Shown here piece by piece: positions 1 to 64,000 of a DNA stretch of 64,000 nt. The notes under the pieces were generated by a model. The model saw nothing but the letters and a program-made list of their open reading frames with translations. It was not told the DNA's origin and made no database searches. The stretch is from NCBI GenBank assembly GCA_900316455.1, contig ONCX01000007.1, positions 62,001 through 126,000 of the forward strand, given 5' to 3'. Origin of the DNA: an uncultured Eubacteriales bacterium. Lineage in GTDB: Bacteria; Bacillota; Clostridia; Oscillospirales; Acutalibacteraceae. Position 1 is the first letter of the stretch. Every line of letters starts with the position of its first letter. The position numbers and the translations under genes are program-made.

Positions 1-1202
1 TTGGAAGCCACAAGGAAAGACATAAGCGCGCGGTCAGTGCTGTTGCCGCCTATTATTTCTCCGTTGCTTGCCGAAGCGCTGTTGTTAACGCCGATGCCTG
101 TTATAACGTCCGCGGAAAAATCCTTTGGCATTTTTGCGAGAGAATCAAATGTCTTAGCGTTTCCTGTCGCCATCTCCACGACGGAAAGCTTGCCCTCGGT
201 GATTGTGCCTGTCTTGTCGCTGTAGAGCAGACTCAGGCTGCCGGCTGTTTCCAGACCGTTTATCTTATGCACAAGAACATTGTCCTTCGCCATGCGTATG
301 CTCTGGAACGAAAGAAGAATAGACGTCAGCATCGGCAGACCTTCCGGAACCGCGCAGACAATGATTGTGACAGCTACGGTAATAGCGTCCATAATAAGGC
401 GCACCCATTCAAATGGAGTAGTCGGCAGCTCGCCTGTTACGAACGTTTTGATAAGAATTCCAATTACTATTGCTATTGCTCCGATATAGCCGAATGTGGA
501 TATCTGCTTTGCGAGCTTTGCAAGCTTGACCTGCAGAGGAGTGCGGCGAGTCTCTTCCTGCACTTCGAGAGCAAGTTCGCCGAAGAGAGTCCTGTCGCCG
601 ACAACCTTGACCTCCATGTGAGCCTCGCCGCCAACGACGACAGTGCCGCGGTAGGCGTAATGCTTGTTGAGAAGATCCTTTATGTTATAATCCGGCGTGC
701 CTGTGACGGGAATCTTGTCGGCTTCCTCAGTCTCTCCGTTGAGCGCTGCCTGATCCACTTTAAGCTCGCCCTCGATTATTTCGCCGTCGGCTGCGATTTT
801 ATCTCCTGCCTGTAGGAAGATTATATCACCGACAACAACCTCGCTTACGTGGATTTCCTCCAATTTGCCGTCGCGGATAACCTTTGCGCGTTCCTTGGCT
901 TCCTCCTCCGCTTTGAGCGCGGAAGCCTGCCCCTCCTGTCTGCTTTCACTGACGGAAGCTACGCCGTTGGCAATCAGAATTGCGATGAGAATTCCCACAG
1001 GCTCGTACCATTCAGCCTGTCCGAGAAAATAAAGCACAACCTGCACTACAAGCGCGACAAGGAGAATCATTATCATCGGATCCTTGAAGCCCTCCAATAT
1101 TTTCTTCCACAGCGGGTCTGGCGGTATTTGCGTCAGGCTGTTTGAGCCGTGTTCCTTGCGGCTTTGCTCGACCTGTGAGGTTGAAAGTCCTTTGATGTTC
1201 AT
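1..1202 (-). CDS. P-type calcium-transporting ATPase (5' part)
   Basis: About 400 N-terminal residues of a P2-type cation ATPase are present; the rest lies beyond the window start. The protein begins MNIKGLSTSQVEQSRKEHG, typical of the cation-ATPase N-domain. It has paired early membrane helices (LLVALVVQVVLYF), the actuator loop with NGETEEADK in place of the usual TGES, the membrane motif PEGLP and the phosphorylation motif DKTGT (in YSDKTGTITEG). PEGLP plus this start point to a SERCA/PMR1-like Ca2+ pump that would export Ca2+ from the cytosol using ATP, but Ca2+ versus Mn2+ cannot be settled without the later transmembrane helices. The ATG at 1202 follows an AAAGGGACAG ribosome site and lies downstream of a strong minus-strand promoter. 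It is transcribed divergently from the topoisomerase operon. Confidence 0.88.
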   Translation of the reverse strand, partial: MNIKGLSTSQVEQSRKEHGSNSLTQIPPDPLWKKILEGFKDPMIMILLVALVVQVVLYFLGQAEWYEPVGILIAILIANGVASVSESRQEGQASALKAEEEAKERAKVIRDGKLEEIHVSEVVVGDIIFLQAGDKIAADGEIIEGELKVDQAALNGETEEADKIPVTGTPDYNIKDLLNKHYAYRGTVVVGGEAHMEVKVVGDRTLFGELALEVQEETRRTPLQVKLAKLAKQISTFGYIGAIAIVIGILIKTFVTGELPTTPFEWVRLIMDAITVAVTIIVCAVPEGLPMLTSILLSFQSIRMAKDNVLVHKINGLETAGSLSLLYSDKTGTITEGKLSVVEMATGNAKTFDSLAKMPKDFSADVITGIGVNNSASASNGEIIGGNSTDRALMSFLVAS

Positions 1203-1287
1203 AATCTGATCTGTCCCTTTCTAAGTGATAAATATTTGTGAACATTTGCTAAAGAATACAGATGTTTTAACAACTATATCTCATGAT

Positions 1288-1316
1288 ATTATAATACAAA
1301 TTGTTGCACTTGTCAA
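1288..1316 (-). promoter_or_regulatory. Vegetative promoter for the P-type ATPase
   Basis: Read on the minus strand this is TTGACA, a 17-base spacer and TATAAT, a perfect sigma-A consensus. It lies about 85 bases upstream of the ATPase start. The 302-base gap at 1203-1504 holds this promoter and the divergent one at 1410-1438; I see no gene in it. Confidence 0.75.
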
Positions 1317-1409
1317 TTAAATCACAGCGTCATATTAGATTATTTGCACTAAAAAATGGTAAATTATTTATGAATTTAAAAATTATTAACCAATCTGAGC
1401 CTTGTCCGC

Positions 1410-1438
1410 TTGACAAGTTCTTTATTATCGCTTACAAT
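1410..1438 (+). promoter_or_regulatory. Vegetative promoter for the topoisomerase operon
   Basis: TTGACA, a 17-base spacer and TACAAT, about 65 bases upstream of the gene at 1505. It points away from the ATPase promoter at 1288-1316. Confidence 0.7.
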
Positions 1439-1504
1439 TTAATTTTGCAGGTTATTTTTTTATTTATTCACGTATTTAAATGATATAAAAACGGAGAAGA
1501 ATCT

Positions 1505-3502
1505 ATGGCTTCAAAAACAACAAACCAGTCAACCGAAAAAAAAGAATACGGCAACGACAATATTGTAGCCCTCAAAGGCGCCGACCGCGTAAGAAAGCGT
1601 CCTGCCGTTATATTCGGTTCGGATGGCATAGAGGGATGCTGTCATTCGGTGTTTGAGATCATGTCCAATTCAATCGACGAAGCGCGAGAGGGCTACGGCA
1701 GCAGGATAATCGTCACAAGATTTGCCGACGGCTCCGTGCAGGTGGAGGACTTCGGGCGCGGAATTCCCGTCGATTTCAACACAAAGGAACAGCGCTACAA
1801 CTGGGAGCTTGTATTCTGCGAAATGTACGCGGGCGGAAAGTACAACAACGACGGCGGTGAAATATACGAATATTCCCTCGGTCTCAACGGTCTTGGTCTC
1901 TGCGCCACGCAATACGCCTCGGAGTACATGGACGCTGAAATACGCCGCGACGGTACGCGCTTCACATTGCACTTTGAACACGGCGAAAATGTCGGGGGTC
2001 TGCACAAGGAACCCTATACAGGAAAACAAACCGGCTCCCGTATAAAGTGGAAGCCGGATTTAGAGGTATTCACCGACATCAACATTCCGCTTGAATACTA
2101 TCAGGACACCATGCGAAGACAGGCTATAGTCAATGCAGGAGTGTTGTTTATTCTTGACGACAAGGTTAGCGGAGAGAAATTCGAGTATTTTTACAAGGAC
2201 GGCATTGCGGATCACGTAAGAGAGCTTGCCGGAGACGATGCGCTTTCACAGGTGCAGTTCTGGCAGTGCGAACGCAGAGGACGCGACCGCGACGACAAGC
2301 CGGATTACAATGTGAAGATTAACGCGGCAGTCGCCTTTTCAAACCGTGTGAACGTCTGCGAATACTACCATAATTCCAGCTGGCTCGAGTACGGCGGCGC
2401 GCCGATGAAGGCTGTTCAAAGCGCATTCGTGGCAATGATCGACGCAAGGCTCAAACAAACCGGAAAGTACACAAAGAACGAGAGCAAGGTTTCATTTCAG
2501 GACGTGCAGGACTGTCTGATAATCGTGGTTTCGTCATTTTCAAACCAGACAAGCTATGAGAACCAGACCAAGAAATCCATTACAAATAAATTCATACAGA
2601 CCTCAATGACTGAATTCTTCCGCCATCAGTTAGAGGTGTGGTTCATCGAGAATCCGCTGGAGGCAGACAAGATATGCGGACAGGTGCTTTTGAATAAGCA
2701 GAGCCGCGAACAGGCTGAAAAACAGCGTCTCGCTATAAAAAAGAATCTGTCTTCAAACATGGACATCACCTCCCGCGTAAATAAATTCATCGACTGCCGT
2801 TCAAAGGATCCGTCTGAGCGTGAGCTGTACATTGTGGAGGGCGATTCCGCGGCGGGTTCGTGCAAGAACGCACGCGATCCAGCTTTTCAGGGCATAATGC
2901 CAGTCAGAGGAAAAATACTGAACTGTCTGAAAGCCGATTATTCCAAGATATTCAAGAGCGACATCATAACAGATCTGATAAAGGTTCTCGGCTGCGGCGT
3001 TGACGTAAAGGGTCATCAGAGCAAGAACCTTTCCACATTCGACATAAATCAGCTCCGTTGGAACAAGGTCATAATCTGCACCGATGCCGATGTTGACGGA
3101 TTCCAGATACGCACGCTTATTCTTACAATGATCTACCGTCTTATGCCAAAGCTGATTGAAGCCGGAAAGGTTTACATCGCGGAGTCTCCGCTCTACGAAA
3201 TCACATGCGGCAGCGAGACGTATTTCGCCTACACCGAGCAGGAAAAGGCGGAGATAATGGAAATGATTGGAAGCAAAAAATTCACAATTCAGCGTTCCAA
3301 AGGTCTCGGCGAAAATGACGCGGATATGATGAGCTTTACGACAATGGCGCCTGACACTCGCCGTTTGATAAAGGTAATGCCAACCGACGCGGAGCCGACG
3401 GAGAAAATGTTCGACGTGCTTCTTGGCGACAATCTCGCGGGACGCAAGGAGTATATCGCGGAGCATGGAAGTGAATTCATCGAGCTTGCCGATGTGCAGT
3501 AA
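1505..3502 (+). CDS. Type II topoisomerase subunit B (ParE/GyrB-like, divergent)
   Basis: ATPase/TOPRIM subunit of a type II topoisomerase, 665 residues, about the usual length of ParE or short GyrB. The GHKL ATP site is present (NSIDEA, DFGRGIP), as are the transducer QTK (YENQTKK), the TOPRIM motifs ELYIVEGDSAAGS and DADVDGFQIRTL, and the C-terminal KGLGE. It would work with the A subunit encoded next to it in decatenation or supercoil control. Several normally rigid motifs differ: the usual SGGLHGVG loop reads SLGLNGLG, and EGDSAGG reads EGDSAAG. That suggests the divergent second topoisomerase of Clostridia rather than housekeeping gyrase. The ATG follows GGAGAAG, and the A subunit starts 85 bases downstream. 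ParE versus a GyrB paralogue is not decided here. Confidence 0.88.
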   Translation: MASKTTNQSTEKKEYGNDNIVALKGADRVRKRPAVIFGSDGIEGCCHSVFEIMSNSIDEAREGYGSRIIVTRFADGSVQVEDFGRGIPVDFNTKEQRYNWELVFCEMYAGGKYNNDGGEIYEYSLGLNGLGLCATQYASEYMDAEIRRDGTRFTLHFEHGENVGGLHKEPYTGKQTGSRIKWKPDLEVFTDINIPLEYYQDTMRRQAIVNAGVLFILDDKVSGEKFEYFYKDGIADHVRELAGDDALSQVQFWQCERRGRDRDDKPDYNVKINAAVAFSNRVNVCEYYHNSSWLEYGGAPMKAVQSAFVAMIDARLKQTGKYTKNESKVSFQDVQDCLIIVVSSFSNQTSYENQTKKSITNKFIQTSMTEFFRHQLEVWFIENPLEADKICGQVLLNKQSREQAEKQRLAIKKNLSSNMDITSRVNKFIDCRSKDPSERELYIVEGDSAAGSCKNARDPAFQGIMPVRGKILNCLKADYSKIFKSDIITDLIKVLGCGVDVKGHQSKNLSTFDINQLRWNKVIICTDADVDGFQIRTLILTMIYRLMPKLIEAGKVYIAESPLYEITCGSETYFAYTEQEKAEIMEMIGSKKFTIQRSKGLGENDADMMSFTTMAPDTRRLIKVMPTDAEPTEKMFDVLLGDNLAGRKEYIAEHGSEFIELADVQ

Positions 3503-3513
3503 AGCTAATCTGA

Positions 3514-3542
3514 TTTACATGTTATAATTATGTAAATATATA
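3514..3542 (+). promoter_or_regulatory. Possible internal promoter with inverted repeats
   Basis: The gap between the two topoisomerase genes contains TTTACA, a 17-base spacer and TATATA. The inverted repeat TTTACAT (3514-3520) / ATGTAAA (3530-3536) overlaps it, and AATCTGA (3507-3513) / TCAGATT (3554-3560) flanks it. It could be a weak promoter with an operator, or an RNA stem in the operon mRNA. Confidence 0.3.
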
Positions 3543-3587
3543 AAGCTTTACATTCAGATTGATTATAATTTACACGAAGGTGATAAT

Positions 3588-5816
3588 TTGGCGCCCAAAA
3601 AAAGAAAATCTACTCCGCAAAAATCCTCTATGAGCGGTTATATAAAAGGTGCGGGAGAAGTCGTTTCACAGGCTATTGTCGATACGCTTGAAGGCAATTA
3701 CATGCCTTACGCCATGAGCGTTATCATGAGCAGAGCCATTCCGGAGATCGACGGCTTCAAGCCTTCCCACCGAAAGCTGCTCTATACCATGTACAAGATG
3801 GGACTGCTTACGGGAGCAAGACAGAAATCTTCAAAAATTGCCGGTTCGACAATGGCACTGAATCCGCACGGTGACGCGGCTATTTACGACACAATGGTGA
3901 GAATGACCGTGGCTTATGAAGCTCTGCTTCACCCGTATGTGGATTCCAAGGGATCTTTCGGAAAGGCATATTCCCGCGACACACAGGCGGCAGCCTCCCG
4001 ATATACCGAAGCAAAGTTAGCCGCGATTGCTGCGGAGCTTTTCCGCGACATTGACAACGACGCCGTGGACATGGTGGACAATTTCGACAACACTATGAAA
4101 GAGCCTTCGCTGCTTCCGGTGACGTTTCCGGCTATTCTCTGCAACAGCAATACCGGCATAGCAGTCGGCATGGCAAGCTCCATATGTTCTTTTAACCTGA
4201 ACGAGCTTATCGAAACCACAATACAGCTTCTCAAAAATCCGAATCACGACATTAGCTCCACTCTGCTTGCGCCTGATTTCCCAGGCGGCGGACAGATAAT
4301 CTACAACAAAACGGAGCTTGATAAGGTTTATCACACGGGACGCGGCAGCATTCGCGTGCGTTCCCGCTACACATATGACCGTGAGGCAAACTGCATCGAT
4401 ATCACACAGATACCTCCCACTACAACATGTGAACAGATTATCGAAAAGGTAATCGACTTAGTCAAAGCGGGAAAAATTAAGGAAATATCCGACATACGTG
4501 ACGAGCAGGGACTTCACGGACTGCGTATAACGATTGACCTGAAACGCGCCGCCGACCCTGACAAGCTCATGCAGAAGCTCTACAGACTGACGACGCTCGA
4601 GGACAGCTTTGCGTGCAATTTTAATGTGCTGATAGACGGTTCGCCGAGGGTTCTTGGTGTTGACGGTTTGCTGGAGGAATGGATAAAATTCCGTATGAAC
4701 TGCGTCCATCGCCGTACAGCGTTTACTCTCGGTAAGAAAAAGGAAAAACTGCACCTGCTTGAGGGCTTGCAGAAGATCCTTTTGGACATAGACAAGGCGA
4801 TAAAAATAATTCGTGAGACTGAAGAAGAAGCTGATGTTGTACCGAATCTTATGAACGGATTCGGTATTGACGAGATTCAGGCTGAATACGTCGCGGAAAT
4901 CAAGCTGCGCCACATCAATCGGGAGTATATTCTCAAGCGGACAGAGGATATTGAAAACCTTAGAAATGAAATTGCCGATCTGGAGGATATTCTTAATTCA
5001 CCCCAGAGAATAAAAAAGATAATAATTTCGGAGCTTAAAGACGTTGCAAAAAAATACGGTCAGCCCCGCAGAAGCATGATTCTCTACTCTGTAGAGGAAG
5101 CGGACGACGATGAAATATCCTCAGTTCCGGACTATCCTGTGCATATTTTTATAACCAAAGAAGGCTATATCAAAAAAATAAGCCCCCAGTCGCTGCGAAT
5201 GAGCAGCGATCAGAAGCTCAAAGAGGGCGACAGTATAGTACAGACCTTTGAAACGCGCAATATCGCCGAATTACTTTTCTTTACCGACAAATGTCAGGTC
5301 TACAAGGCTAAAGCTGCCGATTTCAGCGACACAAAGGCGAGCGTGCTGGGCGAATATGTTCCTGCTGTTCTGGGAATGGACGATGACGAACACTTCCGAT
5401 ACTGTATTCTCACGACTGATTACAGCGGATATGTGCTTTTCGCTTATGAAAACGGTAAGGTGGCAAAGGCGGAGCTTAATTCATACGCAACCAAGACCAA
5501 CCGCCGCAAGCTTCTCACAGCCTACAACGACAAATCCCCGCTCGTAGGCATGCTTCATATCGACAATGACTGTGATATTCTCATTCGCTCCTCAAACGGG
5601 AAAGTGCTTATTTTCAATTCCGAAGCTGTTCCAGCCAAAACCCGCAGCGCGCAGGGCAATCAGATAATTACCCTTCGCAGAAACGCAAAACTCAGTGAAA
5701 TGTTGATTTACGCGGAGGGAATGGTTAAGAACGAATCCAAATTCCGCCCGAAAAATCTCCCCGCCGCGGGTTCGGCCGACGATTCACAGCAGGGCGAACA
5801 GTTGACGCTGATGTAA
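3588..5816 (+). CDS. Type II topoisomerase subunit A (ParC/GyrA-like, divergent)
   Basis: DNA cleavage-rejoining subunit, 742 residues, shorter than typical GyrA. The winged-helix/tower region has YAMSVIMSRAIPEIDGFKPSHRKLLYTM (split here as YAMSVIMSRAIPEID then GFKPSHRKLLYTM), HPHGD-like NPHGDAAIY and the catalytic tyrosine Y139 in AASRYTEAKL. A coiled coil (about 430-480) and a shortened beta-pinwheel C-terminus with blades such as YIKKI, CQVYKAKA and GKVLIFN follow. GFKPSHRK replaces the near-universal GLKPVQRR/HRR, in line with the divergent partner upstream. The start is TTG at 3588 after GAAGGTGAT. The gene is probably co-transcribed with the B subunit and luxS. Known family function is strand passage; the specific cellular role of this paralogue is an inference. 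Confidence 0.88.
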   Translation: MAPKKRKSTPQKSSMSGYIKGAGEVVSQAIVDTLEGNYMPYAMSVIMSRAIPEIDGFKPSHRKLLYTMYKMGLLTGARQKSSKIAGSTMALNPHGDAAIYDTMVRMTVAYEALLHPYVDSKGSFGKAYSRDTQAAASRYTEAKLAAIAAELFRDIDNDAVDMVDNFDNTMKEPSLLPVTFPAILCNSNTGIAVGMASSICSFNLNELIETTIQLLKNPNHDISSTLLAPDFPGGGQIIYNKTELDKVYHTGRGSIRVRSRYTYDREANCIDITQIPPTTTCEQIIEKVIDLVKAGKIKEISDIRDEQGLHGLRITIDLKRAADPDKLMQKLYRLTTLEDSFACNFNVLIDGSPRVLGVDGLLEEWIKFRMNCVHRRTAFTLGKKKEKLHLLEGLQKILLDIDKAIKIIRETEEEADVVPNLMNGFGIDEIQAEYVAEIKLRHINREYILKRTEDIENLRNEIADLEDILNSPQRIKKIIISELKDVAKKYGQPRRSMILYSVEEADDDEISSVPDYPVHIFITKEGYIKKISPQSLRMSSDQKLKEGDSIVQTFETRNIAELLFFTDKCQVYKAKAADFSDTKASVLGEYVPAVLGMDDDEHFRYCILTTDYSGYVLFAYENGKVAKAELNSYATKTNRRKLLTAYNDKSPLVGMLHIDNDCDILIRSSNGKVLIFNSEAVPAKTRSAQGNQIITLRRNAKLSEMLIYAEGMVKNESKFRPKNLPAAGSADDSQQGEQLTLM

Positions 5817-5848
5817 TTATGAATTTATTGCCGCAAGGAGGTACAAGA

Positions 5849-6373
5849 ATGGATCTGATACCAAGTTTTTCTGTTGACCACACAGCCATTGTTCCCGGTA
5901 TTTTCACCAGCCGCGTGGATTATACCGGAGATAACGCTGTTACAACATACGACATCAGACTTACAAGACCCAACAGGGAGCCTGCAGTCGATGTGGCTGC
6001 CATGCACTCGCTTGAACACATTATAGCCACTTTTCTCAGAAACGACCCCGACTGGAAGGATGAAGTAATATATTGGGGACCGATGGGCTGCCTTACCGGT
6101 TTTTATCTCATTCTCAAAGGCAACCGTTCTTCAGGTGAGATCTATGATCTGATAAAAAAGGCATTTGAGTCTGTGCAGAATGTGCAAAGCGTTCCCGGAA
6201 CTTCCCCAAAAAACTGCGGGAATTATCTCATGCATAACCTCGGCATGGCAAAATGGTACGCGGCAAGATTTGCGGAATACCTCGCCGAAAACGCCGGAAA
6301 TGCCGAAATTTTTGAATATCCGAAATCTGAACGGCTTATAACAGATGACGGACAGCAGTTCTATGATTCCTGA
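5849..6373 (+). CDS. luxS: S-ribosylhomocysteine lyase
   Basis: Cleaves S-ribosylhomocysteine to homocysteine and DPD, the precursor of autoinducer-2, in the activated methyl cycle. 174 residues. Metal ligands H53 and H57 (HSLEH) and C123 (NCGNY) and catalytic C81 (GPMGCLTGFY) are all present. The ATG at 5849 is preferred over an in-frame ATG at 5819 because AAGGAGGT ends six bases before it and the protein then begins MDLIPSFSVDH, where the family begins. It follows the topoisomerase A gene by 32 bases and is probably in the same transcript; the link to the topoisomerase is likely positional only. A shared terminator follows. Confidence 0.96.
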   Translation: MDLIPSFSVDHTAIVPGIFTSRVDYTGDNAVTTYDIRLTRPNREPAVDVAAMHSLEHIIATFLRNDPDWKDEVIYWGPMGCLTGFYLILKGNRSSGEIYDLIKKAFESVQNVQSVPGTSPKNCGNYLMHNLGMAKWYAARFAEYLAENAGNAEIFEYPKSERLITDDGQQFYDS

Positions 6374-6388
6374 TACGCTTAGTCTGTT

Positions 6389-6440
6389 ATTGCCCGATAA
6401 AAAAGATATCACGTATCTTTTTTATCGGGCAATTTTTATT
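6389..6440. terminator. Bidirectional terminator between luxS and lipase gene
   Basis: A near-perfect 19-20 bp stem (ATTGCCCGATAAAAAAGATA paired with its complement at 6413-6432) around a four-base loop, A-rich on the left and T-rich on the right. It can end transcription from both convergent genes; the lipase stop codon lies at its right edge. Confidence 0.85.
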
Positions 6441-7356
6441 ATTCAGACAAAAACGCCTTTATATCCTCGATAACCTCGTCCCGCGCCGTATCGTTGAGAA
6501 TCTCGTGGCGATTGTCTTCATAGAGCTTCATGCGTACATTTGCGCCGCGCTTTTTGAGAAGCTTGTAGACCTTCTTTACGCCCTTGCTGTGTTCGCCGAC
6601 AGGATCCTCGCTTCCAGAAACAAGCAGTATCGGCAGGGTCTTACTTATCTTTTTGAACCATTTTTTCTTATTGACAGCGTCGTTTATCTTGACAAGATCA
6701 TACATAGCGCTGACGGTGAAATGATAATTGCAGAATTTATCAGCGTTGTAAACACGGCGAACTTCGGGATTCTTTGAGAGCCAATCTCCGTTGCTGCCGT
6801 CGCCGAAGCCTTTGTTGTACTCTCCGAACGCAAGTTTTTCAATGAGCGGAGAAATGTGTCTCTTGCCGCGGAAGAACTTAATTGTATTTATCATTCCGAG
6901 AGCCGGCTTTGTAGCAGCCATGGGACCGCCCGTACCCATTACAATAAGCTTATCCATGAGATCCGGATATGTCGCTGCGGCATTCCGCACAATGAATGAA
7001 CCCATGCTGTGTCCCATCAGATAGTAGGGCAGTCCGGGGTATTCCTCTTTAATTATCTTTGAAACGGCGTAAACGTCGTCCGTTATCTTTTTCCAGCCAT
7101 TTTTCTTTGCAATGAATCCAAGCTCGCTCTTATCTTTCGCAGTCTTGCCGTGACCTAAGTTGTCATATGCCACAACCACATATCCCGACTCCGCCATTTC
7201 TTTAAGGAATGTGTCATATCTTCCAATGTGTTCGGTCATGCCGTGTACTACATGGAATACTCCCTTAGGTTCGCCATCGGGAATGTACATCTTGCCTTTA
7301 AGCTGGTGAATTCCGTCGGTTGACGGGAACTCTCTGTCAATAATCTTAATATCCAT
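6439..7356 (-). CDS. Alpha/beta hydrolase, monoacylglycerol lipase-like
   Basis: Cytoplasmic serine hydrolase of the lysophospholipase/monoacylglycerol lipase family (hydrolase_4 type), 305 residues, no signal peptide. Visible motifs: oxyanion-region HGMTEH, the nucleophile elbow GHSMGS, an acid in SGSEDPVG and the catalytic His in DNRHEIL. It starts at ATG 7356, only three bases after the glpK stop codon, with its GAGGAGTG ribosome site inside the end of glpK, so the two are probably translationally coupled. The pairing suggests release of glycerol from (mono)acylglycerides followed by phosphorylation, but the substrate is an inference; lysophospholipids or other esters are possible. Confidence 0.85.
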   Translation of the reverse strand: MDIKIIDREFPSTDGIHQLKGKMYIPDGEPKGVFHVVHGMTEHIGRYDTFLKEMAESGYVVVAYDNLGHGKTAKDKSELGFIAKKNGWKKITDDVYAVSKIIKEEYPGLPYYLMGHSMGSFIVRNAAATYPDLMDKLIVMGTGGPMAATKPALGMINTIKFFRGKRHISPLIEKLAFGEYNKGFGDGSNGDWLSKNPEVRRVYNADKFCNYHFTVSAMYDLVKINDAVNKKKWFKKISKTLPILLVSGSEDPVGEHSKGVKKVYKLLKKRGANVRMKLYEDNRHEILNDTARDEVIEDIKAFLSE

Positions 7357-7359
7357 AAT

Positions 7360-8841
7360 TCACACTCCTCTGCATGTTGAAACCGCAGCGTGCCAGCCGT
7401 TCAACAGCTTTTCACGGTCGATTTCGCTCATCTTTGATTCAAATACAGCGTTGACTTTCGCGCCCTCATCTGAGGGGCTGCCCTCGAAAAGACCCGCTGC
7501 CATTCCAGCAAGATATGCCGCGCCTGCCGCCGTCGCTTCCTTCTGTGAGGGACGTATTACGGTTACGTCAGAAATATCAGCCTGGAACTGCATCAGGAAA
7601 TTATTCGCTGAAGCGCCGCCGTCAACCTTCAGACTGTGTATCTTTTCTCCCATATCCTCGCACATTGCCCTGATAACATCCTCAGACTGAAAAGCAATGG
7701 ATTCGAGAGCCGCACGTATTATGTGGTCGCGGTTGGCTCCGCGTGTAATTCCGGTTATAACTCCTCTTGCGTGCATATCCCAGTATGGAGCGCCGAGTCC
7801 TGTGAATGCGGGCACAATGTACACTCCGCCGTTGTCTGCAACCTTTCGTGCAAAATATTCGCTGTCGGACGAATCGTGAATGATTCTCAGCTCGTCGCGA
7901 AGCCATTGAATTACAGCGCCGCCGGTGAATACGCTTCCCTCAAGTGCGTATTCGACAGGCTTTCCCTCAGGAGTAGCGGCAATTGTAGTAACAAGTCCGC
8001 ATTTGCTGAATACAGGCTTGCCGCCGGTATTGGCAAGCAGGAAGCAGCCTGTTCCGTATGTTATTTTAAGATCGCCCTCATTGACGCAGCCCTGACCGAA
8101 GAGCGCAGCCTGCTGATCTCCGGCAATACCGCTTATCGGAACCTTAGCGCCCATCATTCTAACATATCCGTAAACCTCGCTGCTGCTTCTTACCTCGGGA
8201 AGCATATTCATAGGAATGCCGAATATACGGCAAAGCTCCTCGTCCCATTGCAGCGTGTTAATATTGTAAAGCATTGTGCGCGAGGCGTTTGTGCGGTCTG
8301 TGACGTGAACAGCGCCCTCGGTGAGTTTCCATAGCAGCCAAGTATCCACTGTGCCAAAGAGAAGCTCTCCCCTTTCGGCTTTTTCCCTTGCGCCCTCAAC
8401 ATTGTCTAAAATCCACTTGATTTTTGTCGCGCTGAAATATGCGTCGATTTTAAGCCCTGTTGCTTTGCGTATATACTCGCCGTGACCCTGCTTTTCAAGC
8501 TCTTCGCATATTTCCGACGTGCGTCTGCATTGCCACACGATTGCGTTATATACCGGCTTTCCTGTGGTCTTTTCCCATACGATTGTGGTTTCGCGCTGAT
8601 TCGTTATGCCTATTCCGGCTATTTCCTCAGGGTCAATGCCGCTCTTTGCCACGCATTCTATCATCGATGCGTATTGTGTGGCATAAATTTCCATGGGATC
8701 ATGTTCTACCCAGCCGGGATGGGGATAAATCTGGTTGAATTCCTGCTGCGCGGTAATAACCTTGTTCATCTCTTTGTCGAATAGTATGGTTCTCGCGCTG
8801 GTGGTTCCCTCGTCCAGTGCGAGAATATATTTTTTATCCAT
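7360..8841 (-). CDS. glpK: Glycerol kinase
   Basis: FGGY-family kinase that makes sn-glycerol 3-phosphate from glycerol and ATP. 493 residues, normal for GlpK. It begins [18 protein letters not shown], the hallmark phosphate-1 region, and has [32 protein letters not shown] and the C-terminal adenosine motif [20 protein letters not shown] 8841 is chosen because GGAGG lies ten bases upstream; a TTG nine bases earlier would sit too close to the ribosome site. A sigma-A-type promoter lies at 8868-8896. It leads a two-gene operon with the lipase. No glpF or glpD is next to it. Confidence 0.96.
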
Positions 8842-8867
8842 TTCTATCAAGCCTCCGTTTTTTATTT

Positions 8868-8896
8868 ATTTTACCACAATAATAATAAATAGTCAA
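8868..8896 (-). promoter_or_regulatory. Promoter for glpK-lipase operon
   Basis: On the minus strand: TTGACT, 17 bases, TAAAAT, about 27 bases before the glpK start. Confidence 0.65.
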
Positions 8897-8958
8897 TAAT
8901 TGATATAAGTTTTTATAAATTAAAAGTAAAATATGTTTACATTATACCATTATAATCA

Positions 8959-8986
8959 TTGACAAAAAATAAATTTGTATTATAAT
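8959..8986 (+). promoter_or_regulatory. Promoter for membrane-anchored hydrolase
   Basis: TTGACA, 16 bases, TATAAT. Transcription would begin near 8993, which is why the later ATG at 9016 is preferred as the start of the downstream gene. Confidence 0.7.
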
Positions 8987-9015
8987 TTTTTTATAATATG
9001 AAAAGCGGTGATATT

Positions 9016-9918
9016 ATGAAGTACGCGTCAATAGCTGCTGCAGTTGTGGGTGTTCTGCTGATTTTGTTCCTGATTTTTGCCCTTTGGCTTGCGTCGTTTG
9101 TCATGACCGGCGATCGGCAGACCTTGAGCGAGGCGGAACAGTGGCAGTCGGAAAGATATGACACTTCATTCTACAATGACCTTGAACATTCCGACTACAC
9201 AGTGGAAAGCTTCGATGGCTATGAGCTGCATGTCCGGCTGCTCCGCTGTCCTGAGCATTCCGGAAAATACGTTATAATTTCACACGGCTACACCGACAAC
9301 CGCATGGGCTCGCTGAAATACGCAAAGATGTACATAGCTATGGGGTTCAACTGCGTTATCTATGACCTGCGCGGACATGGGCTTAACAAACCGACGTTCA
9401 CGACATACGGTGTACGCGAGGGACAGGATATTTACGAATTGGTAAAAGACACACGGAAGCGTTATTCCGATATCGAGCTTCTCGGGCTTCACGGCGAATC
9501 TCTCGGCGCGGGTTCCACGGTCACCTCACTGAAATACAAGCCCGAAGTGGATTTTGCTGTTGCAGACTGCGGATTTTCCGACATTTACAACGTGTTGTGC
9601 GAAGGTTACCGCAACGCCGGAGCGCCTTTGTTCTTAGTAGATGTAGCTGATTTCGGAGCTCGTCTGCGCTATCGTTATCCGATCAAAGAAATGCGTCCCA
9701 TTGACAGCCTTGACGAAAACGAGATTCCAGTTCTCTTCATTCACGGAGCGGACGATGCTTTTATTCTTCCGAAAAATTCAGAGGACATGGCAAAGCGTAC
9801 CAAGGGATACAAAGAACTGCATATAATTGATGGAGCTGGTCATGCTGAATCCATTCTCAACAAGCCGGATGAATACGCCGAAATCGTCACGGATTTTTTG
9901 AATAAAGTAACACAATAA
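9016..9918 (+). CDS. Membrane-anchored alpha/beta hydrolase
   Basis: 300-residue serine hydrolase of the COG1073/BAAT-type group with one N-terminal membrane helix (residues about 4-27, AAAVVGVLLILFLIFALWLA). The catalytic part is probably outside the membrane or peripheral to it. Seen: SHGYTDNR near the oxyanion hole, YDLRGHG, the nucleophile elbow GESLGA, the acid region HGADDAF and GAGHAES for the catalytic His. ATG 9016 has GCGGTGAT upstream, whereas the ATG at 8998 has no ribosome site and is only a few bases from the predicted transcript start. Substrate unknown. It is divergent from glpK and ends at a shared terminator. Confidence 0.8.
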   Translation: MKYASIAAAVVGVLLILFLIFALWLASFVMTGDRQTLSEAEQWQSERYDTSFYNDLEHSDYTVESFDGYELHVRLLRCPEHSGKYVIISHGYTDNRMGSLKYAKMYIAMGFNCVIYDLRGHGLNKPTFTTYGVREGQDIYELVKDTRKRYSDIELLGLHGESLGAGSTVTSLKYKPEVDFAVADCGFSDIYNVLCEGYRNAGAPLFLVDVADFGARLRYRYPIKEMRPIDSLDENEIPVLFIHGADDAFILPKNSEDMAKRTKGYKELHIIDGAGHAESILNKPDEYAEIVTDFLNKVTQ

Positions 9919-9927
9919 AAAAAACAA

Positions 9928-9967
9928 GCGCCTGCATTCCGCAGAATAATAAACGGAATGCAGGCGC
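9928..9967. terminator. Bidirectional terminator
   Basis: A 14-bp stem GCGCCTGCATTCCG / CGGAATGCAGGCGC with a 12-base loop. It has a run of A on the left and AT-rich sequence on the right, between convergent genes. Confidence 0.8.
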
Positions 9968-9976
9968 AAATTATTT

Positions 9977-11458
9977 TCAGAATTCTTCGGCGTCGCTTAA
10001 AAGCTGCTTAACCCATGTGGCTGAAACGGTGTTTACGGGAAGTCCGTCGCGGACAACAGCGTATTCGCGGTCGGAATATTTGACTAATTCTATTATTGCC
10101 GCCTTGTGCTTTTGCTTTGCCCCTTCAAAGAACGAAAGCGTAATAGTGATAACAGGCTTGCCGGTCGGCTTTTTCACATTCCAGCGTGTGATCGAGCTGC
10201 TATTGAGCTGCTTCATAAGCTTGACAAATGACGAATATTTTTTTTCTTCGCCGTTCTTGGTAACGGAATAGGTATAAATAACATCTGTCTCGGCAACGGC
10301 GTTCTTATTTTCATCACGTGACACAACAATGTCGCATTTCACTCCGCCGCCGGCAATCTTCACCCCGCTGACAGCTTCAAGCGTCGCTGAAACGGCGTTT
10401 ATTGAATAGATGTTTTCCGGCTTCAGCTCGTGAAGTAACGACAGAGAATTAGTGTTCAGCTCATAAATAATGTCGTGATCTTTGAGAATTACGTACATTT
10501 TTTCATTCTCAGGCTTGCTGCAATACATCACGCAGTTCTTTCCGTTGCGCTTGAATGAAACTGTCAGGTAAGGCGATGAAAGTCCGTGTGATTTAAGCTG
10601 CTTTGCGGTTGGCTTCAGGACGGCTACGTCATCCGCCATCAGGTATTGCAGATCATTGATAAGCATTGAAGCCGCTGACGCCTTGACGGGCCATTTTATC
10701 GGTGATGTCACCATATATTCATATCCGTAGAACGGACTGCTCATGTCTGCTGTTGTACTTGGCATTATAGTGAATTTTCCATTGAAAGCCTCGCCGCTCA
10801 GGGTTACTTCGCCTATTTTTGCCGTATTTTTTTTGCTGCCGTCCTGATTTGTGTCGTAATCACTGAAAATATCGTCGCTGAGATAATAGCTGTCGCCCAT
10901 GAAAAATGCGCTGTCGAGCGTACAGACATAGATTTTGCTGTCGCCGCTTACCGTGAGATAATACACGTCGTTTTCGTAGCCTGGCGTTTTCTTTCCGGCT
11001 TTGAAGGAATAGCTTTTTCCGTTTTTCAAGGTTGCCTTAACTGTCAGTGACGGCTTGTCAAAGCCATAATCCCTCGGCTTGTAGTCCTTGTCGCTTGTGT
11101 CGGCGACGACGTCCTGATATATCATCTGCACAGAGCCGAACCAGACTGTTTCCATGAATTTTGAATTGACAGAATAGCCTTCAAGCTCCTTAAACACGAC
11201 ATTTCCGCTTTTTAAATCGACGTATGCCGTGTATTTTGCCTTTGAATTTGAAAATGTAAGCGTCTTGATCTCGTCGGCTGAATAGTTCAGCAGAATGCCG
11301 GTATGCCTTTCGGAATGCTCGTCGCTTTCAGAAACGCCGTGTTCATGCTCATGCTGACCGTTCTCCGCGGAATCCCCTAAAGTGAGGACCATCAGCAGCG
11401 CACACACAGCTGCAGTCGCCACAACGAGCAGCAGAAGATTGCGTTTTTTTCTGTTCAC
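9977..11458 (-). CDS. DUF4340 domain-containing membrane-anchored protein
   Basis: 493 residues with one N-terminal membrane helix (LLLLVVATAAVCALLMV) and a long extracytoplasmic part of beta-rich repeats recognisable as DUF4340. Just after the helix is a charged linker rich in His and Glu (HEHEHGVSESDEHSERH). The start is GTG at 11458 with AGGAGG upstream; it overlaps the stop of the GldG-like gene by four bases (GTGA), so the two are coupled. It is the last gene of a four-gene ABC operon. DUF4340 proteins commonly accompany GldG-like proteins; their biochemical role is unknown. Confidence 0.8.
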   Translation of the reverse strand: MNRKKRNLLLLVVATAAVCALLMVLTLGDSAENGQHEHEHGVSESDEHSERHTGILLNYSADEIKTLTFSNSKAKYTAYVDLKSGNVVFKELEGYSVNSKFMETVWFGSVQMIYQDVVADTSDKDYKPRDYGFDKPSLTVKATLKNGKSYSFKAGKKTPGYENDVYYLTVSGDSKIYVCTLDSAFFMGDSYYLSDDIFSDYDTNQDGSKKNTAKIGEVTLSGEAFNGKFTIMPSTTADMSSPFYGYEYMVTSPIKWPVKASAASMLINDLQYLMADDVAVLKPTAKQLKSHGLSSPYLTVSFKRNGKNCVMYCSKPENEKMYVILKDHDIIYELNTNSLSLLHELKPENIYSINAVSATLEAVSGVKIAGGGVKCDIVVSRDENKNAVAETDVIYTYSVTKNGEEKKYSSFVKLMKQLNSSSITRWNVKKPTGKPVITITLSFFEGAKQKHKAAIIELVKYSDREYAVVRDGLPVNTVSATWVKQLLSDAEEF

Positions 11459-13059
11459 AGTCTGCGCCTCCTGATGTAGACAACCAGACCGCAAAGCAAA
11501 ATAACAAGCGGAATGACATATCCGAATATTGTGCTGATGACCGACAGAGTATTCATATCCACCGAGAAGTCCACCGCGTAGAGCGACTTAGGTTCAATAT
11601 CAATATTGCCTGTGTCGATTCCGCCTCGTTGATTATATACATTCAATAAAAGACTCAAATTACCGTAAATATCAGTAGTGAGAAGCTCCGAGGCATAAAG
11701 GCTGTCGGGAGCGACGATAATATCTGTCCGTACCTCATTACCGTCCATTGTATCGCGGTAGGTTGTGGAGCATGCCATAACGGTGCGGGAAGCCTTGTCG
11801 GCTTCGGTGTATTTTGATCTTTCAAATTTAATTGCGCTGTCGCAGACAAAGCCATCTTCCGATGAAGTGAGAACCGCCGTGACGTCGGTTGCGCCCTTTT
11901 CTCTGTAAAGAATATCGAGCGCGACAGCGTTTACTACAGCGGGATAATTCAGTCTGTCAATTAAATCAAGAGTGTAGTCGTTCTCGGTCATCTGAGCTGT
12001 GAAAGCGCTCATCTGCTTTGATATAGTGTTGTGTGAATCGCCCTCGTAAACAATATCCTGCGTTATGGCAATGCCGTATTCTGATAAAAGCGAATTCAGA
12101 TTTGGCATTTTCGGCATGAGCGACGATGAAAATACAATCAACGTCCTCGATTTGTTTCTGTCGCTGAGGTAATTGTCAAATTTGGCTGTCTGCGCTTTAG
12201 TCAAATCTACTGTCGGCGCGGCAAGCATCACAATATCCGCATCATCGGGAAGCTCTTCGCGGCGAATGTCAATGGTACGCACCTCGTAGCCGTTAAGTTC
12301 AAGTATTGACGTAAAGTCAGAGCAATTGGCGTCAACATTCAGCCCGTCAACAAAGGCGACAACAGGAGTTTTGTCAAGCGTAACGGTTTTTATGAGAGAA
12401 GTCATATAAGTTTCGGTGTAGGACTGCGCGACAGAGGTATTTCCTGTGGTGCTGTCGAATGAAGAATAATCTGAGGACAGCGACGGAAGCATTTCAAAAA
12501 ATGAAGTGATCCTCGTGCGGCGTGCGGATTTGACAACTATATAGTAATAATCCAGAACGTCGCTGTATTCCGGAAACTGCATAATGTACGCGGGCATTTT
12601 GCTCAGATCGACATAATTGATGGATATATTGTCATTCAGCTGGGGATAGCGCCTGATTATTTCATGAGCTACAGGAATCTGCCCGTAGGTGTCGGTTGTG
12701 AGTACTCCAGCCGTAGTACACTGAGCTTCTGTTGCGAGAATATCTATCTCAACGCGCTCATCTATGCCTCGAATCAGCTTTTCGGTTTCCTCTGTCAGTG
12801 TGTATCGCCTGTCATCGGTCATGTCCACGCTCATGAAAGAATATTTCTCTTTCATCTTCATGACCGCAATATTGAGCAGCACGATAAACACAAAGAATAT
12901 CACAGTCATGACGGTTGCCATGCTGCCGTGGCGGAACCTCGTGCTTGTACGGATAAGATGAGCCGTATGCTTTATTTTTCCCCATGCTCCCTCATTCTGA
13001 GTCTTTTTTTCAGAAGAATTTCCCTCAGGGGATTTTGTCTTTTTATTGTAGAAATTCAA
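11455..13059 (-). CDS. GldG-like auxiliary component of an ABC system
   Basis: 534 residues with a cytoplasmic N-terminus of about 50 residues, a membrane helix (VMTVIFFVFIVLLNIAVM), a large extracytoplasmic GldG/IFT52-like domain (MTDDRRYTLTEETEKLIRG is the typical opening) and a C-terminal helix with a short basic tail (GYVIPLVILLCGLVVYIRRRRL). Known family: GldG partners GldA/GldF in Bacteroidetes gliding, while Firmicute homologues have no proven role. The start is TTG at 13059 after AGAGGTGAT. It lies between the permease and the DUF4340 gene with tight spacing, so one complex is likely. Confidence 0.78.
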   Translation of the reverse strand: MNFYNKKTKSPEGNSSEKKTQNEGAWGKIKHTAHLIRTSTRFRHGSMATVMTVIFFVFIVLLNIAVMKMKEKYSFMSVDMTDDRRYTLTEETEKLIRGIDERVEIDILATEAQCTTAGVLTTDTYGQIPVAHEIIRRYPQLNDNISINYVDLSKMPAYIMQFPEYSDVLDYYYIVVKSARRTRITSFFEMLPSLSSDYSSFDSTTGNTSVAQSYTETYMTSLIKTVTLDKTPVVAFVDGLNVDANCSDFTSILELNGYEVRTIDIRREELPDDADIVMLAAPTVDLTKAQTAKFDNYLSDRNKSRTLIVFSSSLMPKMPNLNSLLSEYGIAITQDIVYEGDSHNTISKQMSAFTAQMTENDYTLDLIDRLNYPAVVNAVALDILYREKGATDVTAVLTSSEDGFVCDSAIKFERSKYTEADKASRTVMACSTTYRDTMDGNEVRTDIIVAPDSLYASELLTTDIYGNLSLLLNVYNQRGGIDTGNIDIEPKSLYAVDFSVDMNTLSVISTIFGYVIPLVILLCGLVVYIRRRRL

Positions 13060-13092
13060 TTTTCAATCACCTCTTTGAGAAAAAATGACCAT

Positions 13093-13797
13093 TCAGCTCC
13101 AACGGCGTTTTTCCAGCACTCGCACGGTCAGGAAGATGAACGCCGCCGCTATGCTTACAAAAAATATTATGCTCGATACGTCGAGGATTCCGCTCGTGAA
13201 CGGTTTATAGCGTCCCACAAATGAAATGTTTCTTGTAAGCGACACTATTAATTCATTGTTCGTTACAAGCGGAATAACGTCGAGAATAATAAAAATTGTG
13301 GCAATGGAAAAGGAACCCATTCCGGCGACAAACTGGCTCTCAGTCATGGACGAGATGAACATTCCTATCCCGATGAACGCAGCCCCGAAGAGTATCGCGC
13401 CAAATATATTTCCAATAATAAGCGCCCACGACGGTTGTGTAAAGAAGCTGAACACAATAGCATAGACAAGAGTGAAAAGAGTGCAGCCGGTGTAAATGGT
13501 AAGCGCCGAGAAAAATTTGCCGAGCACGAGAGGTGTGATATTTACCGGAGACGTCAGAAGTATCTGATCTGTCTTATACTTGCGTTCCTCGCTGAAAAGA
13601 CGCATTGTAAGCATGGGCAGCATGAGCAGCACTATATTCAGCATTCCGTAATATATCTGCGGGAATTCCGACGACTGTCCCACCGACAGCACGGAATTAA
13701 AATACATTCCGCTGAAAAAAAGATATATCGCGCAGAAAAGATATCCTATCGGAGAGCGAAAGCACGCGCTCAGTTCTCTTTTGTATATTGCTTTCAT
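13093..13797 (-). CDS. ABC-2 type permease (GldF-like)
   Basis: 234-residue integral membrane protein with about six helices (for example IGYLFCAIYLFFSGMYF, GMLNIVLLMLPMLTMRLF, LIIGNIFGAILFGAAFIGIG, IIFFVSIAAAFIFLTVRVLE). It has the ABC-2 family feature MRLFSEERKYKTDQILLTSP after helix 2. Its start lies 17 bases after the ATPase gene, and it would form the membrane channel or mechanotransmission part of the complex. Substrate unknown. Confidence 0.83.
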   Translation of the reverse strand: MKAIYKRELSACFRSPIGYLFCAIYLFFSGMYFNSVLSVGQSSEFPQIYYGMLNIVLLMLPMLTMRLFSEERKYKTDQILLTSPVNITPLVLGKFFSALTIYTGCTLFTLVYAIVFSFFTQPSWALIIGNIFGAILFGAAFIGIGMFISSMTESQFVAGMGSFSIATIFIILDVIPLVTNNELIVSLTRNISFVGRYKPFTSGILDVSSIIFFVSIAAAFIFLTVRVLEKRRWS

Positions 13798-13814
13798 TTG
13801 CGGTTTTCCCCTTT

Positions 13815-14744
13815 TTATTTTTTATCAACCAGCGACATGAAAATGTCCTCGAGCGAATATTCCCTCTGCTTCATCTCAATAATCGGAAGTTTTTTTGCCG
13901 CCATCGCAAAGAAAATATCCTGTCTCGCGTTTTCAGTTCCAGATAACGTCACGCTGAATTCGGCCTCTTCCCCGCTCTCGGATAGCTTTTCGCAGCGCTT
14001 GACTGTTTTCACGGAATTTAAAACAGCCTGAATTTCGCTGGATTTTCCTACAGCCCTGACAATGAGAGAATTGCCGTCCGTCAGTCTGTCGCTTAGACTC
14101 TGTGATGTGCTGTCGGCGACAAGTCTGCCGTTATTGAGCATAATTATCCTGTCGCATATCGCCTGAACCTCGCTCAGAATATGCGAGGACAGAATTACAG
14201 TGTGCTTCTTTCCGAGTTTTTTGATTAGCGAGCGCACCTCGATTATCTGTTTTGGATCAAGTCCCACAGTCGGCTCGTCCAGAATAAGCACGGGAGGATT
14301 GCCTACAAGAGTCTGGGCAATTCCCACGCGCTGCCGGTAGCCCTTGGAGAGATTTTTTATAAGTCTGCGCCGGACGCCTGAAATGCCTGTTAGCTCGCAA
14401 ATTTCATTGAAGTGGGATTCCTTTTTCTGCGTCGCTCTCTTTAACTCATAGATAAATTCAAGATATTCATTCACCGTCATGTCAGGATAAAGCGGAGGAA
14501 TTTCCGGCAGATAGCCGATTCTTTTTTTTGCCTCGGTAGGCTGATCGAGTATATCAAAGCCGTCAATAGTGACAGTTCCTGAGGTTGACGAAAGATATCC
14601 CGTAATTATATTCATGGCAGTGGTCTTTCCGGCTCCGTTGGGTCCCAAAAAGCCTGCAATCTCGCCGGATTTGACCGAAAAGCTCACGTTGTCGAGAGCG
14701 ACGTTGGAGCCGTATTTTTTTGTCAGATTCTTAACCTTTATCAT
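13815..14744 (-). CDS. ABC transporter ATP-binding protein (GldA-like)
   Basis: 309 residues. Walker A GPNGAGKTT, Q-loop region YLPEIPPLYPDMTVNEYLEF, signature LSKGYRQRVG, Walker B LILDEP and switch His SSHILSEVQ are intact. The extra C-terminal 90 residues resemble those of drug/Gld-type ATPases. It is the first gene of the four-gene operon (ATPase, permease, GldG-like, DUF4340). The ribosome site AAGGACGG precedes ATG 14744. It powers the complex by ATP hydrolysis; what is moved is not visible from sequence. Confidence 0.88.
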   Translation of the reverse strand: MIKVKNLTKKYGSNVALDNVSFSVKSGEIAGFLGPNGAGKTTAMNIITGYLSSTSGTVTIDGFDILDQPTEAKKRIGYLPEIPPLYPDMTVNEYLEFIYELKRATQKKESHFNEICELTGISGVRRRLIKNLSKGYRQRVGIAQTLVGNPPVLILDEPTVGLDPKQIIEVRSLIKKLGKKHTVILSSHILSEVQAICDRIIMLNNGRLVADSTSQSLSDRLTDGNSLIVRAVGKSSEIQAVLNSVKTVKRCEKLSESGEEAEFSVTLSGTENARQDIFFAMAAKKLPIIEMKQREYSLEDIFMSLVDKK

Positions 14745-14863
14745 TGGGCTACCGTCCTTGTTACTGCATTATAATGTGAGAAATATATTTTAGAGAATAA
14801 CACCATCAATTGATAATTATGTGTACTCATTATAAAATTATAATTAATACTGAAAAATCAAAA

Positions 14864-15742
14864 TTATACCGGCTGACTCAGGTCAAACTCCGGTACGTAT
14901 TCCTCCGCGGCGGAGGAAAGCTCCTGACGGAATCCGGTCAGACCAAGAATGTCAGCCGTGTCAAGTATTTTTTCGTACTCTGTTAGGGTGACTCTCCGAT
15001 TAAGCTCAGTAAACGCGGAAATATCTCCTGAGGGAGTATACTGGCTCATTATGCTGACGAGCGTGCCGCTGGGCAGTTCGGCGCTTATTTTTCGCAGTGC
15101 GGCAACAGAATTACGCACATTTTTCGGCAGCACCAAATGTCGCACGATGACTCCGCGCTTCATTATGCCGTTTTCAATAATATTTTCTTCCGCGCATTCG
15201 CACATGAATTTTATCGCGTTTATTGCAACGGTCGGATAATCCGGAGCATGTGCGTATTTTTCTGCAACATTTGGAAGCGCGAATTTGTAATCGGGCAGCC
15301 ATATATCTATATATTTTGCAAGAGCATCAAGAGTTTCTATGCGCTCATAACCACCGCTGTTCCATACTGTCGGAATTTTCGGGCGGTATATTTTAAGCGC
15401 CTGAATGATTGCCGCCGCATAGTGAGTTCCTGTTACAAAGCTGATGTTATGTGCGCCCTGTGCTTCAAGCTCACGCATTATTTCCGCGAGATCTACGGGC
15501 GTCACAGCATTTCCTCTCAGTTCAGATGAAATCGAATAATTCTGACAGAAAGCGCACCCTAAACAACAGCCGGAAAAGAAAATCGTACCCGAACCGCTGC
15601 TGCCGCTTATTATGGGTTCCTCCCACATGTGCAGCGCAGCTCTTGAAATAACCGGAGTTTCCCCGCAGCCGCAGAAGCCGTCCCCCCTGATCCTACCCCT
15701 TTGCGCTCCACACATTCGCGGACACAAATTGCAGCTTTTCAC
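14864..15742 (-). CDS. Radical SAM protein, PflA-like (COG1313 type)
   Basis: About 292 residues. An N-terminal cysteine cluster (CNLCPRMCGAQRG, then GFCGCGE) precedes the radical SAM 4Fe-4S motif C-x3-C-x2-C in GCCLGCAFCQNY. Later motifs include VTGTHYAAAI and VWNSGGYE. This layout matches the stand-alone pyruvate-formate-lyase-activase-like proteins of COG1313, whose substrate is not established. GTG 15742 is preferred over an upstream TTG because TTGGAGTGA lies six bases before it and the protein then starts at the cysteine cluster. It is encoded between the ABC operon and the exonuclease, with no obvious functional link to either. Confidence 0.8.
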   Translation of the reverse strand: MKSCNLCPRMCGAQRGRIRGDGFCGCGETPVISRAALHMWEEPIISGSSGSGTIFFSGCCLGCAFCQNYSISSELRGNAVTPVDLAEIMRELEAQGAHNISFVTGTHYAAAIIQALKIYRPKIPTVWNSGGYERIETLDALAKYIDIWLPDYKFALPNVAEKYAHAPDYPTVAINAIKFMCECAEENIIENGIMKRGVIVRHLVLPKNVRNSVAALRKISAELPSGTLVSIMSQYTPSGDISAFTELNRRVTLTEYEKILDTADILGLTGFRQELSSAAEEYVPEFDLSQPV

Positions 15743-15828
15743 ATTATTCACTCCAATCAGCAAAATCGGCAGGCTGCGGCTTTTATGATTGCCGTACCCC
15801 GCCGAAATTCTTTAATTCTTTTAAGTAG

Positions 15829-16719
15829 TTATTCTTCCGGCAGTGTTGCCGTTTCGTCAGATTCACCGTTTGTCCGCTGTTCTTTGCCGCCTATTTCATT
15901 CAGCGTTTTTCTGTGTTCAAGTCCGTCGTATGTTATTTTCAGAGTGTGCGAAATATTGAATTCCTTTCCGCAGACAGCACAGCGGTATTTCGCATAGTGC
16001 TTCTTGTTCCTGCATGTAAAGCCGGTCAGCCGCTTCATGAATGTGCCGCAATCAGGGCATTCTGTCATGAAGTCAGAAAACACGATTTGTTCGTCGCTCA
16101 AATCCTGTAAATTGTAGCATTTGAAATTCATCCGCTCGTAAAAAATCGGATCGGCTTTTTTTACGAAGGTCTTGAAAAGCTCAGGCGTATTCAGTTTGGC
16201 AAAGCACTTCGCGGTCAGTCTGCTGTCGTTAAGAGCGCGGTGGAGCTGATCGTCGCCTATTTCTATATCCGCAAGCTCGGCAAAAGCGGCAAGTCCAATC
16301 TGCTTACTCAGCGATATACCAGCCGCCTTTTGACAAAGCTGCTGCGCGTCACAGTAATTTTTTATTATATATATATCGTCAAGCATATTGTACCATTTAA
16401 GATTTTCGTGAAGAACGCTTATGTCTGAATTGCCCCATGCAAGCATACAGTTCTCTCCCGAACCTATCCACGCTTTCAGTTTTTTAAATACTGTAATAAA
16501 ACCGTCCGCGTTTTTGAGGTCATCGTTAGTTATGTGTGTCAGATCCTTGATCCTTCCTCTGATTTTTCTTGTCTGCTTTGGCGCAACTAAAGTCTGAAAT
16601 TCGCCTGTAATATTCATTTGTTCATCAAGCGCGATCGCGCCTATCTCGATTATCTCATTGAAATAACCTGAATGCGTGGTAGCGCCGTTCCATTCAAGAT
16701 CCATTATTATATACTTCAT
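15829..16719 (-). CDS. DEDDh 3'-5' exonuclease with C-terminal zinc ribbon
   Basis: 296 residues. The N-terminal 180 are a DnaQ/KapD-like exonuclease: ExoI MDLEWNG, ExoII WGNSDISVL and ExoIII HRALNDSRL with the DEDDh histidine. The C-terminal third carries two cysteine pairs (CPDCGTFMK and CAVCGKEF) plus CRNKKHY, suggesting a zinc ribbon. Family enzymes trim DNA or RNA 3' ends; the substrate here is unknown. The ATG has no clear ribosome site, but a TTGAAT-17-TAAAAT promoter lies at 16810-16838. Confidence 0.8.
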   Translation of the reverse strand: MKYIIMDLEWNGATTHSGYFNEIIEIGAIALDEQMNITGEFQTLVAPKQTRKIRGRIKDLTHITNDDLKNADGFITVFKKLKAWIGSGENCMLAWGNSDISVLHENLKWYNMLDDIYIIKNYCDAQQLCQKAAGISLSKQIGLAAFAELADIEIGDDQLHRALNDSRLTAKCFAKLNTPELFKTFVKKADPIFYERMNFKCYNLQDLSDEQIVFSDFMTECPDCGTFMKRLTGFTCRNKKHYAKYRCAVCGKEFNISHTLKITYDGLEHRKTLNEIGGKEQRTNGESDETATLPEE

Positions 16720-16809
16720 TGGACTACTTTTTTACTATATATGCAGATTTACAATCGGCATAGGCAATCCTTTCTAAAGAATAATAACACTGTGTAACGT
16801 TATTTTATT

Positions 16810-16838
16810 ATTTTACATCATCGACGCGACAAATTCAA
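16810..16838 (-). promoter_or_regulatory. Promoter for the exonuclease gene
   Basis: On the minus strand TTGAAT, 17 bases, TAAAAT, about 90 bases upstream of the exonuclease start. Confidence 0.5.
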
Positions 16839-16858
16839 CCCTATTCTTCAACATTATT

Positions 16859-17641
16859 TTATAAAATTTTAACTCCGTAAAGACGAGCCGCATTATTTGC
16901 TGTAATATCGAGAAGTTTTTCCTTTTCGATTCCGCGAATTTGAGCTATAAATTCTGCTACATAGTCTATCATCCATGACTCGCTTCGCCCGTATTTTTTT
17001 TCTCCTGTACGGAAACGGCGCGGAATGATGTAAGGCGCGTCCGTTTCAAGAACCAGTCTGTCAAGCGGAACATATTTCGCTACCTCAACCGGCTTCACGG
17101 CGTTTGCAAACGTAACAGAACCTCCCAATCCTATGTATAGCCCCATATTCAGCGCTTCTCTCGCGGATTCAACGCTTCCGGAAAAACAGTGCATTACTCC
17201 ATCTGGTCTGTAATGACGAAGTATGTCGTATATATCGCCATGCGCCTTGCGATTATGAATTATAACGGGCATTTTTTCACGTGCCGCCAGTTCAAGCTGC
17301 GAAGTAAAGGCGAACTTCTGTTTCTCTCTGTTTTCATAACCGCGATAATAATCAAGCCCTATCTCGCCTATTGCAACGACCTTTTCTCCGGAAAGCAGTC
17401 CGGAAAGCCTTTCGGCGCTCGAATTATCCCATGTATCGGCATAGACAGGGTGTATGCCGACTGCGGCATATATAAAATCATATTTCCGCGCAAGCTCCAC
17501 ACATTCGGAGGCAGTGAGCAGATCCTCTGACGGACAGACAATCCCGCAGACTCCCTGTTCATTATGCATACGTAACAGAAGCTCGTCTCTGTCCTCTGAA
17601 AAAAAATCGGAATAATAATGCGCGTGACTGTCAAAAATCAT
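16859..17641 (-). CDS. TatD family metal-dependent hydrolase
   Basis: 260 residues, normal for TatD/YcfH deoxyribonucleases. Metal ligands are seen in FDSHAHY, GEIGLDYY, VIIHNRKAH, MHCFSGS and ETDAPY. ATG 17641 is preferred to an upstream GTG because AGGTGG precedes it and the protein then begins MIFDSHAH. Family members act as Mg2+-dependent 3'-5' DNases or D-aminoacyl-tRNA deacylase-like hydrolases; which applies here is not clear. It is followed downstream by the exonuclease gene, so both may have nucleic-acid turnover roles. Confidence 0.9.
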   Translation of the reverse strand: MIFDSHAHYYSDFFSEDRDELLLRMHNEQGVCGIVCPSEDLLTASECVELARKYDFIYAAVGIHPVYADTWDNSSAERLSGLLSGEKVVAIGEIGLDYYRGYENREKQKFAFTSQLELAAREKMPVIIHNRKAHGDIYDILRHYRPDGVMHCFSGSVESAREALNMGLYIGLGGSVTFANAVKPVEVAKYVPLDRLVLETDAPYIIPRRFRTGEKKYGRSESWMIDYVAEFIAQIRGIEKEKLLDITANNAARLYGVKIL

Positions 17642-17660
17642 TATTTCCACCTACTGCAAT

Positions 17661-17706
17661 AAAAAAGCAAACAGGCACACTGACCGTAAACCGTAGCGTG
17701 CCTGTT
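17661..17706 (-). terminator. Terminator of the degV gene
   Basis: On the minus strand AACAGGCAC and GTGCCTGTT form a 9-bp stem, followed by GCTTTTTT. It sits between the degV stop and the TatD start. Confidence 0.75.
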
Positions 17707-17728
17707 ATAAGAATAATTAAAAATATAA

Positions 17729-18607
17729 TTATCTATGATCACCGTAGAAAAACAGTGCTAAAACTCCGGGACCGGCATGTGCGCCTATAACCGGACCGAT
17801 ATTGCCCATAATTATCTTTTTAACGCCCTTGACGCGCTTTTTTACCTCGCCAGCCAAATATTCGGCGTCACTGCGGCAACCGCCCTGACATATCATAACC
17901 GTATCAAACTGATTGGTGTATGTTTCAACCATTCTGTCTACCATTGCATTCAGGGATGCTTTGCGACCTCTTACCTTGGATATGTTGATAAGATGTCCTT
18001 CGTTGTCAACATGAAGAACCGGCTTAATATTCAAAGCTGAACCTACAATAGCCGTTGCGGCGGAAACTCTTCCTCCGCGTTTGAGATGATGAAGATCGTC
18101 AACAGTAAACCAGTGACAGAGATGCAGACGGTTATCTTCGACCCATTTTGCAAGCTCCTGAATATCCATTCCGTTCTTTTTCTGCTGTGCAGCAAAGTAA
18201 ACAAGCAGTCCTTCGCCCATTGAAGCCGCTAAGGAATCGACCGATATAATGGTACGTTCGGGATATTTTGATTTAAGCTCTTCTATTGCTAAGAGAGAAT
18301 TATTGTATGTGCCGCTGAGTCCCGAAGAAAAGCATATATAAAGTACGTCAAGTCCCTTATCAAGATATTCGCTGAAATATTCACAGAAATCCACAACATT
18401 GATCTGCGAGGTCTTTGGCATCTTTCCGGTACGCATCATATTGTAAAATTCGTCAGATTTCATTTCACGTTCGTCAGGAAAATTCCTGTATGTCAAGCCG
18501 TCAAGCTCAAATTGCATTGGCCATACGCCGACTCCGATTTCATCGGCAATTTGCTGGGAAATGTCAGTCGTAGAATCAGTCAGTATTACATAATTATTAT
18601 TTTTCAT
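17729..18607 (-). CDS. DegV family fatty-acid-binding protein
   Basis: 292 residues. It begins YVILTDSTTDIS and has TSQINVVDF, CFSSGLSGTYNNSL and VDSLAASMGEGLLV, the lipid-binding signature of DegV proteins (FakB group in Firmicutes). Known FakB proteins present fatty acids to FakA for phosphorylation; no fakA is nearby. ATG 18607 follows AAGGTGA. Monocistronic by its terminator. Confidence 0.9.
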   Translation of the reverse strand: MKNNNYVILTDSTTDISQQIADEIGVGVWPMQFELDGLTYRNFPDEREMKSDEFYNMMRTGKMPKTSQINVVDFCEYFSEYLDKGLDVLYICFSSGLSGTYNNSLLAIEELKSKYPERTIISVDSLAASMGEGLLVYFAAQQKKNGMDIQELAKWVEDNRLHLCHWFTVDDLHHLKRGGRVSAATAIVGSALNIKPVLHVDNEGHLINISKVRGRKASLNAMVDRMVETYTNQFDTVMICQGGCRSDAEYLAGEVKKRVKGVKKIIMGNIGPVIGAHAGPGVLALFFYGDHR

Positions 18608-18798
18608 TCATGTCACCTTCATTTGTTTAAAAATCTTTTTTCATTTGCGTTTTTTTATGAGTCAGCATATCTGATTTTCTTAATTATATCATAATCAACC
18701 TATTAAGTAAAGCGAAAAGAAAAAAAAGATTGAGCGCTCAACTTCCAAATAATTGTCAACACAATTGTGTATTTTTACGTGGTTTTTCGTTCTGATAA

Positions 18799-20184
18799 TT
18801 ACCATTTGCATTCGTCCGCACATTCACGCACGTATTTCTTCATATCCTCCGGAATAAGATTAATTTCATCGAAATAATTTGCATAAATATTCGGGCTGTC
18901 TTTGTATTTTACATAAGCAGGGGTCGTCATGTAATATTCCAGCAGATAAGGCAGCGTCTCCCCTCTCTCATTTCTCTTGGAAATGGCAAGGCACATGGCA
19001 AAATTTATCTCGTCCACACTGCCGACGCACTCGAATGGCTTGGATTCATGAAGCCCTATAAGCTGTTCAAAATATTTTTTCATTGTATCGCTTTTCGAGT
19101 TGAGAAGATTTATTCTGAAAATGTCCTTGATCTCTTCATCTGTGAGGAACGGGGAAAGAATCATAGTCACAAAAAGACACTTGGAGCATTCGAGACACCA
19201 TGTGTCGAATTTGGTTCCCGCGTTGCCGGCGTTGCAGCTGCGGAAAACTGGGTGATATTCCTTTAGCCCTGCAAATATGGCGGCAATCTGTATTTCAGAA
19301 AGCGGGCGGAGCAGACTGAAATATTTTACGCCGCAGGGAATGTATTTATCAATATAACCGGCAAAATCCTTCTCAAATTCAAAGCTCTTGGAGTACTGGT
19401 GATTAATGTCGCTTCCGGATACTGAAGCCTCGTTCGCGCTGGATTCATTTGAAAGCACAACGTATTTTTTGCCGCAAATATACGCTGACATTGAAGCGGC
19501 GAAGGCTATAAGCGCGGAAAGCGGCGTATGTCCGTTTAGAAATCCCTGCCTGTTCAGCTCGACTATTGTGCGGTCAAGATATCTTTTGGGTCTGTATATT
19601 TTCTCCGGACGGTATCCAGCAATCAGCGCCGACGCAAACGCGGAGTTTCTGTGATTCATCATGAAGCACATATTATCTTCCACGCTTCCGTAACGCGACA
19701 GCACATGTAGCGATACTATTGAATCCTTACCGCCTCCGACAGGGATCATACAGCCGCTCAGTTTTTTTTCGGCGGTGACGGAACGTTTTTTGTACGCTCC
19801 TGATGTTTCGATTTTCATGAATCTATCAATATCAGTTTCAACGCCGTTGGTATAGAAAAATTCGCCAAGTCCGTGATAATACAGCTTCTTCCACCATGCT
19901 TTCTGTTCATCGCTCAGATAGCCGCATTCAACGTGAACATTGGGAGGACATGCCGCTTTCCAATAGCTGACAAGCTCCACCATTCCGAGTGAAAAGACAA
20001 ATTCTTCAAAGACCGGATCTCCGATATCTATTCCATTCCGTGGAAATACCCAGTAAGGGTGAAATTCGGTAAGCCCCACAGTTTCAAAATTGTAGACTAT
20101 TTTTATTTTCTCGTCAAGCTCAGTTATATCATATCCGTGATATATAAATTCGGGATATTTCCCGATAAGCTCTTTGTAATCCAT
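18799..20184 (-). CDS. MurL-like UDP-MurNAc-L-Ala-L-Glu epimerase family protein
   Basis: 461 residues. A PP-loop ATP motif (PVGGGKDS, 148-155) is followed by ELNRQGFLNGHTP, VVLSNESSAN, INHQYSKSFEFEKDF, YFSLLRPLSEI, a zinc-type pair CLECSKC and KPFECVG. I recall these blocks in the same order from MurL of Xanthomonas, which uses ATP to epimerise the terminal L-Glu of UDP-MurNAc-L-Ala-L-Glu. If orthologous it offers a MurI-independent route to D-Glu in peptidoglycan. A related use of the fold on another substrate is possible, since no mur gene is adjacent. ATG 20184 follows GAGGTG; it has its own TTGAAA-17-TATAAT promoter. Confidence 0.68.
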   Translation of the reverse strand: MDYKELIGKYPEFIYHGYDITELDEKIKIVYNFETVGLTEFHPYWVFPRNGIDIGDPVFEEFVFSLGMVELVSYWKAACPPNVHVECGYLSDEQKAWWKKLYYHGLGEFFYTNGVETDIDRFMKIETSGAYKKRSVTAEKKLSGCMIPVGGGKDSIVSLHVLSRYGSVEDNMCFMMNHRNSAFASALIAGYRPEKIYRPKRYLDRTIVELNRQGFLNGHTPLSALIAFAASMSAYICGKKYVVLSNESSANEASVSGSDINHQYSKSFEFEKDFAGYIDKYIPCGVKYFSLLRPLSEIQIAAIFAGLKEYHPVFRSCNAGNAGTKFDTWCLECSKCLFVTMILSPFLTDEEIKDIFRINLLNSKSDTMKKYFEQLIGLHESKPFECVGSVDEINFAMCLAISKRNERGETLPYLLEYYMTTPAYVKYKDSPNIYANYFDEINLIPEDMKKYVRECADECKW

Positions 20185-20222
20185 TCAAAACACCTCAGAC
20201 TTTTTTATTTTTTTCTTATTTT

Positions 20223-20251
20223 ATTATATACTTATTTCGCGAATTTTTCAA
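20223..20251 (-). promoter_or_regulatory. Promoter for the MurL-like gene
   Basis: On the minus strand TTGAAA, 17 bases, TATAAT. Confidence 0.65.
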
Positions 20252-20333
20252 CACAATAATTTATGAACATACAACTTCCCAAAGAAATAAGGAAATATTT
20301 AAAAATTTATAAAAAATATGTCATTAATAGCTA

Positions 20334-20362
20334 TTGCATTAGTGGAGAATATAAGCTACAAT
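20334..20362 (+). promoter_or_regulatory. Promoter of the desulfurase-thiI operon
   Basis: TTGCAT, 17 bases, TACAAT. It places transcription start near 20369, downstream of the first in-frame ATG at 20318, so that ATG cannot be the main start. Confidence 0.6.
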
Positions 20363-20401
20363 ATTATAAGTATAATTGTTTTTATTAAAGAGGTGCTTTT
20401 T

Positions 20402-21559
20402 CTGGTACAGGAAATACATGAAATATATCTGGATAACAGTGCTACAACAAAACCCTGCGCCGAGGCTGTCGCTGCCGCAAATGAAATGATGCTGCGCTGC
20501 TGGGGCAATCCAAGCTCCACCCACCGTAAGGGCAACGAGGCGGCTCTCAAGCTGAGAGAAGCACGGCATTCCTTAGCTTTAGCAATATCGGCGGCTCCTG
20601 AGGAAATCTTTTTTACATCAGGGGGAACCGAGGCAAACAATATTGCCGTATTCGGGGCGGCTATAAGGAATAGACGTGCAGGCAACAGAATCGTTACCAC
20701 CGCTATAGAGCATTCGTCGGTAATTGACAGCGTTGCGGAGCTTGAAAAACAGGGATTCGAGGTTATACGGCTCAAGCCAGACCGCTATGGACATATTTCT
20801 CCTGACGATATCGCGGAAGCCGTGAATTCAGATACTATTCTTTTCACAATGATGATGGTGAACAATGAAGTCGGAAGTATCCTGCCGGTTGAAGCGGCAG
20901 TAAAAACCGTAAGGAAAAAAGCGCCGCGTGCAATCGTTCATTGCGACTGCGTTCAGGCTTTTGGTAAAATTCCGGTCAGCGTAAAAAAGCTCGGCGCTGA
21001 CATGGTAACTGTTTCCGCACACAAGATCCACGCGCCAAAGGGAGTCGGCGTTCTTTACAAGCGCAAAGGTCTGAGCATTCCCCCGCTTACTCACGGCGGA
21101 CATCAGGAGGACTCTTTCCGTCCTGGCACGGAAGCAGCGCCGCTGATTGCGGCTTTCGGTGCGGCGGCTAATATCGCGTGCAATCGGAAGAATCTTAGCG
21201 AACGTTTTTCCAAAGTGACAGAACTCAGAGATTACACGATTAAAAGACTGAGTGAAATAGATGGTATCGTAATCAACAGTCCTGACGACGCGTTACCTTA
21301 CATCGTGAATTTCAGCACATGCTGCGTAAAGGCTGAAACAATGCTTAATTTCTTGTCGGAACGCGGAATATATGTTTCCGGCGGCTCCGCTTGCGCCAAG
21401 GGCGAGCCGAGTCACGTTATCAAGGCGTTAGGTCTTCCGCGTGACGCGGCGGACAGCGCAATCCGTGTGAGCTTCTGCGCGGACAATACATCTGATCAAA
21501 TCGACGCGCTTGCCGGAGCGGTTGCAAAAGGAATAAGCAGTCTTGCTCACTTTGCCTGA
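20402..21559 (+). CDS. Cysteine desulfurase (NifZ/IscS-like)
   Basis: PLP enzyme that takes sulfur from cysteine and passes it on as a persulfide. Motifs: YLDNSATTKP, SGGTEANN, the PLP lysine in SAHKIHAPKG (about K208) and the mobile-loop catalytic cysteine in GGSACAKG (about C331). It stands 38 bases before thiI, the arrangement of B. subtilis nifZ-thiI, so tRNA 4-thiouridine synthesis is the likely purpose. The start is odd: AAAGAGGTG (20387-20395) stands six bases before an in-frame CTG at 20402, where family homology begins. An in-frame GTG at 20393 lies inside the ribosome site, and the ATG at 20318 is upstream of the predicted transcript start. Confidence 0.92.
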   Translation: MVQEIHEIYLDNSATTKPCAEAVAAANEMMLRCWGNPSSTHRKGNEAALKLREARHSLALAISAAPEEIFFTSGGTEANNIAVFGAAIRNRRAGNRIVTTAIEHSSVIDSVAELEKQGFEVIRLKPDRYGHISPDDIAEAVNSDTILFTMMMVNNEVGSILPVEAAVKTVRKKAPRAIVHCDCVQAFGKIPVSVKKLGADMVTVSAHKIHAPKGVGVLYKRKGLSIPPLTHGGHQEDSFRPGTEAAPLIAAFGAAANIACNRKNLSERFSKVTELRDYTIKRLSEIDGIVINSPDDALPYIVNFSTCCVKAETMLNFLSERGIYVSGGSACAKGEPSHVIKALGLPRDAADSAIRVSFCADNTSDQIDALAGAVAKGISSLAHFA

Positions 21560-21597
21560 ATTCAATAAATCAAAATATCATTTTTGGAGGAAAATCC

Positions 21598-22788
21598 TTG
21601 AACGAAATAATACTTATCAAAAACGGCGAGCTTGCGCTCAAAGGTCTTAACCGCAGAAGCTTTGAGGAAACTCTTGCCAAGAATATCCAGAGAGCTGCCG
21701 CACCCTATGGCGGAGTAAAGGTCTGGCGTTCTCAGTCAACAATGTTTGTAACGCCGCTTGAAGGAGCTGACGTTGAAGAAGCTGTTGACGCAATTTCAAA
21801 GGTTTTCGGCATTGCTTCGCTCAGTCGCGCAGCCGAGGTTTCTAAGGATATGGATGTAATTCTTCCCGCTGTTTGCGAATATCTTAGCGATGAACTCAAA
21901 GAAGCAGGATCTTTCAAGGTGAATGCAAAGCGAGCCGATAAGAAATTCCCGCTCAAAAGTCCCGACATATGCGCTGCTGCCGGAGAGTATATCCTTGATA
22001 AATTCCCGCATCTGACAGTTGACGTGCATAATCCTGATCTTATCGTTACGGTGGAAATACGCGATACATCGGCTTATATCCACAAACAGCCGATCAAGGG
22101 AGCGGGCGGTCTTCCGGTCGGCACAGGCGGCAGAGCGTGCGTGATGATCTCGGGAGGAATAGATTCACCCGTCGCTTCATGGATGATGGCAAAGCGAGGA
22201 TTAGAGCTTTCGGCGGTTAATTTTGCCTCTCCCCCCTACACAAGCCAGCGCGCCGAGCAGAAGGTAATTGATCTTCTCAGTAAGGTTTCAGAATGGTCGG
22301 GAGAGATTCGTCTGCACATCGTTCCTTTTACCGAGATACAGGAGGCAATAAGGGACTACTGTCCCGAAGACATGCTGACGGTCATTATGCGAAGATATAT
22401 GATTAAAATAGCTCAGATAATTGCCCGCAAGGACGGCGCTCTCGCGCTTGTCAGCGGTGAAAGCGTGGGTCAGGTGGCAAGCCAGACGCTACGCGCTCTT
22501 GAATGCACCGACGCTGCGGCAGATATGCCTATTCTGCGTCCGGTTATAGGCATGGACAAGGAGGAAATCGTAACTATTGCAAGAAGAATAGACACATTCG
22601 ATATATCTATTCTTCCGTTTGAGGACTGCTGTACTGTTTTCACGCCTAAGCACCCAAAAACAAAGCCTGTTCTCGAAAAAATAATTCAGGCTGAAAAGGC
22701 TCTCGAATCAGACGAAATAAATGTTTCCGCAATGATTGAAAGAGCGGTCAGGGAAACAAAGCTGACCGTGATTACCCCTGAAGGATAA
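21598..22788 (+). CDS. thiI: tRNA 4-thiouridine synthase
   Basis: 396 residues, the Bacillus-type ThiI without the C-terminal rhodanese domain. NFLD and THUMP domains fill about residues 1-170, then comes the PP-loop SGGIDSPVASW and later FEDCCTVF. It adenylates U8 of tRNA and inserts sulfur; lacking rhodanese, it should receive sulfur from the adjacent desulfurase. The start is TTG at 21598 after TGGAGGAAAA. A role in thiamine thiazole formation is possible but not implied by context. Confidence 0.95.
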   Translation: MNEIILIKNGELALKGLNRRSFEETLAKNIQRAAAPYGGVKVWRSQSTMFVTPLEGADVEEAVDAISKVFGIASLSRAAEVSKDMDVILPAVCEYLSDELKEAGSFKVNAKRADKKFPLKSPDICAAAGEYILDKFPHLTVDVHNPDLIVTVEIRDTSAYIHKQPIKGAGGLPVGTGGRACVMISGGIDSPVASWMMAKRGLELSAVNFASPPYTSQRAEQKVIDLLSKVSEWSGEIRLHIVPFTEIQEAIRDYCPEDMLTVIMRRYMIKIAQIIARKDGALALVSGESVGQVASQTLRALECTDAAADMPILRPVIGMDKEEIVTIARRIDTFDISILPFEDCCTVFTPKHPKTKPVLEKIIQAEKALESDEINVSAMIERAVRETKLTVITPEG

Positions 22789-22801
22789 GGAGCGTTGCAG
22801 A

Positions 22802-23293
22802 ATGACGCAATTTGAAATATCAACCATGCTTGTTTCTGAACTGAAAAAACGTGGAATGAAAATAGCTTCTGTCGAATCTTGCACGGCTGGAATTATCTCA
22901 AAAATAATTACAGACGCTCCTGGCTCATCGGAAGTATTTGACCTTGGGATAACCACATATTCAAATGAGATGAAAACAAAAATGGTAGGAGTCCCGGAGG
23001 AAATTCTATCTCTGCACGGAGCCGTTTCGCCCGAAACCGCAAGGGCAATGGCTGACGGAATTCGCAGAGTGTCCGGAGCGGATATTGGCGTTGCAACCAC
23101 TGGTATAGCCGGACCTGGCGGCGGCACTCCGGAAAAGCCTGTAGGTCTGGTCTATACAGCTATATCCACAGTTAACGGAACGGACGTTACGAGACTTATG
23201 ATCGACATACCGGGAGCGGACAGGGATTATATACGAAATACCGCAGCAGAAACGGTTCTTCTTGGCGTTTTGACATTGCTAAAAGACAAGTAA
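22802..23293 (+). CDS. pncC: Nicotinamide-nucleotide amidohydrolase, CinA C-terminal type
   Basis: 163 residues, the length of stand-alone PncC. Motifs: SVESCTAGIIS, TTYSNEMKTKMVGV, AVSPETARAMADG and ATTGIAGPGGG. The enzyme turns NMN into nicotinate mononucleotide for NAD salvage. ATG 22802 lies 13 bases after the thiI stop with AAGGAGC before it. In many bacteria this domain is fused behind a molybdopterin-binding-like CinA N-domain; here a possible remnant of that domain is encoded two genes downstream. Confidence 0.92.
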   Translation: MTQFEISTMLVSELKKRGMKIASVESCTAGIISKIITDAPGSSEVFDLGITTYSNEMKTKMVGVPEEILSLHGAVSPETARAMADGIRRVSGADIGVATTGIAGPGGGTPEKPVGLVYTAISTVNGTDVTRLMIDIPGADRDYIRNTAAETVLLGVLTLLKDK

Positions 23294-23326
23294 TATAGCA
23301 TAATAATAAAAGGATGGTGGGATAAT

Positions 23327-24268
23327 ATGGCGAGAAGTAATTACGAATATGACCTTTTTGAATTAGACGAGATGTACCGTGAAAAAGATACGAGAAAAAA
23401 GAAGAAAAAAATGGATCCTGTCAGCAGGGTGGTACTGTTTATTTCTGTAATAGTTTTTTTAGGGTCGGGAGGATATCTTGTCTACAAATATTTTGGCGAG
23501 CCGTATCTTGAGCAAATGGAGCTTGCTTCATATAAAAAGGATTATGACAGCAAGGAACCATCAACAACCGAAAACGGAGTATGGAACAACGATGATGATA
23601 ATAAAGAAGAAGAAAGACTTACCGACGGTACGCTTGCTTCCTTTAAAACAATCAGAGAGCTTAACAGCGATGTTGTGGGATGGATAAATGTTTCAAACAC
23701 TCTTATTGATTATCCGGTTGTTCAGTCTAAGGATAACAGTTTTTATCTTAGGCACAATGTCAACAAAGAGTATAATTCATCCGGCTGCCCATTTCTTGAC
23801 TACAGAAACAGCGTCAAGCCCGAATCAACAACAAGAAATTTCATTATATATGGTCATCACCGGCGCAACGGAACGATGTTCGCACAGCTGAAAAATTACA
23901 ATGACTTAAATTTCTATAAGGAAAATCCGGTTATACGTTTCGATACAATTTATGATCGCTCTGAATGGATAGTATTCTCTAATTTCCGCACAACCACTAC
24001 TTGGGAAACAGGAACGCCATTCAATTATATTCAGACAGAATTCAAGGATGACGCTGAGTTTCTGAGTTTTGTAAGTAGCATAAAGAAGCGTTCGCTTATT
24101 ACAACGCCTGTTGAAGTTAATGCGAACGACAAGATTCTGCTCCTGTCAACTTGCTCTTATGAAAGGAGCAACTGGCGTATGGTGATCGCGGCGCGCCGCG
24201 TTCGTGACGGTGAAAGCAAAATCGACGTGAGTACTGCGATCGTAGCTTCAGATCCTCTCATGCCTTGA
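23327..24268 (+). CDS. srtB: Class B sortase
   Basis: 313 residues. A charged cytoplasmic N-terminus and a membrane helix (about 34-54, VVLFISVIVFLGSGGYLVY) precede an acidic linker and the sortase domain. Seen: DYPVVQSKDNSFYLRHN, the catalytic His in YGHHRRNGTMF, Cys in LSTCSYE and Arg in RMVIAARRV. Class B sortases anchor sorting-signal proteins to peptidoglycan. No substrate gene is next to it; of the secreted proteins in this window neither the LRR lipoproteins nor the CAP protein shows a clear sorting signal. Confidence 0.92.
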   Translation: MARSNYEYDLFELDEMYREKDTRKKKKKMDPVSRVVLFISVIVFLGSGGYLVYKYFGEPYLEQMELASYKKDYDSKEPSTTENGVWNNDDDNKEEERLTDGTLASFKTIRELNSDVVGWINVSNTLIDYPVVQSKDNSFYLRHNVNKEYNSSGCPFLDYRNSVKPESTTRNFIIYGHHRRNGTMFAQLKNYNDLNFYKENPVIRFDTIYDRSEWIVFSNFRTTTTWETGTPFNYIQTEFKDDAEFLSFVSSIKKRSLITTPVEVNANDKILLLSTCSYERSNWRMVIAARRVRDGESKIDVSTAIVASDPLMP

Positions 24269-24284
24269 TTGGGACGGTGAAAGA

Positions 24285-24980
24285 ATGTCAGCCGGAATAA
24301 TCTGGTACAAAACCCAGCCTGATAGTAGGAAAATTTCTGCTGTCAACGACCTGCTTACTGATTACTGCGGAGCAATTAAGAGTCATGACGTAACTGTTCA
24401 CCCGAATCGAATTGCGCCATTGATAAGCAATATTCTTTCCCGCTGTGAAAATGTTATAATCCTGGGAGGGGCGGAATGTCAAAAGCAAGATGATAACATA
24501 GTTTTTATTCTTTCACGTGCGCTCGGACTTCCGCTCGAAACAAAGTACCGAAGCCGCTCACATTTTTGCTATGACAAACTTAGAAATACGCGTCTTCCTT
24601 CAATTGAAGGTTCTGTACTTTTCCCTACCCGCGCTGGCTGTGTTGAGGGAATTCTTCTGTCCTCCGGAAACCAGAATATCATCGTTTTGCCGGCAGACTA
24701 CCGCCTTGCGGTTTCGGCTGCCGTAGGTATGAGAGAATTCTTTATTCCGGAGCTAACACAGCGGAGACGCTCAGAGACAATTCAAAAAAAACAGGAAACA
24801 ACTCAGAAGGATTATGAAAAATTCGCAAGAAATCGTTTGTCAACTCCTGTTACACGCGAATACAGCGAGTACCAGCTCATTGAAACAATGGAACGTGCTT
24901 CGCGCCGTGCCGCACAGGATTTACCGGACGACACAGCTTTCGATTATATGTACGATGATCAGAACAGGGGAAGTTCGTAA
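24285..24980 (+). CDS. Uncharacterised protein, possible CinA-N/MoCF-like domain
   Basis: 231 residues, not recognised with certainty. Residues about 60-150 have the rhythm of a molybdopterin-binding (MoaB/CinA-N) fold: NVIILGGAECQKQDDN in the place of the usual GGLGPTxDD, and NIIVLPADYRLAVSA in the place of the LPGxPxE segment. The C-terminal 60 residues are charged and probably disordered or helical (QRRRSETIQKKQETTQKDYE). It follows the sortase gene by 16 bases and PncC by two genes. It could be a diverged, detached CinA N-domain; a family-specific hypothetical is equally possible. Confidence 0.5.
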   Translation: MSAGIIWYKTQPDSRKISAVNDLLTDYCGAIKSHDVTVHPNRIAPLISNILSRCENVIILGGAECQKQDDNIVFILSRALGLPLETKYRSRSHFCYDKLRNTRLPSIEGSVLFPTRAGCVEGILLSSGNQNIIVLPADYRLAVSAAVGMREFFIPELTQRRRSETIQKKQETTQKDYEKFARNRLSTPVTREYSEYQLIETMERASRRAAQDLPDDTAFDYMYDDQNRGSS

Positions 24981-25099
24981 TATTTTTCTCAATTTATTTT
25001 TTTGTTCACAATAGCGAAATTAATTATTTATATGGTGTACAATTTTTTGAGATATGATATTTATACTTAGTATTAGTTGATTTTGAGGAGGTGGTATGC

Positions 25100-25201
25100 A
25101 TGTACAACAAGCAGAAAACATGGGTAAGGGTAATGGCAATAATTCTTGCAGGCATGATGGTAATTGGTATTCTCGCGGGAGCGCTTTATAATATGTTCTG
25201 A
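25100..25201 (+). CDS. 33-residue single-pass membrane peptide
   Basis: A short frame coding for MYNKQKTWVRVMAIILAGMM followed by VIGILAGALYNMF. It has a basic N-terminus, one membrane helix and almost no C-terminus. GAGGAGGTGG precedes it by a few bases; a second ATG four bases upstream opens a frame of similar length without a membrane helix. It resembles the small Prli42-like or other mini-membrane proteins of Firmicutes in size and shape, but I cannot assign a family. It stands alone between the operon end at 24980 and the HTH gene. Confidence 0.6.
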   Translation: MYNKQKTWVRVMAIILAGMMVIGILAGALYNMF

Positions 25202-25358
25202 TAATTATTTAAATTGTAAAAAAATAGTGAATATTTAGTGAATTTATTTATCGACACTGGAAAATTAATATTTTATTAAGTATAATGTATCTTGGTACTT
25301 TGATGTACTGATCGTCAATTTTTTTGATTATCTTATTTATTTCAGGTGGTGCATTTTT

Positions 25359-25766
25359 ATGTTGTTAAATCAAAGGTTAAAGCATTTCCGGACTATGTCC
25401 GGACTGACTCAACAACAGGTAGCGGATGTGTTAGGACTTGATCGTTCAACCTACGCTTACTATGAGTCTGGCAAAACAACTCCCGACATCAAATCCGTAA
25501 ATAAGCTGCTGAAAATCTTCAATATCAGCTATTATGAGCTTATGGACGAAACCGATCCCACAACCGTCAGTGTCAGTGATCCAAGCGTAAGTGATAATGA
25601 TGAGGACAAGCTTCATATCTTTGATCTGTCCAAGTCTGAAAAGAAACTTGTTATTTATTTCAGAGTGCTTTCTCCAAATCAGCAAAAGGAACTGCTTAAA
25701 TCCATCAGCCCTGAATCTCCTGACGGTCGTAAAAAACGCCGCAAGGTTTCTGAAGAAGAGGAATAA
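25359..25766 (+). CDS. XRE-family HTH transcriptional regulator
   Basis: 135 residues. An N-terminal XRE helix-turn-helix (RLKHFRTMSGLTQQQVADVL, then DRSTYAYYESGKTTPDI) is followed by a polar linker and a basic/acidic C-terminus. ATG 25359 follows CAGGTGGTG. A weak TGGAAA-17-TATAAT lies upstream. It is probably a DNA-binding repressor; targets are unknown. A hairpin terminator at 25825-25857 ends it. Confidence 0.85.
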   Translation: MLLNQRLKHFRTMSGLTQQQVADVLGLDRSTYAYYESGKTTPDIKSVNKLLKIFNISYYELMDETDPTTVSVSDPSVSDNDEDKLHIFDLSKSEKKLVIYFRVLSPNQQKELLKSISPESPDGRKKRRKVSEEEE

Positions 25767-25824
25767 TTTCTACTCATCAATAAAATCAATTATTATTTTT
25801 TATCCGTATTCTTTAAAAGTTCTA

Positions 25825-25857
25825 AAGCGGATGGAGTTCTATCTCCACCCGCTTTTT
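25825..25857 (+). terminator. Terminator of the HTH gene
   Basis: AAGCGG and GTGGAG-type halves (AAGCGGATGGAG / CTCCACCCGCTT) form a hairpin with a short loop, then TTTTT. It overlaps the last codons of the convergent Gx transporter gene. Confidence 0.65.
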
Positions 25858-26393
25858 GATGTACCTATATTTGCAAGATATTTCTTTATGCTTCCTGAAG
25901 CAAGATTCACAATTGCACCATTAAGAAAACCTGTCGCCGTTCCGACTGCTATCAGCAATGGGAAAAGTAAAAAAACTTCTGGCGTCGATGTGATAAACGA
26001 CGCGACAGCAATCTGCGCTGCCATATGAGCAGCGCCTCCGGCACAGCTTATTCCCGCTGCCGAAAGATGTCTGCACCTGCGTGCTGTAATCATTACCAGC
26101 AGGCTTACCACACCTCCGGCTATGGAATAGGCAAATCCTCCTATTCCTGAGAAGAGCATCGCGGTCATTACAACCTTGGTTATCATTATGAACGCTGCCA
26201 TTGTATCCGAATTAAGAAGCACCAGCGCCGCCAGCACAGCAATGTTTCCAAGTCCGAGCTTAATACCCGCAACAGGCGTTATAACCGGAACGAGATATTC
26301 CACATATCCGAGCAATATTGCAAGCGCGGCGAGAAGCGCTGCCGCTGTGAGCTTATTGGTTCTGCTTTCCGTAGTCCATCCCCCCTGTTTCAA
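25839..26393 (-). CDS. Gx transporter family membrane protein
   Basis: 184 residues, about five to six membrane helices. KLGLGNIAVLAAL in helix 2 and the glycine-rich ends match the Gx transporter family, often labelled heptaprenyl diphosphate synthase component I. Members commonly lie beside apbE and Rnf-linked genes; apbE is divergent 49 bases away here. The start is uncertain: TTG 26393 opens the frame without a good ribosome site, and GGGGGG lies inside it. The function is a presumed small-molecule or isoprenoid-related ECF-like membrane component (inference). Confidence 0.75.
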   Translation of the reverse strand: MKQGGWTTESRTNKLTAAALLAALAILLGYVEYLVPVITPVAGIKLGLGNIAVLAALVLLNSDTMAAFIMITKVVMTAMLFSGIGGFAYSIAGGVVSLLVMITARRCRHLSAAGISCAGGAAHMAAQIAVASFITSTPEVFLLFPLLIAVGTATGFLNGAIVNLASGSIKKYLANIGTSKSGWR

Positions 26394-26442
26394 TAATTAT
26401 AGGATATTCCAATATGAAATGCAACTGCCGAGGCGATAAAAG

Positions 26443-27438
26443 TTGAATTTATTTAAATCAAAAAACAGAAAGCACTTTTTATGCTTTTCTATCGTTTTAA
26501 TATTGGCTGTTTCAATAGTTACGCTTTTAGTCTCAAATAATAAAAATGAACCTGTTTCTGAAACCAGATTTATGCTGGATACTGTATGCACCGTTACGCT
26601 ATACGAATGGCAGGGTGACAGCGGCAAAATAATTGACAATGCATTTGATATATGCTCTGAATGTGAAAAAAGATTCAGTCAGACAATAAGCTGCAGCGAT
26701 ATTTATAAGATTAATCACAGCAAGGGAAACCCTACCAATGTTTCACCGGAAACGTCAGCTCTTTTAAGGCGTTCAATTGAATACTGCCGCATGAGCGGAG
26801 GGGAATTTGATATTACTATTGCCCCTGTAAAGGCTTTATGGAATTTTAACGGAGATAATTATTCAATTCCTGATACTGTTGCGCTTGAAAAGGCTGCGTC
26901 AAAAGTGGATTACACAAAAATATGCGTTGACGAGCAAACTGTTACGCTTCCCGATGGAATGGGAATAGACCTCGGAGCGATAGCCAAAGGCTATATCGCT
27001 GACCGCATAGCGGAATATCTTGTTTCTTCCGGTGTGACATCAGCTATAATTGACCTTGGAGGAAATATTTACGTTATAGGACGCAGACCTGACGGAGAAT
27101 TATGGCGGATAGGCATAAGAAAGCCCTTTTCAGACGTTGAAGCTGATGTAGTGGAAGCAGCAGATTCATCAGTAGTTACTTCAGGAGTTTATCAGCGTTA
27201 CTTTGAAAAGGACGGATTCTTATATCATCATATTCTGCGTTCCTCTGATGGATTTCCTTGTGATACAGGTTTGCATTCTGTCACCGTGATATCAAAAAGC
27301 TCTGAGCAATGCGACGCTCTTTCGACAATGTGCATGCTCCTTGGATATGAAAGATCATTGCCTGTTCTTTCTGAATATTCTGAGATCAGCGCGGTATTCA
27401 TCACGTCAGACGGGAAACTGTTGTATTACGGTAAATAG
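26443..27438 (+). CDS. apbE: FAD:protein FMN transferase
   Basis: 331 residues. An N-terminal membrane helix without a lipobox cysteine (CFSIVLILAVSIVTLLV) puts the enzyme on the outer face. Motifs: RFMLDTVCTVTLY, DLGAIAKGYIADR, DLGGNIYVIG, VTSGVYQRYF and the Mg/catalytic CDALSTMCML. It links FMN through phosphoester to Ser/Thr of Rnf/Nqr-type or other flavoproteins. TTG 26443 follows GAGGCGATA. The divergent Gx transporter gene is the usual companion; the flavinylated target lies outside the window. Confidence 0.93.
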   Translation: MNLFKSKNRKHFLCFSIVLILAVSIVTLLVSNNKNEPVSETRFMLDTVCTVTLYEWQGDSGKIIDNAFDICSECEKRFSQTISCSDIYKINHSKGNPTNVSPETSALLRRSIEYCRMSGGEFDITIAPVKALWNFNGDNYSIPDTVALEKAASKVDYTKICVDEQTVTLPDGMGIDLGAIAKGYIADRIAEYLVSSGVTSAIIDLGGNIYVIGRRPDGELWRIGIRKPFSDVEADVVEAADSSVVTSGVYQRYFEKDGFLYHHILRSSDGFPCDTGLHSVTVISKSSEQCDALSTMCMLLGYERSLPVLSEYSEISAVFITSDGKLLYYGK

Positions 27439-27440
27439 AA

Positions 27441-27486
27441 AAAAGCCGCAGATTATTTTTTCTGAAATCCTGCGGCTTTTATTTTT
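27441..27486 (+). terminator. Terminator of apbE
   Basis: AAAAGCCGCA / TGCGGCTTTT stem extended by GATT/AATC, followed by ATTTTT. Confidence 0.8.
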
Positions 27487-27560
27487 AATATCCAATACTG
27501 TTATAAAATTAAATTCCTGCTGAGAAGAAAAATTAATTATTTTAAAGATTACAGCAAAAA

Positions 27561-27839
27561 TCAGCAAGCATCCTGAACATCGTCATCAATTTCAATAGAA
27601 CCTATAGCATAAAGCTCATCTATCGGTATTCCCAATACGTCAGCAAAGATTTGAACTTCATAATCATACACAGAGCGAAGCTGGTTCTCAATTTTACTGA
27701 TAGTCGCAACGGATCGTTTAACGCCTTTCTCCCTGCAGAGCTTGCTGAATTCCGTCTGAGATATATTCTTTCCGTTTCTCAGACTCTTTAGCTTTGGTCC
27801 CACAACATTCAATACACCGCATCCATCCTTGTAGTACAT
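27561..27839 (-). CDS. Small XRE-family HTH protein
   Basis: 92 residues, almost entirely an XRE HTH (KLKSLRNGKNISQTEFSKLC, SVATISKIENQLRSV, FADVLGIPIDELY) with a short acidic tail ending in Cys. ATG 27839 follows AAAGGACGG. It is probably an autonomous repressor. Direct repeats GTAAAC-GTAAAC at 27945-27956 upstream could be its operator. The gap 27840-28206 holds that site and the promoter of the next plus-strand gene. Confidence 0.8.
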   Translation of the reverse strand: MYYKDGCGVLNVVGPKLKSLRNGKNISQTEFSKLCREKGVKRSVATISKIENQLRSVYDYEVQIFADVLGIPIDELYAIGSIEIDDDVQDAC

Positions 27840-27937
27840 ACAAAACCCGTCCTTTCCAAATTAGAAATAGAATATAAACTAAACGCGCCGGTAATTTAAA
27901 ATAACTCATTTATGTTTCAGAAAAATTCATATCAGAA

Positions 27938-27957
27938 AGTTTTTGTAAACGTAAACT
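27938..27957. promoter_or_regulatory. Possible operator with tandem GTAAAC
   Basis: AGTTTTTGTAAACGTAAACT contains a tandem GTAAAC hexamer and AGTTT/AAACT ends, about 100 bases upstream of the small HTH gene. Whether it binds that protein is inference. Confidence 0.25.
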
Positions 27958-28142
27958 ATCATTTGTTTTAATTCTAACATTTATCTTTGGATAAGTCAAT
28001 AGGTTTATTAAAAAAAAGATGATTTTACAGCTAAATTAATAAAAAATATGCACAATCATCTATGCCTTAATACTTCTATCACATACAAGCGTAAATAATC
28101 ACGTTTTTTATTTACAGCCGCGAAATAATTCTCGAAAAGAAC

Positions 28143-28171
28143 TTGATTACACATCTTTTTTTTGTTATAAT
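28143..28171 (+). promoter_or_regulatory. Promoter for the ABC-F gene
   Basis: TTGATT, 17 bases, TATAAT, 35 bases before the ABC-F start. Confidence 0.65.
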
Positions 28172-28206
28172 AAAAGATAATTCTGTTTTTCATGAGGGGG
28201 ATCACA

Positions 28207-30114
28207 ATGACTCTGATGAATTCGACGGGTCTGGAGCTTTCATTCGGGACGCACAATGTATTCAGCAATGTTAATTTTCTGATTGATGAACGAGACCATA
28301 TAGGACTTGTGGGAGTCAACGGATGTGGCAAAACCAGCCTCTTCAAGGTGCTTACAGGCGAATATCCCCCTGACTCCGGTTCATTTGGCAAGAGCAGACT
28401 CGCAAAGCTTGGTTATGTTGAACAGTTTGCTATCAACAGCAGTCTGTCAGTTTTTGATGAACTGCTTACAGTGTTTGATGACCTGAAAAATATAGATATT
28501 AGACTTAATGAATTAAGCGATCTCATTTCAAACAGCGGCGGTGATACCGCTTCTCTTATCGAAGAACAGCACAGGCTTACTGAGGAATTCAACAGCAGAG
28601 GGGGTCTGACGTACCGCAGCCGCGCTCGTTCGGCTCTTCTGGGACTTGGCTTCACCGAACAGCAGCTCTCGCAAGGGGTATATACTCTCAGTGGAGGGCA
28701 GCGTTCAAAGGTACAGCTCTGCAAAATGCTTCTTTCCGGTGCAAATCTGCTTCTTCTTGACGAACCCACCAACCATCTCGACATTTCCTCCGTGGAATGG
28801 CTCGAGGATTTTCTGAGATCTTTCAAAGGCGCTTACATTGTAATATCACATGACAGATATTTTCTCGACAGAGTGACAAACAAAACATTCGAGCTTGAAA
28901 ACGGCAAGCTTACAATCTATGGGGGCAGCTACAGTTATTATATAGATAAAAAGGCCGAGAATCGCGAAATAGCAATACGGCATTATGAAAACACCACACG
29001 CGAGATTAAACGCATTGAGGGCATAGTAGAACAGCAGCGCCGCTGGAACAGGGAAAAGAATATTCGCACAGCCGAAAGTAAACTCAAGCAGATTGAACGT
29101 CTCAAAAAAACTCTCGTCGCGGTGGACAGGCTTCCGGAAAATTTCAGCTTTAATTTCCCCGTAAAAAACGAGAGCGGAAACGACGTTCTGAAAGGAACGG
29201 ATCTCGCCTTTGCTTACGGTGCAAAGGAAATATTTCATGGCGTTAATATCGACATAAAAAAAGGTGAACGCGTATTCCTGCTCGGTCCGAACGGCTGCGG
29301 CAAGACTACGCTCTTCAAAATGCTATGTTCTCGACTTGGAGGAACAAAGGGCTATATTTCACTTGGCTCAAACGTGGATATAGGTTACTACGACCAGACT
29401 CAGGAATCACTTCACAATTCAAAAAACATTCTCTATGAGGTATGGGACGAATATCCGCGTATGACGGAAACGGAAGTGCGTTCCTCGCTGGCGGCGTTTC
29501 TCTTTAAAGGCGACGACGTATTTAAGAGTATAGGCGATCTGAGCGGCGGAGAAAGGGCAAGGGTCGCAATACTTAAATTAATGCTTTCACGCTGCAATCT
29601 GCTCCTTTTAGACGAACCAACCAACCACCTCGATATTATTTCCCGCGAGGCTCTCGAAATGGCGCTTACCTGCTATGAGGGAACAATATTCATGGTGTCT
29701 CACGACAGATATTTTATAAACCGCCTTGCTGACCGCATTTATTATATGGATAACGGTACGGTAACAGAATATGTTGGAAATTACGATGATTTTAATGCAT
29801 ACCGAGCTGCTCATGCTGGTACGGAAGACGGGGCAGGAATTATACCGGTCAATGTGGAAAAGGAAAAACGCGTGAACGATTACAAGCAGCGCAAGGAAGC
29901 GGCTGCCGCCGAGAGAAAGCGACAGAAGCAGATAGATAATTCCGAAAAAGAAATCGAACGTCTTGAAGAAGAGCTTGCTGATATAAACGAGCGTATGACA
30001 TTGCCCGAAATAAGCTCGGATTACGCGAAGATAATGGAACTGACGAATCATGCGGCAGACATTCAGCAGAAAATTGACGAATTATATGCTCTTCTCGATG
30101 AATTATACGATTAG
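28207..30114 (+). CDS. ABC-F family ribosome-associated ATPase
   Basis: 635 residues with two ABC cassettes: Walker A GVNGCGKTSL and GPNGCGKTTL, signatures LSGGQRSKVQ and LSGGERARVA, Walker B LLLLDEPTNHLD twice. The inter-domain linker is charged, and the C-terminus (about 570-635) is a coiled coil. There is no membrane part, so it is a translation factor of the ABC-F group (Uup/YheS/YdiF-like) acting on the ribosome; an antibiotic-resistance role is not indicated. ATG 28207 is chosen over ATG 28192 because the AGGGGG ribosome site lies between them. mtaB follows nine bases later. Confidence 0.92.
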   Translation: MTLMNSTGLELSFGTHNVFSNVNFLIDERDHIGLVGVNGCGKTSLFKVLTGEYPPDSGSFGKSRLAKLGYVEQFAINSSLSVFDELLTVFDDLKNIDIRLNELSDLISNSGGDTASLIEEQHRLTEEFNSRGGLTYRSRARSALLGLGFTEQQLSQGVYTLSGGQRSKVQLCKMLLSGANLLLLDEPTNHLDISSVEWLEDFLRSFKGAYIVISHDRYFLDRVTNKTFELENGKLTIYGGSYSYYIDKKAENREIAIRHYENTTREIKRIEGIVEQQRRWNREKNIRTAESKLKQIERLKKTLVAVDRLPENFSFNFPVKNESGNDVLKGTDLAFAYGAKEIFHGVNIDIKKGERVFLLGPNGCGKTTLFKMLCSRLGGTKGYISLGSNVDIGYYDQTQESLHNSKNILYEVWDEYPRMTETEVRSSLAAFLFKGDDVFKSIGDLSGGERARVAILKLMLSRCNLLLLDEPTNHLDIISREALEMALTCYEGTIFMVSHDRYFINRLADRIYYMDNGTVTEYVGNYDDFNAYRAAHAGTEDGAGIIPVNVEKEKRVNDYKQRKEAAAAERKRQKQIDNSEKEIERLEEELADINERMTLPEISSDYAKIMELTNHAADIQQKIDELYALLDELYD

Positions 30115-30122
30115 AAAATGAA

Positions 30123-31421
30123 ATGAGGTTACCGAAAAAATTGAAAGCTGGTATAGCAACACTTGGCTGCAAGGTCAATCAATACGAATCACAGGTCATG
30201 ATGGAAACACTTCTCTCGCATGGATTTGAACAGGCTGATGACGGTGAAAAATCCGACGTCTTTATAATTAACAGCTGCACGGTTACCGCTACAGGAGACA
30301 AGAAGGTTCGTCAGACTGTCCGACGCGCAAGAAGGGAAAATCCGGACGCGATTATTATTCTCACAGGATGTATGCCACAGGCTTTTCCGGACGAATGCGA
30401 GGCAATTCAGGAAGCCGATATTATAATAGGAAATTCAAATCGCGGCGAACTGATTAATTATATTGAGGAATTTATGCGTAATCATCAGAGAATTACAGCC
30501 ATAAAGCCTCATAGCAGGATATACGGCAACGAGTTTTCGATAAGCGGAATGAACGAACGCACGCGGGCTTATATCAAGATAGAGGACGGCTGCAACAGAT
30601 TTTGCTCATATTGCATTATCCCCTACGCAAGAGGTCGTGTACGCAGCCGTTCCATTGAAGATATACGTGAAGAATCGCTCCGTATAGGAGAAAAATACAG
30701 GGAAGTCGTTCTTGTCGGAATTAACCTTTCCGCATACGGCAGCGATATCGGTTCAAATTTACTTGAAGCTGTAATGGCAGCCGCTTCCGCTGATGGCATA
30801 GAGCGCGTCAGACTCGGTTCGCTTGAGCCGGATCTTACACCTGATGAACTTATCGACGGTCTTGCCGGAATTCCGGAATTCTGCCCGCAATTCCATCTTG
30901 CCATTCAGAGCGGCTGCGACGAAACGCTAAAACGCATGAACCGCCATTACAATACCGCTCAGTTCAGGCATGTATGCGAAAAAATTCGCTCTACATTTTC
31001 AAATCCGTCAATTACAACGGACATTATGGTGGGGTTTGCCGGAGAAACGGACGAAGAATTTTCACGTTCGCTCTCATTCGCAAAAGAAACAGGCTTTGCG
31101 CGTTCGCATGTTTTCGCTTATTCACGCCGTCCCGGAACACGGGCGGATTCATTTCCGGATCAGGTGGACGAGCAGACCAAAAACAGACGCAGTGAGGAAA
31201 TGATAAAGGCAACATCTGAATCCTCAAAGGCTTTTCTTAATACACAGCTCGGAAAAATTGTAAATATTCTCGCCGAACGTGAAGTGGAGCCTGGAATATT
31301 CGAGGGATATACTGAAAATTATACTCCGGCACGTATTCGAGGAGTAGCACTTAACGGCAAAATAATTAATGCAAGGGTTACAAATGTCTGCGATGGATAT
31401 GTTATGTGTGAGTCAATATGA
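30123..31421 (+). CDS. mtaB: tRNA t6A37 methylthiotransferase
   Basis: 432 residues. UPF0004 domain (TLGCKVNQYESQ, INSCTVTATGDKKVRQ, LTGCMPQ), radical SAM cluster CNRFCSYCIIPYARG and a C-terminal TRAM domain (about 370-432). It converts t6A37 to ms2t6A37 in ANN-decoding tRNAs. ATG 30123 has little ribosome site; TTG 30141, 18 bases on with GAGGT upstream, fits the family N-terminus (KAGIATLGCKVNQ) and may be the real start. It is probably co-transcribed with the ABC-F gene, both serving translation. Confidence 0.93.
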   Translation: MRLPKKLKAGIATLGCKVNQYESQVMMETLLSHGFEQADDGEKSDVFIINSCTVTATGDKKVRQTVRRARRENPDAIIILTGCMPQAFPDECEAIQEADIIIGNSNRGELINYIEEFMRNHQRITAIKPHSRIYGNEFSISGMNERTRAYIKIEDGCNRFCSYCIIPYARGRVRSRSIEDIREESLRIGEKYREVVLVGINLSAYGSDIGSNLLEAVMAAASADGIERVRLGSLEPDLTPDELIDGLAGIPEFCPQFHLAIQSGCDETLKRMNRHYNTAQFRHVCEKIRSTFSNPSITTDIMVGFAGETDEEFSRSLSFAKETGFARSHVFAYSRRPGTRADSFPDQVDEQTKNRRSEEMIKATSESSKAFLNTQLGKIVNILAEREVEPGIFEGYTENYTPARIRGVALNGKIINARVTNVCDGYVMCESI

Positions 31422-31482
31422 CATTTTTTCAGCATGTTTTTTACAAACTTGACATTATTATAAAAAAATATAAAAAAATCAG

Positions 31483-31511
31483 TTGTTATTTTGGAAATCT
31501 TATGTTATAAT
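31483..31511 (+). promoter_or_regulatory. Promoter for the PH-domain gene
   Basis: TTGTTA, 17 bases, TATAAT, leaving a leader of about 80 bases. Confidence 0.55.
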
Positions 31512-31599
31512 TAATTAAATCAATGTTTTAGGATTGATTGCCCTTCGGACAGAATATTTTGACTGTCAGTAATAATTGGATTTTCAGGAGGTAATTTAT

Positions 31600-32004
31600 A
31601 TGGCAAAGAAACAGGTTCAGCAGGATCCGGTACTTATCAAGGAGCGCAAGAGACGTGCGTTCTTCGCTCTCCCATTATCATTTACCACATACGCAATCAC
31701 TACAAAGAAGCTCATCTATAAGAAGGGCTTTCTCAGCTCCTATGAAGACGAAATACTTCTCTACAGAGTGCAGGATATCAGCGTAAAGCGTACGCTCGGT
31801 CAGAAGCTCTTCGGTCTTGGCACAATTGAAGTCCATTCACAGGATAAGACCTGCCCCATGCTCGAAATAAAGAACATCAAGCATTGCAATGAATTCAGAA
31901 ATATTCTCTCCGAGAACGTCGAAAAGGAAAAGACTCGCCGCGGCTTCCGCAGCACTGAAATTCTCGACAGCGACGGAGATTTCAGCGATCACTTCCAAGG
32001 CTGA
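31600..32004 (+). CDS. Bacterial PH-domain (bPH2/DUF304) protein
   Basis: 134 residues. A basic start, then TTYAITTKKLIYKKGFLSS, DEILLYRVQDISVKRT and LGTIEVHSQD, the pattern of bacterial PH domains of the YdbS/DUF304 group, here without membrane helices. ATG 31600 follows CAGGAGG; an upstream in-frame ATG at 31576 has no such site. The role is unknown: such domains bind lipid or protein partners. Single-gene unit with its own promoter and terminator. Confidence 0.78.
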   Translation: MAKKQVQQDPVLIKERKRRAFFALPLSFTTYAITTKKLIYKKGFLSSYEDEILLYRVQDISVKRTLGQKLFGLGTIEVHSQDKTCPMLEIKNIKHCNEFRNILSENVEKEKTRRGFRSTEILDSDGDFSDHFQG

Positions 32005-32033
32005 TTCTCTCTTTTGTTTTCTGAATAATTTAT

Positions 32034-32093
32034 AAAACCGTCTGCAAATACATTTCGGATTTAAAACGAAAGTCTTGCAGACGGTTTTTTTTA
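32034..32093. terminator. Bidirectional terminator, PH-domain gene / spoIIIA
   Basis: AAAACCGTCTGCAA (32034-32047) pairs with its complement at 32075-32088; an inner TTTCG/CGAAA adds to the stem and T8 follows. A-rich sequence on the left would also serve the converging spoIIIA operon. Confidence 0.8.
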
Positions 32094-32108
32094 ATCTTAC
32101 AGTTAAGT

Positions 32109-32651
32109 CTATTTTACAGGCGTGACAATAATGTTTGAAATATCCGCGCCGGTCTGAGATGTTATAATTTCGGTGATGACTGAAACCTTTTCGCTCGTCA
32201 GCGCGTCATTCTCGGGAATAAGTACAGATACCTTATCACCGTTTATCAGCACAAGACAATCGCTGAAGCCTTTGGCTTTTATCAGCGTTTCAGCTGTGTT
32301 TTCAAGCTGGATCGTCTTTATATGCTGCGTGCGGGATTCGAGCGCCTGCGACCTTGCCGCTGAATCAGATGAAGTATCTTTAAGCTGCTTTTCCAGCTCG
32401 TCAAGTACCTTGTCACGTGCGGTCTGTCTATTCAGACGGCTTTCTGCAAGGGAGCTGTTCTGTCTTGCCAGCGTTTCAGAATCAAGCTCGGCTGAAACAT
32501 ATTCCGCCTTGCCTAAATCAGTGCGGGATACATTATTGCGCGTCGGGGCAATAAAGGACTCTGACGGCGCAAACTGCCAGTTGAGATATACTGCCGTGCC
32601 AAGGGCAAGCACCAATCCCGCGAGAATCAAATGTCTTTTTCCGTTTTTCAT
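32109..32651 (-). CDS. spoIIIAH: Stage III sporulation protein AH
   Basis: 180 residues with one N-terminal membrane helix (LILAGLVLALGTAVYLNW), a helical linker and the ring-forming YscJ/FliF-like domain at the C-terminus (ETLIKAKGFSDCLVLINGDK to ISNIIVTPVK). In known systems it sits in the mother-cell membrane and binds forespore SpoIIQ. ATG 32651 follows CGGAGGTCA and gives MKNGKRH; an ORF extension to 32705 overlaps spoIIIAG without a ribosome site. Last gene of the operon. Confidence 0.9.
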   Translation of the reverse strand: MKNGKRHLILAGLVLALGTAVYLNWQFAPSESFIAPTRNNVSRTDLGKAEYVSAELDSETLARQNSSLAESRLNRQTARDKVLDELEKQLKDTSSDSAARSQALESRTQHIKTIQLENTAETLIKAKGFSDCLVLINGDKVSVLIPENDALTSEKVSVITEIITSQTGADISNIIVTPVK

Positions 32652-32679
32652 AAGGTTGACCTCCGTATTTTTTTGAAAA

Positions 32680-33288
32680 TTATGCCATTCGTGAGACGCA
32701 CACACGGTTAGAGCTTGTGCCTAAAGCCGTGGTTACTACATTTATTATCTGCTGCCGGACTCTTATATCATCCGCTCCGCTGCAAAGTACTACAACTCCC
32801 GCCACCGTAGGCGTTATCTGCTTCAATACGAGGGGTTCCTCTCCCCTGCCCGCGTCGATAAGTACGAGACTTTCTTCCCCGCTCCTTTTTTCATCGCGGC
32901 TGATACGTCCGTCAGGATTTGTATTTTCAGAGACGGCGGAAGATGATTTCTGTCGGCTCGCATAGACATATTCCGTGCCGCATTCGAGAGTTATCATCAC
33001 CTTTGTGGTTCCCGCTCCGTCAACCGATGTAATAAGCTCCGTCAGCCGGTGTTCAAGATTTGCGGTGTACTCCTCATAGTCCGCGCTGTCAGCGGAGTAT
33101 GATATCGGCTCTGCCGAGGCGGATTTTGCATCTTTTCCAAAGTAATCCGAAAAAAAGAGCAGTGCAATTGCTGCAAAGCCTACGGCAATAAGCAATTTAA
33201 GTCTTAGCTCGGATTTTTCCGGAGAAAACAGCAGTTCTCCGAGCTTGCTGCCTTTAAGTGCTTTCTCTATGCTTTCCAGATAATTCAC
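32680..33288 (-). CDS. spoIIIAG: Stage III sporulation protein AG
   Basis: 202 residues. A cytoplasmic N-terminus, one membrane helix (LLIAVGFAAIALLFF) and an extracytoplasmic ring-building motif domain (LEHRLTELITSVDGAG, then ITPTVAGVVVLCSGADDIRV). The insert about residues 110-150 (RQKSSSAVSENTNPDGRISR) corresponds to the beta-triangle region. It forms the large ring of the mother cell-forespore channel. The apparent start is GTG 33288, close behind AAAGGAA. It follows spoIIIAF by six bases. Confidence 0.9.
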   Translation of the reverse strand: MNYLESIEKALKGSKLGELLFSPEKSELRLKLLIAVGFAAIALLFFSDYFGKDAKSASAEPISYSADSADYEEYTANLEHRLTELITSVDGAGTTKVMITLECGTEYVYASRQKSSSAVSENTNPDGRISRDEKRSGEESLVLIDAGRGEEPLVLKQITPTVAGVVVLCSGADDIRVRQQIINVVTTALGTSSNRVCVSRMA

Positions 33289-33294
33289 TTCCTT

Positions 33295-33771
33295 TCATTG
33301 CACGCTGATTACCGGCTCGAAACCGATATATCCGCGCAGAAGTTCTTTTATTTCTTCGGTCTTGTCTACGTCCTCATTTTTTATTATCACCTCCACTTGT
33401 CCAATAGATATGCAGCCATCCTCCGAATTATCCATAGTCACAGCAATAGTTTTGCATGAAATACCCGCTCCTTCCAGCACACGCGTAATATTTTCCTCGA
33501 GATATGAAGAATATACGCTCTTAGCGTTTTTTTCAATTTCATCTTCAAGCTCGCTGTTGACGTATTCATTTTTGTTAAAGGAATAATTTTTTAAATTCAA
33601 TAGGAACTCTCTTGTCGAAGAAACAGGTCGGAATAATACACACAAGGTCATTAGTGATAATGCCATGCCTGTAAGCCTTTTACCGATTCCTCCTGGCGCA
33701 ATCATTGACAGCATTGAACCTATTACACATACGCAGCAAACCGTATATGCCCATTCTCTTACGTTTTGCAA
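33295..33771 (-). CDS. spoIIIAF: Stage III sporulation protein AF
   Basis: 158 residues. Two N-terminal membrane helices (YTVCCVCVIGSMLSMIAP and LTGMALSLMTLCVLF), then a soluble domain with MDNSEDGCISIGQVEVIIK typical of the family, ending near LLRGYIGFEPVISVQ. TTG 33771 follows GGGAGGT. Part of the SpoIIIA channel assembly. Confidence 0.9.
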   Translation of the reverse strand: MQNVREWAYTVCCVCVIGSMLSMIAPGGIGKRLTGMALSLMTLCVLFRPVSSTREFLLNLKNYSFNKNEYVNSELEDEIEKNAKSVYSSYLEENITRVLEGAGISCKTIAVTMDNSEDGCISIGQVEVIIKNEDVDKTEEIKELLRGYIGFEPVISVQ

Positions 33772-33792
33772 AACAGTACCTCCCTGATGTTT

Positions 33793-34947
33793 TTATTTTG
33801 CAATAGTCATTACCAGAATTCCTCCAAGAATAAGCAAAAAGAGTGAAAACACAACCACTCCTATAAGAAGTGAAAGCGTTTCTGATACAGATTTCATAAG
33901 CTTCTGCAAATCGCTCAGTTCCATAGAATCGCATACGGCTTCACCTATTCCTGCGACAAAGCTCCAGAGAAAGGTACGTATTATCACAGGCAAAAAAATA
34001 TATGCCGTTGCAATAATTCCAAATGCGCCGACTGAATTCCTCAGCATTGTCATTCCGCTTTTGATAGAGAGATACGCGTCGCTTACTGCCCCGCCCACTA
34101 CCGGCACAGAGCCGGATATAATGAATTTTGCTGTGCGTGCGCCGACACTGTCCGCCGAAGCCGATATAATTCCGCTTATGCTTAACACTGTTGTGATAAT
34201 TGCCGCTAAAAATCCAAGAAGCCATTTTGCGTATTTTTCAAAAAAACGGATTACAGCGTCAATTCGTACACTTCCTGAAATTGCCGAAACGCAGGATAAC
34301 GCAAGGAATATTCTCAGCATAGGCATTATAATTTCACCGGCGCATAAAGAAGACGCGTTTATCGCGCCGGTAAGAAACGCGCTGTAGCTTGCAGCCGAGG
34401 CACTCTGACCGTTTGCTATGAGTATTCCGGCAAATGCCGCGCCGAAAGACTCCGTGAACCTGCATGCCGTTTCAGTCGTTTCGTTCGCAGAATCTATAAG
34501 GTCTGCAACCGGAACAACAAGCGTTATTCCAACCGAAAGTGAAATTACAGCATTAAGTGAAGGCGACATAGAAGAAGTCAGAGCGCTCTCTCCTCCCCTG
34601 CACACCGAAGCGAAAAGCAGCAGAGCAATGACTATTCCAAGCGCGGCAATAGGCGCATTGATTTCTTCACCCGTCATTGAAATCAATGAATTCATGACGT
34701 CTGCTGAATTGAAATTTTCCGCGGAATAAATATTTCCCGTGTCGATACCGGCATTGTCAAGTCCGCTAATAACAGATTCCGGAAGCTCGCCGAATACTTC
34801 CCCCGCTCCGCTTGCTTCATACTGAGATTGAATGTCGAATTCTTCAGAAGCATATACGTTTATACCTTCCGACGTAAACGCAATTATGACAAAAAGAATC
34901 AGAACGGCTGTTTTTTTGAATAATTTTCTTTCTGCATGAACAATCAT
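33793..34947 (-). CDS. spoIIIAE: Stage III sporulation protein AE
   Basis: 384 residues, near the B. subtilis length. An N-terminal signal/membrane segment (TAVLILFVIIAFTSEGINVYA), an extracytoplasmic stretch, then about eight membrane helices, including PVVGGAVSDAYLSIKSG with the conserved GxxxDxxxS feel. ATG 34947 overlaps the spoIIIAD stop (ATGA). The frame stays open upstream to 35340 but that part is the antiparallel-free second frame of spoIIIAD and has no ribosome site. Polytopic subunit of the feeding-tube complex. Confidence 0.92.
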   Translation of the reverse strand: MIVHAERKLFKKTAVLILFVIIAFTSEGINVYASEEFDIQSQYEASGAGEVFGELPESVISGLDNAGIDTGNIYSAENFNSADVMNSLISMTGEEINAPIAALGIVIALLLFASVCRGGESALTSSMSPSLNAVISLSVGITLVVPVADLIDSANETTETACRFTESFGAAFAGILIANGQSASAASYSAFLTGAINASSLCAGEIIMPMLRIFLALSCVSAISGSVRIDAVIRFFEKYAKWLLGFLAAIITTVLSISGIISASADSVGARTAKFIISGSVPVVGGAVSDAYLSIKSGMTMLRNSVGAFGIIATAYIFLPVIIRTFLWSFVAGIGEAVCDSMELSDLQKLMKSVSETLSLLIGVVVFSLFLLILGGILVMTIAK

Positions 34948-35333
34948 TTTCCAATTATCCCTAAGGCAAGATCGAGCAGTCTTCTGAAAAGCGGCATTGC
35001 AACAATAAGGAGAGCGAGACGTCCGCCAAGCTCTAATTTTCCCGCGATTGCGGTCTGTCCCGAATCCCTGCATAAATCGGAAGCTGTCTGTACCGCTACG
35101 CATATTCCAAATGACTTTATGACAACGGCGATCATATCGCTGTCGATTCCTCCGGAAGATGCTATAAGGCTTATTTCGTCTATTACGGGAGAAACAAATC
35201 CAAGAAGAAATACGGTCATCACTATTCCGCACGCAATTGCAAGCAGAAGCGAAAGCTCCGGCTTTAACTGCCCTACCGTAATAATCATTACGCACATAAC
35301 AAGCGCTGACCCAATAAAAGCAAATATGTTCAT
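34944..35333 (-). CDS. spoIIIAD: Stage III sporulation protein AD
   Basis: 129 residues, four predicted helices, with KPELSLLLAIACGIV and IKSFGICVAVQTASDLCRDSG, the SpoIIIAC/AD family core. Overlaps spoIIIAC and spoIIIAE by four bases on each side (ATGA), so translation is coupled. Confidence 0.92.
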   Translation of the reverse strand: MNIFAFIGSALVMCVMIITVGQLKPELSLLLAIACGIVMTVFLLGFVSPVIDEISLIASSGGIDSDMIAVVIKSFGICVAVQTASDLCRDSGQTAIAGKLELGGRLALLIVAMPLFRRLLDLALGIIGK

Positions 35334-35527
35334 AGTCCAAATGTGTCCTTTACCGTGTCAAAAAGTGTGCTTATTCGTGATATCATCATCATCAGAACAA
35401 CAATTATTCCCGCGAGAGTAGTCATCATGGCCTGTTCCTCTCTGCCCGCGCGGATAAGCACCTGATTCAGCACGGCTACGATAATACCTATGGCGGCAAT
35501 TTTAAATATGAAATCAACGTCTGTCAT
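35330..35527 (-). CDS. spoIIIAC: Stage III sporulation protein AC
   Basis: 65 residues, two helices (IFKIAAIGIIVAVLNQVLI and MMTTLAGIIVVLMMMISRI), the usual size. ATG 35527 follows AAAGGACA. Small membrane subunit of the SpoIIIA complex. Confidence 0.92.
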   Translation of the reverse strand: MTDVDFIFKIAAIGIIVAVLNQVLIRAGREEQAMMTTLAGIIVVLMMMISRISTLFDTVKDTFGL

Positions 35528-35550
35528 TTAAAACATGTCCTTTCCGATTT

Positions 35551-36045
35551 TCATAATAGCAGAAGCGCAGCCACAGCTCCGCACGACAATGATAAAACTA
35601 CATAAAGCCTGCCGTCGGTTTCAAGCTTTTCCTTTGCCGATTTAATAAATGATTCAACAGCTCCCTCAAGGTCTGAGCTTCCTGTATTATCAACAAAAGC
35701 GCAAAGCATTGTAAAATCATCATCTGAAAGACAAAACTCCTTCTGCACAATTGAAAGTGTACTTGCAAAAGCTGAAGGAAAACTTGAATGAAGGTTCTTT
35801 TCTCTCAAAATCAAACAGAATTTTGAATAATTATTTTCGTAATCAAGCTCTGAGGCAATGTCGTCAAGAGCAAGTCCAACATGCGATATATAAGACCTTA
35901 TCTGCCTGAAATATTCCCTGAAGAAAATCAGACTGTGCAGCCTTGCCAAAAGTCTGCGGCGCAATTCAAGTCCCGCGAGTACTGAACATGAAACAATTAA
36001 CGCACAGCAAAATAGTTTAAATCCCATATTCATTTTCATCAGCAT
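35551..36045 (-). CDS. spoIIIAB: Stage III sporulation protein AB
   Basis: About 164 residues. An N-terminal helix (LFCCALIVSCSVLAGLELRRR), a helical GspF-like domain with LEGAVESFIKSAKEKLETDG, and a C-terminal helix ending in LLLL. Several close ATGs (36045, 36039, 36033, 36027) lie inside the end of spoIIIAA and none has a clear ribosome site, so the first residues are uncertain. Resembles type II secretion GspF. Confidence 0.88.
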   Translation of the reverse strand: MLMKMNMGFKLFCCALIVSCSVLAGLELRRRLLARLHSLIFFREYFRQIRSYISHVGLALDDIASELDYENNYSKFCLILREKNLHSSFPSAFASTLSIVQKEFCLSDDDFTMLCAFVDNTGSSDLEGAVESFIKSAKEKLETDGRLYVVLSLSCGAVAALLLL

Positions 36046-36952
36046 TTTTTACGTCACTAATAATTCTTTCAGCCTGACATCTTGCGCTTCCGCCTTTCAG
36101 AAGTACAATTTTTTCAAAAGCTCCCGATTTCAGGAGTTTTTTTATCGGCTCTCTCATGTAAAGCTCATTGACATTACATGCATGAACTGTGGAAATAATC
36201 ACAATTCCGGAATTAATTACCTCGCATACGGCGTCAGCGTCCTCCTTGTCGCCAATTTCATCGCAAACGATAATATCAGGCGACAGCGTTCTGACAGCAT
36301 TTATAATTCCCTCGCCCTTAGGATATCCGCTTAGGACGTCGCAAAAATCGCCAATTCTGTTGCAAGGCGTTCCTCTGTACATTGCGGCAAGCTCGTTACG
36401 CTCGTCAACAAGTACTGTTTTTTTGTAATATGGGGCTGATGAGAGTTTCAAAGCGAAATCTTTTATAATAGAAGTCTTACCGCTGCAAGGTGGTCCTGCC
36501 ACAAGTACACCCGAAATTTTATCAGTAAAAATACGGGTAAATATTTCTTCTGAGCAGCCAACATGCTCCACAGCTACTCTTATATTGAGGGAGGAAATAT
36601 ATTTTATCGTCCGATTACCGGACTTGTCCATACACGCGCTCCCACAGATTCCAACCCTGTGTCCCCCGGGCAGAGTAATAAATCCATTCGATAATTCATT
36701 TTGATGACTGTATACAGAATAGCCGCAAATCTTCTCAAAGCTGTTTTGTATCTCATCTGTTGTCAGAGGAGAATTATTACGCAAAAAAATAATTTGATCA
36801 GTCAGCATAACAACCGCAGGTCTTCCAACCCTGAGTCTGATTTCATTAATTTGCCCGCCAAATTTATGAAATACTTCTTCCGCCTCACGCATAAGACCGT
36901 CAGGTAAGAATTTAATAATTGATTTATAATCCATAATCTTGGACATACTCAT
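36017..36952 (-). CDS. spoIIIAA: Stage III sporulation protein AA (secretion-type ATPase)
   Basis: 311 residues. NEIRLRVGRPAV and GYSVYSHQNELSNGF belong to the family N-domain; the ATPase core has Walker A GPPCSGKTS, VDERNELA and Walker B DIIVCDEIGDKEDA. It is the cytosolic motor of the mother-cell channel, related to type II/IV secretion ATPases. ATG 36952 follows AGGAAGTGAT. First gene of the operon. In relatives the operon is under sigma-E; upstream on the minus strand I see only a poor match (GAATTTT, then GCATATTT). Confidence 0.92.
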   Translation of the reverse strand: MSMSKIMDYKSIIKFLPDGLMREAEEVFHKFGGQINEIRLRVGRPAVVMLTDQIIFLRNNSPLTTDEIQNSFEKICGYSVYSHQNELSNGFITLPGGHRVGICGSACMDKSGNRTIKYISSLNIRVAVEHVGCSEEIFTRIFTDKISGVLVAGPPCSGKTSIIKDFALKLSSAPYYKKTVLVDERNELAAMYRGTPCNRIGDFCDVLSGYPKGEGIINAVRTLSPDIIVCDEIGDKEDADAVCEVINSGIVIISTVHACNVNELYMREPIKKLLKSGAFEKIVLLKGGSARCQAERIISDVKNADENEYGI

Positions 36953-37033
36953 TTATATCACTTCCTGTTCCTGTCAAATTTATATTTGAGCAATATTATA
37001 AATATGCATAAATTGAATAAAATTCACACTCAC

Positions 37034-37049
37034 CGTTCCACATGAAACA
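37034..37049. promoter_or_regulatory. parS-like ParB binding site
   Basis: CGTTCCACATGAAACA matches the 16-base parS consensus TGTTCCACGTGAAACA at 14 positions. It lies in the intergenic region between spoIIIAA and the pseudouridine synthase gene, as parS sites sometimes do. Near-palindromic, so unlikely to be a simple promoter element. The rest of 36953-37172 is AT-rich spacer with no gene visible. Confidence 0.5.
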
Positions 37050-37172
37050 ATATTTAATTGAAACATATTTTTATAAAATAATATTATAAATATTCAAGCA
37101 AAATGTTTTAACAACAAATTCATATTTATATGGTAAACTAAAAGAAAAATTTATAAATGAGGTCAATTAACA

Positions 37173-38138
37173 TTGAAACAAATTGTAATCAATAAAAATG
37201 ACGCCGGTCAACGACTGAACAAATTCATAGAAAAGACGTTCCCTGCTATTCCTCAATCACTGATGTATAAAAGCATACGCACAAAAAATATTAAAATCAA
37301 CCGGAAAAGATGTACTCCGGATCAGAAATTATGTGAAGGAGATTTACTTGACATATGGCTCAAGGACGAATTCTTTGTGCAACCGCCTCATAAATATGAA
37401 TTTGTCAATGCTTCTGACAGACTTGACGTAGTATATGAGGACAGCAACATCCTTATTGTCAATAAACCACAGGGTCTTATTGTACATCAGGATGAAAATT
37501 ACGAGTCGGATACCCTGATTTTTCGCATCCAGAAATATCTTTTCCAAAAAGGCGAATACATGCCTGAAAAGGAAAATTCATTTACACCAGCTCTCGCCAA
37601 TAGAATTGACAGAAATACCGCAGGGTTGGTAATTGCCGCGAAAAACGCCGCTTCATTGCGAATACTTAATTCAAAAATTAAATCAAGGGAAATACACAAA
37701 CAATATCTATGTATTGTTTGCGGAAGACCTGTTCCGTCAGAAGCTACGCTTGAGGGGTATCTTGAAAAAAATGAAAAGCAAAACCGCGTATATATAGAAA
37801 AAAGCCGTTCGGAAAACGGCAAGACAATTCGCACACACTACAAGGTAATAGATACAATCAATGATTTCAGCCTTGTAGAAATTGATCTGCTGACCGGCAG
37901 AACACATCAGATCCGCGCTCACATGGCTTCTATAGGTCACCCGCTTCTCGGCGACGGAAAATACGGCACAAACAAAGTCAATCGGTCTGCCGGTTACTAC
38001 AAACAGGCTCTATGCTCGTACAAACTGAGTTTTGATTTTTTAACTGACGCAGAGGAACTCAATTATCTTAACGGCAAATGCTTTGAAGTTGAAACCGTAC
38101 CTTTTCTTAATGATTTTTATTCGGGAAAAATTAAGTGA
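37173..38138 (+). CDS. RluA-family pseudouridine synthase
   Basis: 321 residues. An N-terminal S4-like RNA-binding domain (RLNKFIEKTFPAIPQSLMYK) is followed by the catalytic domain with RIDRNTAGLVI (catalytic Asp) and LLTGRTHQIRAHMASIGHPL. It isomerises uridine in rRNA or tRNA; the site cannot be told. HRLD of the classical motif reads NRID here, which is seen in the RluC/RluD-like subgroup. TTG 37173 follows TGAGGTCA. Confidence 0.9.
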   Translation: MKQIVINKNDAGQRLNKFIEKTFPAIPQSLMYKSIRTKNIKINRKRCTPDQKLCEGDLLDIWLKDEFFVQPPHKYEFVNASDRLDVVYEDSNILIVNKPQGLIVHQDENYESDTLIFRIQKYLFQKGEYMPEKENSFTPALANRIDRNTAGLVIAAKNAASLRILNSKIKSREIHKQYLCIVCGRPVPSEATLEGYLEKNEKQNRVYIEKSRSENGKTIRTHYKVIDTINDFSLVEIDLLTGRTHQIRAHMASIGHPLLGDGKYGTNKVNRSAGYYKQALCSYKLSFDFLTDAEELNYLNGKCFEVETVPFLNDFYSGKIK

Positions 38139-38147
38139 GTTTTTATC

Positions 38148-38185
38148 AAAAACACCCCGTTTCAAAAATGAAACAGGGTGTTTTT
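38148..38185. terminator. Bidirectional terminator
   Basis: AAAAACACCCCGTTTCA and TGAAACAGGGTGTTTTT form a 17-bp stem with one mismatch and a four-base loop, between convergent genes. Confidence 0.85.
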
Positions 38186-38220
38186 GATGTTTTTTAGCTG
38201 TAAAGCATATTGAGAACACA

Positions 38221-39975
38221 CTAATTTTCTGATAGACGTTCAACCAGCGACTCATCGGGGTGTACATATATTGTGCTTTGATGTGTATAAATAACCATTC
38301 CTGGCTTTGAGCCGCGAGGCTTGTTGACATATTTTATCAACGTATAATCGACTGCAACCAGTCCCGACTGCCTTGCTCCGCTGTGATATGCCGCAAGCTG
38401 AGCTGCCTGTTCAATTGTCCGGTCTGGCGGTTGGTTCCCATCGCAAACAATGACTGTATGAGAACCAGGAACATTCAATGTGTGAAGCCAGATATCATAG
38501 TTTTTGCTTTCTTTGAGAGTAAGGCTGTCGTTCTGCCTGTTGTTGCGACCCACAAGAATTAAAAAACCATCGTCTGACCTGAATCTCAAGGGAGGAAGTT
38601 TTGGCGGCTGTTTTCCGGAAGCCGCGCCGCGTTTTTTTATTATTCCCTCGTCGGTAAGTTCCTGTCTTATCTCATTAAGCTCTCGCTCACTTTCGGCGCG
38701 TGATAACAGATCAAGTACGGAGTCAATATATTCAAGCTCCGACTTGCCCTGAGCGATAAGTCCGGTCAAATGCTGTTCGGCAGCCTGAAGCTTTCGGTAT
38801 TCCTTATAATATTTCTGGGCATTCTGAGCTGGAGAAAGCAAAGGATCAAGCTTTATTTTCACAGTTGAACAGTCCTGCGAATAGTAATCAACAACCTCCG
38901 CCCAGATATCTCCCTTTTCCAAAAGGTGAAGGTTTGCATTTATAAGATCTCCGTTTATGCGGTACTGCTCTCTTTCCGTACATTTTTTCAGTTCGGCTAT
39001 CTGGATATCAAGTTTTTTGGATATGCGTGCCGCTGAATTTGCAAGCAGCTTCAGCAGATCCTGTGACTTTGATTTCATCCGTTCGTTCAGATCACGTCTG
39101 AAGTAAAAGTCATCGAGCATTTCGGAAAAATTATCATAAGCCTTTGAAATAGCTGAAGCTCCGTACTGCCTTGGATAAATGAATGTAAAGTCAATTGGCT
39201 TGCTATTTATAGAAATAAGATTTGGCTCGCCTTTTTCCATTAGTGTCTGTTGAAGTACGTTAAGATTGTTTTTTAGTTTTTCAAATTGGGAATCTGACAT
39301 TTTTTCTACAGGATAATCTGTAAATCCGGTAGATAGATAGGCGATTTCCCTTGCCACAACAGGAGAAATACCCTGAATTACATTCATTATAGCTTTGTCA
39401 AGTTTATTAGCTTGACAGTGCATGACATGTTCAGCAGCCTTGTCAGCTTTTTCTTCAAGAATGTTTACCTTACTCTGTGCTGGAGGGAATTCATATTTTA
39501 TTCCCGGCAATATCAGTCTTATTGAGCTTAGTTCGTTGTCTATTCGCTTAACTGAATCAATTACAAGTCCGCGCTCGTCTATTAAAATAATATTGGAATG
39601 CCTTCCCATAATTTCAACGGCGAGTGTAAGAGTAATTTCGTCACCAAGTTCATTGTGCGCGTCAAATTTCAGAAGAAGCACACGTTCAAGTCCGGGCTGT
39701 TCCAAAGCCGAGAGCCTTGCGCCACACAGTCTTTTGCGAAGCAGCATGCATAGCATAGGAGGCTGCGCGGGATTCTCAACCTGACGCTCAGTAAAATGTA
39801 TTCTCGCGGAATTTGCTGAGGCGGATATAAGTAGCTTCCGGTTCATATTTTTTCCGCGCATTGCCAGAATAAGCGTCTCGCGCGACGGCTGGAACACCTT
39901 ATCGACCTTTGCTCCTAAAATTCCATTTTCAAGCTCTTTCTTTATCAGATGCAGCATTGCTCCGTCAAGAGCCAT
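38221..39975 (-). CDS. rqcH: Ribosome quality control protein, NFACT family
   Basis: 584 residues. NFACT-N (MLHLIKKELENGILGAKVDK, CMLLRKRLCGARL), a helix-hairpin-helix stretch (ISPVVAREIAYLST), a long coiled coil (about 285-420) and the C-terminal NFACT-R domain (DGFLILVGRNNRQND, DIWLHTLNVPGSH). Known RqcH binds obstructed 50S subunits and adds C-terminal alanine tails. Residues 97-98 are Glu-Arg rather than the Asp-Arg important in B. subtilis RqcH, a conservative change. ATG 39975 follows GGAGATGAT. Older annotations call this a fibronectin-binding protein. Confidence 0.92.
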   Translation of the reverse strand: MALDGAMLHLIKKELENGILGAKVDKVFQPSRETLILAMRGKNMNRKLLISASANSARIHFTERQVENPAQPPMLCMLLRKRLCGARLSALEQPGLERVLLLKFDAHNELGDEITLTLAVEIMGRHSNIILIDERGLVIDSVKRIDNELSSIRLILPGIKYEFPPAQSKVNILEEKADKAAEHVMHCQANKLDKAIMNVIQGISPVVAREIAYLSTGFTDYPVEKMSDSQFEKLKNNLNVLQQTLMEKGEPNLISINSKPIDFTFIYPRQYGASAISKAYDNFSEMLDDFYFRRDLNERMKSKSQDLLKLLANSAARISKKLDIQIAELKKCTEREQYRINGDLINANLHLLEKGDIWAEVVDYYSQDCSTVKIKLDPLLSPAQNAQKYYKEYRKLQAAEQHLTGLIAQGKSELEYIDSVLDLLSRAESERELNEIRQELTDEGIIKKRGAASGKQPPKLPPLRFRSDDGFLILVGRNNRQNDSLTLKESKNYDIWLHTLNVPGSHTVIVCDGNQPPDRTIEQAAQLAAYHSGARQSGLVAVDYTLIKYVNKPRGSKPGMVIYTHQSTIYVHPDESLVERLSEN

Positions 39976-40004
39976 TTATATCATCTCCATGTCGTTGTAA
40001 TAGT

Positions 40005-40796
40005 TTATTCCGTGAAGCTGACCGGATCATCAATTCGCGTTATGATAACTTCCACATCAGGGAATCCATTTTGCAGAGTTGAAGCAAGCGCTTCGAGAGC
40101 GACGTTTTCTGTAGCGTAATGTCCGGCAGCTATGAGTGTAATGCCGTTTTCCTTTGCATATAATAATTCATGATGCTTGCATTCTCCTGTGACAAACGCG
40201 TCAATGCGGTTCTCATTACATTCAAAAATGAATTCTCCGCATGCTCCGCCGCCAACAGCGACTCTCCGCACAGGTCTTCCTCCGTCAACAAATTCAGCAG
40301 ACGTTCTCCCTCGTAGTTTATCTGTAACATACGCGGCAAATTCAGCGGGAAGCATGCTATCCGGAAGATTTCCCGCCCTGCCTATGTAATTTTTTCTGAT
40401 TACGCCTTTCACATTTTTTTCAGAAACCAAGAAAACCGGCTCAATATTTTTCAAACCAAGTTTGTTCGCCAAAGCGTCGTTAACACCTCCATCGGCAATA
40501 TCAAAATTAGTATGGGCAGAAATTGCCGATATTCCGGATGACAGGAGGTTTTGAAGCGGGGAATTATAGCTTATACTGCGTACAGGGTGAAATATTATCG
40601 GATGGTGTGATACTATCAGCTGCGCTCCCTGCGACACGGCAAAATCCACAACCGAATTTGTTATATCAAGAGAAATCACAATCTTATCTATAGATTTCCC
40701 GCAATCAGCCATTATACCGCTGTTGTCGTAATCCTCCTGAATGCAGTAGGGGTACTTTTCATCTAAAAGCATGTAAACGTCCTTAACGCTGATCAT
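40005..40796 (-). CDS. NIF3-like dinuclear metal centre protein (YqfO type)
   Basis: 263 residues. Metal ligands in SHHPIIFHP, AHTNFD and the C-terminal GHYATENVALEAL; GECKHHELL is also typical. The molecular role of NIF3 proteins is unsettled (once proposed as GTP cyclohydrolase I type 2). ATG 40796 with GGAGGG is preferred over 40811. Overlaps the trmK end by 14 bases, the conserved trmK-yqfO pair of Firmicutes. Confidence 0.9.
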   Translation of the reverse strand: MISVKDVYMLLDEKYPYCIQEDYDNSGIMADCGKSIDKIVISLDITNSVVDFAVSQGAQLIVSHHPIIFHPVRSISYNSPLQNLLSSGISAISAHTNFDIADGGVNDALANKLGLKNIEPVFLVSEKNVKGVIRKNYIGRAGNLPDSMLPAEFAAYVTDKLRGRTSAEFVDGGRPVRRVAVGGGACGEFIFECNENRIDAFVTGECKHHELLYAKENGITLIAAGHYATENVALEALASTLQNGFPDVEVIITRIDDPVSFTE

Positions 40797-41502
40797 TGCT
40801 GTTCCCTCCATCTGAATTTATCAATAATCTTTGAGCAAGCTTTTTATAATATTCACTTCCCGAAATATCACCCTTTGCAACGCAGCCTTCCGCTGCCGAG
40901 AGAAGAATACCCGCTTGTTTTTTCAATAAAGCCGCCGCATAAGGATCTGAGCCTTCAAGACGCCCCGCATAAATATCATAATCATCATATTCTATATCAA
41001 TTTCAGAATATTTTGCATAGATGACAGTGTAAATCCGATTTGCTTCACGGACTGCTTTTTCTGCAATAATGCAAAAACCGTTCTTAAACAGATACTCTCT
41101 CAGTCTTGACGCTCTCGACATAGGTTGCAATATAAGCCTGTATCTATCGTTTTTAAGCCACTTTGCGCGGTCAATTATAGACGCAATATTATCTCCGCCC
41201 ATTCCGGCAACAATAATATCATCAACCTTATCAGAGGGAATTTTTTCAAGTCCATCGGCTGTAAAGGCTATTATCTTTTCATTTAATCCGTATAAGGAAA
41301 TGTTTCTTTGAGCTGATTTTTTCGGTTCTTCGTTTATGTCAGAAGCGTAAGCCATAGCCGCAATGCCTCTTATAACAAGAGATATTGGTAGATAGGCGTG
41401 GTCCGTACCAATATCTGCAACAATTCCACCTTTTCTTACAAAACCCGCACAGGTTTCAAGCCGTGAGCCGAGAACGATACTCTTTTCTTCTTTTCCTATC
41501 AT
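40783..41502 (-). CDS. trmK: tRNA (adenine22-N1)-methyltransferase
   Basis: About 239 residues, Class I SAM methyltransferase: RLETCAGFV, VADIGTDHAYLPI, ASDINEEP, TADGLEKI and VAGMGGDNIASII. It makes m1A22 in tRNA. ATG 41502 has GGAG eight bases upstream; an earlier in-frame start at 41532 has none. Followed by the NIF3 gene with overlap. Confidence 0.92.
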   Translation of the reverse strand: MIGKEEKSIVLGSRLETCAGFVRKGGIVADIGTDHAYLPISLVIRGIAAMAYASDINEEPKKSAQRNISLYGLNEKIIAFTADGLEKIPSDKVDDIIVAGMGGDNIASIIDRAKWLKNDRYRLILQPMSRASRLREYLFKNGFCIIAEKAVREANRIYTVIYAKYSEIDIEYDDYDIYAGRLEGSDPYAAALLKKQAGILLSAAEGCVAKGDISGSEYYKKLAQRLLINSDGGNSNDQR

Positions 41503-41604
41503 TTCACCATCTCCAGAATAATTGAAAAACAAGGTCCGTCACAACAATTCATGCAGCGACAGACCTCTCTAATGCCTTGATATGTGATAAATCACAAATG
41601 AAGA

Positions 41605-41805
41605 TTATTTGCCCTGAATATGCTGATTGAGCTTCTCCACAAGCGTATTGGCGTCTACACCGTGAACCATGCATGCCTGTTCGATAGTTTCTCCTCTGGA
41701 AGCGGGACAACCGAGACAGTGCATTCCCATTTCAAGGAAAAAAGGAGCTGTTGAAGGGTCTTTGTCAAGTATATCGCCGATTATTGTGTCTTTTGTAATT
41801 TCCAT
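41605..41805 (-). CDS. DUF1858 domain protein
   Basis: 66 residues. DTIIGDILDKDPSTAPFFLE and GMHCLGCPASRGETIEQAC, the DUF1858 (ScdA-N-like) pattern with a CxxC pair. Such small proteins often carry hybrid-cluster or iron-related annotations, without proven function. ATG 41805 follows TGGAGGCA, with a consensus promoter at 41838-41866. Confidence 0.88.
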   Translation of the reverse strand: MEITKDTIIGDILDKDPSTAPFFLEMGMHCLGCPASRGETIEQACMVHGVDANTLVEKLNQHIQGK

Positions 41806-41837
41806 TGTTATTGCCTCCATTATTTTTTTATGTATTG

Positions 41838-41866
41838 ATTATATTATCAATATTATCAATTGTCAA
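41838..41866 (-). promoter_or_regulatory. Promoter for the DUF1858 gene
   Basis: On the minus strand TTGACA, 17 bases, TATAAT: perfect consensus. Confidence 0.75.
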
Positions 41867-41901
41867 TAATTTATTAAATTTTTTTCATTATATTTTTTTT
41901 G

Positions 41902-41930
41902 TTGAATTAAAATAATTATTGTGCTATACT
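41902..41930 (+). promoter_or_regulatory. Promoter for the LRR lipoprotein genes
   Basis: TTGAAT, 17 bases, TATACT, 35 bases before the first LRR gene. Confidence 0.6.
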
Positions 41931-41964
41931 TATCCATGTATTTATAAACTTGGAGTGATAGGTA

Positions 41965-43278
41965 TTGAATAATATCAGGAATAAAAGGTTTTTTCTTGGC
42001 TTTGTATTGGGAATGACGTCAATTATTGCGGCGCTTCTTTTAACGGGCTGCTTTAATGTGAATATCAAAGGTAAGTCTTATCCTTTGGATAGTGATTATA
42101 TTCTGCTGGAGGATAAGATTGATGATTATTCTGTTTTAAATAAATTCAAAAATCTCAAAACGCTTGATCTGACCGCTATGGTTATTTCTGAATCTGATTA
42201 CGATACTATTTCTTCACAAGTCGGTGAAAATGTTGATATAGTATGGAATGTTCCGGTAGGCAATAAATCATTTAATAATAAAACTCATACGCTGGAAATA
42301 ACGTCTGAAATGAACGTTAAAAATGCTTCCTGTATAAAATATCTCCCATTTCTCAATAGTCTTACTATTAATTCCATACCGTCCTCTCAGTTACTTCTTG
42401 ACATAGTTAATAATGCAAAGGCTAATAATCCCGATGTGGAAATTTTCTGCGAAACCAGCGTTTATGGCGTCAAGGTCAACGATCATACGGAATTTCTTGA
42501 TTTGAATGATATTCCAATTGATGACCTTACAGAACTTGACATTGCTTTAAGCATTTTGCCAAATCTGAAAACTGTGGAAATATGCGGTTGTACGCTGGCT
42601 AATGAGGAAATAGCTGCCCTCAGGGACAAGTATCCGGATAAAAAAATTGTATGGCTTATCAAGGTCACAAGATTTAAAATCCGTACTGATGCCCAGGTAT
42701 TCTCCACTCTTGGAAATATGAAGTACTATAATTTTACTTCCGAGGTTGCATCTCCAATTTTTAAATACTGTACTGAACTAAGGGCGCTTGACCTTGGTCA
42801 TAACAATATTACTGATATAAGTGAAATAACTAATCTCAAGCACCTGCATACTTTGATACTTTCAGACAACGCTATCTCAGACGTTTCACCGCTGGCTCAG
42901 CTTCCTGATTTAAATTATCTCGAGATAGCGGTAAATAAAATTAAGGACGCCACTCCCCTTGGACAGCTTCCACAACTTGAAAATCTCTATATTGTCCATA
43001 ATGATGGAATTAAAAATATAGTTGAACTTGCAAATTGCAAAAAAATGAATAAACTTTATATTGCGAATTGCCGCATATCGGGAAATGAAATTGGTACGTT
43101 GAAACAAGCACTTCCTAAAGATTGTGAATTTGTTTACATGGGTCAATATTATTGGAGAACAGGTGAGAAAATCAGGCTAATTAAACGAGCATTTACGCAT
43201 TGGAAGGAAGTTAAGGAATTTCCTGATTGGCAGAATGCGGTTTATTACGAAAAAAGCCCTTACAAAGCTTTAAAATAA
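41965..43278 (+). CDS. Leucine-rich-repeat lipoprotein A
   Basis: 437 residues. A lipoprotein signal with lipobox LLLTGC (Cys about 29), a first domain of about 200 residues, then leucine-rich repeats of the 22-residue internalin/SDS22 sort in the C-terminal half (LRALDLGHNNITDISEITN, LHTLILSDNAISDVSPLAQ, LNYLEIAVNKIKDATPLGQ). It is expected on the outer face of the membrane as a protein-binding surface. TTG 41965 follows GGAGTG. A paralogue follows 46 bases later. Confidence 0.88.
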   Translation: MNNIRNKRFFLGFVLGMTSIIAALLLTGCFNVNIKGKSYPLDSDYILLEDKIDDYSVLNKFKNLKTLDLTAMVISESDYDTISSQVGENVDIVWNVPVGNKSFNNKTHTLEITSEMNVKNASCIKYLPFLNSLTINSIPSSQLLLDIVNNAKANNPDVEIFCETSVYGVKVNDHTEFLDLNDIPIDDLTELDIALSILPNLKTVEICGCTLANEEIAALRDKYPDKKIVWLIKVTRFKIRTDAQVFSTLGNMKYYNFTSEVASPIFKYCTELRALDLGHNNITDISEITNLKHLHTLILSDNAISDVSPLAQLPDLNYLEIAVNKIKDATPLGQLPQLENLYIVHNDGIKNIVELANCKKMNKLYIANCRISGNEIGTLKQALPKDCEFVYMGQYYWRTGEKIRLIKRAFTHWKEVKEFPDWQNAVYYEKSPYKALK

Positions 43279-43324
43279 TAACCGCTGTCAGATTATAAAT
43301 TTATAAAGTAAGGAGTTCTTTTAA

Positions 43325-44677
43325 TTGCATAGCTTTTCAAAATACAAAAGACTTTCGTTGATTACATTTGCGCTTTGCCTGAATTTTTTGATTATCTTCC
43401 AGTTAGCAGGCTGTTCAAAGACGAATGATGATAAGGCTGAACAACCGGTTATTATTTCAGGCGTCGAATACCCTGTTGATACGGAGCAAATCATTCTTAA
43501 CGAATATGATTCTGACGATTATTCGGCATTTTCAGCTCTCAAAAAGCTTCATACACTGGACATTACCGCTCTTGATATTTCCTCACAGAATTTTGATAAC
43601 ATACGTTCTCAAATCGGAGATAATGTTAATATACTATGGTCTGTGCCATTAAGCAGCGGCAAAATGCCAAGCAATTCAAGTGAGCTGAGTTTTTCGGGTG
43701 ATATTTCCGAAGATGACGCAAATCTTGCAAAATATTTTACTGAGATTAAGAAGCTGATTATTTCGGATTCTAATGTGGATAACAATTTATATACTCTGAT
43801 CACTGACTCAAAGCTAAATAATCCGGAACTTCAGCTCCAATGCAAAGTAAAAGCGTATGGCGTGACATTTAAAGACTCCAATGAGCTTCTGGATCTTAAC
43901 AATGTCAAGATAAAGGATCTTGATCAGCTCTGTCTTGTAATAGAACTTTTCCCGAATCTTACATCTATTGAAATGTGCAACTGCGGATTAAGCAATGAAG
44001 TAATGCAGGGTCTTCGTGAGGAGTATCCTCAAATCAAATTTGTCTGGATGATCAAGTTTTTAAGGTTCAGGGTAAGAACGGATATTCAGGTTTTTTCCAC
44101 TCTGGCAGGCGATTATACAAGACCCGGAAACTCCAATACATTTGCCCCATTGTTTAAATACTGCACTGAGCTGAGAGCGCTTGATATCGGACATATGGCA
44201 CTTACAGATATAAGTGAAATAAGAAATCTCAAAAAACTTCACACGCTTATACTTGCGGATAATTATATAGAAGACATCTCTCCGCTTGCTGATCTGAAAG
44301 AGCTTGTTTATGTAGAAATCTTTCAGAATTCCATAAAAGACGCTTCCCCACTATTAGAACTGCCTAAGCTCGAAGAACTTAATCTTTGCTTTAATCCAAG
44401 ACTAAAGAACCCAACTATTCTGACAAGCATTAAAACGTTAAAAAGACTCTACATTTCATATTGCAGTTTGGATCAGAAAGAAATCAACGCATTGGAAAGC
44501 GGAGTTTCATCGGATTGCGAATTAAACTATACGGCTCAGAACTGCGTATTCGGCGGCTGGCGCTCCAATAGTCCGAGAAATCCGAAAATACGTGAAGCTT
44601 TTGCCAACTGGAGAATTGTCAAGGAATATCCTACATGGGACAATATCGTTTATAAAAATACCATTCCAAAGAATTAA
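43325..44677 (+). CDS. Leucine-rich-repeat lipoprotein B
   Basis: 450 residues, clearly related to the preceding protein along its whole length: lipobox QLAGC (Cys about 30), the shared block YPVDTEQIILNEYDSDDYSA, LRALDIGHMALTDISEIRN, LHTLILADNYIEDISPLAD and the closing YPTWDNIVY (against FPDWQNAVY). A tandem duplication that has since diverged. TTG 43325 follows TAAGGAG. Likely the same operon; a hairpin terminator follows. Confidence 0.88.
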   Translation: MHSFSKYKRLSLITFALCLNFLIIFQLAGCSKTNDDKAEQPVIISGVEYPVDTEQIILNEYDSDDYSAFSALKKLHTLDITALDISSQNFDNIRSQIGDNVNILWSVPLSSGKMPSNSSELSFSGDISEDDANLAKYFTEIKKLIISDSNVDNNLYTLITDSKLNNPELQLQCKVKAYGVTFKDSNELLDLNNVKIKDLDQLCLVIELFPNLTSIEMCNCGLSNEVMQGLREEYPQIKFVWMIKFLRFRVRTDIQVFSTLAGDYTRPGNSNTFAPLFKYCTELRALDIGHMALTDISEIRNLKKLHTLILADNYIEDISPLADLKELVYVEIFQNSIKDASPLLELPKLEELNLCFNPRLKNPTILTSIKTLKRLYISYCSLDQKEINALESGVSSDCELNYTAQNCVFGGWRSNSPRNPKIREAFANWRIVKEYPTWDNIVYKNTIPKN

Positions 44678-44684
44678 TTAAACT

Positions 44685-44720
44685 GTGACAGACAGATTAT
44701 TATTATTTGTCTGTCACTTT
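44685..44720 (+). terminator. Terminator of the LRR operon
   Basis: GTGACAGACA / TGTCTGTCAC, a 10-bp stem with a 13-base loop; only three T follow, so it may be partial. Confidence 0.55.
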
Positions 44721-44743
44721 GCATTGTAGAAAGGATTTAAAGA

Positions 44744-46144
44744 ATGGCTAAATCAAAAAGCGTATATGTATGCTCCGAATGCGGCTATGAATCGGCGCGA
44801 TGGTATGGGAAATGCCCTTCCTGCGGGCAGTGGAATACTTTGGAGGAAAAGCTCAGGGAAACCGTGCCTTCCGCCTCTTCAATGCGGGCTTCACGCGGAG
44901 CGGCACAGGGCGTAGTGCTTGCCCAGTCCGACCTGCCTACTCCCATACGTGAAATAAGCACGGCAGATGAACCGCGTTACAGTACGGGCATGGGCGAGCT
45001 TGACCGCGTGCTTGGAGGAGGTATAGTCAAAGGTTCACTTTCACTTCTCGGCGGTGATCCCGGAATAGGAAAGTCAACAATACTTCTTCAGATATGCGAG
45101 TACATGGGACGCAGCCTGAAAATACTTTATGTGTCCGGTGAGGAATCGCGCAGACAACTAAAGCTTCGCGCAACGCGACTTGGTGTAAATAGTGAGAATC
45201 TTTTTGTGCTTGCCGAGACGGACGTGGAACGTGTAATTGAGAACATACGCGTAATGAAACCCGACATTGTAATGATAGATTCAATTCAGACTATGTGTCT
45301 GAGCGAGCTGAGTTCGTCGCCGGGAAGCATTGTGCAGGTTCGGGAATGTACCGGCGCGATAATGCGATGTATCAAGACTCTTGAAATTCCGACTATTCTC
45401 GTAGGACATGTTAACAAGGACGGCGCAATTGCCGGTCCAAAGGTTCTCGAACATGTTGTTGACGCTGTTCTTTATCTTGAGGGCGACAGACATCTCTCCT
45501 ACAGAATTCTCCGCGCTGTCAAAAACCGCTATGGCTCCACAAATGAAATAGGCGTATTCGACATGCAGGACGACGGATTACACGAGGTGGAAAACCCTTC
45601 GATGATGCTTCTGTCCGGAAGACCCGTGAATGTATCCGGAACATGCGTCGCCTGTACAATAGAGGGTACACGTCCTATACTCGCGGAAGTACAGGGGCTT
45701 GCCGCTTCATCAGGCTTCGGAAATCCACGTCGGATGGCAACAGGCTTTGATATAAACCGCATGAATCTTATTATAGCCGTTCTGGAAAAGCGTTCGGGTT
45801 ATTTCTTTGCAAATATGGATACCTATATCAATATTATCGGAGGACTGAAGCTTTACGAACCCGCCGCGGATCTGGCTGTTGCTATAGCCTTGGTAAGCAG
45901 TCTCAAGGATCTCTGTGTAGGCGAGGATATCATAGCGTTCGGAGAAATCGGACTTGCCGGTGAGCTGAGAGCCGTGAATCACGCTGAGGCAAGAATACGC
46001 GAAGCGGCGCGGCTTGGGTTCCGTAGGTGTATACTCCCCTATCATAATCTGAAATCGCTTTCTCTTCCGATACGAGAATATGGCATTAATCTTTTCGGAG
46101 TCAGAACCGTGCGCGACGCGATAAACGCACTCGAAAAGGAGTGA
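44744..46144 (+). CDS. radA: DNA repair protein RadA
   Basis: 466 residues. N-terminal zinc finger CSECGYESARWYGKCPSC, RecA-like core with Walker A GGDPGIGKST, the RadA-specific KNRYGSTNE, and a C-terminal Lon-like domain (INIIGGLKLYEPAADLAVA). It drives branch migration in recombinational repair. GAAAGGA precedes the ATG. Confidence 0.96.
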   Translation: MAKSKSVYVCSECGYESARWYGKCPSCGQWNTLEEKLRETVPSASSMRASRGAAQGVVLAQSDLPTPIREISTADEPRYSTGMGELDRVLGGGIVKGSLSLLGGDPGIGKSTILLQICEYMGRSLKILYVSGEESRRQLKLRATRLGVNSENLFVLAETDVERVIENIRVMKPDIVMIDSIQTMCLSELSSSPGSIVQVRECTGAIMRCIKTLEIPTILVGHVNKDGAIAGPKVLEHVVDAVLYLEGDRHLSYRILRAVKNRYGSTNEIGVFDMQDDGLHEVENPSMMLLSGRPVNVSGTCVACTIEGTRPILAEVQGLAASSGFGNPRRMATGFDINRMNLIIAVLEKRSGYFFANMDTYINIIGGLKLYEPAADLAVAIALVSSLKDLCVGEDIIAFGEIGLAGELRAVNHAEARIREAARLGFRRCILPYHNLKSLSLPIREYGINLFGVRTVRDAINALEKE

Positions 46145-46157
46145 ATAGAATAATAGT

Positions 46158-46775
46158 ATGCAAGGTGTAAAATGGCTCTTTTTTGACCTCGGTTCCACAT
46201 TAATCAATGAAAGCGAATGTTATAGGCAGAGAATTCTTGAAATGATTGACGGCAAAAAAATAAGCTATGAAGAATTTTACGTTGCTATGCTGTCATATTA
46301 CAAAGAAGGAGAAAATGGCATTGCCATTGCCGCTAAAAAATTTAACCTTAGTTTGCCTGAATGGAAAAGCGAATACGAGTTTTTATATTCTGACACTGCA
46401 TTTTGTCTGGAAAGACTTTGCAAAAAATACAGGCTTGGCATCATTGCGAATCAGAATTCCGGAACAAAGGCGCGTCTGCGAGCTTTTGGAATAGACAAAT
46501 ATTTTGATATTATTCTTTCTTCGGCAGAGGAAGGTCTGGCAAAGCCTGATCCTGAAATATTTCTGCTTGCACTCAGACGCGCTAAATGTTCGCCTGAACA
46601 TGCGGTAATGATCGGCGACCGTCTGGACAACGATATCGCTCCCGCAGCCATGCTCGGAATGGTAACCGTCAGGATATTGAGGGGATTTGGCAAATTTGCG
46701 CCAATATCATCAGAATATGAAAAACCTGATTACACTGTAAATGATCTTTATGAGATTTGCTCGATTTTATTATAA
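46158..46775 (+). CDS. HAD-family hydrolase
   Basis: 205 residues. Motif I FFDLGSTL with Gly at the second-Asp position, seen in DLGGVL-type HADs; motif II IIANQNSG, motif III Lys in LAKPDPEIF and motif IV GDRLDNDI. Probably a phosphatase of small metabolites; with motif I lacking the second Asp, activity may be altered. Starts 13 bases after radA with AAAAGGAG at its end. Confidence 0.82.
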   Translation: MQGVKWLFFDLGSTLINESECYRQRILEMIDGKKISYEEFYVAMLSYYKEGENGIAIAAKKFNLSLPEWKSEYEFLYSDTAFCLERLCKKYRLGIIANQNSGTKARLRAFGIDKYFDIILSSAEEGLAKPDPEIFLLALRRAKCSPEHAVMIGDRLDNDIAPAAMLGMVTVRILRGFGKFAPISSEYEKPDYTVNDLYEICSILL

Positions 46776-46785
46776 TAAATTTCAG

Positions 46786-47544
46786 TCATTCACCTATCGG
46801 CACATCGAATTTTTTCAGTTTGTCATATATTTTGTCAAGCTCCGATTTTTCGGGCTGTTCATCATCTATCTGCTTGCGGATATTTTGCATCAGTATATCT
46901 GTGCAGGTTATAATATCGGCGCACTTTTTCAGCTGATCGGCGATGTTCTGCGGATCGTTTATCTGCTTTTTATATTTTATCTGATGTTCAAGGCTTGCCC
47001 AGAAATCCATAGCTATTGTGCGGATCTGTATTTCAGCCTTGATTCTTCTCGTTGACTCGGCAAAATAAACTGGCACGGAAACTATAAGATGAAGACTTCT
47101 GTAGCCGTTTGGCTTTGGATTTGAAATATAATCCTTCTTTTCAATGAGTTCTATGTCATTCTGCCTTATCAATGCCTCGGCAATGCTGTAGATATCGTCC
47201 ACATACGAGCATATCACACGTATGCCGGCGATATCGTTAAGATGCTGCTCTACGCTTTCTGTGGTTAGCTCCCAGCCCTTCCGGTTCATCTTTTCCATAA
47301 TGCTTAGACGGCTTTTAAGCCTTGTTTGTATCGAGCTTATAGGATTGCGCTGATATTTCAGTTCAAATTCAGTGTCGAGTATTTCAAGCTTTGTGCGTAT
47401 CTCACGGATTGCCGAAGAATAATAGAACATAAGCTCCTTGAAATCAAGCATTGTGTCAAGAATCTCATTTGCATGAGCCATTATTGTCTGTTTAACATCG
47501 TCATTGCCTCCGAATATATCTAAGGCATTGTTATTTTCTTCCAT
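46786..47544 (-). CDS. Small alarmone synthetase, RelQ/YjbM type
   Basis: 252 residues, RelA/SpoT synthetase domain only: ISSIQTRLKSRLSIMEKM, DIAGIRVICSYVDD, YISNPKPNGYRSLHLIV and EIQIRTIAMDFWASLEH. It makes (p)ppGpp from ATP and GTP/GDP; there is no HD hydrolase, so it cannot degrade it. AAAGGAGT precedes ATG 47544. The C-terminal 50 residues are helical and may tetramerise. Confidence 0.92.
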   Translation of the reverse strand: MEENNNALDIFGGNDDVKQTIMAHANEILDTMLDFKELMFYYSSAIREIRTKLEILDTEFELKYQRNPISSIQTRLKSRLSIMEKMNRKGWELTTESVEQHLNDIAGIRVICSYVDDIYSIAEALIRQNDIELIEKKDYISNPKPNGYRSLHLIVSVPVYFAESTRRIKAEIQIRTIAMDFWASLEHQIKYKKQINDPQNIADQLKKCADIITCTDILMQNIRKQIDDEQPEKSELDKIYDKLKKFDVPIGE

Positions 47545-47654
47545 TTATTTAGTTACTCCTTTCGCGGATTGTTGTATCAGATATTGTAATTCATCGGTAT
47601 TTCTTCATTATTGAATATTTGTAGAAGATTTGTAAATTTGACATTTTCACAAAA

Positions 47655-47707
47655 ATAACAAAAAAGCCTGGGAAAGAGCTGCAAAAGTCTCAATCCCGGG
47701 CTTTTTT
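47655..47707 (-). terminator. Terminator of the CAP-domain gene
   Basis: On the minus strand AAAAAGCCCGGGA and TCCCAGGCTTTTT form a stem followed by T6. It is 30 bases past the CAP gene stop. Confidence 0.75.
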
Positions 47708-47735
47708 CGGTTTATTTTTTTATTTTATAGATAAA

Positions 47736-48512
47736 TTATTCTCCTTCTGTCATTCCTAACAGCGACATAAGCATTTTTTTTAGTTTTGCTCTGCGGCTGC
47801 AATCGCAATTTTCTTTCTTTTCATTGCATGCGGAATTGGTCGGCTGAGTTACAGCTGAGGTCGTAGCAGTGACGGAATTTAAGCTTGAAGATGTACTCGT
47901 CGGAGCGGGCTGTGTCGTTGATAATGTGACTGCCGAAGTTGCTTGGGTTGTGGAAGAGGTAGTCGAATTGCTTTCGGACGTTATCACTTCACCGCTGAGA
48001 TCATTTGAATTGGCAAAAAACTGTGACCAGTAATATGTGCCGTTCTTGTAAGTGACGCCAATTCCAATGTAATCATAGCTTCCGAGTATATTTGCGCGAT
48101 GTCCGGAAGAATTCATCCATGAATTCATTACTTCTTCCGGGGTACGCTGCCCGTAAGCGATGTTTTCACCAGCCGAGATGTAGTTTATTCCCGCCTCGGT
48201 GACCGCGGTGAAGCAGCGTGTGCCATTCGGACGGGTATGGGAAAATACGCTTTGTATTTCCTCCGCACGCACGAGCGCCGCCTCACTGAGCTTATCGGAA
48301 TATTTCAGCGGCGCAAGACCGTTTGCTGCGCGTTCTCTGTTCACAATACCGGCTACCTGCATCGCATATCCCTCGATCTGGCTGTTTGCGTAGCTTGCCG
48401 ACGCATACGCGGTTAATGTGTCGCTGTAGGCGGCGTCGGGTATTGCCGAAGCGGAAAGCGCAAGCATTGCTACCATTACAAGCGAAATTAATCTTTTCTT
48501 TGATCTACTCAA
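47736..48512 (-). CDS. Secreted CAP (SCP/PR1) domain protein with Cys-rich tail
   Basis: 258 residues. A signal peptide (LISLVMVAMLALSASA), a CAP domain of the YkwD type (NRERAANGLAPLKYSDKL, SVFSHTRPNG, SAGENIAYGQ, WMNSSGHRANIL), a Ser/Thr-rich stretch of about 50 residues and a C-terminal basic, Cys-containing tail (CNEKKENCDCSRRAKLKKML). TTG 48512 follows AAGGAGGT and starts exactly at the signal peptide; the frame stays open to 48596. Secreted and possibly heavily modified; function unknown. No LPxTG sorting signal visible. Confidence 0.85.
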   Translation of the reverse strand: MSRSKKRLISLVMVAMLALSASAIPDAAYSDTLTAYASASYANSQIEGYAMQVAGIVNRERAANGLAPLKYSDKLSEAALVRAEEIQSVFSHTRPNGTRCFTAVTEAGINYISAGENIAYGQRTPEEVMNSWMNSSGHRANILGSYDYIGIGVTYKNGTYYWSQFFANSNDLSGEVITSESNSTTSSTTQATSAVTLSTTQPAPTSTSSSLNSVTATTSAVTQPTNSACNEKKENCDCSRRAKLKKMLMSLLGMTEGE

Positions 48513-48536
48513 ACAAAGACCTCCTTGAATTATTTC

Positions 48537-48553
48537 GGAATGTTTTATTCCGT
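48537..48553. repeat. Palindrome in the CAP gene leader
   Basis: CGGAATGTTTTATTCCG, arms CGGAAT/ATTCCG around a five-base loop, lies between the -10 box and the ribosome site. Possible operator or mRNA hairpin. Confidence 0.35.
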
Positions 48554-48559
48554 GATTCA

Positions 48560-48589
48560 AGAATAGCATATTTTCAGTTGTAACGTCAA
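48560..48589 (-). promoter_or_regulatory. Promoter of the CAP gene
   Basis: On the minus strand TTGACG, 18 bases, TATTCT. Confidence 0.55.
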
Positions 48590-48659
48590 CACACAAAATA
48601 TTCCTTGTAAGAGATTGGTTATTTATTGCAATGCTGTCAGATAAAATAACGTCCTATAT

Positions 48660-51600
48660 TCAGCCGTTGAATTTTTCAGCGTATTCACTGCCGGACTCTG
48701 ATAGCCTCAGATTTCCGTTTTCGTCGGTTGAAAGAAAGCCCTTTGAATCGGCATACTGAACGGCTGCATCGAACGCGGCGTTGACATTCGCGGTGATTCT
48801 GGAAAAATTCATAAGCTTTGCGGATTCCCTCACAAGATCGTCGTGCGACATGCTTATCTGCTCATGAAGTACAAGACAAACGGCGTTGGCTGCCTCCTGC
48901 ACAGGAATTTCCTTTACGTCGCGTTTGTCGTCACCCTCTCCGTTTGCTCGTACAAAAGCGTATTCATCTGGATTCTGGTCTTTTCGCCATATGAATCTGT
49001 CCTCATACTGAATTGTGCTCTGCAATTCAAGAGAATCGACTAATTGCGAGAGACGGTTCTGAACCTTCGGTGTGCTGCGTGTAATGCCGAAGCTCTGGAT
49101 AACTCTGCGGGAAAGTCTCGCTTCGCTTACAGGCGCTTCACTTTCAATAACTGCCTTTATCGCGTCCTTGATTATTTTTTTGCATGACGGCTGCACAAAA
49201 TCCTCTGCTGAAAGAGAGATTGATTTAAGCTCCGCCGCTTTATATGAAATTACATTTGACGGAACAACCGGCTCGGGTTCGTCAGGGATTATTTCTATTT
49301 CATCTTCCGGCGGCAGCTCGGTTTTTTCTTCAGTTGCTTCTTCCGCGTTTTCGGGCGTCTGAACATCAAGCTCTGATTCATCTTCCTCCGCATCTGAATT
49401 CTCCGCCGCAATACGTGAGGCTTCAGCCGCTTTATCAAGAATATCGGTAATACGCGCAAGCTCCTTGCGGCTGTTATCCCACCAGTCCATCGTCCAGACG
49501 CGGGCAATGCTCCAGCCCAGACTGCCAAGAACGCTTATCTGTGCAAGCTCCCTGTCGCGCACTGTCTTGGAATCGCGGTATGTGCTTCCGTCAAGCAGTA
49601 TTCCAAGCAGATAACGGTCGGGATTATTCGGATCAATAACGCCTATATCAATACGGTACTGCGAATGTCCGACGTTGCGCTCGGTTTCATATCCTTTTTC
49701 GGCAAGCGCCGCGCATATCGCTTTGCTTACTCCCTCAGCATCACTTGAATCCGACGAATTATATTCATCGTTAAAACGATCCTTTCCCGCCGCGTATTCG
49801 AGGAATGATTTCAGCGCCGCCACGCCCTCCGCGTGAGTCCTGTTGAGGTCGATCTGTTCAGGTTCAAGAGTGGAGAACACAATCATCTCGCACCTTGCGC
49901 GGGAAACCGCGACATTCAGTCTTCGCCAGCCGCCGTCTCGGTTGAGCGGACCGAAATTCATGGAAACATGACCGTCCTTGTCGGGACCGTAGCCAATTGA
50001 GAAGAGGATAACGTCGCGCTCATCGCCCTGTACGTTTTCAAGATTCTTGATAAAAAGCGGTTCCTTGCCATTATTTACCCAGCTTTCAAGTACGCTGTCT
50101 TCCTTGCAGGCGTCAATCAGCAGGTCGTCTATAAGATTCTGCTGATTGATATTGAATGTGACGACGCCTACGCTCAGCTTGCTGTCCTTTTTGTCATGGC
50201 AGCGGCGTTTTAGCTCTGATATCACAGCCTCGGCTTCGGAACGGTTCTGACGGCTTTTTCCTCTGTCAAAATACCCGTCCGTATGCACAAGTCTTACCTT
50301 CGCCTCGCGGTCGTTTACTGATGGGAAAGTATACAGCTTGTTTTCATAGAAATTGCGGTTGCTGAATGCTATAAGACTTTCGTGACGGCTGCGGTAATGC
50401 CAGAGAAGGTGCGTCTGTGGCATATTCAGGGCAAGGCAGTCGTCGAGAATGCTTTCGAGATCCTCGTCGTCAATATTATCCTCGTCCACCGTGCTTGTGG
50501 CAAAGAATGATGTTGGGGGCATCTGCTTGGGGTCTCCGACAATTACTGCATTCTTTCCCCTTGCAAGAGCGCCTACAGCCTTTGATGTGGTTATCTGGGA
50601 CGCCTCGTCAAATACGACAAGATCAAATGGCTCGCGGTTAGGCGCAAGATACTGCGCCGCCGAAATCGGACTCATAAGCATACACGGGCAAAGTCTCGGC
50701 AGCATGTTTGGTATCTGGTCAAACAGCCTTCGAATGCTCAGACCTCTGCCGCCGCTGCGTATCGCCTTCTGAAGTATGCCAAGCTCGGAGCTTTGCGCCG
50801 CTTCCTTGGCAAAATTAGGAACACGCGACGCAAGTCTGCAGTATATTTCTTTCTTTGTAAGATTGGTAAGCTCGCTGTCCATTTGGCGGAACTGCTCAAT
50901 TTTCTCATTGAACACCGCTCCTGAGAAACGGTTCAGCACAGGCTCAGAATCTATAATCTGCATGGCAAGAGTCTTTGCCATCGCCTTTTTAAATCCGCCC
51001 GCCGCGTCCTCATGCGATATTCCCTGCCTGTATGCCTCTATTACGCATTCCATTCCGCAGTTGATTGCGTCATTAGCTATGGAATTCCATGTGATCCATT
51101 CTTTAAGCTCGTCGAAGTGTTCCGTTACTTTATCACATACATCGATCTGCGTTGAAATCCAGTTTCCGTCAGTATCGGAAGACGTGTCGAGTATTTCACT
51201 CAGCGCGCCCATCGCGGCAAGCGCGGGAGGAATCGCGCTGATAACGCCGTCAATTTCACCGCGTATTTCGCCTCTACCGCAGTATTTTGTGCGGAAATCA
51301 CAGCTTCCAAAGGCTTCGTCAAGCTTTGAAGCGCTTTCCTTCGCTGTGGCGCAGGAAATGCTGACGCTGTTCCAGTCTGTAGCCGCTCCGCAATACATAT
51401 TACCTAAGGATTCGCCGTACTTCGAGAATAAATTAGAGGCAATATTCATTTCGGTGTGGTAATTGAGTAGAGCAACAAGCTGCTGTTCAAGCTGATTCTT
51501 GTTTATCGCTCCGACGGAATATGGTATGAGCTTCTTGCAGAGAGCGTTTATACCTAATTTGCGCGGAATAAGCCACTTTGCCGCGGCTGTGCGGTATTCG

Positions 51601-54600
51601 CCCAAAAGCTGTGTGCCGTCGAGTTCGAGGAATTCCGGTCGCCAGTACTGCGAAAGGTAAGCCGCCTGCTGATTGGCGTTTGAGTAATGCATACTCATTT
51701 CCTGAATCTGGGTGAAGAAAAACGCGGGATTATCCGTCTGTGCCCATGCCTTTGGAAAATCGAGCCAGAGCTTAATTTCACGAGCCGCCGCGTCAAGTGA
51801 AAGTATTTCGGCAAATGTGCCGTATGGAATGTCCACTTGGGAAACGAATTTTTCAACGGCGGTTTTCAGTTCGTTGAGCGCCGATTTATATTCGGAGATG
51901 TTTTCTGGCAGAGTCATGCGAAGCTGCTGAGAATAACTTGCCGTCTTTACAGCGGAAAGCGGATGATCCTTTGGATGGCCCACAGCCCTTGCCGCCGCTG
52001 TAATGCGCTGCAGAAGAATTGCCTGTTCGTCGGCTCTCTCGCGGTCAAGCTCGCCTGTTGAAGCGTAATCCGGCAAGGGAATATCAGGGTAGCTTTTGTT
52101 TGCTTCATATTCGTTTATAAGCTCGTAAAGCGTCTTGCCGCATTTGCGTTCCTTATGGAGTTCTCTGACGTATTCGTTCAGCTCGGCTCTGATTTTGGCT
52201 ATCTGATCCGCTTTGCTTTCGTATGACTGCGCGGTCTGACCTTTGGTAACCTCGGAAGCCTTTCTCAACTGTTCAAGAACCGATTTCTTTTTTGCCTTGT
52301 TGGAATGAAGCTCCAGACAGAAATCTCCTATACCGATTTTATCAAGACGGCGTTCCACAACCTCGAGAGCCGCCATTTTTTCAGCCACAAACAGCACTGA
52401 CTTCCCCTGAGCGAGAGCGTTCGCAATAAGCGCTGTAATTGTCTGGGATTTACCGGTTCCGGGAGGTCCGTGAAGCACGAAGCTCTTGCCCTCGGACGCG
52501 GCTTTGATAGCGAAAAGCTGTGACGCGTCCGCCGACATGGGCAGGAAAACGCCGTTTTCGTCCACCTCATCGCCTATGCTCATTTCCTCGGCTTCCCATT
52601 CAAGCTTGCCTTCCATCAGACTGCTGACAATCTTGTTCTTTGCAAGGTCGTCGTACCTGCTGCGAATATCGTTCCACATGACAAACTGCGAGAATGAGAA
52701 TATTCCGATGTACGCCGATTCGAGAACGTCCCAGTTTTTCTGCTCCATGACAGCCTTACGGACTATGGTGAATACCTTGCGGGTATCTATTCCGTGTTCG
52801 TCCTCCGGCAGTATATTCAGTCCCTTTATCTCGATGTTGAAATCCTGCTTTAGCTTTTCCAGAATGGTAACGTTCATCTGCGGTTCGTCGTCGCGAAGAC
52901 GGACAACATATCCCTGCGCCGCCGATTTACGTACTATCTCCACCGGTACAAGAATTAACGGCGCGTATCTCGGTTTTGTGCTTCTGGGATTTTCGTACCA
53001 GCGAAGCAGTCCTAAAGCCATATAAAGAGTATTTGCGCCGTTTTCTTCGAGTGCGGATTTTGCCGAGCGGTATAGCTCTTTTATCACCTTGGCAAGCTCG
53101 GTATCAGTCAGCGCGGAACGCAGGCGGTGATTCTTGAATTCGGACTGAATGACTGACGCGAATGAGCCAAGCTCGTGCATATTGTCAAAGCTGAATTCCC
53201 CCTGTTCCCAATCCGACGGACGTGGCATTATCTTGAAGTCGTCGCCGTCGGCAAGAGAATCCTCGAGGTCGTCAACAGACGAAGCAAGCAGCGGAATGAG
53301 CGTCTTTGAAAGCCTCAGGTTGATGAGGGAATTCCGCAGTCCGAGGTCAAGAAGCTTGCGTTCCCAGCGTGTCTTTCTGGTAACCGGAGTGTCCTCCTCC
53401 GATTCGTCGATAATTACGGCGCTCCCCTTTTCCTTAGGCGCTGAGGTGAGTTCGTCCTCTGTGAGAAGCGGACGTTCCACCTTCCAGCCGTTTTCTGTCG
53501 GAATTCGCATTGGAATCGGCTTGACTCCGCTGAGTCTTGCGCGGTTCACGTCAATAAAGCATTCTACCGAGCTGAGATCGGCAAGCTGCTTCTCAGCCGC
53601 TTTTTGTGCGTCGTCGAAAGTAACGGTTTCTTCTTTTGCGGCGAACGCTGTACATTCCACGACAGCTATTTCATTTATTCCGTTTGCAAGTCTTTTGGTT
53701 ATGAGCGATACATCGTCCTGAACCGTTTCGGGAAATGACATATCTTCAAGCCATACTCCGGCAAAGATATGCCCTTTCATCAGAACAAGCAGCGGGTGAA
53801 GCCCTATGGCTTCCAGCACGGCAGCGTAGAACAATGTAAGATCCATGCATGTGCCGAGCTTCTGCTCCATTATCGCGTCGCACAGGCGTATGCGCTGTCC
53901 TATTGCCTCAAAGCTGGCGGGAGGCACACAGTATACGATATTCTGTTCCTGCAGCGCTCCGTAAACAGCGGCAGCCTGCTTCAGCACTCTGTTTGTGTCG
54001 TTGCTCTGATACGCGTCAAAGGACGGATCGCCAGTCCACTTGCCGAGAAGCTCCGCTGCGCGTGCGGTTATTTGTGCGATTACAGGGTGATTTGGAGTGA
54101 CGAACGCGCAGAGAAGTTCGGGATATATCGACGTTCCGTGCCACTGGTCAAAGGCGAGAGCCGTAATCTCTGTCCTTTCGCAGCAAAGCTCTTTTTCTCC
54201 CGCCGCAACCGATATTGAAAGGACGCCGTTTATTTTTTCTGTAATTCCCGCAAGATAATTTCCGTCCGGTATTAATCTTAAATTGTTAAGCGTTATAGAC
54301 CTTCCGGCTGGAAGCGTGTCTATATGCTCGGTATACGGCAGACATAAGACTGGTTCAGCCGTTATTGAAAGCGTGGCGTCAGTTATATTTTCGTCCGAAT
54401 CGTTGAATATCGAAAGTGAGCGTATTATTCTAAGTCCGTTATGCAGCAGCGCATAATTTATGACCGGTAAAAGACTGACTTCGATATGTATTTTCGGGAT
54501 TGATTCTCCGGCTGCGGTTTCTGTTTCTTCTGATGATTCTTCTGACTCCAGCTGAACTTCGGCTTCTTCTGACGATTCTTCGGACTCCGGCTGAACTTCT

Positions 54601-55265
54601 GATTCTTCTGATAATTCCTCAGATTCCGGCTGAACTTCGGCTTCTTCTGACGATTCTTCGGACTCCGGCTGAACTTCTGATTCTTCTGATAATTCCTCGG
54701 ATTCTGGCTGAACTTCGGCTTCTTCTGATGATTCCTCTGACTCCGGCTGGATTTCTGCTTCTTCTGATGATTCATCGGATTCCGGCTGGATTTCTGATTC
54801 TTCTGATGATTCATCGGATTCCGGCTGGATTTCTGCTTCTTCTGATAATTCCTCGGACTCCGGCTGAACTTCGGTTTCCATATTGGCATTCTCATTGCCG
54901 TCATTGTAACCGTGTACAAGAACAAACCAGTGGCAAAGCTTATGCGCCATACGCAGACGCTTTTCGGCTTCATCGGGCGTTATTTCCGTTTCGTCGGATA
55001 TGTCGTTTAATAAAATCAGAATATCCTCTATGCTGACAATAATAAGCTGATGTCCTCTCAGGAATTTTATCTTTTCCGACTGACTGGAATCCTCCGGCAG
55101 CGTCAGACCGTTAACGGCAAGAAGCTCGTCAGCAACCCGTTCACCGATTTTTCCAAGCAATACCGCACATTCATAAGGCGACGACTGCCCGCATTCCTCG
55201 GCTTTTGCTCCAAGTCCGGCAATGTCGCTCCATTTAGGAGACATAAAATCAAAATTTGACGCCAT
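48660..55265 (-). CDS. Giant DUF4011/SF1 helicase-nuclease with TGase-like domain
   Basis: 2201 residues, cytoplasmic. Order: DUF4145-like helical domain (about 30-120); nine acidic 13-residue repeats (132-248); beta-sandwich-like region (about 250-380); transglutaminase-like fold with C473 (LGTCMDL) and H499 (KGHIFAGVW); DUF4011 from about 629 (RWERKLLDLGLRNSLINL); SF1 helicase with Walker A GPPGTGKS (933-940), Walker B VVFDEASQ (about 1550), NVQGDERDVI and VAVSRAR (about 1785); Vsr/DUF559-like nuclease (about 1855-1935: RIDIGV, LLDG, WTMDWW); DUF3320-like C-terminus (about 2030-2200). ATG 55265 follows AGGAGGAA. Similar helicase-Vsr proteins are implicated in phage defence; I recall one called Hhe. 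It may also be a chromosomal repair factor. It lies 81 bases behind the sensor kinase gene. Confidence 0.85.
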   Translation of the reverse strand: MASNFDFMSPKWSDIAGLGAKAEECGQSSPYECAVLLGKIGERVADELLAVNGLTLPEDSSQSEKIKFLRGHQLIIVSIEDILILLNDISDETEITPDEAEKRLRMAHKLCHWFVLVHGYNDGNENANMETEVQPESEELSEEAEIQPESDESSEESEIQPESDESSEEAEIQPESEESSEEAEVQPESEELSEESEVQPESEESSEEAEVQPESEELSEESEVQPESEESSEEAEVQLESEESSEETETAAGESIPKIHIEVSLLPVINYALLHNGLRIIRSLSIFNDSDENITDATLSITAEPVLCLPYTEHIDTLPAGRSITLNNLRLIPDGNYLAGITEKINGVLSISVAAGEKELCCERTEITALAFDQWHGTSIYPELLCAFVTPNHPVIAQITARAAELLGKWTGDPSFDAYQSNDTNRVLKQAAAVYGALQEQNIVYCVPPASFEAIGQRIRLCDAIMEQKLGTCMDLTLFYAAVLEAIGLHPLLVLMKGHIFAGVWLEDMSFPETVQDDVSLITKRLANGINEIAVVECTAFAAKEETVTFDDAQKAAEKQLADLSSVECFIDVNRARLSGVKPIPMRIPTENGWKVERPLLTEDELTSAPKEKGSAVIIDESEEDTPVTRKTRWERKLLDLGLRNSLINLRLSKTLIPLLASSVDDLEDSLADGDDFKIMPRPSDWEQGEFSFDNMHELGSFASVIQSEFKNHRLRSALTDTELAKVIKELYRSAKSALEENGANTLYMALGLLRWYENPRSTKPRYAPLILVPVEIVRKSAAQGYVVRLRDDEPQMNVTILEKLKQDFNIEIKGLNILPEDEHGIDTRKVFTIVRKAVMEQKNWDVLESAYIGIFSFSQFVMWNDIRSRYDDLAKNKIVSSLMEGKLEWEAEEMSIGDEVDENGVFLPMSADASQLFAIKAASEGKSFVLHGPPGTGKSQTITALIANALAQGKSVLFVAEKMAALEVVERRLDKIGIGDFCLELHSNKAKKKSVLEQLRKASEVTKGQTAQSYESKADQIAKIRAELNEYVRELHKERKCGKTLYELINEYEANKSYPDIPLPDYASTGELDRERADEQAILLQRITAAARAVGHPKDHPLSAVKTASYSQQLRMTLPENISEYKSALNELKTAVEKFVSQVDIPYGTFAEILSLDAAAREIKLWLDFPKAWAQTDNPAFFFTQIQEMSMHYSNANQQAAYLSQYWRPEFLELDGTQLLGEYRTAAAKWLIPRKLGINALCKKLIPYSVGAINKNQLEQQLVALLNYHTEMNIASNLFSKYGESLGNMYCGAATDWNSVSISCATAKESASKLDEAFGSCDFRTKYCGRGEIRGEIDGVISAIPPALAAMGALSEILDTSSDTDGNWISTQIDVCDKVTEHFDELKEWITWNSIANDAINCGMECVIEAYRQGISHEDAAGGFKKAMAKTLAMQIIDSEPVLNRFSGAVFNEKIEQFRQMDSELTNLTKKEIYCRLASRVPNFAKEAAQSSELGILQKAIRSGGRGLSIRRLFDQIPNMLPRLCPCMLMSPISAAQYLAPNREPFDLVVFDEASQITTSKAVGALARGKNAVIVGDPKQMPPTSFFATSTVDEDNIDDEDLESILDDCLALNMPQTHLLWHYRSRHESLIAFSNRNFYENKLYTFPSVNDREAKVRLVHTDGYFDRGKSRQNRSEAEAVISELKRRCHDKKDSKLSVGVVTFNINQQNLIDDLLIDACKEDSVLESWVNNGKEPLFIKNLENVQGDERDVILFSIGYGPDKDGHVSMNFGPLNRDGGWRRLNVAVSRARCEMIVFSTLEPEQIDLNRTHAEGVAALKSFLEYAAGKDRFNDEYNSSDSSDAEGVSKAICAALAEKGYETERNVGHSQYRIDIGVIDPNNPDRYLLGILLDGSTYRDSKTVRDRELAQISVLGSLGWSIARVWTMDWWDNSRKELARITDILDKAAEASRIAAENSDAEEDESELDVQTPENAEEATEEKTELPPEDEIEIIPDEPEPVVPSNVISYKAAELKSISLSAEDFVQPSCKKIIKDAIKAVIESEAPVSEARLSRRVIQSFGITRSTPKVQNRLSQLVDSLELQSTIQYEDRFIWRKDQNPDEYAFVRANGEGDDKRDVKEIPVQEAANAVCLVLHEQISMSHDDLVRESAKLMNFSRITANVNAAFDAAVQYADSKGFLSTDENGNLRLSESGSEYAEKFNG
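54522..54872 (-). repeat. Nine tandem 39-bp units coding acidic repeats
   Basis: In-frame tandem repeat of 13-residue units of the form E[VI]QPES[ED]E[LS]SEE[AST]. Nine units fill residues 132-248 of the helicase. Alternating L and S at position 9 suggests duplication of pairs. Strongly acidic, likely extended; such arrays vary in copy number between strains. Confidence 0.9.
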
Positions 55266-55346
55266 AATATTCCTCCTGTTTAGTTATTTATATTTATTCT
55301 GTTTTTTCGCAATTTATAATATATGTAGCAAAATACGCGATAAAAA

Positions 55347-56438
55347 TTATTCTGAAAGCGGCAGAATTACAGAAAAGCATGTGCCTTCGCCCTGATGACT
55401 AATTACTGAGATTTCAGCGTTAGCAAGCTCGGCTATTCTCTTGACAATCGCAAGCCCCAGTCCGTTGCCCTCTGATTTGTGAGATGTATCGCACTGATAG
55501 AATTTGTCGAATATTTTGCGAAGCGTTTCTTCATTCATTCCGTCGCCGCTGTCTGAAATATCCACGCATATATTATTCTGATTTTTTCTGCACCTGACCA
55601 GAACCGTATCGGCTCTGTGGGAAAACTTAATAGCGTTTCCAATCAGATTAAGCCACATCTGCGCGAGCATTTCCTCATTAAAATTATATTTTACCTCGTC
55701 AAGCTCAAGCTCGATATTCACTTCACGGGCTGTCCATTCCTTTTCGAGCAGCAGCACAGTCCTCCTGATCTGTTCATCAAGGTAGAATTCCGTCTTGTCG
55801 GTTACTATCTGCTGATTTTCAAATTTTGTAAGCATAAGAATATTCGACGAAAGCCTTGCAAGGCGGTCTGACTCGTAGGCTATAATATCTGTGTATTCCC
55901 TGCGCTGTTCGTCTGTCAGCGAATGAAGAACATTGTCCCTTTGAAGCTGACGCGCAAAACCGCGTATAGATACAATAGGAGTTTTAAATTCATGGGAAAA
56001 GCTGTTGATAAAATCGTTGCGGAAAAGCTCGGTTGATTCCAGCTCGTCCGCCATGCTGTTGAAGCTGTGCATGAGGTTATTAAGCTCGCCGATGACGGTC
56101 TGCTCCGACAAACGCACCTTGAAATTTCCCTGACCGATTTCTTCATTTGCGGATATCAGACGCCTTAGCGGATTTATAAAAAGCTTTCCGACAAAAACAG
56201 CCATTATTGTTCCTATGATCATGCACGAAATAATAACTATTACGGGAAGAATAAGCGGAGTCAACGCGGCTGACGGAATAAAACCAAGCATATAGAGTAC
56301 GATATAAATGCCCGCGGTTATCAGACCGGCGGACACAAGTATAAGCAATACAAGCAGCGTATAAGCGGTTCGCAACGATCTCAGAGAGTGAAACTGCTTC
56401 TTCGTTTCCCTTGCCCTTTCTTTAATCTTTCCGCTCAT
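55347..56438 (-). CDS. Sensor histidine kinase
   Basis: 363 residues. Two membrane helices (about 24-46 and 58-82) with hardly any external loop between them, HAMP linker, HisKA with FSHEFKTPIVSIRG, HATPase with N-box NLIGNAIKFSH, G1 DSGDGM, F-box IFDKFYQCD and G2 GNGLGLAIV. The near-absence of an extracellular sensor suggests intramembrane sensing, as in cell-envelope stress kinases. ATG overlaps the response regulator stop (ATGA). Confidence 0.93.
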   Translation of the reverse strand: MSGKIKERARETKKQFHSLRSLRTAYTLLVLLILVSAGLITAGIYIVLYMLGFIPSAALTPLILPVIVIISCMIIGTIMAVFVGKLFINPLRRLISANEEIGQGNFKVRLSEQTVIGELNNLMHSFNSMADELESTELFRNDFINSFSHEFKTPIVSIRGFARQLQRDNVLHSLTDEQRREYTDIIAYESDRLARLSSNILMLTKFENQQIVTDKTEFYLDEQIRRTVLLLEKEWTAREVNIELELDEVKYNFNEEMLAQMWLNLIGNAIKFSHRADTVLVRCRKNQNNICVDISDSGDGMNEETLRKIFDKFYQCDTSHKSEGNGLGLAIVKRIAELANAEISVISHQGEGTCFSVILPLSE

Positions 56439-57109
56439 TGGCGAGCCACCGCCTTATATCCAAGTCCGCGCACTGTGATTATCTCAAAATCATCGTTATT
56501 CCTGAATCTTTCTCTCAGACGGTTTATATGCACGTCAACAGTCCTTTCGTCAGTATCGCTGTCCATATCCCACAGCTCGTCCATGAGCTGACGGCGTGTG
56601 AACACTTTGTTTTGATAAGACAGAAGCTTGAAAATCAGCAGGAATTCCTTTTGCGGCAGCTCAAACGATACTCCGTTGTGTTCGACGGTCATGGCATCAT
56701 AGCTCAGTTTTGTGTTTCCTACCACAATACAGCGTTCGCTGGCTATCTTTGCACGCCGGAGAAGAGCGTTTATTCTGAGCAGCATTTCCTCTTCATCGAC
56801 AGGCTTCACCATATAATCGTCCGTTCCCGCCAAAAATCCCTCACGCTTGTCGGCGTGAGTTTCACGGGCTGTCACCATCAATATCGGAGTATCACAGCCG
56901 CCGTCACGAAGCAGTCTTGTAAACTGAAATCCGTCCATTCCGGGCATCATTACGTCAAGAACAATCAGGTCAACCTGCTTTTTATCCATAAGTGAAAGTG
57001 CTTCCTCGCTGTCACAGGCAGGAATTGCTTTGTAACCGTTCTGAATGAGAACCGTTTCCATCAGACGTCTTGTATTTTTATCGTCCTCTACGACCATAAT
57101 ATTGAACAT
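56435..57109 (-). CDS. OmpR-family response regulator
   Basis: 224 residues. Receiver domain with acidic pair VVEDDKN, phosphoacceptor D52 (LIVLDVMMPG) and MVKPVDEEEM; C-terminal winged helix (RTVDVHINRLRERF, VRGLGYKAV). ATG 57109 follows GAGGTAATTG. Partner of the overlapping histidine kinase. Targets unknown; possible regulation of the helicase gene just downstream is an inference. Confidence 0.93.
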   Translation of the reverse strand: MFNIMVVEDDKNTRRLMETVLIQNGYKAIPACDSEEALSLMDKKQVDLIVLDVMMPGMDGFQFTRLLRDGGCDTPILMVTARETHADKREGFLAGTDDYMVKPVDEEEMLLRINALLRRAKIASERCIVVGNTKLSYDAMTVEHNGVSFELPQKEFLLIFKLLSYQNKVFTRRQLMDELWDMDSDTDERTVDVHINRLRERFRNNDDFEIITVRGLGYKAVARQ

Positions 57110-57119
57110 TTCAATTACC

Positions 57120-57539
57120 TCATTGCAATAATGCCGCGTCGTCCTTGCAGTATTCAAAAAGCTCCCTTATCCGGTTAATGCTTCCGCTAAGATAAAGATA
57201 TCCGAAAAGCGCTTCAAGTCCTGTGGCTGTATGGTATGCCGCGGAGGACTTTCTTGGTGAATGAGACGTATGGTAATTTCTTCCTCTGCGGAAGACTCCC
57301 TCTTCTTCATCGGTAAGATGAGGCAGTATGCGCTTCATATATTCCGCCTGAGCCTCGCATCTTACCATTGAAACCGCACGGCTGTGCTGCTCTGACGCAT
57401 GCGCGTTGCTCTGTGACGCGAGATATTCCCTTACCAGCAGACCGAACACACCGTCGCCGACAAATGCCAAAACGTCGCTGCCGCAACGCTTCGGATCGCA
57501 TTCTATCCCAAGCAGATTATGCGAGTTACTGTTTTCCAT
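57120..57539 (-). CDS. mrnC: Mini-ribonuclease 3
   Basis: 139 residues, an RNase III catalytic domain without dsRNA-binding domain: VLAFVGDGVFGLLVREYL, GRNYHTSHSPRKSSAAYHTA and GLEALFGYLYLSG. It matures 23S rRNA in Firmicutes. ATG 57539 shares one base with the upstream stop (TGATG); a GTG three bases earlier is an alternative. Confidence 0.93.
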   Translation of the reverse strand: MENSNSHNLLGIECDPKRCGSDVLAFVGDGVFGLLVREYLASQSNAHASEQHSRAVSMVRCEAQAEYMKRILPHLTDEEEGVFRRGRNYHTSHSPRKSSAAYHTATGLEALFGYLYLSGSINRIRELFEYCKDDAALLQ

Positions 57540-58798
57540 CACAGATCAAGTCCTCTCGAAAGCTGTGCATCCGCGTAATCGATAAACTGTACGGCTGTCC
57601 TCGGAGAACGTCCGCCTTTTTTCAGCGCCCACTGTTCGGCTGCCATCTCCAATTTGTTTCGGTCAATTTCAAATCCGCGTTCGTCGGCAAGGGCGTGAAT
57701 TATCCTATAGTAATTCTTCCTGTCAGGGGCAAGAAAACTCACCTGCACTCCGAACCTGTCAGACAGCGACAGTGATTCCTGTATTGTATCGGCAAGATGA
57801 AGCTCGTCGCCTTCGCGTGCGGACATTGTTTCGTTGAGAATATGCCTTCGGTTGGTTGTGGCATATATCAGCGCGTTGCCAGGGCGTGATGCTATGCCAC
57901 CTTCCAGAATCCCCTTGAGCGCGGTATAATTCTCATCGCCGGACTGAAAAGAAAGATCGTCGATAAATATTATGAATTTCAGAGGAAGTCCCGCAATTTC
58001 CTGCACTATGTCGGGGTATTCGTTCAGGTACATTTTGGGAAGCTCGATAAGCCGGAGTCCCCTGTCGCAGTATTCATTGAGAAGAGCCTTGACTGTCGAG
58101 GACTTGCCCGTTCCCCTGTCGCCGTAAAGCAGACAGTTGTTCGCCGGAAGTCCGTCAAGGAAGGCAATTGTATTGTTTACAACCGGACGGCGTATTTCCT
58201 CATAGCCCTTGAGTGATTCAAGGCTGATAAGATCCGGGCTGGCTATCGGAATGCTTTTTCCGTTGCGTCTGACAAAGGCTATGTATCTGGCGTATTCGCC
58301 GCAGCCGTTTGCCATATGAAAGCGCACTATTGCCTCTGTGTTTATCTCTGTGGTTCCGCATTCCCACGCGGGAAGAAGCGACAGCGGGTCATCGCCGAAT
58401 TCCGCTCTGCGGGGATATGCATTGATTATATCTTCCGGAGTGAGAGCGGAAATCTCCTTGAGCGTCGCAAGGTCTCTCCGCACAGCCTCCATTGTTTTTC
58501 CGGAAGACCATGCCTCCGAGCTGTCGCAATCCACGGCTTCGCCGCCTGCCGCGGCACGCGTGAAAACGTTATCATCATATACAACCTTATTGTAAACGGC
58601 GTCGCTGAGCGACTCGGCGCGGCTTTCCTCGTTGCTGAGGGCGGAGAAGAATCTGCCCCACTTGAGAGCGAATTCGTCCGGCGGGTTATCCATTGCGCCC
58701 ATGAGCTCATAAAGACTCGATATAAGCTCTGTTTTAAGCAGTCCATGGTAGATTGAAAGAGCCGAAAGTCTTATTTTCAGCATAAAAAGTGAATTCAA
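57539..58798 (-). CDS. DUF815-family AAA ATPase
   Basis: About 419 residues. C-terminal AAA domain with Walker A GDRGTGKSS, Walker B FIIFIDDLSF, ATTNRRHI sensor and the DUF815 end AEQWALKKGGRSPRTAVQFI. The N-terminal 170 residues are helical and lineage-specific. TTG 58798 is chosen because GGGGAAG lies before it; the frame opens at 58864 but that codon lies in the -35 box. Role unknown. It leads the operon with mrnC and the two-component genes. Confidence 0.82.
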   Translation of the reverse strand: MNSLFMLKIRLSALSIYHGLLKTELISSLYELMGAMDNPPDEFALKWGRFFSALSNEESRAESLSDAVYNKVVYDDNVFTRAAAGGEAVDCDSSEAWSSGKTMEAVRRDLATLKEISALTPEDIINAYPRRAEFGDDPLSLLPAWECGTTEINTEAIVRFHMANGCGEYARYIAFVRRNGKSIPIASPDLISLESLKGYEEIRRPVVNNTIAFLDGLPANNCLLYGDRGTGKSSTVKALLNEYCDRGLRLIELPKMYLNEYPDIVQEIAGLPLKFIIFIDDLSFQSGDENYTALKGILEGGIASRPGNALIYATTNRRHILNETMSAREGDELHLADTIQESLSLSDRFGVQVSFLAPDRKNYYRIIHALADERGFEIDRNKLEMAAEQWALKKGGRSPRTAVQFIDYADAQLSRGLDL

Positions 58799-58835
58799 AA
58801 TTATGCACTTCCCCAAAAATAAATTAACTGAAATA

Positions 58836-58864
58836 ATTTTACACTTTTCAGGAGTCAAAGTCAA
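58836..58864 (-). promoter_or_regulatory. Promoter of the DUF815-mrnC-TCS operon
   Basis: On the minus strand TTGACT, 17 bases, TAAAAT. Confidence 0.6.
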
Positions 58865-58924
58865 TGTGTATTAAAAATATGTTATTTTTCGGGTGTAAAT
58901 TTTTAATAAATTTCTTTAAACCTA

Positions 58925-58953
58925 TTGGCATTTTGACAAAAATATGATATTAT
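58925..58953 (+). promoter_or_regulatory. Promoter of the YhaO/YhaN-like pair
   Basis: TTGGCA, 17 bases, TATTAT, 37 bases before the start at 58991. Confidence 0.5.
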
Positions 58954-58990
58954 AAATTGTTGTATATTATTTTTGGGAGAGAATGCAAAA

Positions 58991-60121
58991 ATGACAACAT
59001 TTAATATTGTACATACATCTGACCTGCACTTAGGCAATCTCTATTCATCGACGCCTGAGGTTTCGGAACAGATGAAACAGGAACAGACGGATATCCTTAA
59101 ACAGATACTCGATCTATGCACGGCTAACAAAGCCGACGCGTTGTTGATAGCTGGAGACATGTTTGACAGCATGAGAGTTGAAAGCGCTTTTTTAGAGAAA
59201 GTAAAGCGTCTTATAAGTCACTACAACCTGAGAATATTCATTACTCCAGGTCTGCATGATCCCGCAACTCCGGATTCATGCTACAATACCGAGTGGCCGC
59301 AGAACGTTCACATTTTCCGCGGCGGCATGGAAAAGGTCGAAATTCCGGAGAAAAATACGTGCGTGTGGGGCGCGGGATTTACACGTACAAGGTGCGAGGA
59401 ATCTCTGCTTAAAAATTTCAGACCCGTAAACAGCAGAATCAATATTCTCATGCTTTACGGAGAGCTTTTTGACGGAGTAAGCACCGACAGCATATGCAAT
59501 CCTATAGATATCAATGAAATCAACTCCTGCGGAGCGGATTATGTGGCTCTCGGTTCATCTCATAAATATGAGCATTATGAAAACAACGAGCTGATATACT
59601 GTTATTCAGGTATGCCAGCCGCCTGCGGCTTTGACGAATTAGGTGAAAAGGGCGTACTGTGCGGTTACGCCGCCAAGGGATTCGCACGTATGACATTCAC
59701 TCCGCTCGACGGAAGAATTTACTGCAAGGAGAAAATCGACGTAAGCGGCTGTGCAGAATCCGAACAATTCGCGGACAGGATTATTTCTGTTTTGAGGGAC
59801 AGGTACGGCGAGAAGTTTTCATACAATCTTTACGATATCAGTCTTATCGGTACGCCTTTCGAGGGAGTAATCCCATCTATACCCGAAATAAGGCAGCTGC
59901 TTTCTGAATCTTCCATATTCTATGCCAGACTTACCGATATGACCTCCCCCACCGTGGACTTCGAGCTTCTGATGAACGACGGCTCACTTAAAGGGGCGTT
60001 TGTCAGAAAGGTGTTTGAAAAGATGCAGTCAGACAGCCGCGGAGGAGAGAAATACATGCGCGCGCTGCTCTACGGACTGAACGCGTTTGAAGGGAATGTG
60101 AACATAGATGAAAATTATTGA
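58991..60121 (+). CDS. Metallophosphoesterase, SbcD/YhaO-like nuclease
   Basis: 376 residues. Calcineurin-type motifs TSDLHLGN, AGDMFDS, TPGLHDP (His in the GNHD position) and LYGELFDG; the C-terminal 120 residues resemble a capping domain. Predicted Mn-dependent DNA end-processing subunit, partner of the ATPase encoded with a 14-base overlap. Start ATG 58991 (MTTFNIVHTSDLH) after GGGAGAGAA; TTG 58973 lies in the ribosome site. Confidence 0.88.
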   Translation: MTTFNIVHTSDLHLGNLYSSTPEVSEQMKQEQTDILKQILDLCTANKADALLIAGDMFDSMRVESAFLEKVKRLISHYNLRIFITPGLHDPATPDSCYNTEWPQNVHIFRGGMEKVEIPEKNTCVWGAGFTRTRCEESLLKNFRPVNSRINILMLYGELFDGVSTDSICNPIDINEINSCGADYVALGSSHKYEHYENNELIYCYSGMPAACGFDELGEKGVLCGYAAKGFARMTFTPLDGRIYCKEKIDVSGCAESEQFADRIISVLRDRYGEKFSYNLYDISLIGTPFEGVIPSIPEIRQLLSESSIFYARLTDMTSPTVDFELLMNDGSLKGAFVRKVFEKMQSDSRGGEKYMRALLYGLNAFEGNVNIDENY

Positions 60122-62486
60122 GATAAACATAAGATATTTCGGAAAGCTCAGAGATTTTGTAATTAAACCTGGCGACGGCGTTAATATTATTTACGGAAAG
60201 AACGAATCGGGAAAATCCACCGTCATGGCATTTATCAAGGCTATGTTTTACGGACTTGATTCCGGAGAAAAACGCAATCAGTACGAACCATGGGGCGGCG
60301 GACAGCCTGCCGGCTCTATTGAATTTGAACATAACGGGATTACATATTTTCTCAACCGAACCTTCGGCGAGACAAAGGGATATGACAAAATTTCTCTGTT
60401 TGATAAGACCAACGGTGAATCTGTGCCGCTTTCACCGGGACAGGAGCCTGGAGTATTGATATTCGGAATTAATATCAAGACCTTTGTCAGCTCGGTTTTC
60501 ATTGGGCAGTCAGGCGTTGCCGTGGAGGGTGAAAACCATGAAATAATCGAACGTCTGGTAAATCTCACCTCAGCCGGAGACGAGCATGTTTCAAAGCGCG
60601 AGATTGACAAGCGTCTGAAAAATGCCGTGGCAAGGCTTGATTCAAAGAAATCCGACGCCATTCTTCCAGAGCTTCGCAAGCAGAAACGCGAGCTTACCGA
60701 TTCGCGTGCCGAAATGATGAAGGTACTCGCCGAATCGGACGATCTGAGAGACAGGATTGCCGTTGATATGCGCGAGAAGAAGACGCTCGGCGAGGAAAAA
60801 GCTTTTTTGGAGGAAATGTACGACAGGCTTGAGAAAAAAGAAGAGCTTGCCGAAATTGACGCTATAATTCGCAAGCGCGACGAGGTCAGCGAGCTTGAGG
60901 AAAAGTTCAACCGGCTGGATAAGCTGTTCAGCGGAGAGCTTGCGGACGGCATGAGCGAATTTATGTCTGATTCCGCAAGACTGCTCGACGAAGAAAAAAT
61001 GAGAGAAGCCGCTCTTCAGGAAAAGGTCGATGAGCTGGAGGATCTCAGGCGGCAGTCGGTTTCTATAGACCGTCCTAAGCTCAATATGACTAAGATTGTA
61101 AAAAAATACGCAAAGGAAATTGAGATAGCCTTTGATCAGTACGATTCCATTGTCAGGGACAGAAAGGAACTGGAGCTTGCCATCGAGGAAAAAGAGGAAC
61201 CTGAACCGGAACCTGACGATATGCGAATGGTCGGAGGCATTTGTGCGGCGGTAATGATTGCCGCGCTGCTGCTCGGGGCATTTGTTCACTGGATATTCTA
61301 TCTTATGGGAATTCTTGCCGTTGTCAGCATTGCCGTTTATATTTTCATATATAAAAAAGGCGTTGACGAAGAGGATAAATTCAGCGAAGAGGAACTTGCG
61401 CTTTCCGGAATAAACGAGCAAATGAACGCTTTGAACGAGGAAAACAGGTATATACTGGACGAATTCGGCGTCAGGACTATGGACGATTTTGACAGGCTTT
61501 ATAAGGCTATAGAGCAGAATCAGAAAAAGTATATCGAAAGCAGAGAAAAGAAAATGAAGATAGAGTCGCAGATTTCCGAGCTGAAAGGAGAGCTTGAAGA
61601 CGTCCGCCAAAGGCTGCAGGATAATCTCGCCACATATCACGAAACAGAATCAAGCGAGGAAGCTTCCGATATTATCAACAAACTAAGCAGCATGAAGCGC
61701 GAACATGAAAAGCTTTCAATGAAGCTCGATTCCGCAAGGGAAACCTATAAATTCATGCTTAGGGGACGCAGTATAGACAGCCTGGTACTTTACAGCGAAC
61801 AGATCCGCAGCAGCGTTGAGCTTGAGGTTCCCGACAGCTTCACCAAGGAAAATGTCAAAAGCAAGCTGTCAGCTGTAAACGCAAAATCCGAAGAGATAAG
61901 CGCACAGATAGCCCGTGAGGAAACAGAGCTGCAACTCAAGCCGTACAATACACAGAGCGTTCAGCTGGTTTCTGACGAAATAAAAGCCCTTAACAGACGA
62001 ATCGAACATTATGAATTTGAACTCAGCGCCATTGAGGAAGCTCAGAAAACGCTTGACGAAGCGTTCCATGAGATGAAAATTGATTTTGGTCCGATGATAA
62101 ACTACCGTGCTTCAAGAGTTCTTAGCGGTATGACAGGAAACAAGTCCAATACGGTTCTTGTTTCGGATAAGCTCATTCCAGCATTTGCGGAGCAGGGAGA
62201 CAGCCAGCCAAGAAGCAGCGAAATCATGGGCGCGGGTACATATAATCAGATATATCTCGCCCTGAGAATAGCTCTTTGCGGTGTTGTAACCGATGAAATA
62301 CTGCCCGTGATGCTTGACGATTCATTTGTACAGTTCGATGACGAACGTATGACCGACGCTCTTAAATTCATCAAAGATGATAACGCTCTCGGTGAAATAG
62401 GACAGGTAATTATCTTCACATGTCACAAGCGCATGATAAGCGCCGCCAAAAAGATCGAAATGACAGATAACGTTTTCAGCATGTAG
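60108..62486 (+). CDS. SbcC/YhaN-like SMC-type ATPase with membrane hairpin
   Basis: 792 residues. N-terminal Walker A GKNESGKSTV, long coiled coils (about 190-360 and 430-640), a pair of membrane helices in the middle (about 381-425, GGICAAVMIAALLLGAFVHW and FYLMGILAVVSIAVYIFIY), and C-terminal signature/Walker B (MGAGTYNQIYLALRIAL, LPVMLDDSFVQFD). This is the YhaN arrangement of Bacillus, membrane-tethered unlike SbcC. Works with the nuclease upstream, probably in DNA end repair. A terminator follows at 62513. Confidence 0.9.
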   Translation: MKIIEINIRYFGKLRDFVIKPGDGVNIIYGKNESGKSTVMAFIKAMFYGLDSGEKRNQYEPWGGGQPAGSIEFEHNGITYFLNRTFGETKGYDKISLFDKTNGESVPLSPGQEPGVLIFGINIKTFVSSVFIGQSGVAVEGENHEIIERLVNLTSAGDEHVSKREIDKRLKNAVARLDSKKSDAILPELRKQKRELTDSRAEMMKVLAESDDLRDRIAVDMREKKTLGEEKAFLEEMYDRLEKKEELAEIDAIIRKRDEVSELEEKFNRLDKLFSGELADGMSEFMSDSARLLDEEKMREAALQEKVDELEDLRRQSVSIDRPKLNMTKIVKKYAKEIEIAFDQYDSIVRDRKELELAIEEKEEPEPEPDDMRMVGGICAAVMIAALLLGAFVHWIFYLMGILAVVSIAVYIFIYKKGVDEEDKFSEEELALSGINEQMNALNEENRYILDEFGVRTMDDFDRLYKAIEQNQKKYIESREKKMKIESQISELKGELEDVRQRLQDNLATYHETESSEEASDIINKLSSMKREHEKLSMKLDSARETYKFMLRGRSIDSLVLYSEQIRSSVELEVPDSFTKENVKSKLSAVNAKSEEISAQIAREETELQLKPYNTQSVQLVSDEIKALNRRIEHYEFELSAIEEAQKTLDEAFHEMKIDFGPMINYRASRVLSGMTGNKSNTVLVSDKLIPAFAEQGDSQPRSSEIMGAGTYNQIYLALRIALCGVVTDEILPVMLDDSFVQFDDERMTDALKFIKDDNALGEIGQVIIFTCHKRMISAAKKIEMTDNVFSM

Positions 62487-62512
62487 TTCGACTGGTCTAT
62501 AAAAAATCAAAT

Positions 62513-62552
62513 AACGCGGCGCTTCAATTCAAATTGATGTGCCGCGTTTTTG
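62513..62552 (+). terminator. Terminator of the YhaO/YhaN pair
   Basis: AACGCGGC/GCCGCGTT stem, inner TCAATT/AATTGA, then TTTTT. Confidence 0.8.
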
Positions 62553-62611
62553 TAATCTGCTCATAAAAATTTAAAAAATTTTAAATTTTTTGCAAAGCAA
62601 AATGAAAGCAC

Positions 62612-62640
62612 TTGATTTATTGTTAATTATATGATAATAT
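62612..62640 (+). promoter_or_regulatory. Promoter of the pheS T-box transcript
   Basis: TTGATT, 17 bases, TAATAT. Confidence 0.55.
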
Positions 62641-62649
62641 GACAAGTAA

Positions 62650-62912
62650 TTAATTAAATACCTGTCTAAAGGCAATGAAAGCATTTAAGTAACCGCCGAT
62701 ATGATAATTTCATCAGAGAGGGAGTGTCGTGGCTGCAAGCACTCTTGGGATTCCGGTGGTGAATTTCGGTGCCGGAGCCGACGGTTCGACCTTTTGCAAG
62801 GAAGGGCTGTCCGATTTCCCCGCGTTAACGGGACTTAAAGATGGATTTTTATTTGTTTAAAAATCTGAATTTGGGTGGTACCGCGAGATTTCGTCCCATT
62901 GGACGGGGTCTT
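62650..62912 (+). ncRNA. T-box riboswitch, Phe-specific
   Basis: Leader RNA that reads tRNA-Phe charging and controls pheS. The T-box TGGGTGGTACCGCG is at 62873-62886. The terminator AGATTTCGTCC (from 62887) pairs with GGACGGGGTCT, followed by a run of T. Upstream is a long stem I region with a GAGTG/CACTC hairpin and the likely specifier TTC at 62765-62767 in GAATTTCGGTG, matching a phenylalanine codon. Uncharged tRNA-Phe would favour the antiterminator and pheS expression. Together with its promoter and the pheS ribosome site it accounts for the gap 62553-62980. Confidence 0.92.
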
Positions 62913-62915
62913 ATT
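62887..62915 (+). terminator. T-box attenuator terminator
   Basis: 11-bp stem with G-U pairs around CATT, then TATTTTTTT. Confidence 0.85.
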
Positions 62916-62980
62916 TTTTTGTGCCTTGTTATTCATGTCGCTTGTCAGACGGGTATTGCAAAATAAAGGAGGAAAATGCA

Positions 62981-64000
62981 ATGGAGAAAAAAATTGCAGA
63001 AATTATCCAGAATTTCACCGAAGCCGCCAAGGACGCTTCCGACTCCGCTTCAGTCGAGAAGCTGAGAGTGGCGTTTCTCGGTAAAAAGGGCGAAATCGCC
63101 GAGCTTATGAAGGATCTCAAGTCAGCTCCGGCAGATCGGAAAAAGGAATTCGGTCAGAAAATCAATCAGTTAAAAAAGGACGTAGAGGTCAGACTTTCGG
63201 ATCTCACCGCCGCAATCGAACAGAAGGAGCTTGAAGCGCTTATCAGCAGCGCCGAATGCTATGACGTTACCATGCCTTCCGGAGTGGAAACGGGTTCATA
63301 TCATCCTATTACTCTCGTACAGCGTGAGCTTGAGGAGATTTTTGCTTCAATGGGCTTTACTGTTGAGGATTATGATGAGATTGTTGACGATTATCATTGC
63401 TTTGAAGCGCTTAATATACCAAAGCATCACCCTGCGCGAGATATGCAGGACACATATTATCTTGACAACGGTCAGCTTCTCAAAACGCACACCTCTGCTG
63501 CTCAGAATGCAATAATGCGTAAATACGGCGCTCCGCTGCGTGCCATTTTCCCCGGACGCTGCTTCCGCAACGAAGCTATTGACGCATGCCATGAAAATAC
63601 ATTCTTCCAGATGGAAGGAATTATGATTGATAAGAATATCTCCATCTCAAATCTTATCTACTTTATGAAAACCATGCTTTCAGAGGTATTTGAACGCGAT
63701 GTTCAGGTGCGTCTGCGTCCTGGCTTCTTCCCGTTCGTTGAGCCCGGATTTGAACTGGACATAAGCTGTCAGGTCTGCGGCGGCAAGGGCTGTCCATCCT
63801 GCAAGAATTCCGGCTGGCTCGAATTGTGTCCCTGCGGTATGATTCATCCGAATGTTCTGATCGCCGGAGGAATTGATCCTGAGGAATATACGGGCTTTGC
63901 GTTCGGTCTGGGTCTTACACGTCTTGCCATGATGAAATACGGCGTCAAGGACATTCGTACATTCAACAGCGGCAATCTCAAAGCGCTCTCGCAGTTTGAG
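62981..64000 (+). CDS. pheS: Phenylalanine-tRNA ligase alpha subunit (3' end cut)
   Basis: The first 340 residues are in the window and the frame is still open at 64000. N-terminal coiled coil (about 1-85), class II motif 2 (FPGRCFRNEAIDACHENTFF), motif 3 (GFAFGLGLTRLAMMKYG) and the four-cysteine insert CQVCGGKGCPSC found in many Firmicute PheS proteins. It charges tRNA-Phe as part of the alpha2-beta2 enzyme; pheT should follow beyond the window. ATG 62981 follows AAAGGAGGAAA. Confidence 0.96.
   Translation, partial: MEKKIAEIIQNFTEAAKDASDSASVEKLRVAFLGKKGEIAELMKDLKSAPADRKKEFGQKINQLKKDVEVRLSDLTAAIEQKELEALISSAECYDVTMPSGVETGSYHPITLVQRELEEIFASMGFTVEDYDEIVDDYHCFEALNIPKHHPARDMQDTYYLDNGQLLKTHTSAAQNAIMRKYGAPLRAIFPGRCFRNEAIDACHENTFFQMEGIMIDKNISISNLIYFMKTMLSEVFERDVQVRLRPGFFPFVEPGFELDISCQVCGGKGCPSCKNSGWLELCPCGMIHPNVLIAGGIDPEEYTGFAFGLGLTRLAMMKYGVKDIRTFNSGNLKALSQFE

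What the first reader, a model, noticed from the sequence alone, without database searches (positions are those of the whole stretch)
48660..55265. 2201-residue helicase-nuclease with seven stacked domains
Seen: DUF4145-like domain, acidic repeats, transglutaminase-like fold, DUF4011, intact SF1 helicase motifs, Vsr/DUF559-like nuclease and DUF3320-like end in one frame. Known: DUF4011-helicase-Vsr proteins have been linked to phage defence, and DUF4145 occurs in restriction enzymes. Inference: a single-protein defence or DNA quality-control machine in which the N-terminal modules sense or regulate. It is larger than a plain helicase-Vsr protein and sits among housekeeping genes rather than in a defence island.
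Basis: partly seen in the sequence, partly recalled or inferred. Interest (0 to 1): 0.8.

Follow-up and report, generated by a model that had tools for sequence, protein, structure and literature searches.

The report
Giant ProA defence helicase, eroded nucleases
This is a very large single-gene protein of a bacterial anti-virus family already catalogued by NCBI; its motor and a protease-like part look intact, while its two nucleic-acid-cutting parts have lost residues that related enzymes keep.

Summary
Window 48660-55265 (-) is one intact 2201-aa frame: HsdR/DUF4145-like HEPN fold, acidic repeat linker, beta domain, transglutaminase-like domain, DUF4011, SF1 helicase, MTES_1575 (Vsr-type) REase, DUF3320 end. 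It is a known kind: NCBIfam NF058533 "anti-phage protein ProA" scores 2110 bits (cut-off 1500), and the architecture was described in 2013 (PMC3710099).

What this study adds is the state of the active sites. Of 13 proteins above the ProA cut-off that I read, 13 keep the transglutaminase-like Cys/His/Asp residues and the Walker lysine, but 1 keeps the full D-ExD-H signature of the REase, against 24 of 28 PF18741 domains read in the phylum. The HEPN motif RNxAVH, kept in four relatives, is missing from the window and all 11 genus members read; a different R-x6-H lies further along in 10 of these 12.

In the genus the gene is near-core (15 of 17 genomes), usually beside the same CAP gene (12 of 15). 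Elsewhere it is sporadic, on plasmids or near restriction genes. Best reading: a vertically kept ProA-type defence protein, helicase-driven, possibly with the transglutaminase-like peptidase rather than the REase as effector. Anti-phage activity of this protein is untested.

The parts
48660..55265 (-). proA-type gene, 2201 aa, intact frame
   Evidence: NF058533 2110 bits over residues 269-2155
54900..55265 (-). residues 1-122: HsdR/DUF4145-like HEPN fold without the RNxAVH motif
   Evidence: motif absent in the window and 11 of 11 genus members read, present in L078, L080, L081, L103; an R105-x6-H112 lies further along
54492..54899 (-). residues 123-258: acidic linker, 42% D+E, with the 39-bp x 9.1 tandem repeat at 54519-54872
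   Evidence: place and charge kept in genus members, repeat unit different or no clear repeat
54150..54482 (-). residues 262-372: beta-sandwich domain
   Evidence: model, matches
53466..54149 (-). residues 373-600: transglutaminase-like domain with Cys473, His499, Asp518, Asp572
52854..53360 (-). residues 636-804: DUF4011
51834..52532 (-). residues 912-1144: SF1 helicase first part (AAA_11), Walker A GPPGTGKS 933-940
50946..52085 (-). residues 1061-1440: faster-evolving insert between the helicase halves
49866..50945 (-). residues 1441-1800: SF1 helicase second part (DE 1553-1554, GDPKQ 1577-1581, QGDER 1746-1750, SRAR 1788-1791)
49446..49727 (-). residues 1847-1940: MTES_1575 REase domain; D1873 and D1892 kept, E position is L1890, H position is R1897
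48663..49250 (-). residues 2006-2201: DUF3320 / winged-helix end
   Evidence: DUF3320 said to overlap a wHTH domain in PMC3710099

Best explanation
The gene encodes a ProA-family anti-phage protein of the giant HEPN-transglutaminase-SF1 helicase-Vsr-winged helix type, kept by vertical descent in this genus of Clostridia (relatives are mostly rumen and gut metagenome bins). Shown: the family, the domain order, the intact helicase motifs, the conserved Cys/His/Asp residues of the transglutaminase-like domain, the erosion of the REase signature in most ProA proteins read, and the loss of the RNxAVH HEPN motif in this genus while that domain stays under purifying selection. Inferred: the winged helices and helicase engage foreign or aberrant DNA; ATP-driven movement changes the state of the protein; the HEPN-fold domain and acidic linker act as sensor or regulator; and the effector step is more likely the transglutaminase-like cysteine peptidase, or blockage of DNA by the helicase, than DNA cutting by the altered REase domain.
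For: NF058533 above cut-off over its full length; PADLOC PDC-S37 1248 bits. Walker A lysine in 53 of 53 relatives' rows, DE in 51 of 51. Cys473 and His499 in 49 of 50 rows, Asp518 and Asp572 in 50 of 50. REase E position is L, M or V in 51 of 51 rows and the H position never H. Among 13 proteins scored above the ProA cut-off the Cys/His/Asp/Asp set is complete in 13, the REase DEDH in 1 (Raoultella), E kept in 2, H kept in 2. Of 28 PF18741 domains readable among the 30 best-scoring loci of a capped list, 24 have DEDH; three of the other four pass the ProA cut-off and the fourth is 99% identical to one of them. HEPN motif missing in the window and 11 of 11 genus members read, present in four relatives, at least 3 changes on the tree. 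HEPN-fold domain dN/dS 0.10 in the least saturated pair (G002-G017). Outside the genus: NF058533 above cut-off in 7 of 200 family genomes, three of these in the genus; restriction enzymes close by at 4 of 25 chosen loci and weaker defence-model hits at 3 more.
Against: No phage assay for this protein; nine full-text searches found no paper behind the name ProA. In this genus the gene is near-core, beside housekeeping genes, and its identity tracks that of a neighbour gene (Spearman 0.94 over 12 genomes), which also fits a DNA-maintenance role. PD-(D/E)XK sites can shift, and D1873, D1892 and the DR of RDRE remain, so the REase may still cut. A new R-x6-H (R105-H112) in 10 of 12 genus members read, and an R103-x4-H108 in 8 of 12, could stand in for the lost HEPN motif. 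The transglutaminase fold match is weak in quality, and one row (L087) has lost its Cys and His.
Confidence: 0.6

Rival explanations
1. A classical helicase-nuclease: the helicase moves on phage DNA and the REase domain cuts it with the remaining acidic residues; the HEPN and transglutaminase parts are regulatory.
For: REase recognised with 83.9 bits; D1873 in 50 of 51 and D1892 in 51 of 51 rows; domain under purifying selection (dN/dS 0.03-0.15 where computable); Hhe and the Raoultella ProA keep the full signature.
Against: E missing in 51 of 51 and H in 51 of 51 relatives' rows; full signature in 1 of 13 ProA proteins read against 24 of 28 PF18741 domains read.
Confidence: 0.25
2. A housekeeping DNA-maintenance protein of this genus, no longer chiefly a defence system.
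For: 15 of 17 same-genus genomes carry it; same CAP gene downstream in 12 of 15; identity tracks the RelA/SpoT-like neighbour; neighbours are RadA-like, HAD, RelA/SpoT, CAP, a two-component pair, RNase III-like, DUF815, metallophosphatase and AAA ATPase (the name RadA is recalled).
Against: No match in G005, 98% complete; 7 of 200 in the family; relatives on plasmids (most are Hhe-type, Klebsiella 239 of 429 records); restriction genes near relatives. A DUF4011 gene is in every P. aeruginosa isolate searched while flanking a defence hotspot (PMC10250203, passages), so core status does not exclude defence.
Confidence: 0.2
3. Suicidal HEPN RNase defence as proposed in 2013: the N-terminal HEPN domain cleaves RNA if DNA cutting fails.
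For: Proposed for this architecture in PMC3710099; L078, L080, L081 and L103 keep RNxAVH; R105-x6-H112 in 10 of 12 genus members read might replace it.
Against: RNxAVH itself is absent in the window and all 11 genus members read; the other R-x6-H sits inside the last helix (residues 97-122 of the model), where the motif-bearing relatives have no H, and is missing in G002 and G017.
Confidence: 0.08

Closest known systems
NCBIfam NF058533 'anti-phage protein ProA'
   Same: Full-length match, 2110 bits against 1500; beta domain, transglutaminase-like, DUF4011, SF1 helicase, REase and DUF3320 in the same order
   Different: The window protein adds about 260 residues in front (HEPN-fold domain plus acidic repeat). 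REase signature eroded, as in 12 of 13 ProA proteins read; the Raoultella ProA keeps it
Giant HEPN-transglutaminase-SF1 helicase-Vsr-wHTH proteins (MTES_1575, Brachybacterium; PMC3710099)
   Same: Same order of domain classes (passages)
   Different: There the HEPN is of the SWT1/Abi2 family and listed as active; here it is HsdR/DUF4145-like without RNxAVH
Hhe (NF042953)
   Same: DUF4011, SF1 helicase and MTES_1575 REase; 39.5% identity over the second helicase part and REase
   Different: Below the Hhe cut-off (812.7 against 2000 bits); the Hhe protein read has no transglutaminase-like part and keeps D-ExD-H
Type I restriction enzyme HsdR N-terminus (PRK11448, DUF4145)
   Same: Residues 2-229 match with 48.1 bits
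   Different: The rest of the window protein is SF1/REase, not HsdR; far below the PRK11448 cut-off of 729

Membership tests
ProA (NF058533) | Whole-protein score above the curated cut-off | tested here: met
   2110 against 1500 bits, profile 1-1903 of 1903
ProA (NF058533) | Beta domain, transglutaminase-like, DUF4011, SF1 helicase, REase, DUF3320 in this order | tested here: met
   the transglutaminase-like part rests on a fold match and conserved residues, not on a Pfam hit above cut-off
ProA (NF058533) | Protects cells from phage | not testable with these tools
   No assay; the name is NCBI's
MTES_1575 REase (PF18741) | Profile score above cut-off | tested here: met
   83.9 against 38.2 bits
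MTES_1575 REase (PF18741) | D...ExD...H signature, as in 24 of 28 domains read | tested here: not met
   Window reads D-L-D-R
HEPN RNase (DUF4145 type) | HEPN helical fold | tested here: met
   Model pLDDT 89.1; best PDB matches are HEPN with prob up to 1.00, though best E is 0.073; relatives pass DUF4145
HEPN RNase (DUF4145 type) | R-x4-6-H motif in the RNxAVH place | tested here: not met
   other R-x4-6-H strings (R103, R105) lie further along
Hhe (NF042953) | Whole-protein score above the curated cut-off | tested here: not met
   812.7 against 2000 bits
Transglutaminase-like peptidases | Conserved Cys, His and Asp | tested here: met
   49 of 50, 49 of 50 and 50 of 50 rows; 13 of 13 ProA above cut-off; which Asp completes the triad is not settled
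Transglutaminase-like peptidases | Transglutaminase fold | tested here: inconclusive
   Top match TG2, E 9.8e-5, but rmsd 22 and many beta-sandwich-only hits
SF1 helicases | Walker A, DE, GDxxQ, QGDER and SRAR motifs | tested here: met
   near-invariant; motif names recalled

The most novel reading that the evidence does not exclude
ProA, at least in this branch, is not a nuclease system. The helicase motor and a transglutaminase-like cysteine site stay intact across phyla while the REase signature is eroded in most members and the HEPN motif is lost repeatedly, so sensing of DNA by the helicase would switch on a protein-cleaving or cross-linking effector.
Probability: 0.3. Interest if true: 0.8.

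Novelty: new variant of a known kind. Interest (0 to 1): 0.45.

Why it matters
DUF4011-helicase-Vsr proteins are read as helicase-nucleases. If ProA keeps its motor and a peptidase-like site but has mostly dropped the nuclease signature, the effector of this defence family may act on proteins, which single-site mutants can test directly. The series HEPN motif intact, motif lost, domain lost, or SWIM instead gives a natural experiment on what the N-terminal module does.

Tried and rejected
Paper behind the name ProA: nine full-text searches in the held library found none (listings only). DUF4011 occurs in 3 held papers. Hhe membership: rejected on score. Chance or artefact: rejected, since 14 of 15 carriers in the genus match at 65-84% identity and G009 at 44%. 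Horizontal arrival at this site within the genus: not favoured, because identity tracks a neighbour gene.

Dropped or corrected rows. PF18741 reading: only the 30 best-scoring loci were given, from 56 of 199 genomes with a match; L158 is the window, L157 is interrupted by a stop and left out, L135 was first read in a wrong place and re-read (DEDH), so 24 of 28. Only two of the 24 DEDH proteins were scored against ProA, both below cut-off. L166 was not scored but is 99% identical to L163. Tree: 53 rows, chosen as at least 1150 aa from 52 of the 59 loci, plus five genome-search loci and the window; L084 was mislabelled 'none' and corrected (14 changes instead of 15); quick method, 14 of 50 inner branches open. 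The 51 REase rows come from a search with window peptides, so they lean to near relatives; they include one Synergistota and one Bacteroidota row. In one search a name clash made my script use a gapped copy of P0001, so the ends of the relatives' stretches in alignment A3 are slightly off; the window row is right. Spearman left out G012 and G014 (0.91, n = 10); with them 0.94, n = 12; G003, G015 and G016 are out because only a distant paralogue of the neighbour was found; the identities were typed in.

Defence-neighbour tally: 25 non-genus loci chosen by me of 59, three genes each side, 130-1500 aa. 117 neighbours hit 159 PADLOC models at 1e-20, 48 other window proteins hit 4; the tool counts models, many of them redundant, not proteins, so this is only a rough contrast. 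Of 20 large neighbours looked at one by one (three beyond the three-gene limit), restriction enzymes occur at L093, L101, L103 and L106; L080, L097 and L117 have weaker or generic hits. dS is above 1 or not computable in most pairs.

The REase erosion was tested on ProA proteins above cut-off, which strengthens the novel case; the two changes pull apart and its probability stays 0.3. Interest went from 0.42 to 0.45.
Full report
Observation. The frame at 48660-55265 (-) is real, intact and 2201 aa long. Pfam finds DUF4011, AAA_11, AAA_12, MTES_1575 and DUF3320 in that order. Pfam does not see the N-terminal module in the window protein, but residues 2-229 match the HsdR-type model PRK11448 with 48.1 bits, relatives L080 and L081 pass the DUF4145 cut-off, and the model of residues 1-128 (pLDDT 89.1) has HEPN structures as best matches (2hsb, TM 0.70, prob 1.00; best E only 0.073). 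The acidic stretch is a 39-bp, 9-copy tandem repeat. The region after it is modelled as a beta domain and a transglutaminase-like domain; the best PDB match is transglutaminase 2 (E 9.8e-5, rmsd 22 over 434 columns), and many other hits match the beta-sandwich alone.

Identity. NCBIfam NF058533, 'anti-phage protein ProA', covers residues 269-2155 with 2110 bits against a cut-off of 1500; PADLOC has PDC-S37 at 1248 bits. Hhe, the DUF4011-helicase-Vsr protein, is a relative but fails its cut-off (812.7 of 2000). The class HEPN plus transglutaminase-like peptidase plus SF1 helicase plus Vsr REase plus winged helices was described in 2013, with defence, RNase suicide and a possible protein-cleaving step proposed (PMC3710099, passages read). 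So this is a member of a known kind.

N-terminal module. Among relatives (59 loci) the part in front of the beta domain varies: HsdR/DUF4145-like, SWIM zinc finger (PF04434 above cut-off in the two sent to Pfam, L096 and L101; pattern match in 7 rows), or none; at least 14 changes of type on a 53-row tree, 14 of whose 50 inner branches are open. Four relatives (L078, L080, L081, L103) have the HEPN motif RNxAVH. The window, the 11 other genus members read, G038 (L016) and L112 do not. L016 groups with the motif-bearing L081 (SH-aLRT 100), so the motif was probably lost more than once; the fewest changes are 3. Against a dead RNase: 10 of the 12 genus proteins have an R-x6-H (R105-H112 in the window) and 8 of 12 an R103-x4-H108 inside the last helix. 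The domain is still conserved (dN/dS 0.10 between G002 and G017, the least saturated pair). The acidic linker keeps place and charge (31-55% D+E in 8 genus proteins), with a different repeat unit, or no clear repeat, in each.

Active sites. Helicase motifs are near-invariant: Walker A lysine 53 of 53, DE 51 of 51, R1789 51 of 51. Cys473 and His499 are present in 49 of 50 rows, the exception being L087; Asp518 and Asp572 are both invariant, and which one completes a triad is not settled. The REase differs. Hhe and a Raoultella ProA have D...ExD...H, and so do 24 of 28 PF18741 domains readable among the 30 best-scoring loci from 199 genomes of the phylum. In the relatives aligned here the E is L, M or V in 51 of 51 rows and the H is never there. 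The four exceptions among the 28 are L146, L147, L159 and L160; whole proteins of three (L163, L164, L165) pass the ProA cut-off, and the fourth (L166) is 99% identical to L163. The two DEDH proteins that I scored do not pass it. Taken together, 13 proteins scored above the ProA cut-off (seven, three, three; three of them from the window's genus) keep Cys/His/Asp/Asp in 13 of 13 and the helicase lysine in 13 of 13, but the full REase signature in 1 of 13; two keep the E and two keep the H. That these residues are catalytic in PD-(D/E)XK enzymes is recalled knowledge, not tested here.

Context. In the genus 15 of 17 other genomes carry the gene; the two without are G001 (79% complete) and G005 (98%). 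The same CAP gene lies directly downstream in 12 of the 15, and the RelA/SpoT-like gene follows in 8 of the 9 of these whose contig goes on (G015 is the exception). G007 and G009 carry diverged copies at other places without the HEPN-fold domain; G016 could not be judged. ProA identity tracks RelA-like identity (Spearman 0.94, n = 12). In the window the two-component pair lies upstream of the gene, while in several relatives it lies beyond RelA, so the block has been turned round. Outside the genus the family is sporadic: 7 of 200 genomes of the family above cut-off, three of them in the genus. Relatives occur in Pyramidobacter (L086) and in Bacteroidota (L117, L127), the helicase-REase part has relatives in 429 plasmid records, many of them Hhe, and in one 11-kb phage-labelled record. 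Near 25 chosen non-genus loci restriction enzymes occur at four, weaker defence-model hits at three more; the model-count contrast (159 for 117 neighbours, 4 for 48 window proteins) points the same way but counts redundant models.

Mechanism. The most economical reading is a defence protein whose motor and winged helices recognise foreign or aberrant DNA. Since the REase signature is eroded in this branch and in most ProA proteins read, cutting by that domain is not the safe assumption. The conserved Cys/His site makes the transglutaminase-like domain the best remaining candidate effector; this step is inference (about 0.3). Core status in the genus does not exclude defence: a DUF4011 gene was found in every P. 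aeruginosa isolate searched while flanking a defence hotspot (PMC10250203, passages read).

Verdict. Observation confirmed; interpretation partly supported; new variant of a known kind. The interest lies in eroded nuclease signatures beside an intact motor and peptidase-like site.

Noticed in passing
window 55265-57157: The gene lies 81 bp behind a same-strand response regulator-histidine kinase pair and lacks the upstream element (about TATTGAA...ACGTGATATGAT, or close variants) found before proA in G013, G006, G004, G008 and G003; the block is turned round here, so expression control may have changed.
   Followed up: partly
L014 / L052 (G002 and G017): dS between the two proA genes falls from about 0.9 in the N-terminal part to about 0.1 in the C-terminal part, which suggests recombination.
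   Followed up: no
L080:8001-15089: A relative with the HEPN motif whose frame runs about 220 residues beyond the end of the match to the window protein.
   Followed up: no
L110:8001-16822: The match runs some 2.8 kb beyond the end of the 2149-aa frame, as if a second related piece lies downstream.
   Followed up: no
L053 / L084 (G012): The frame breaks at the acidic repeat, separating the HEPN-fold part from the rest; assembly error or real is not known.
   Followed up: no
MT836269.1 6168-7676: An 11.4-kb record labelled Bacteriophage sp. encodes a 58% identical helicase-REase part.
   Followed up: no
window 58973-62486: A metallophosphatase and AAA ATPase gene pair (SbcD/SbcC-like or YhaO/YhaN-like by recall) lies beyond the two-component pair, the RNase III-like gene and the DUF815 gene.
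   Followed up: no
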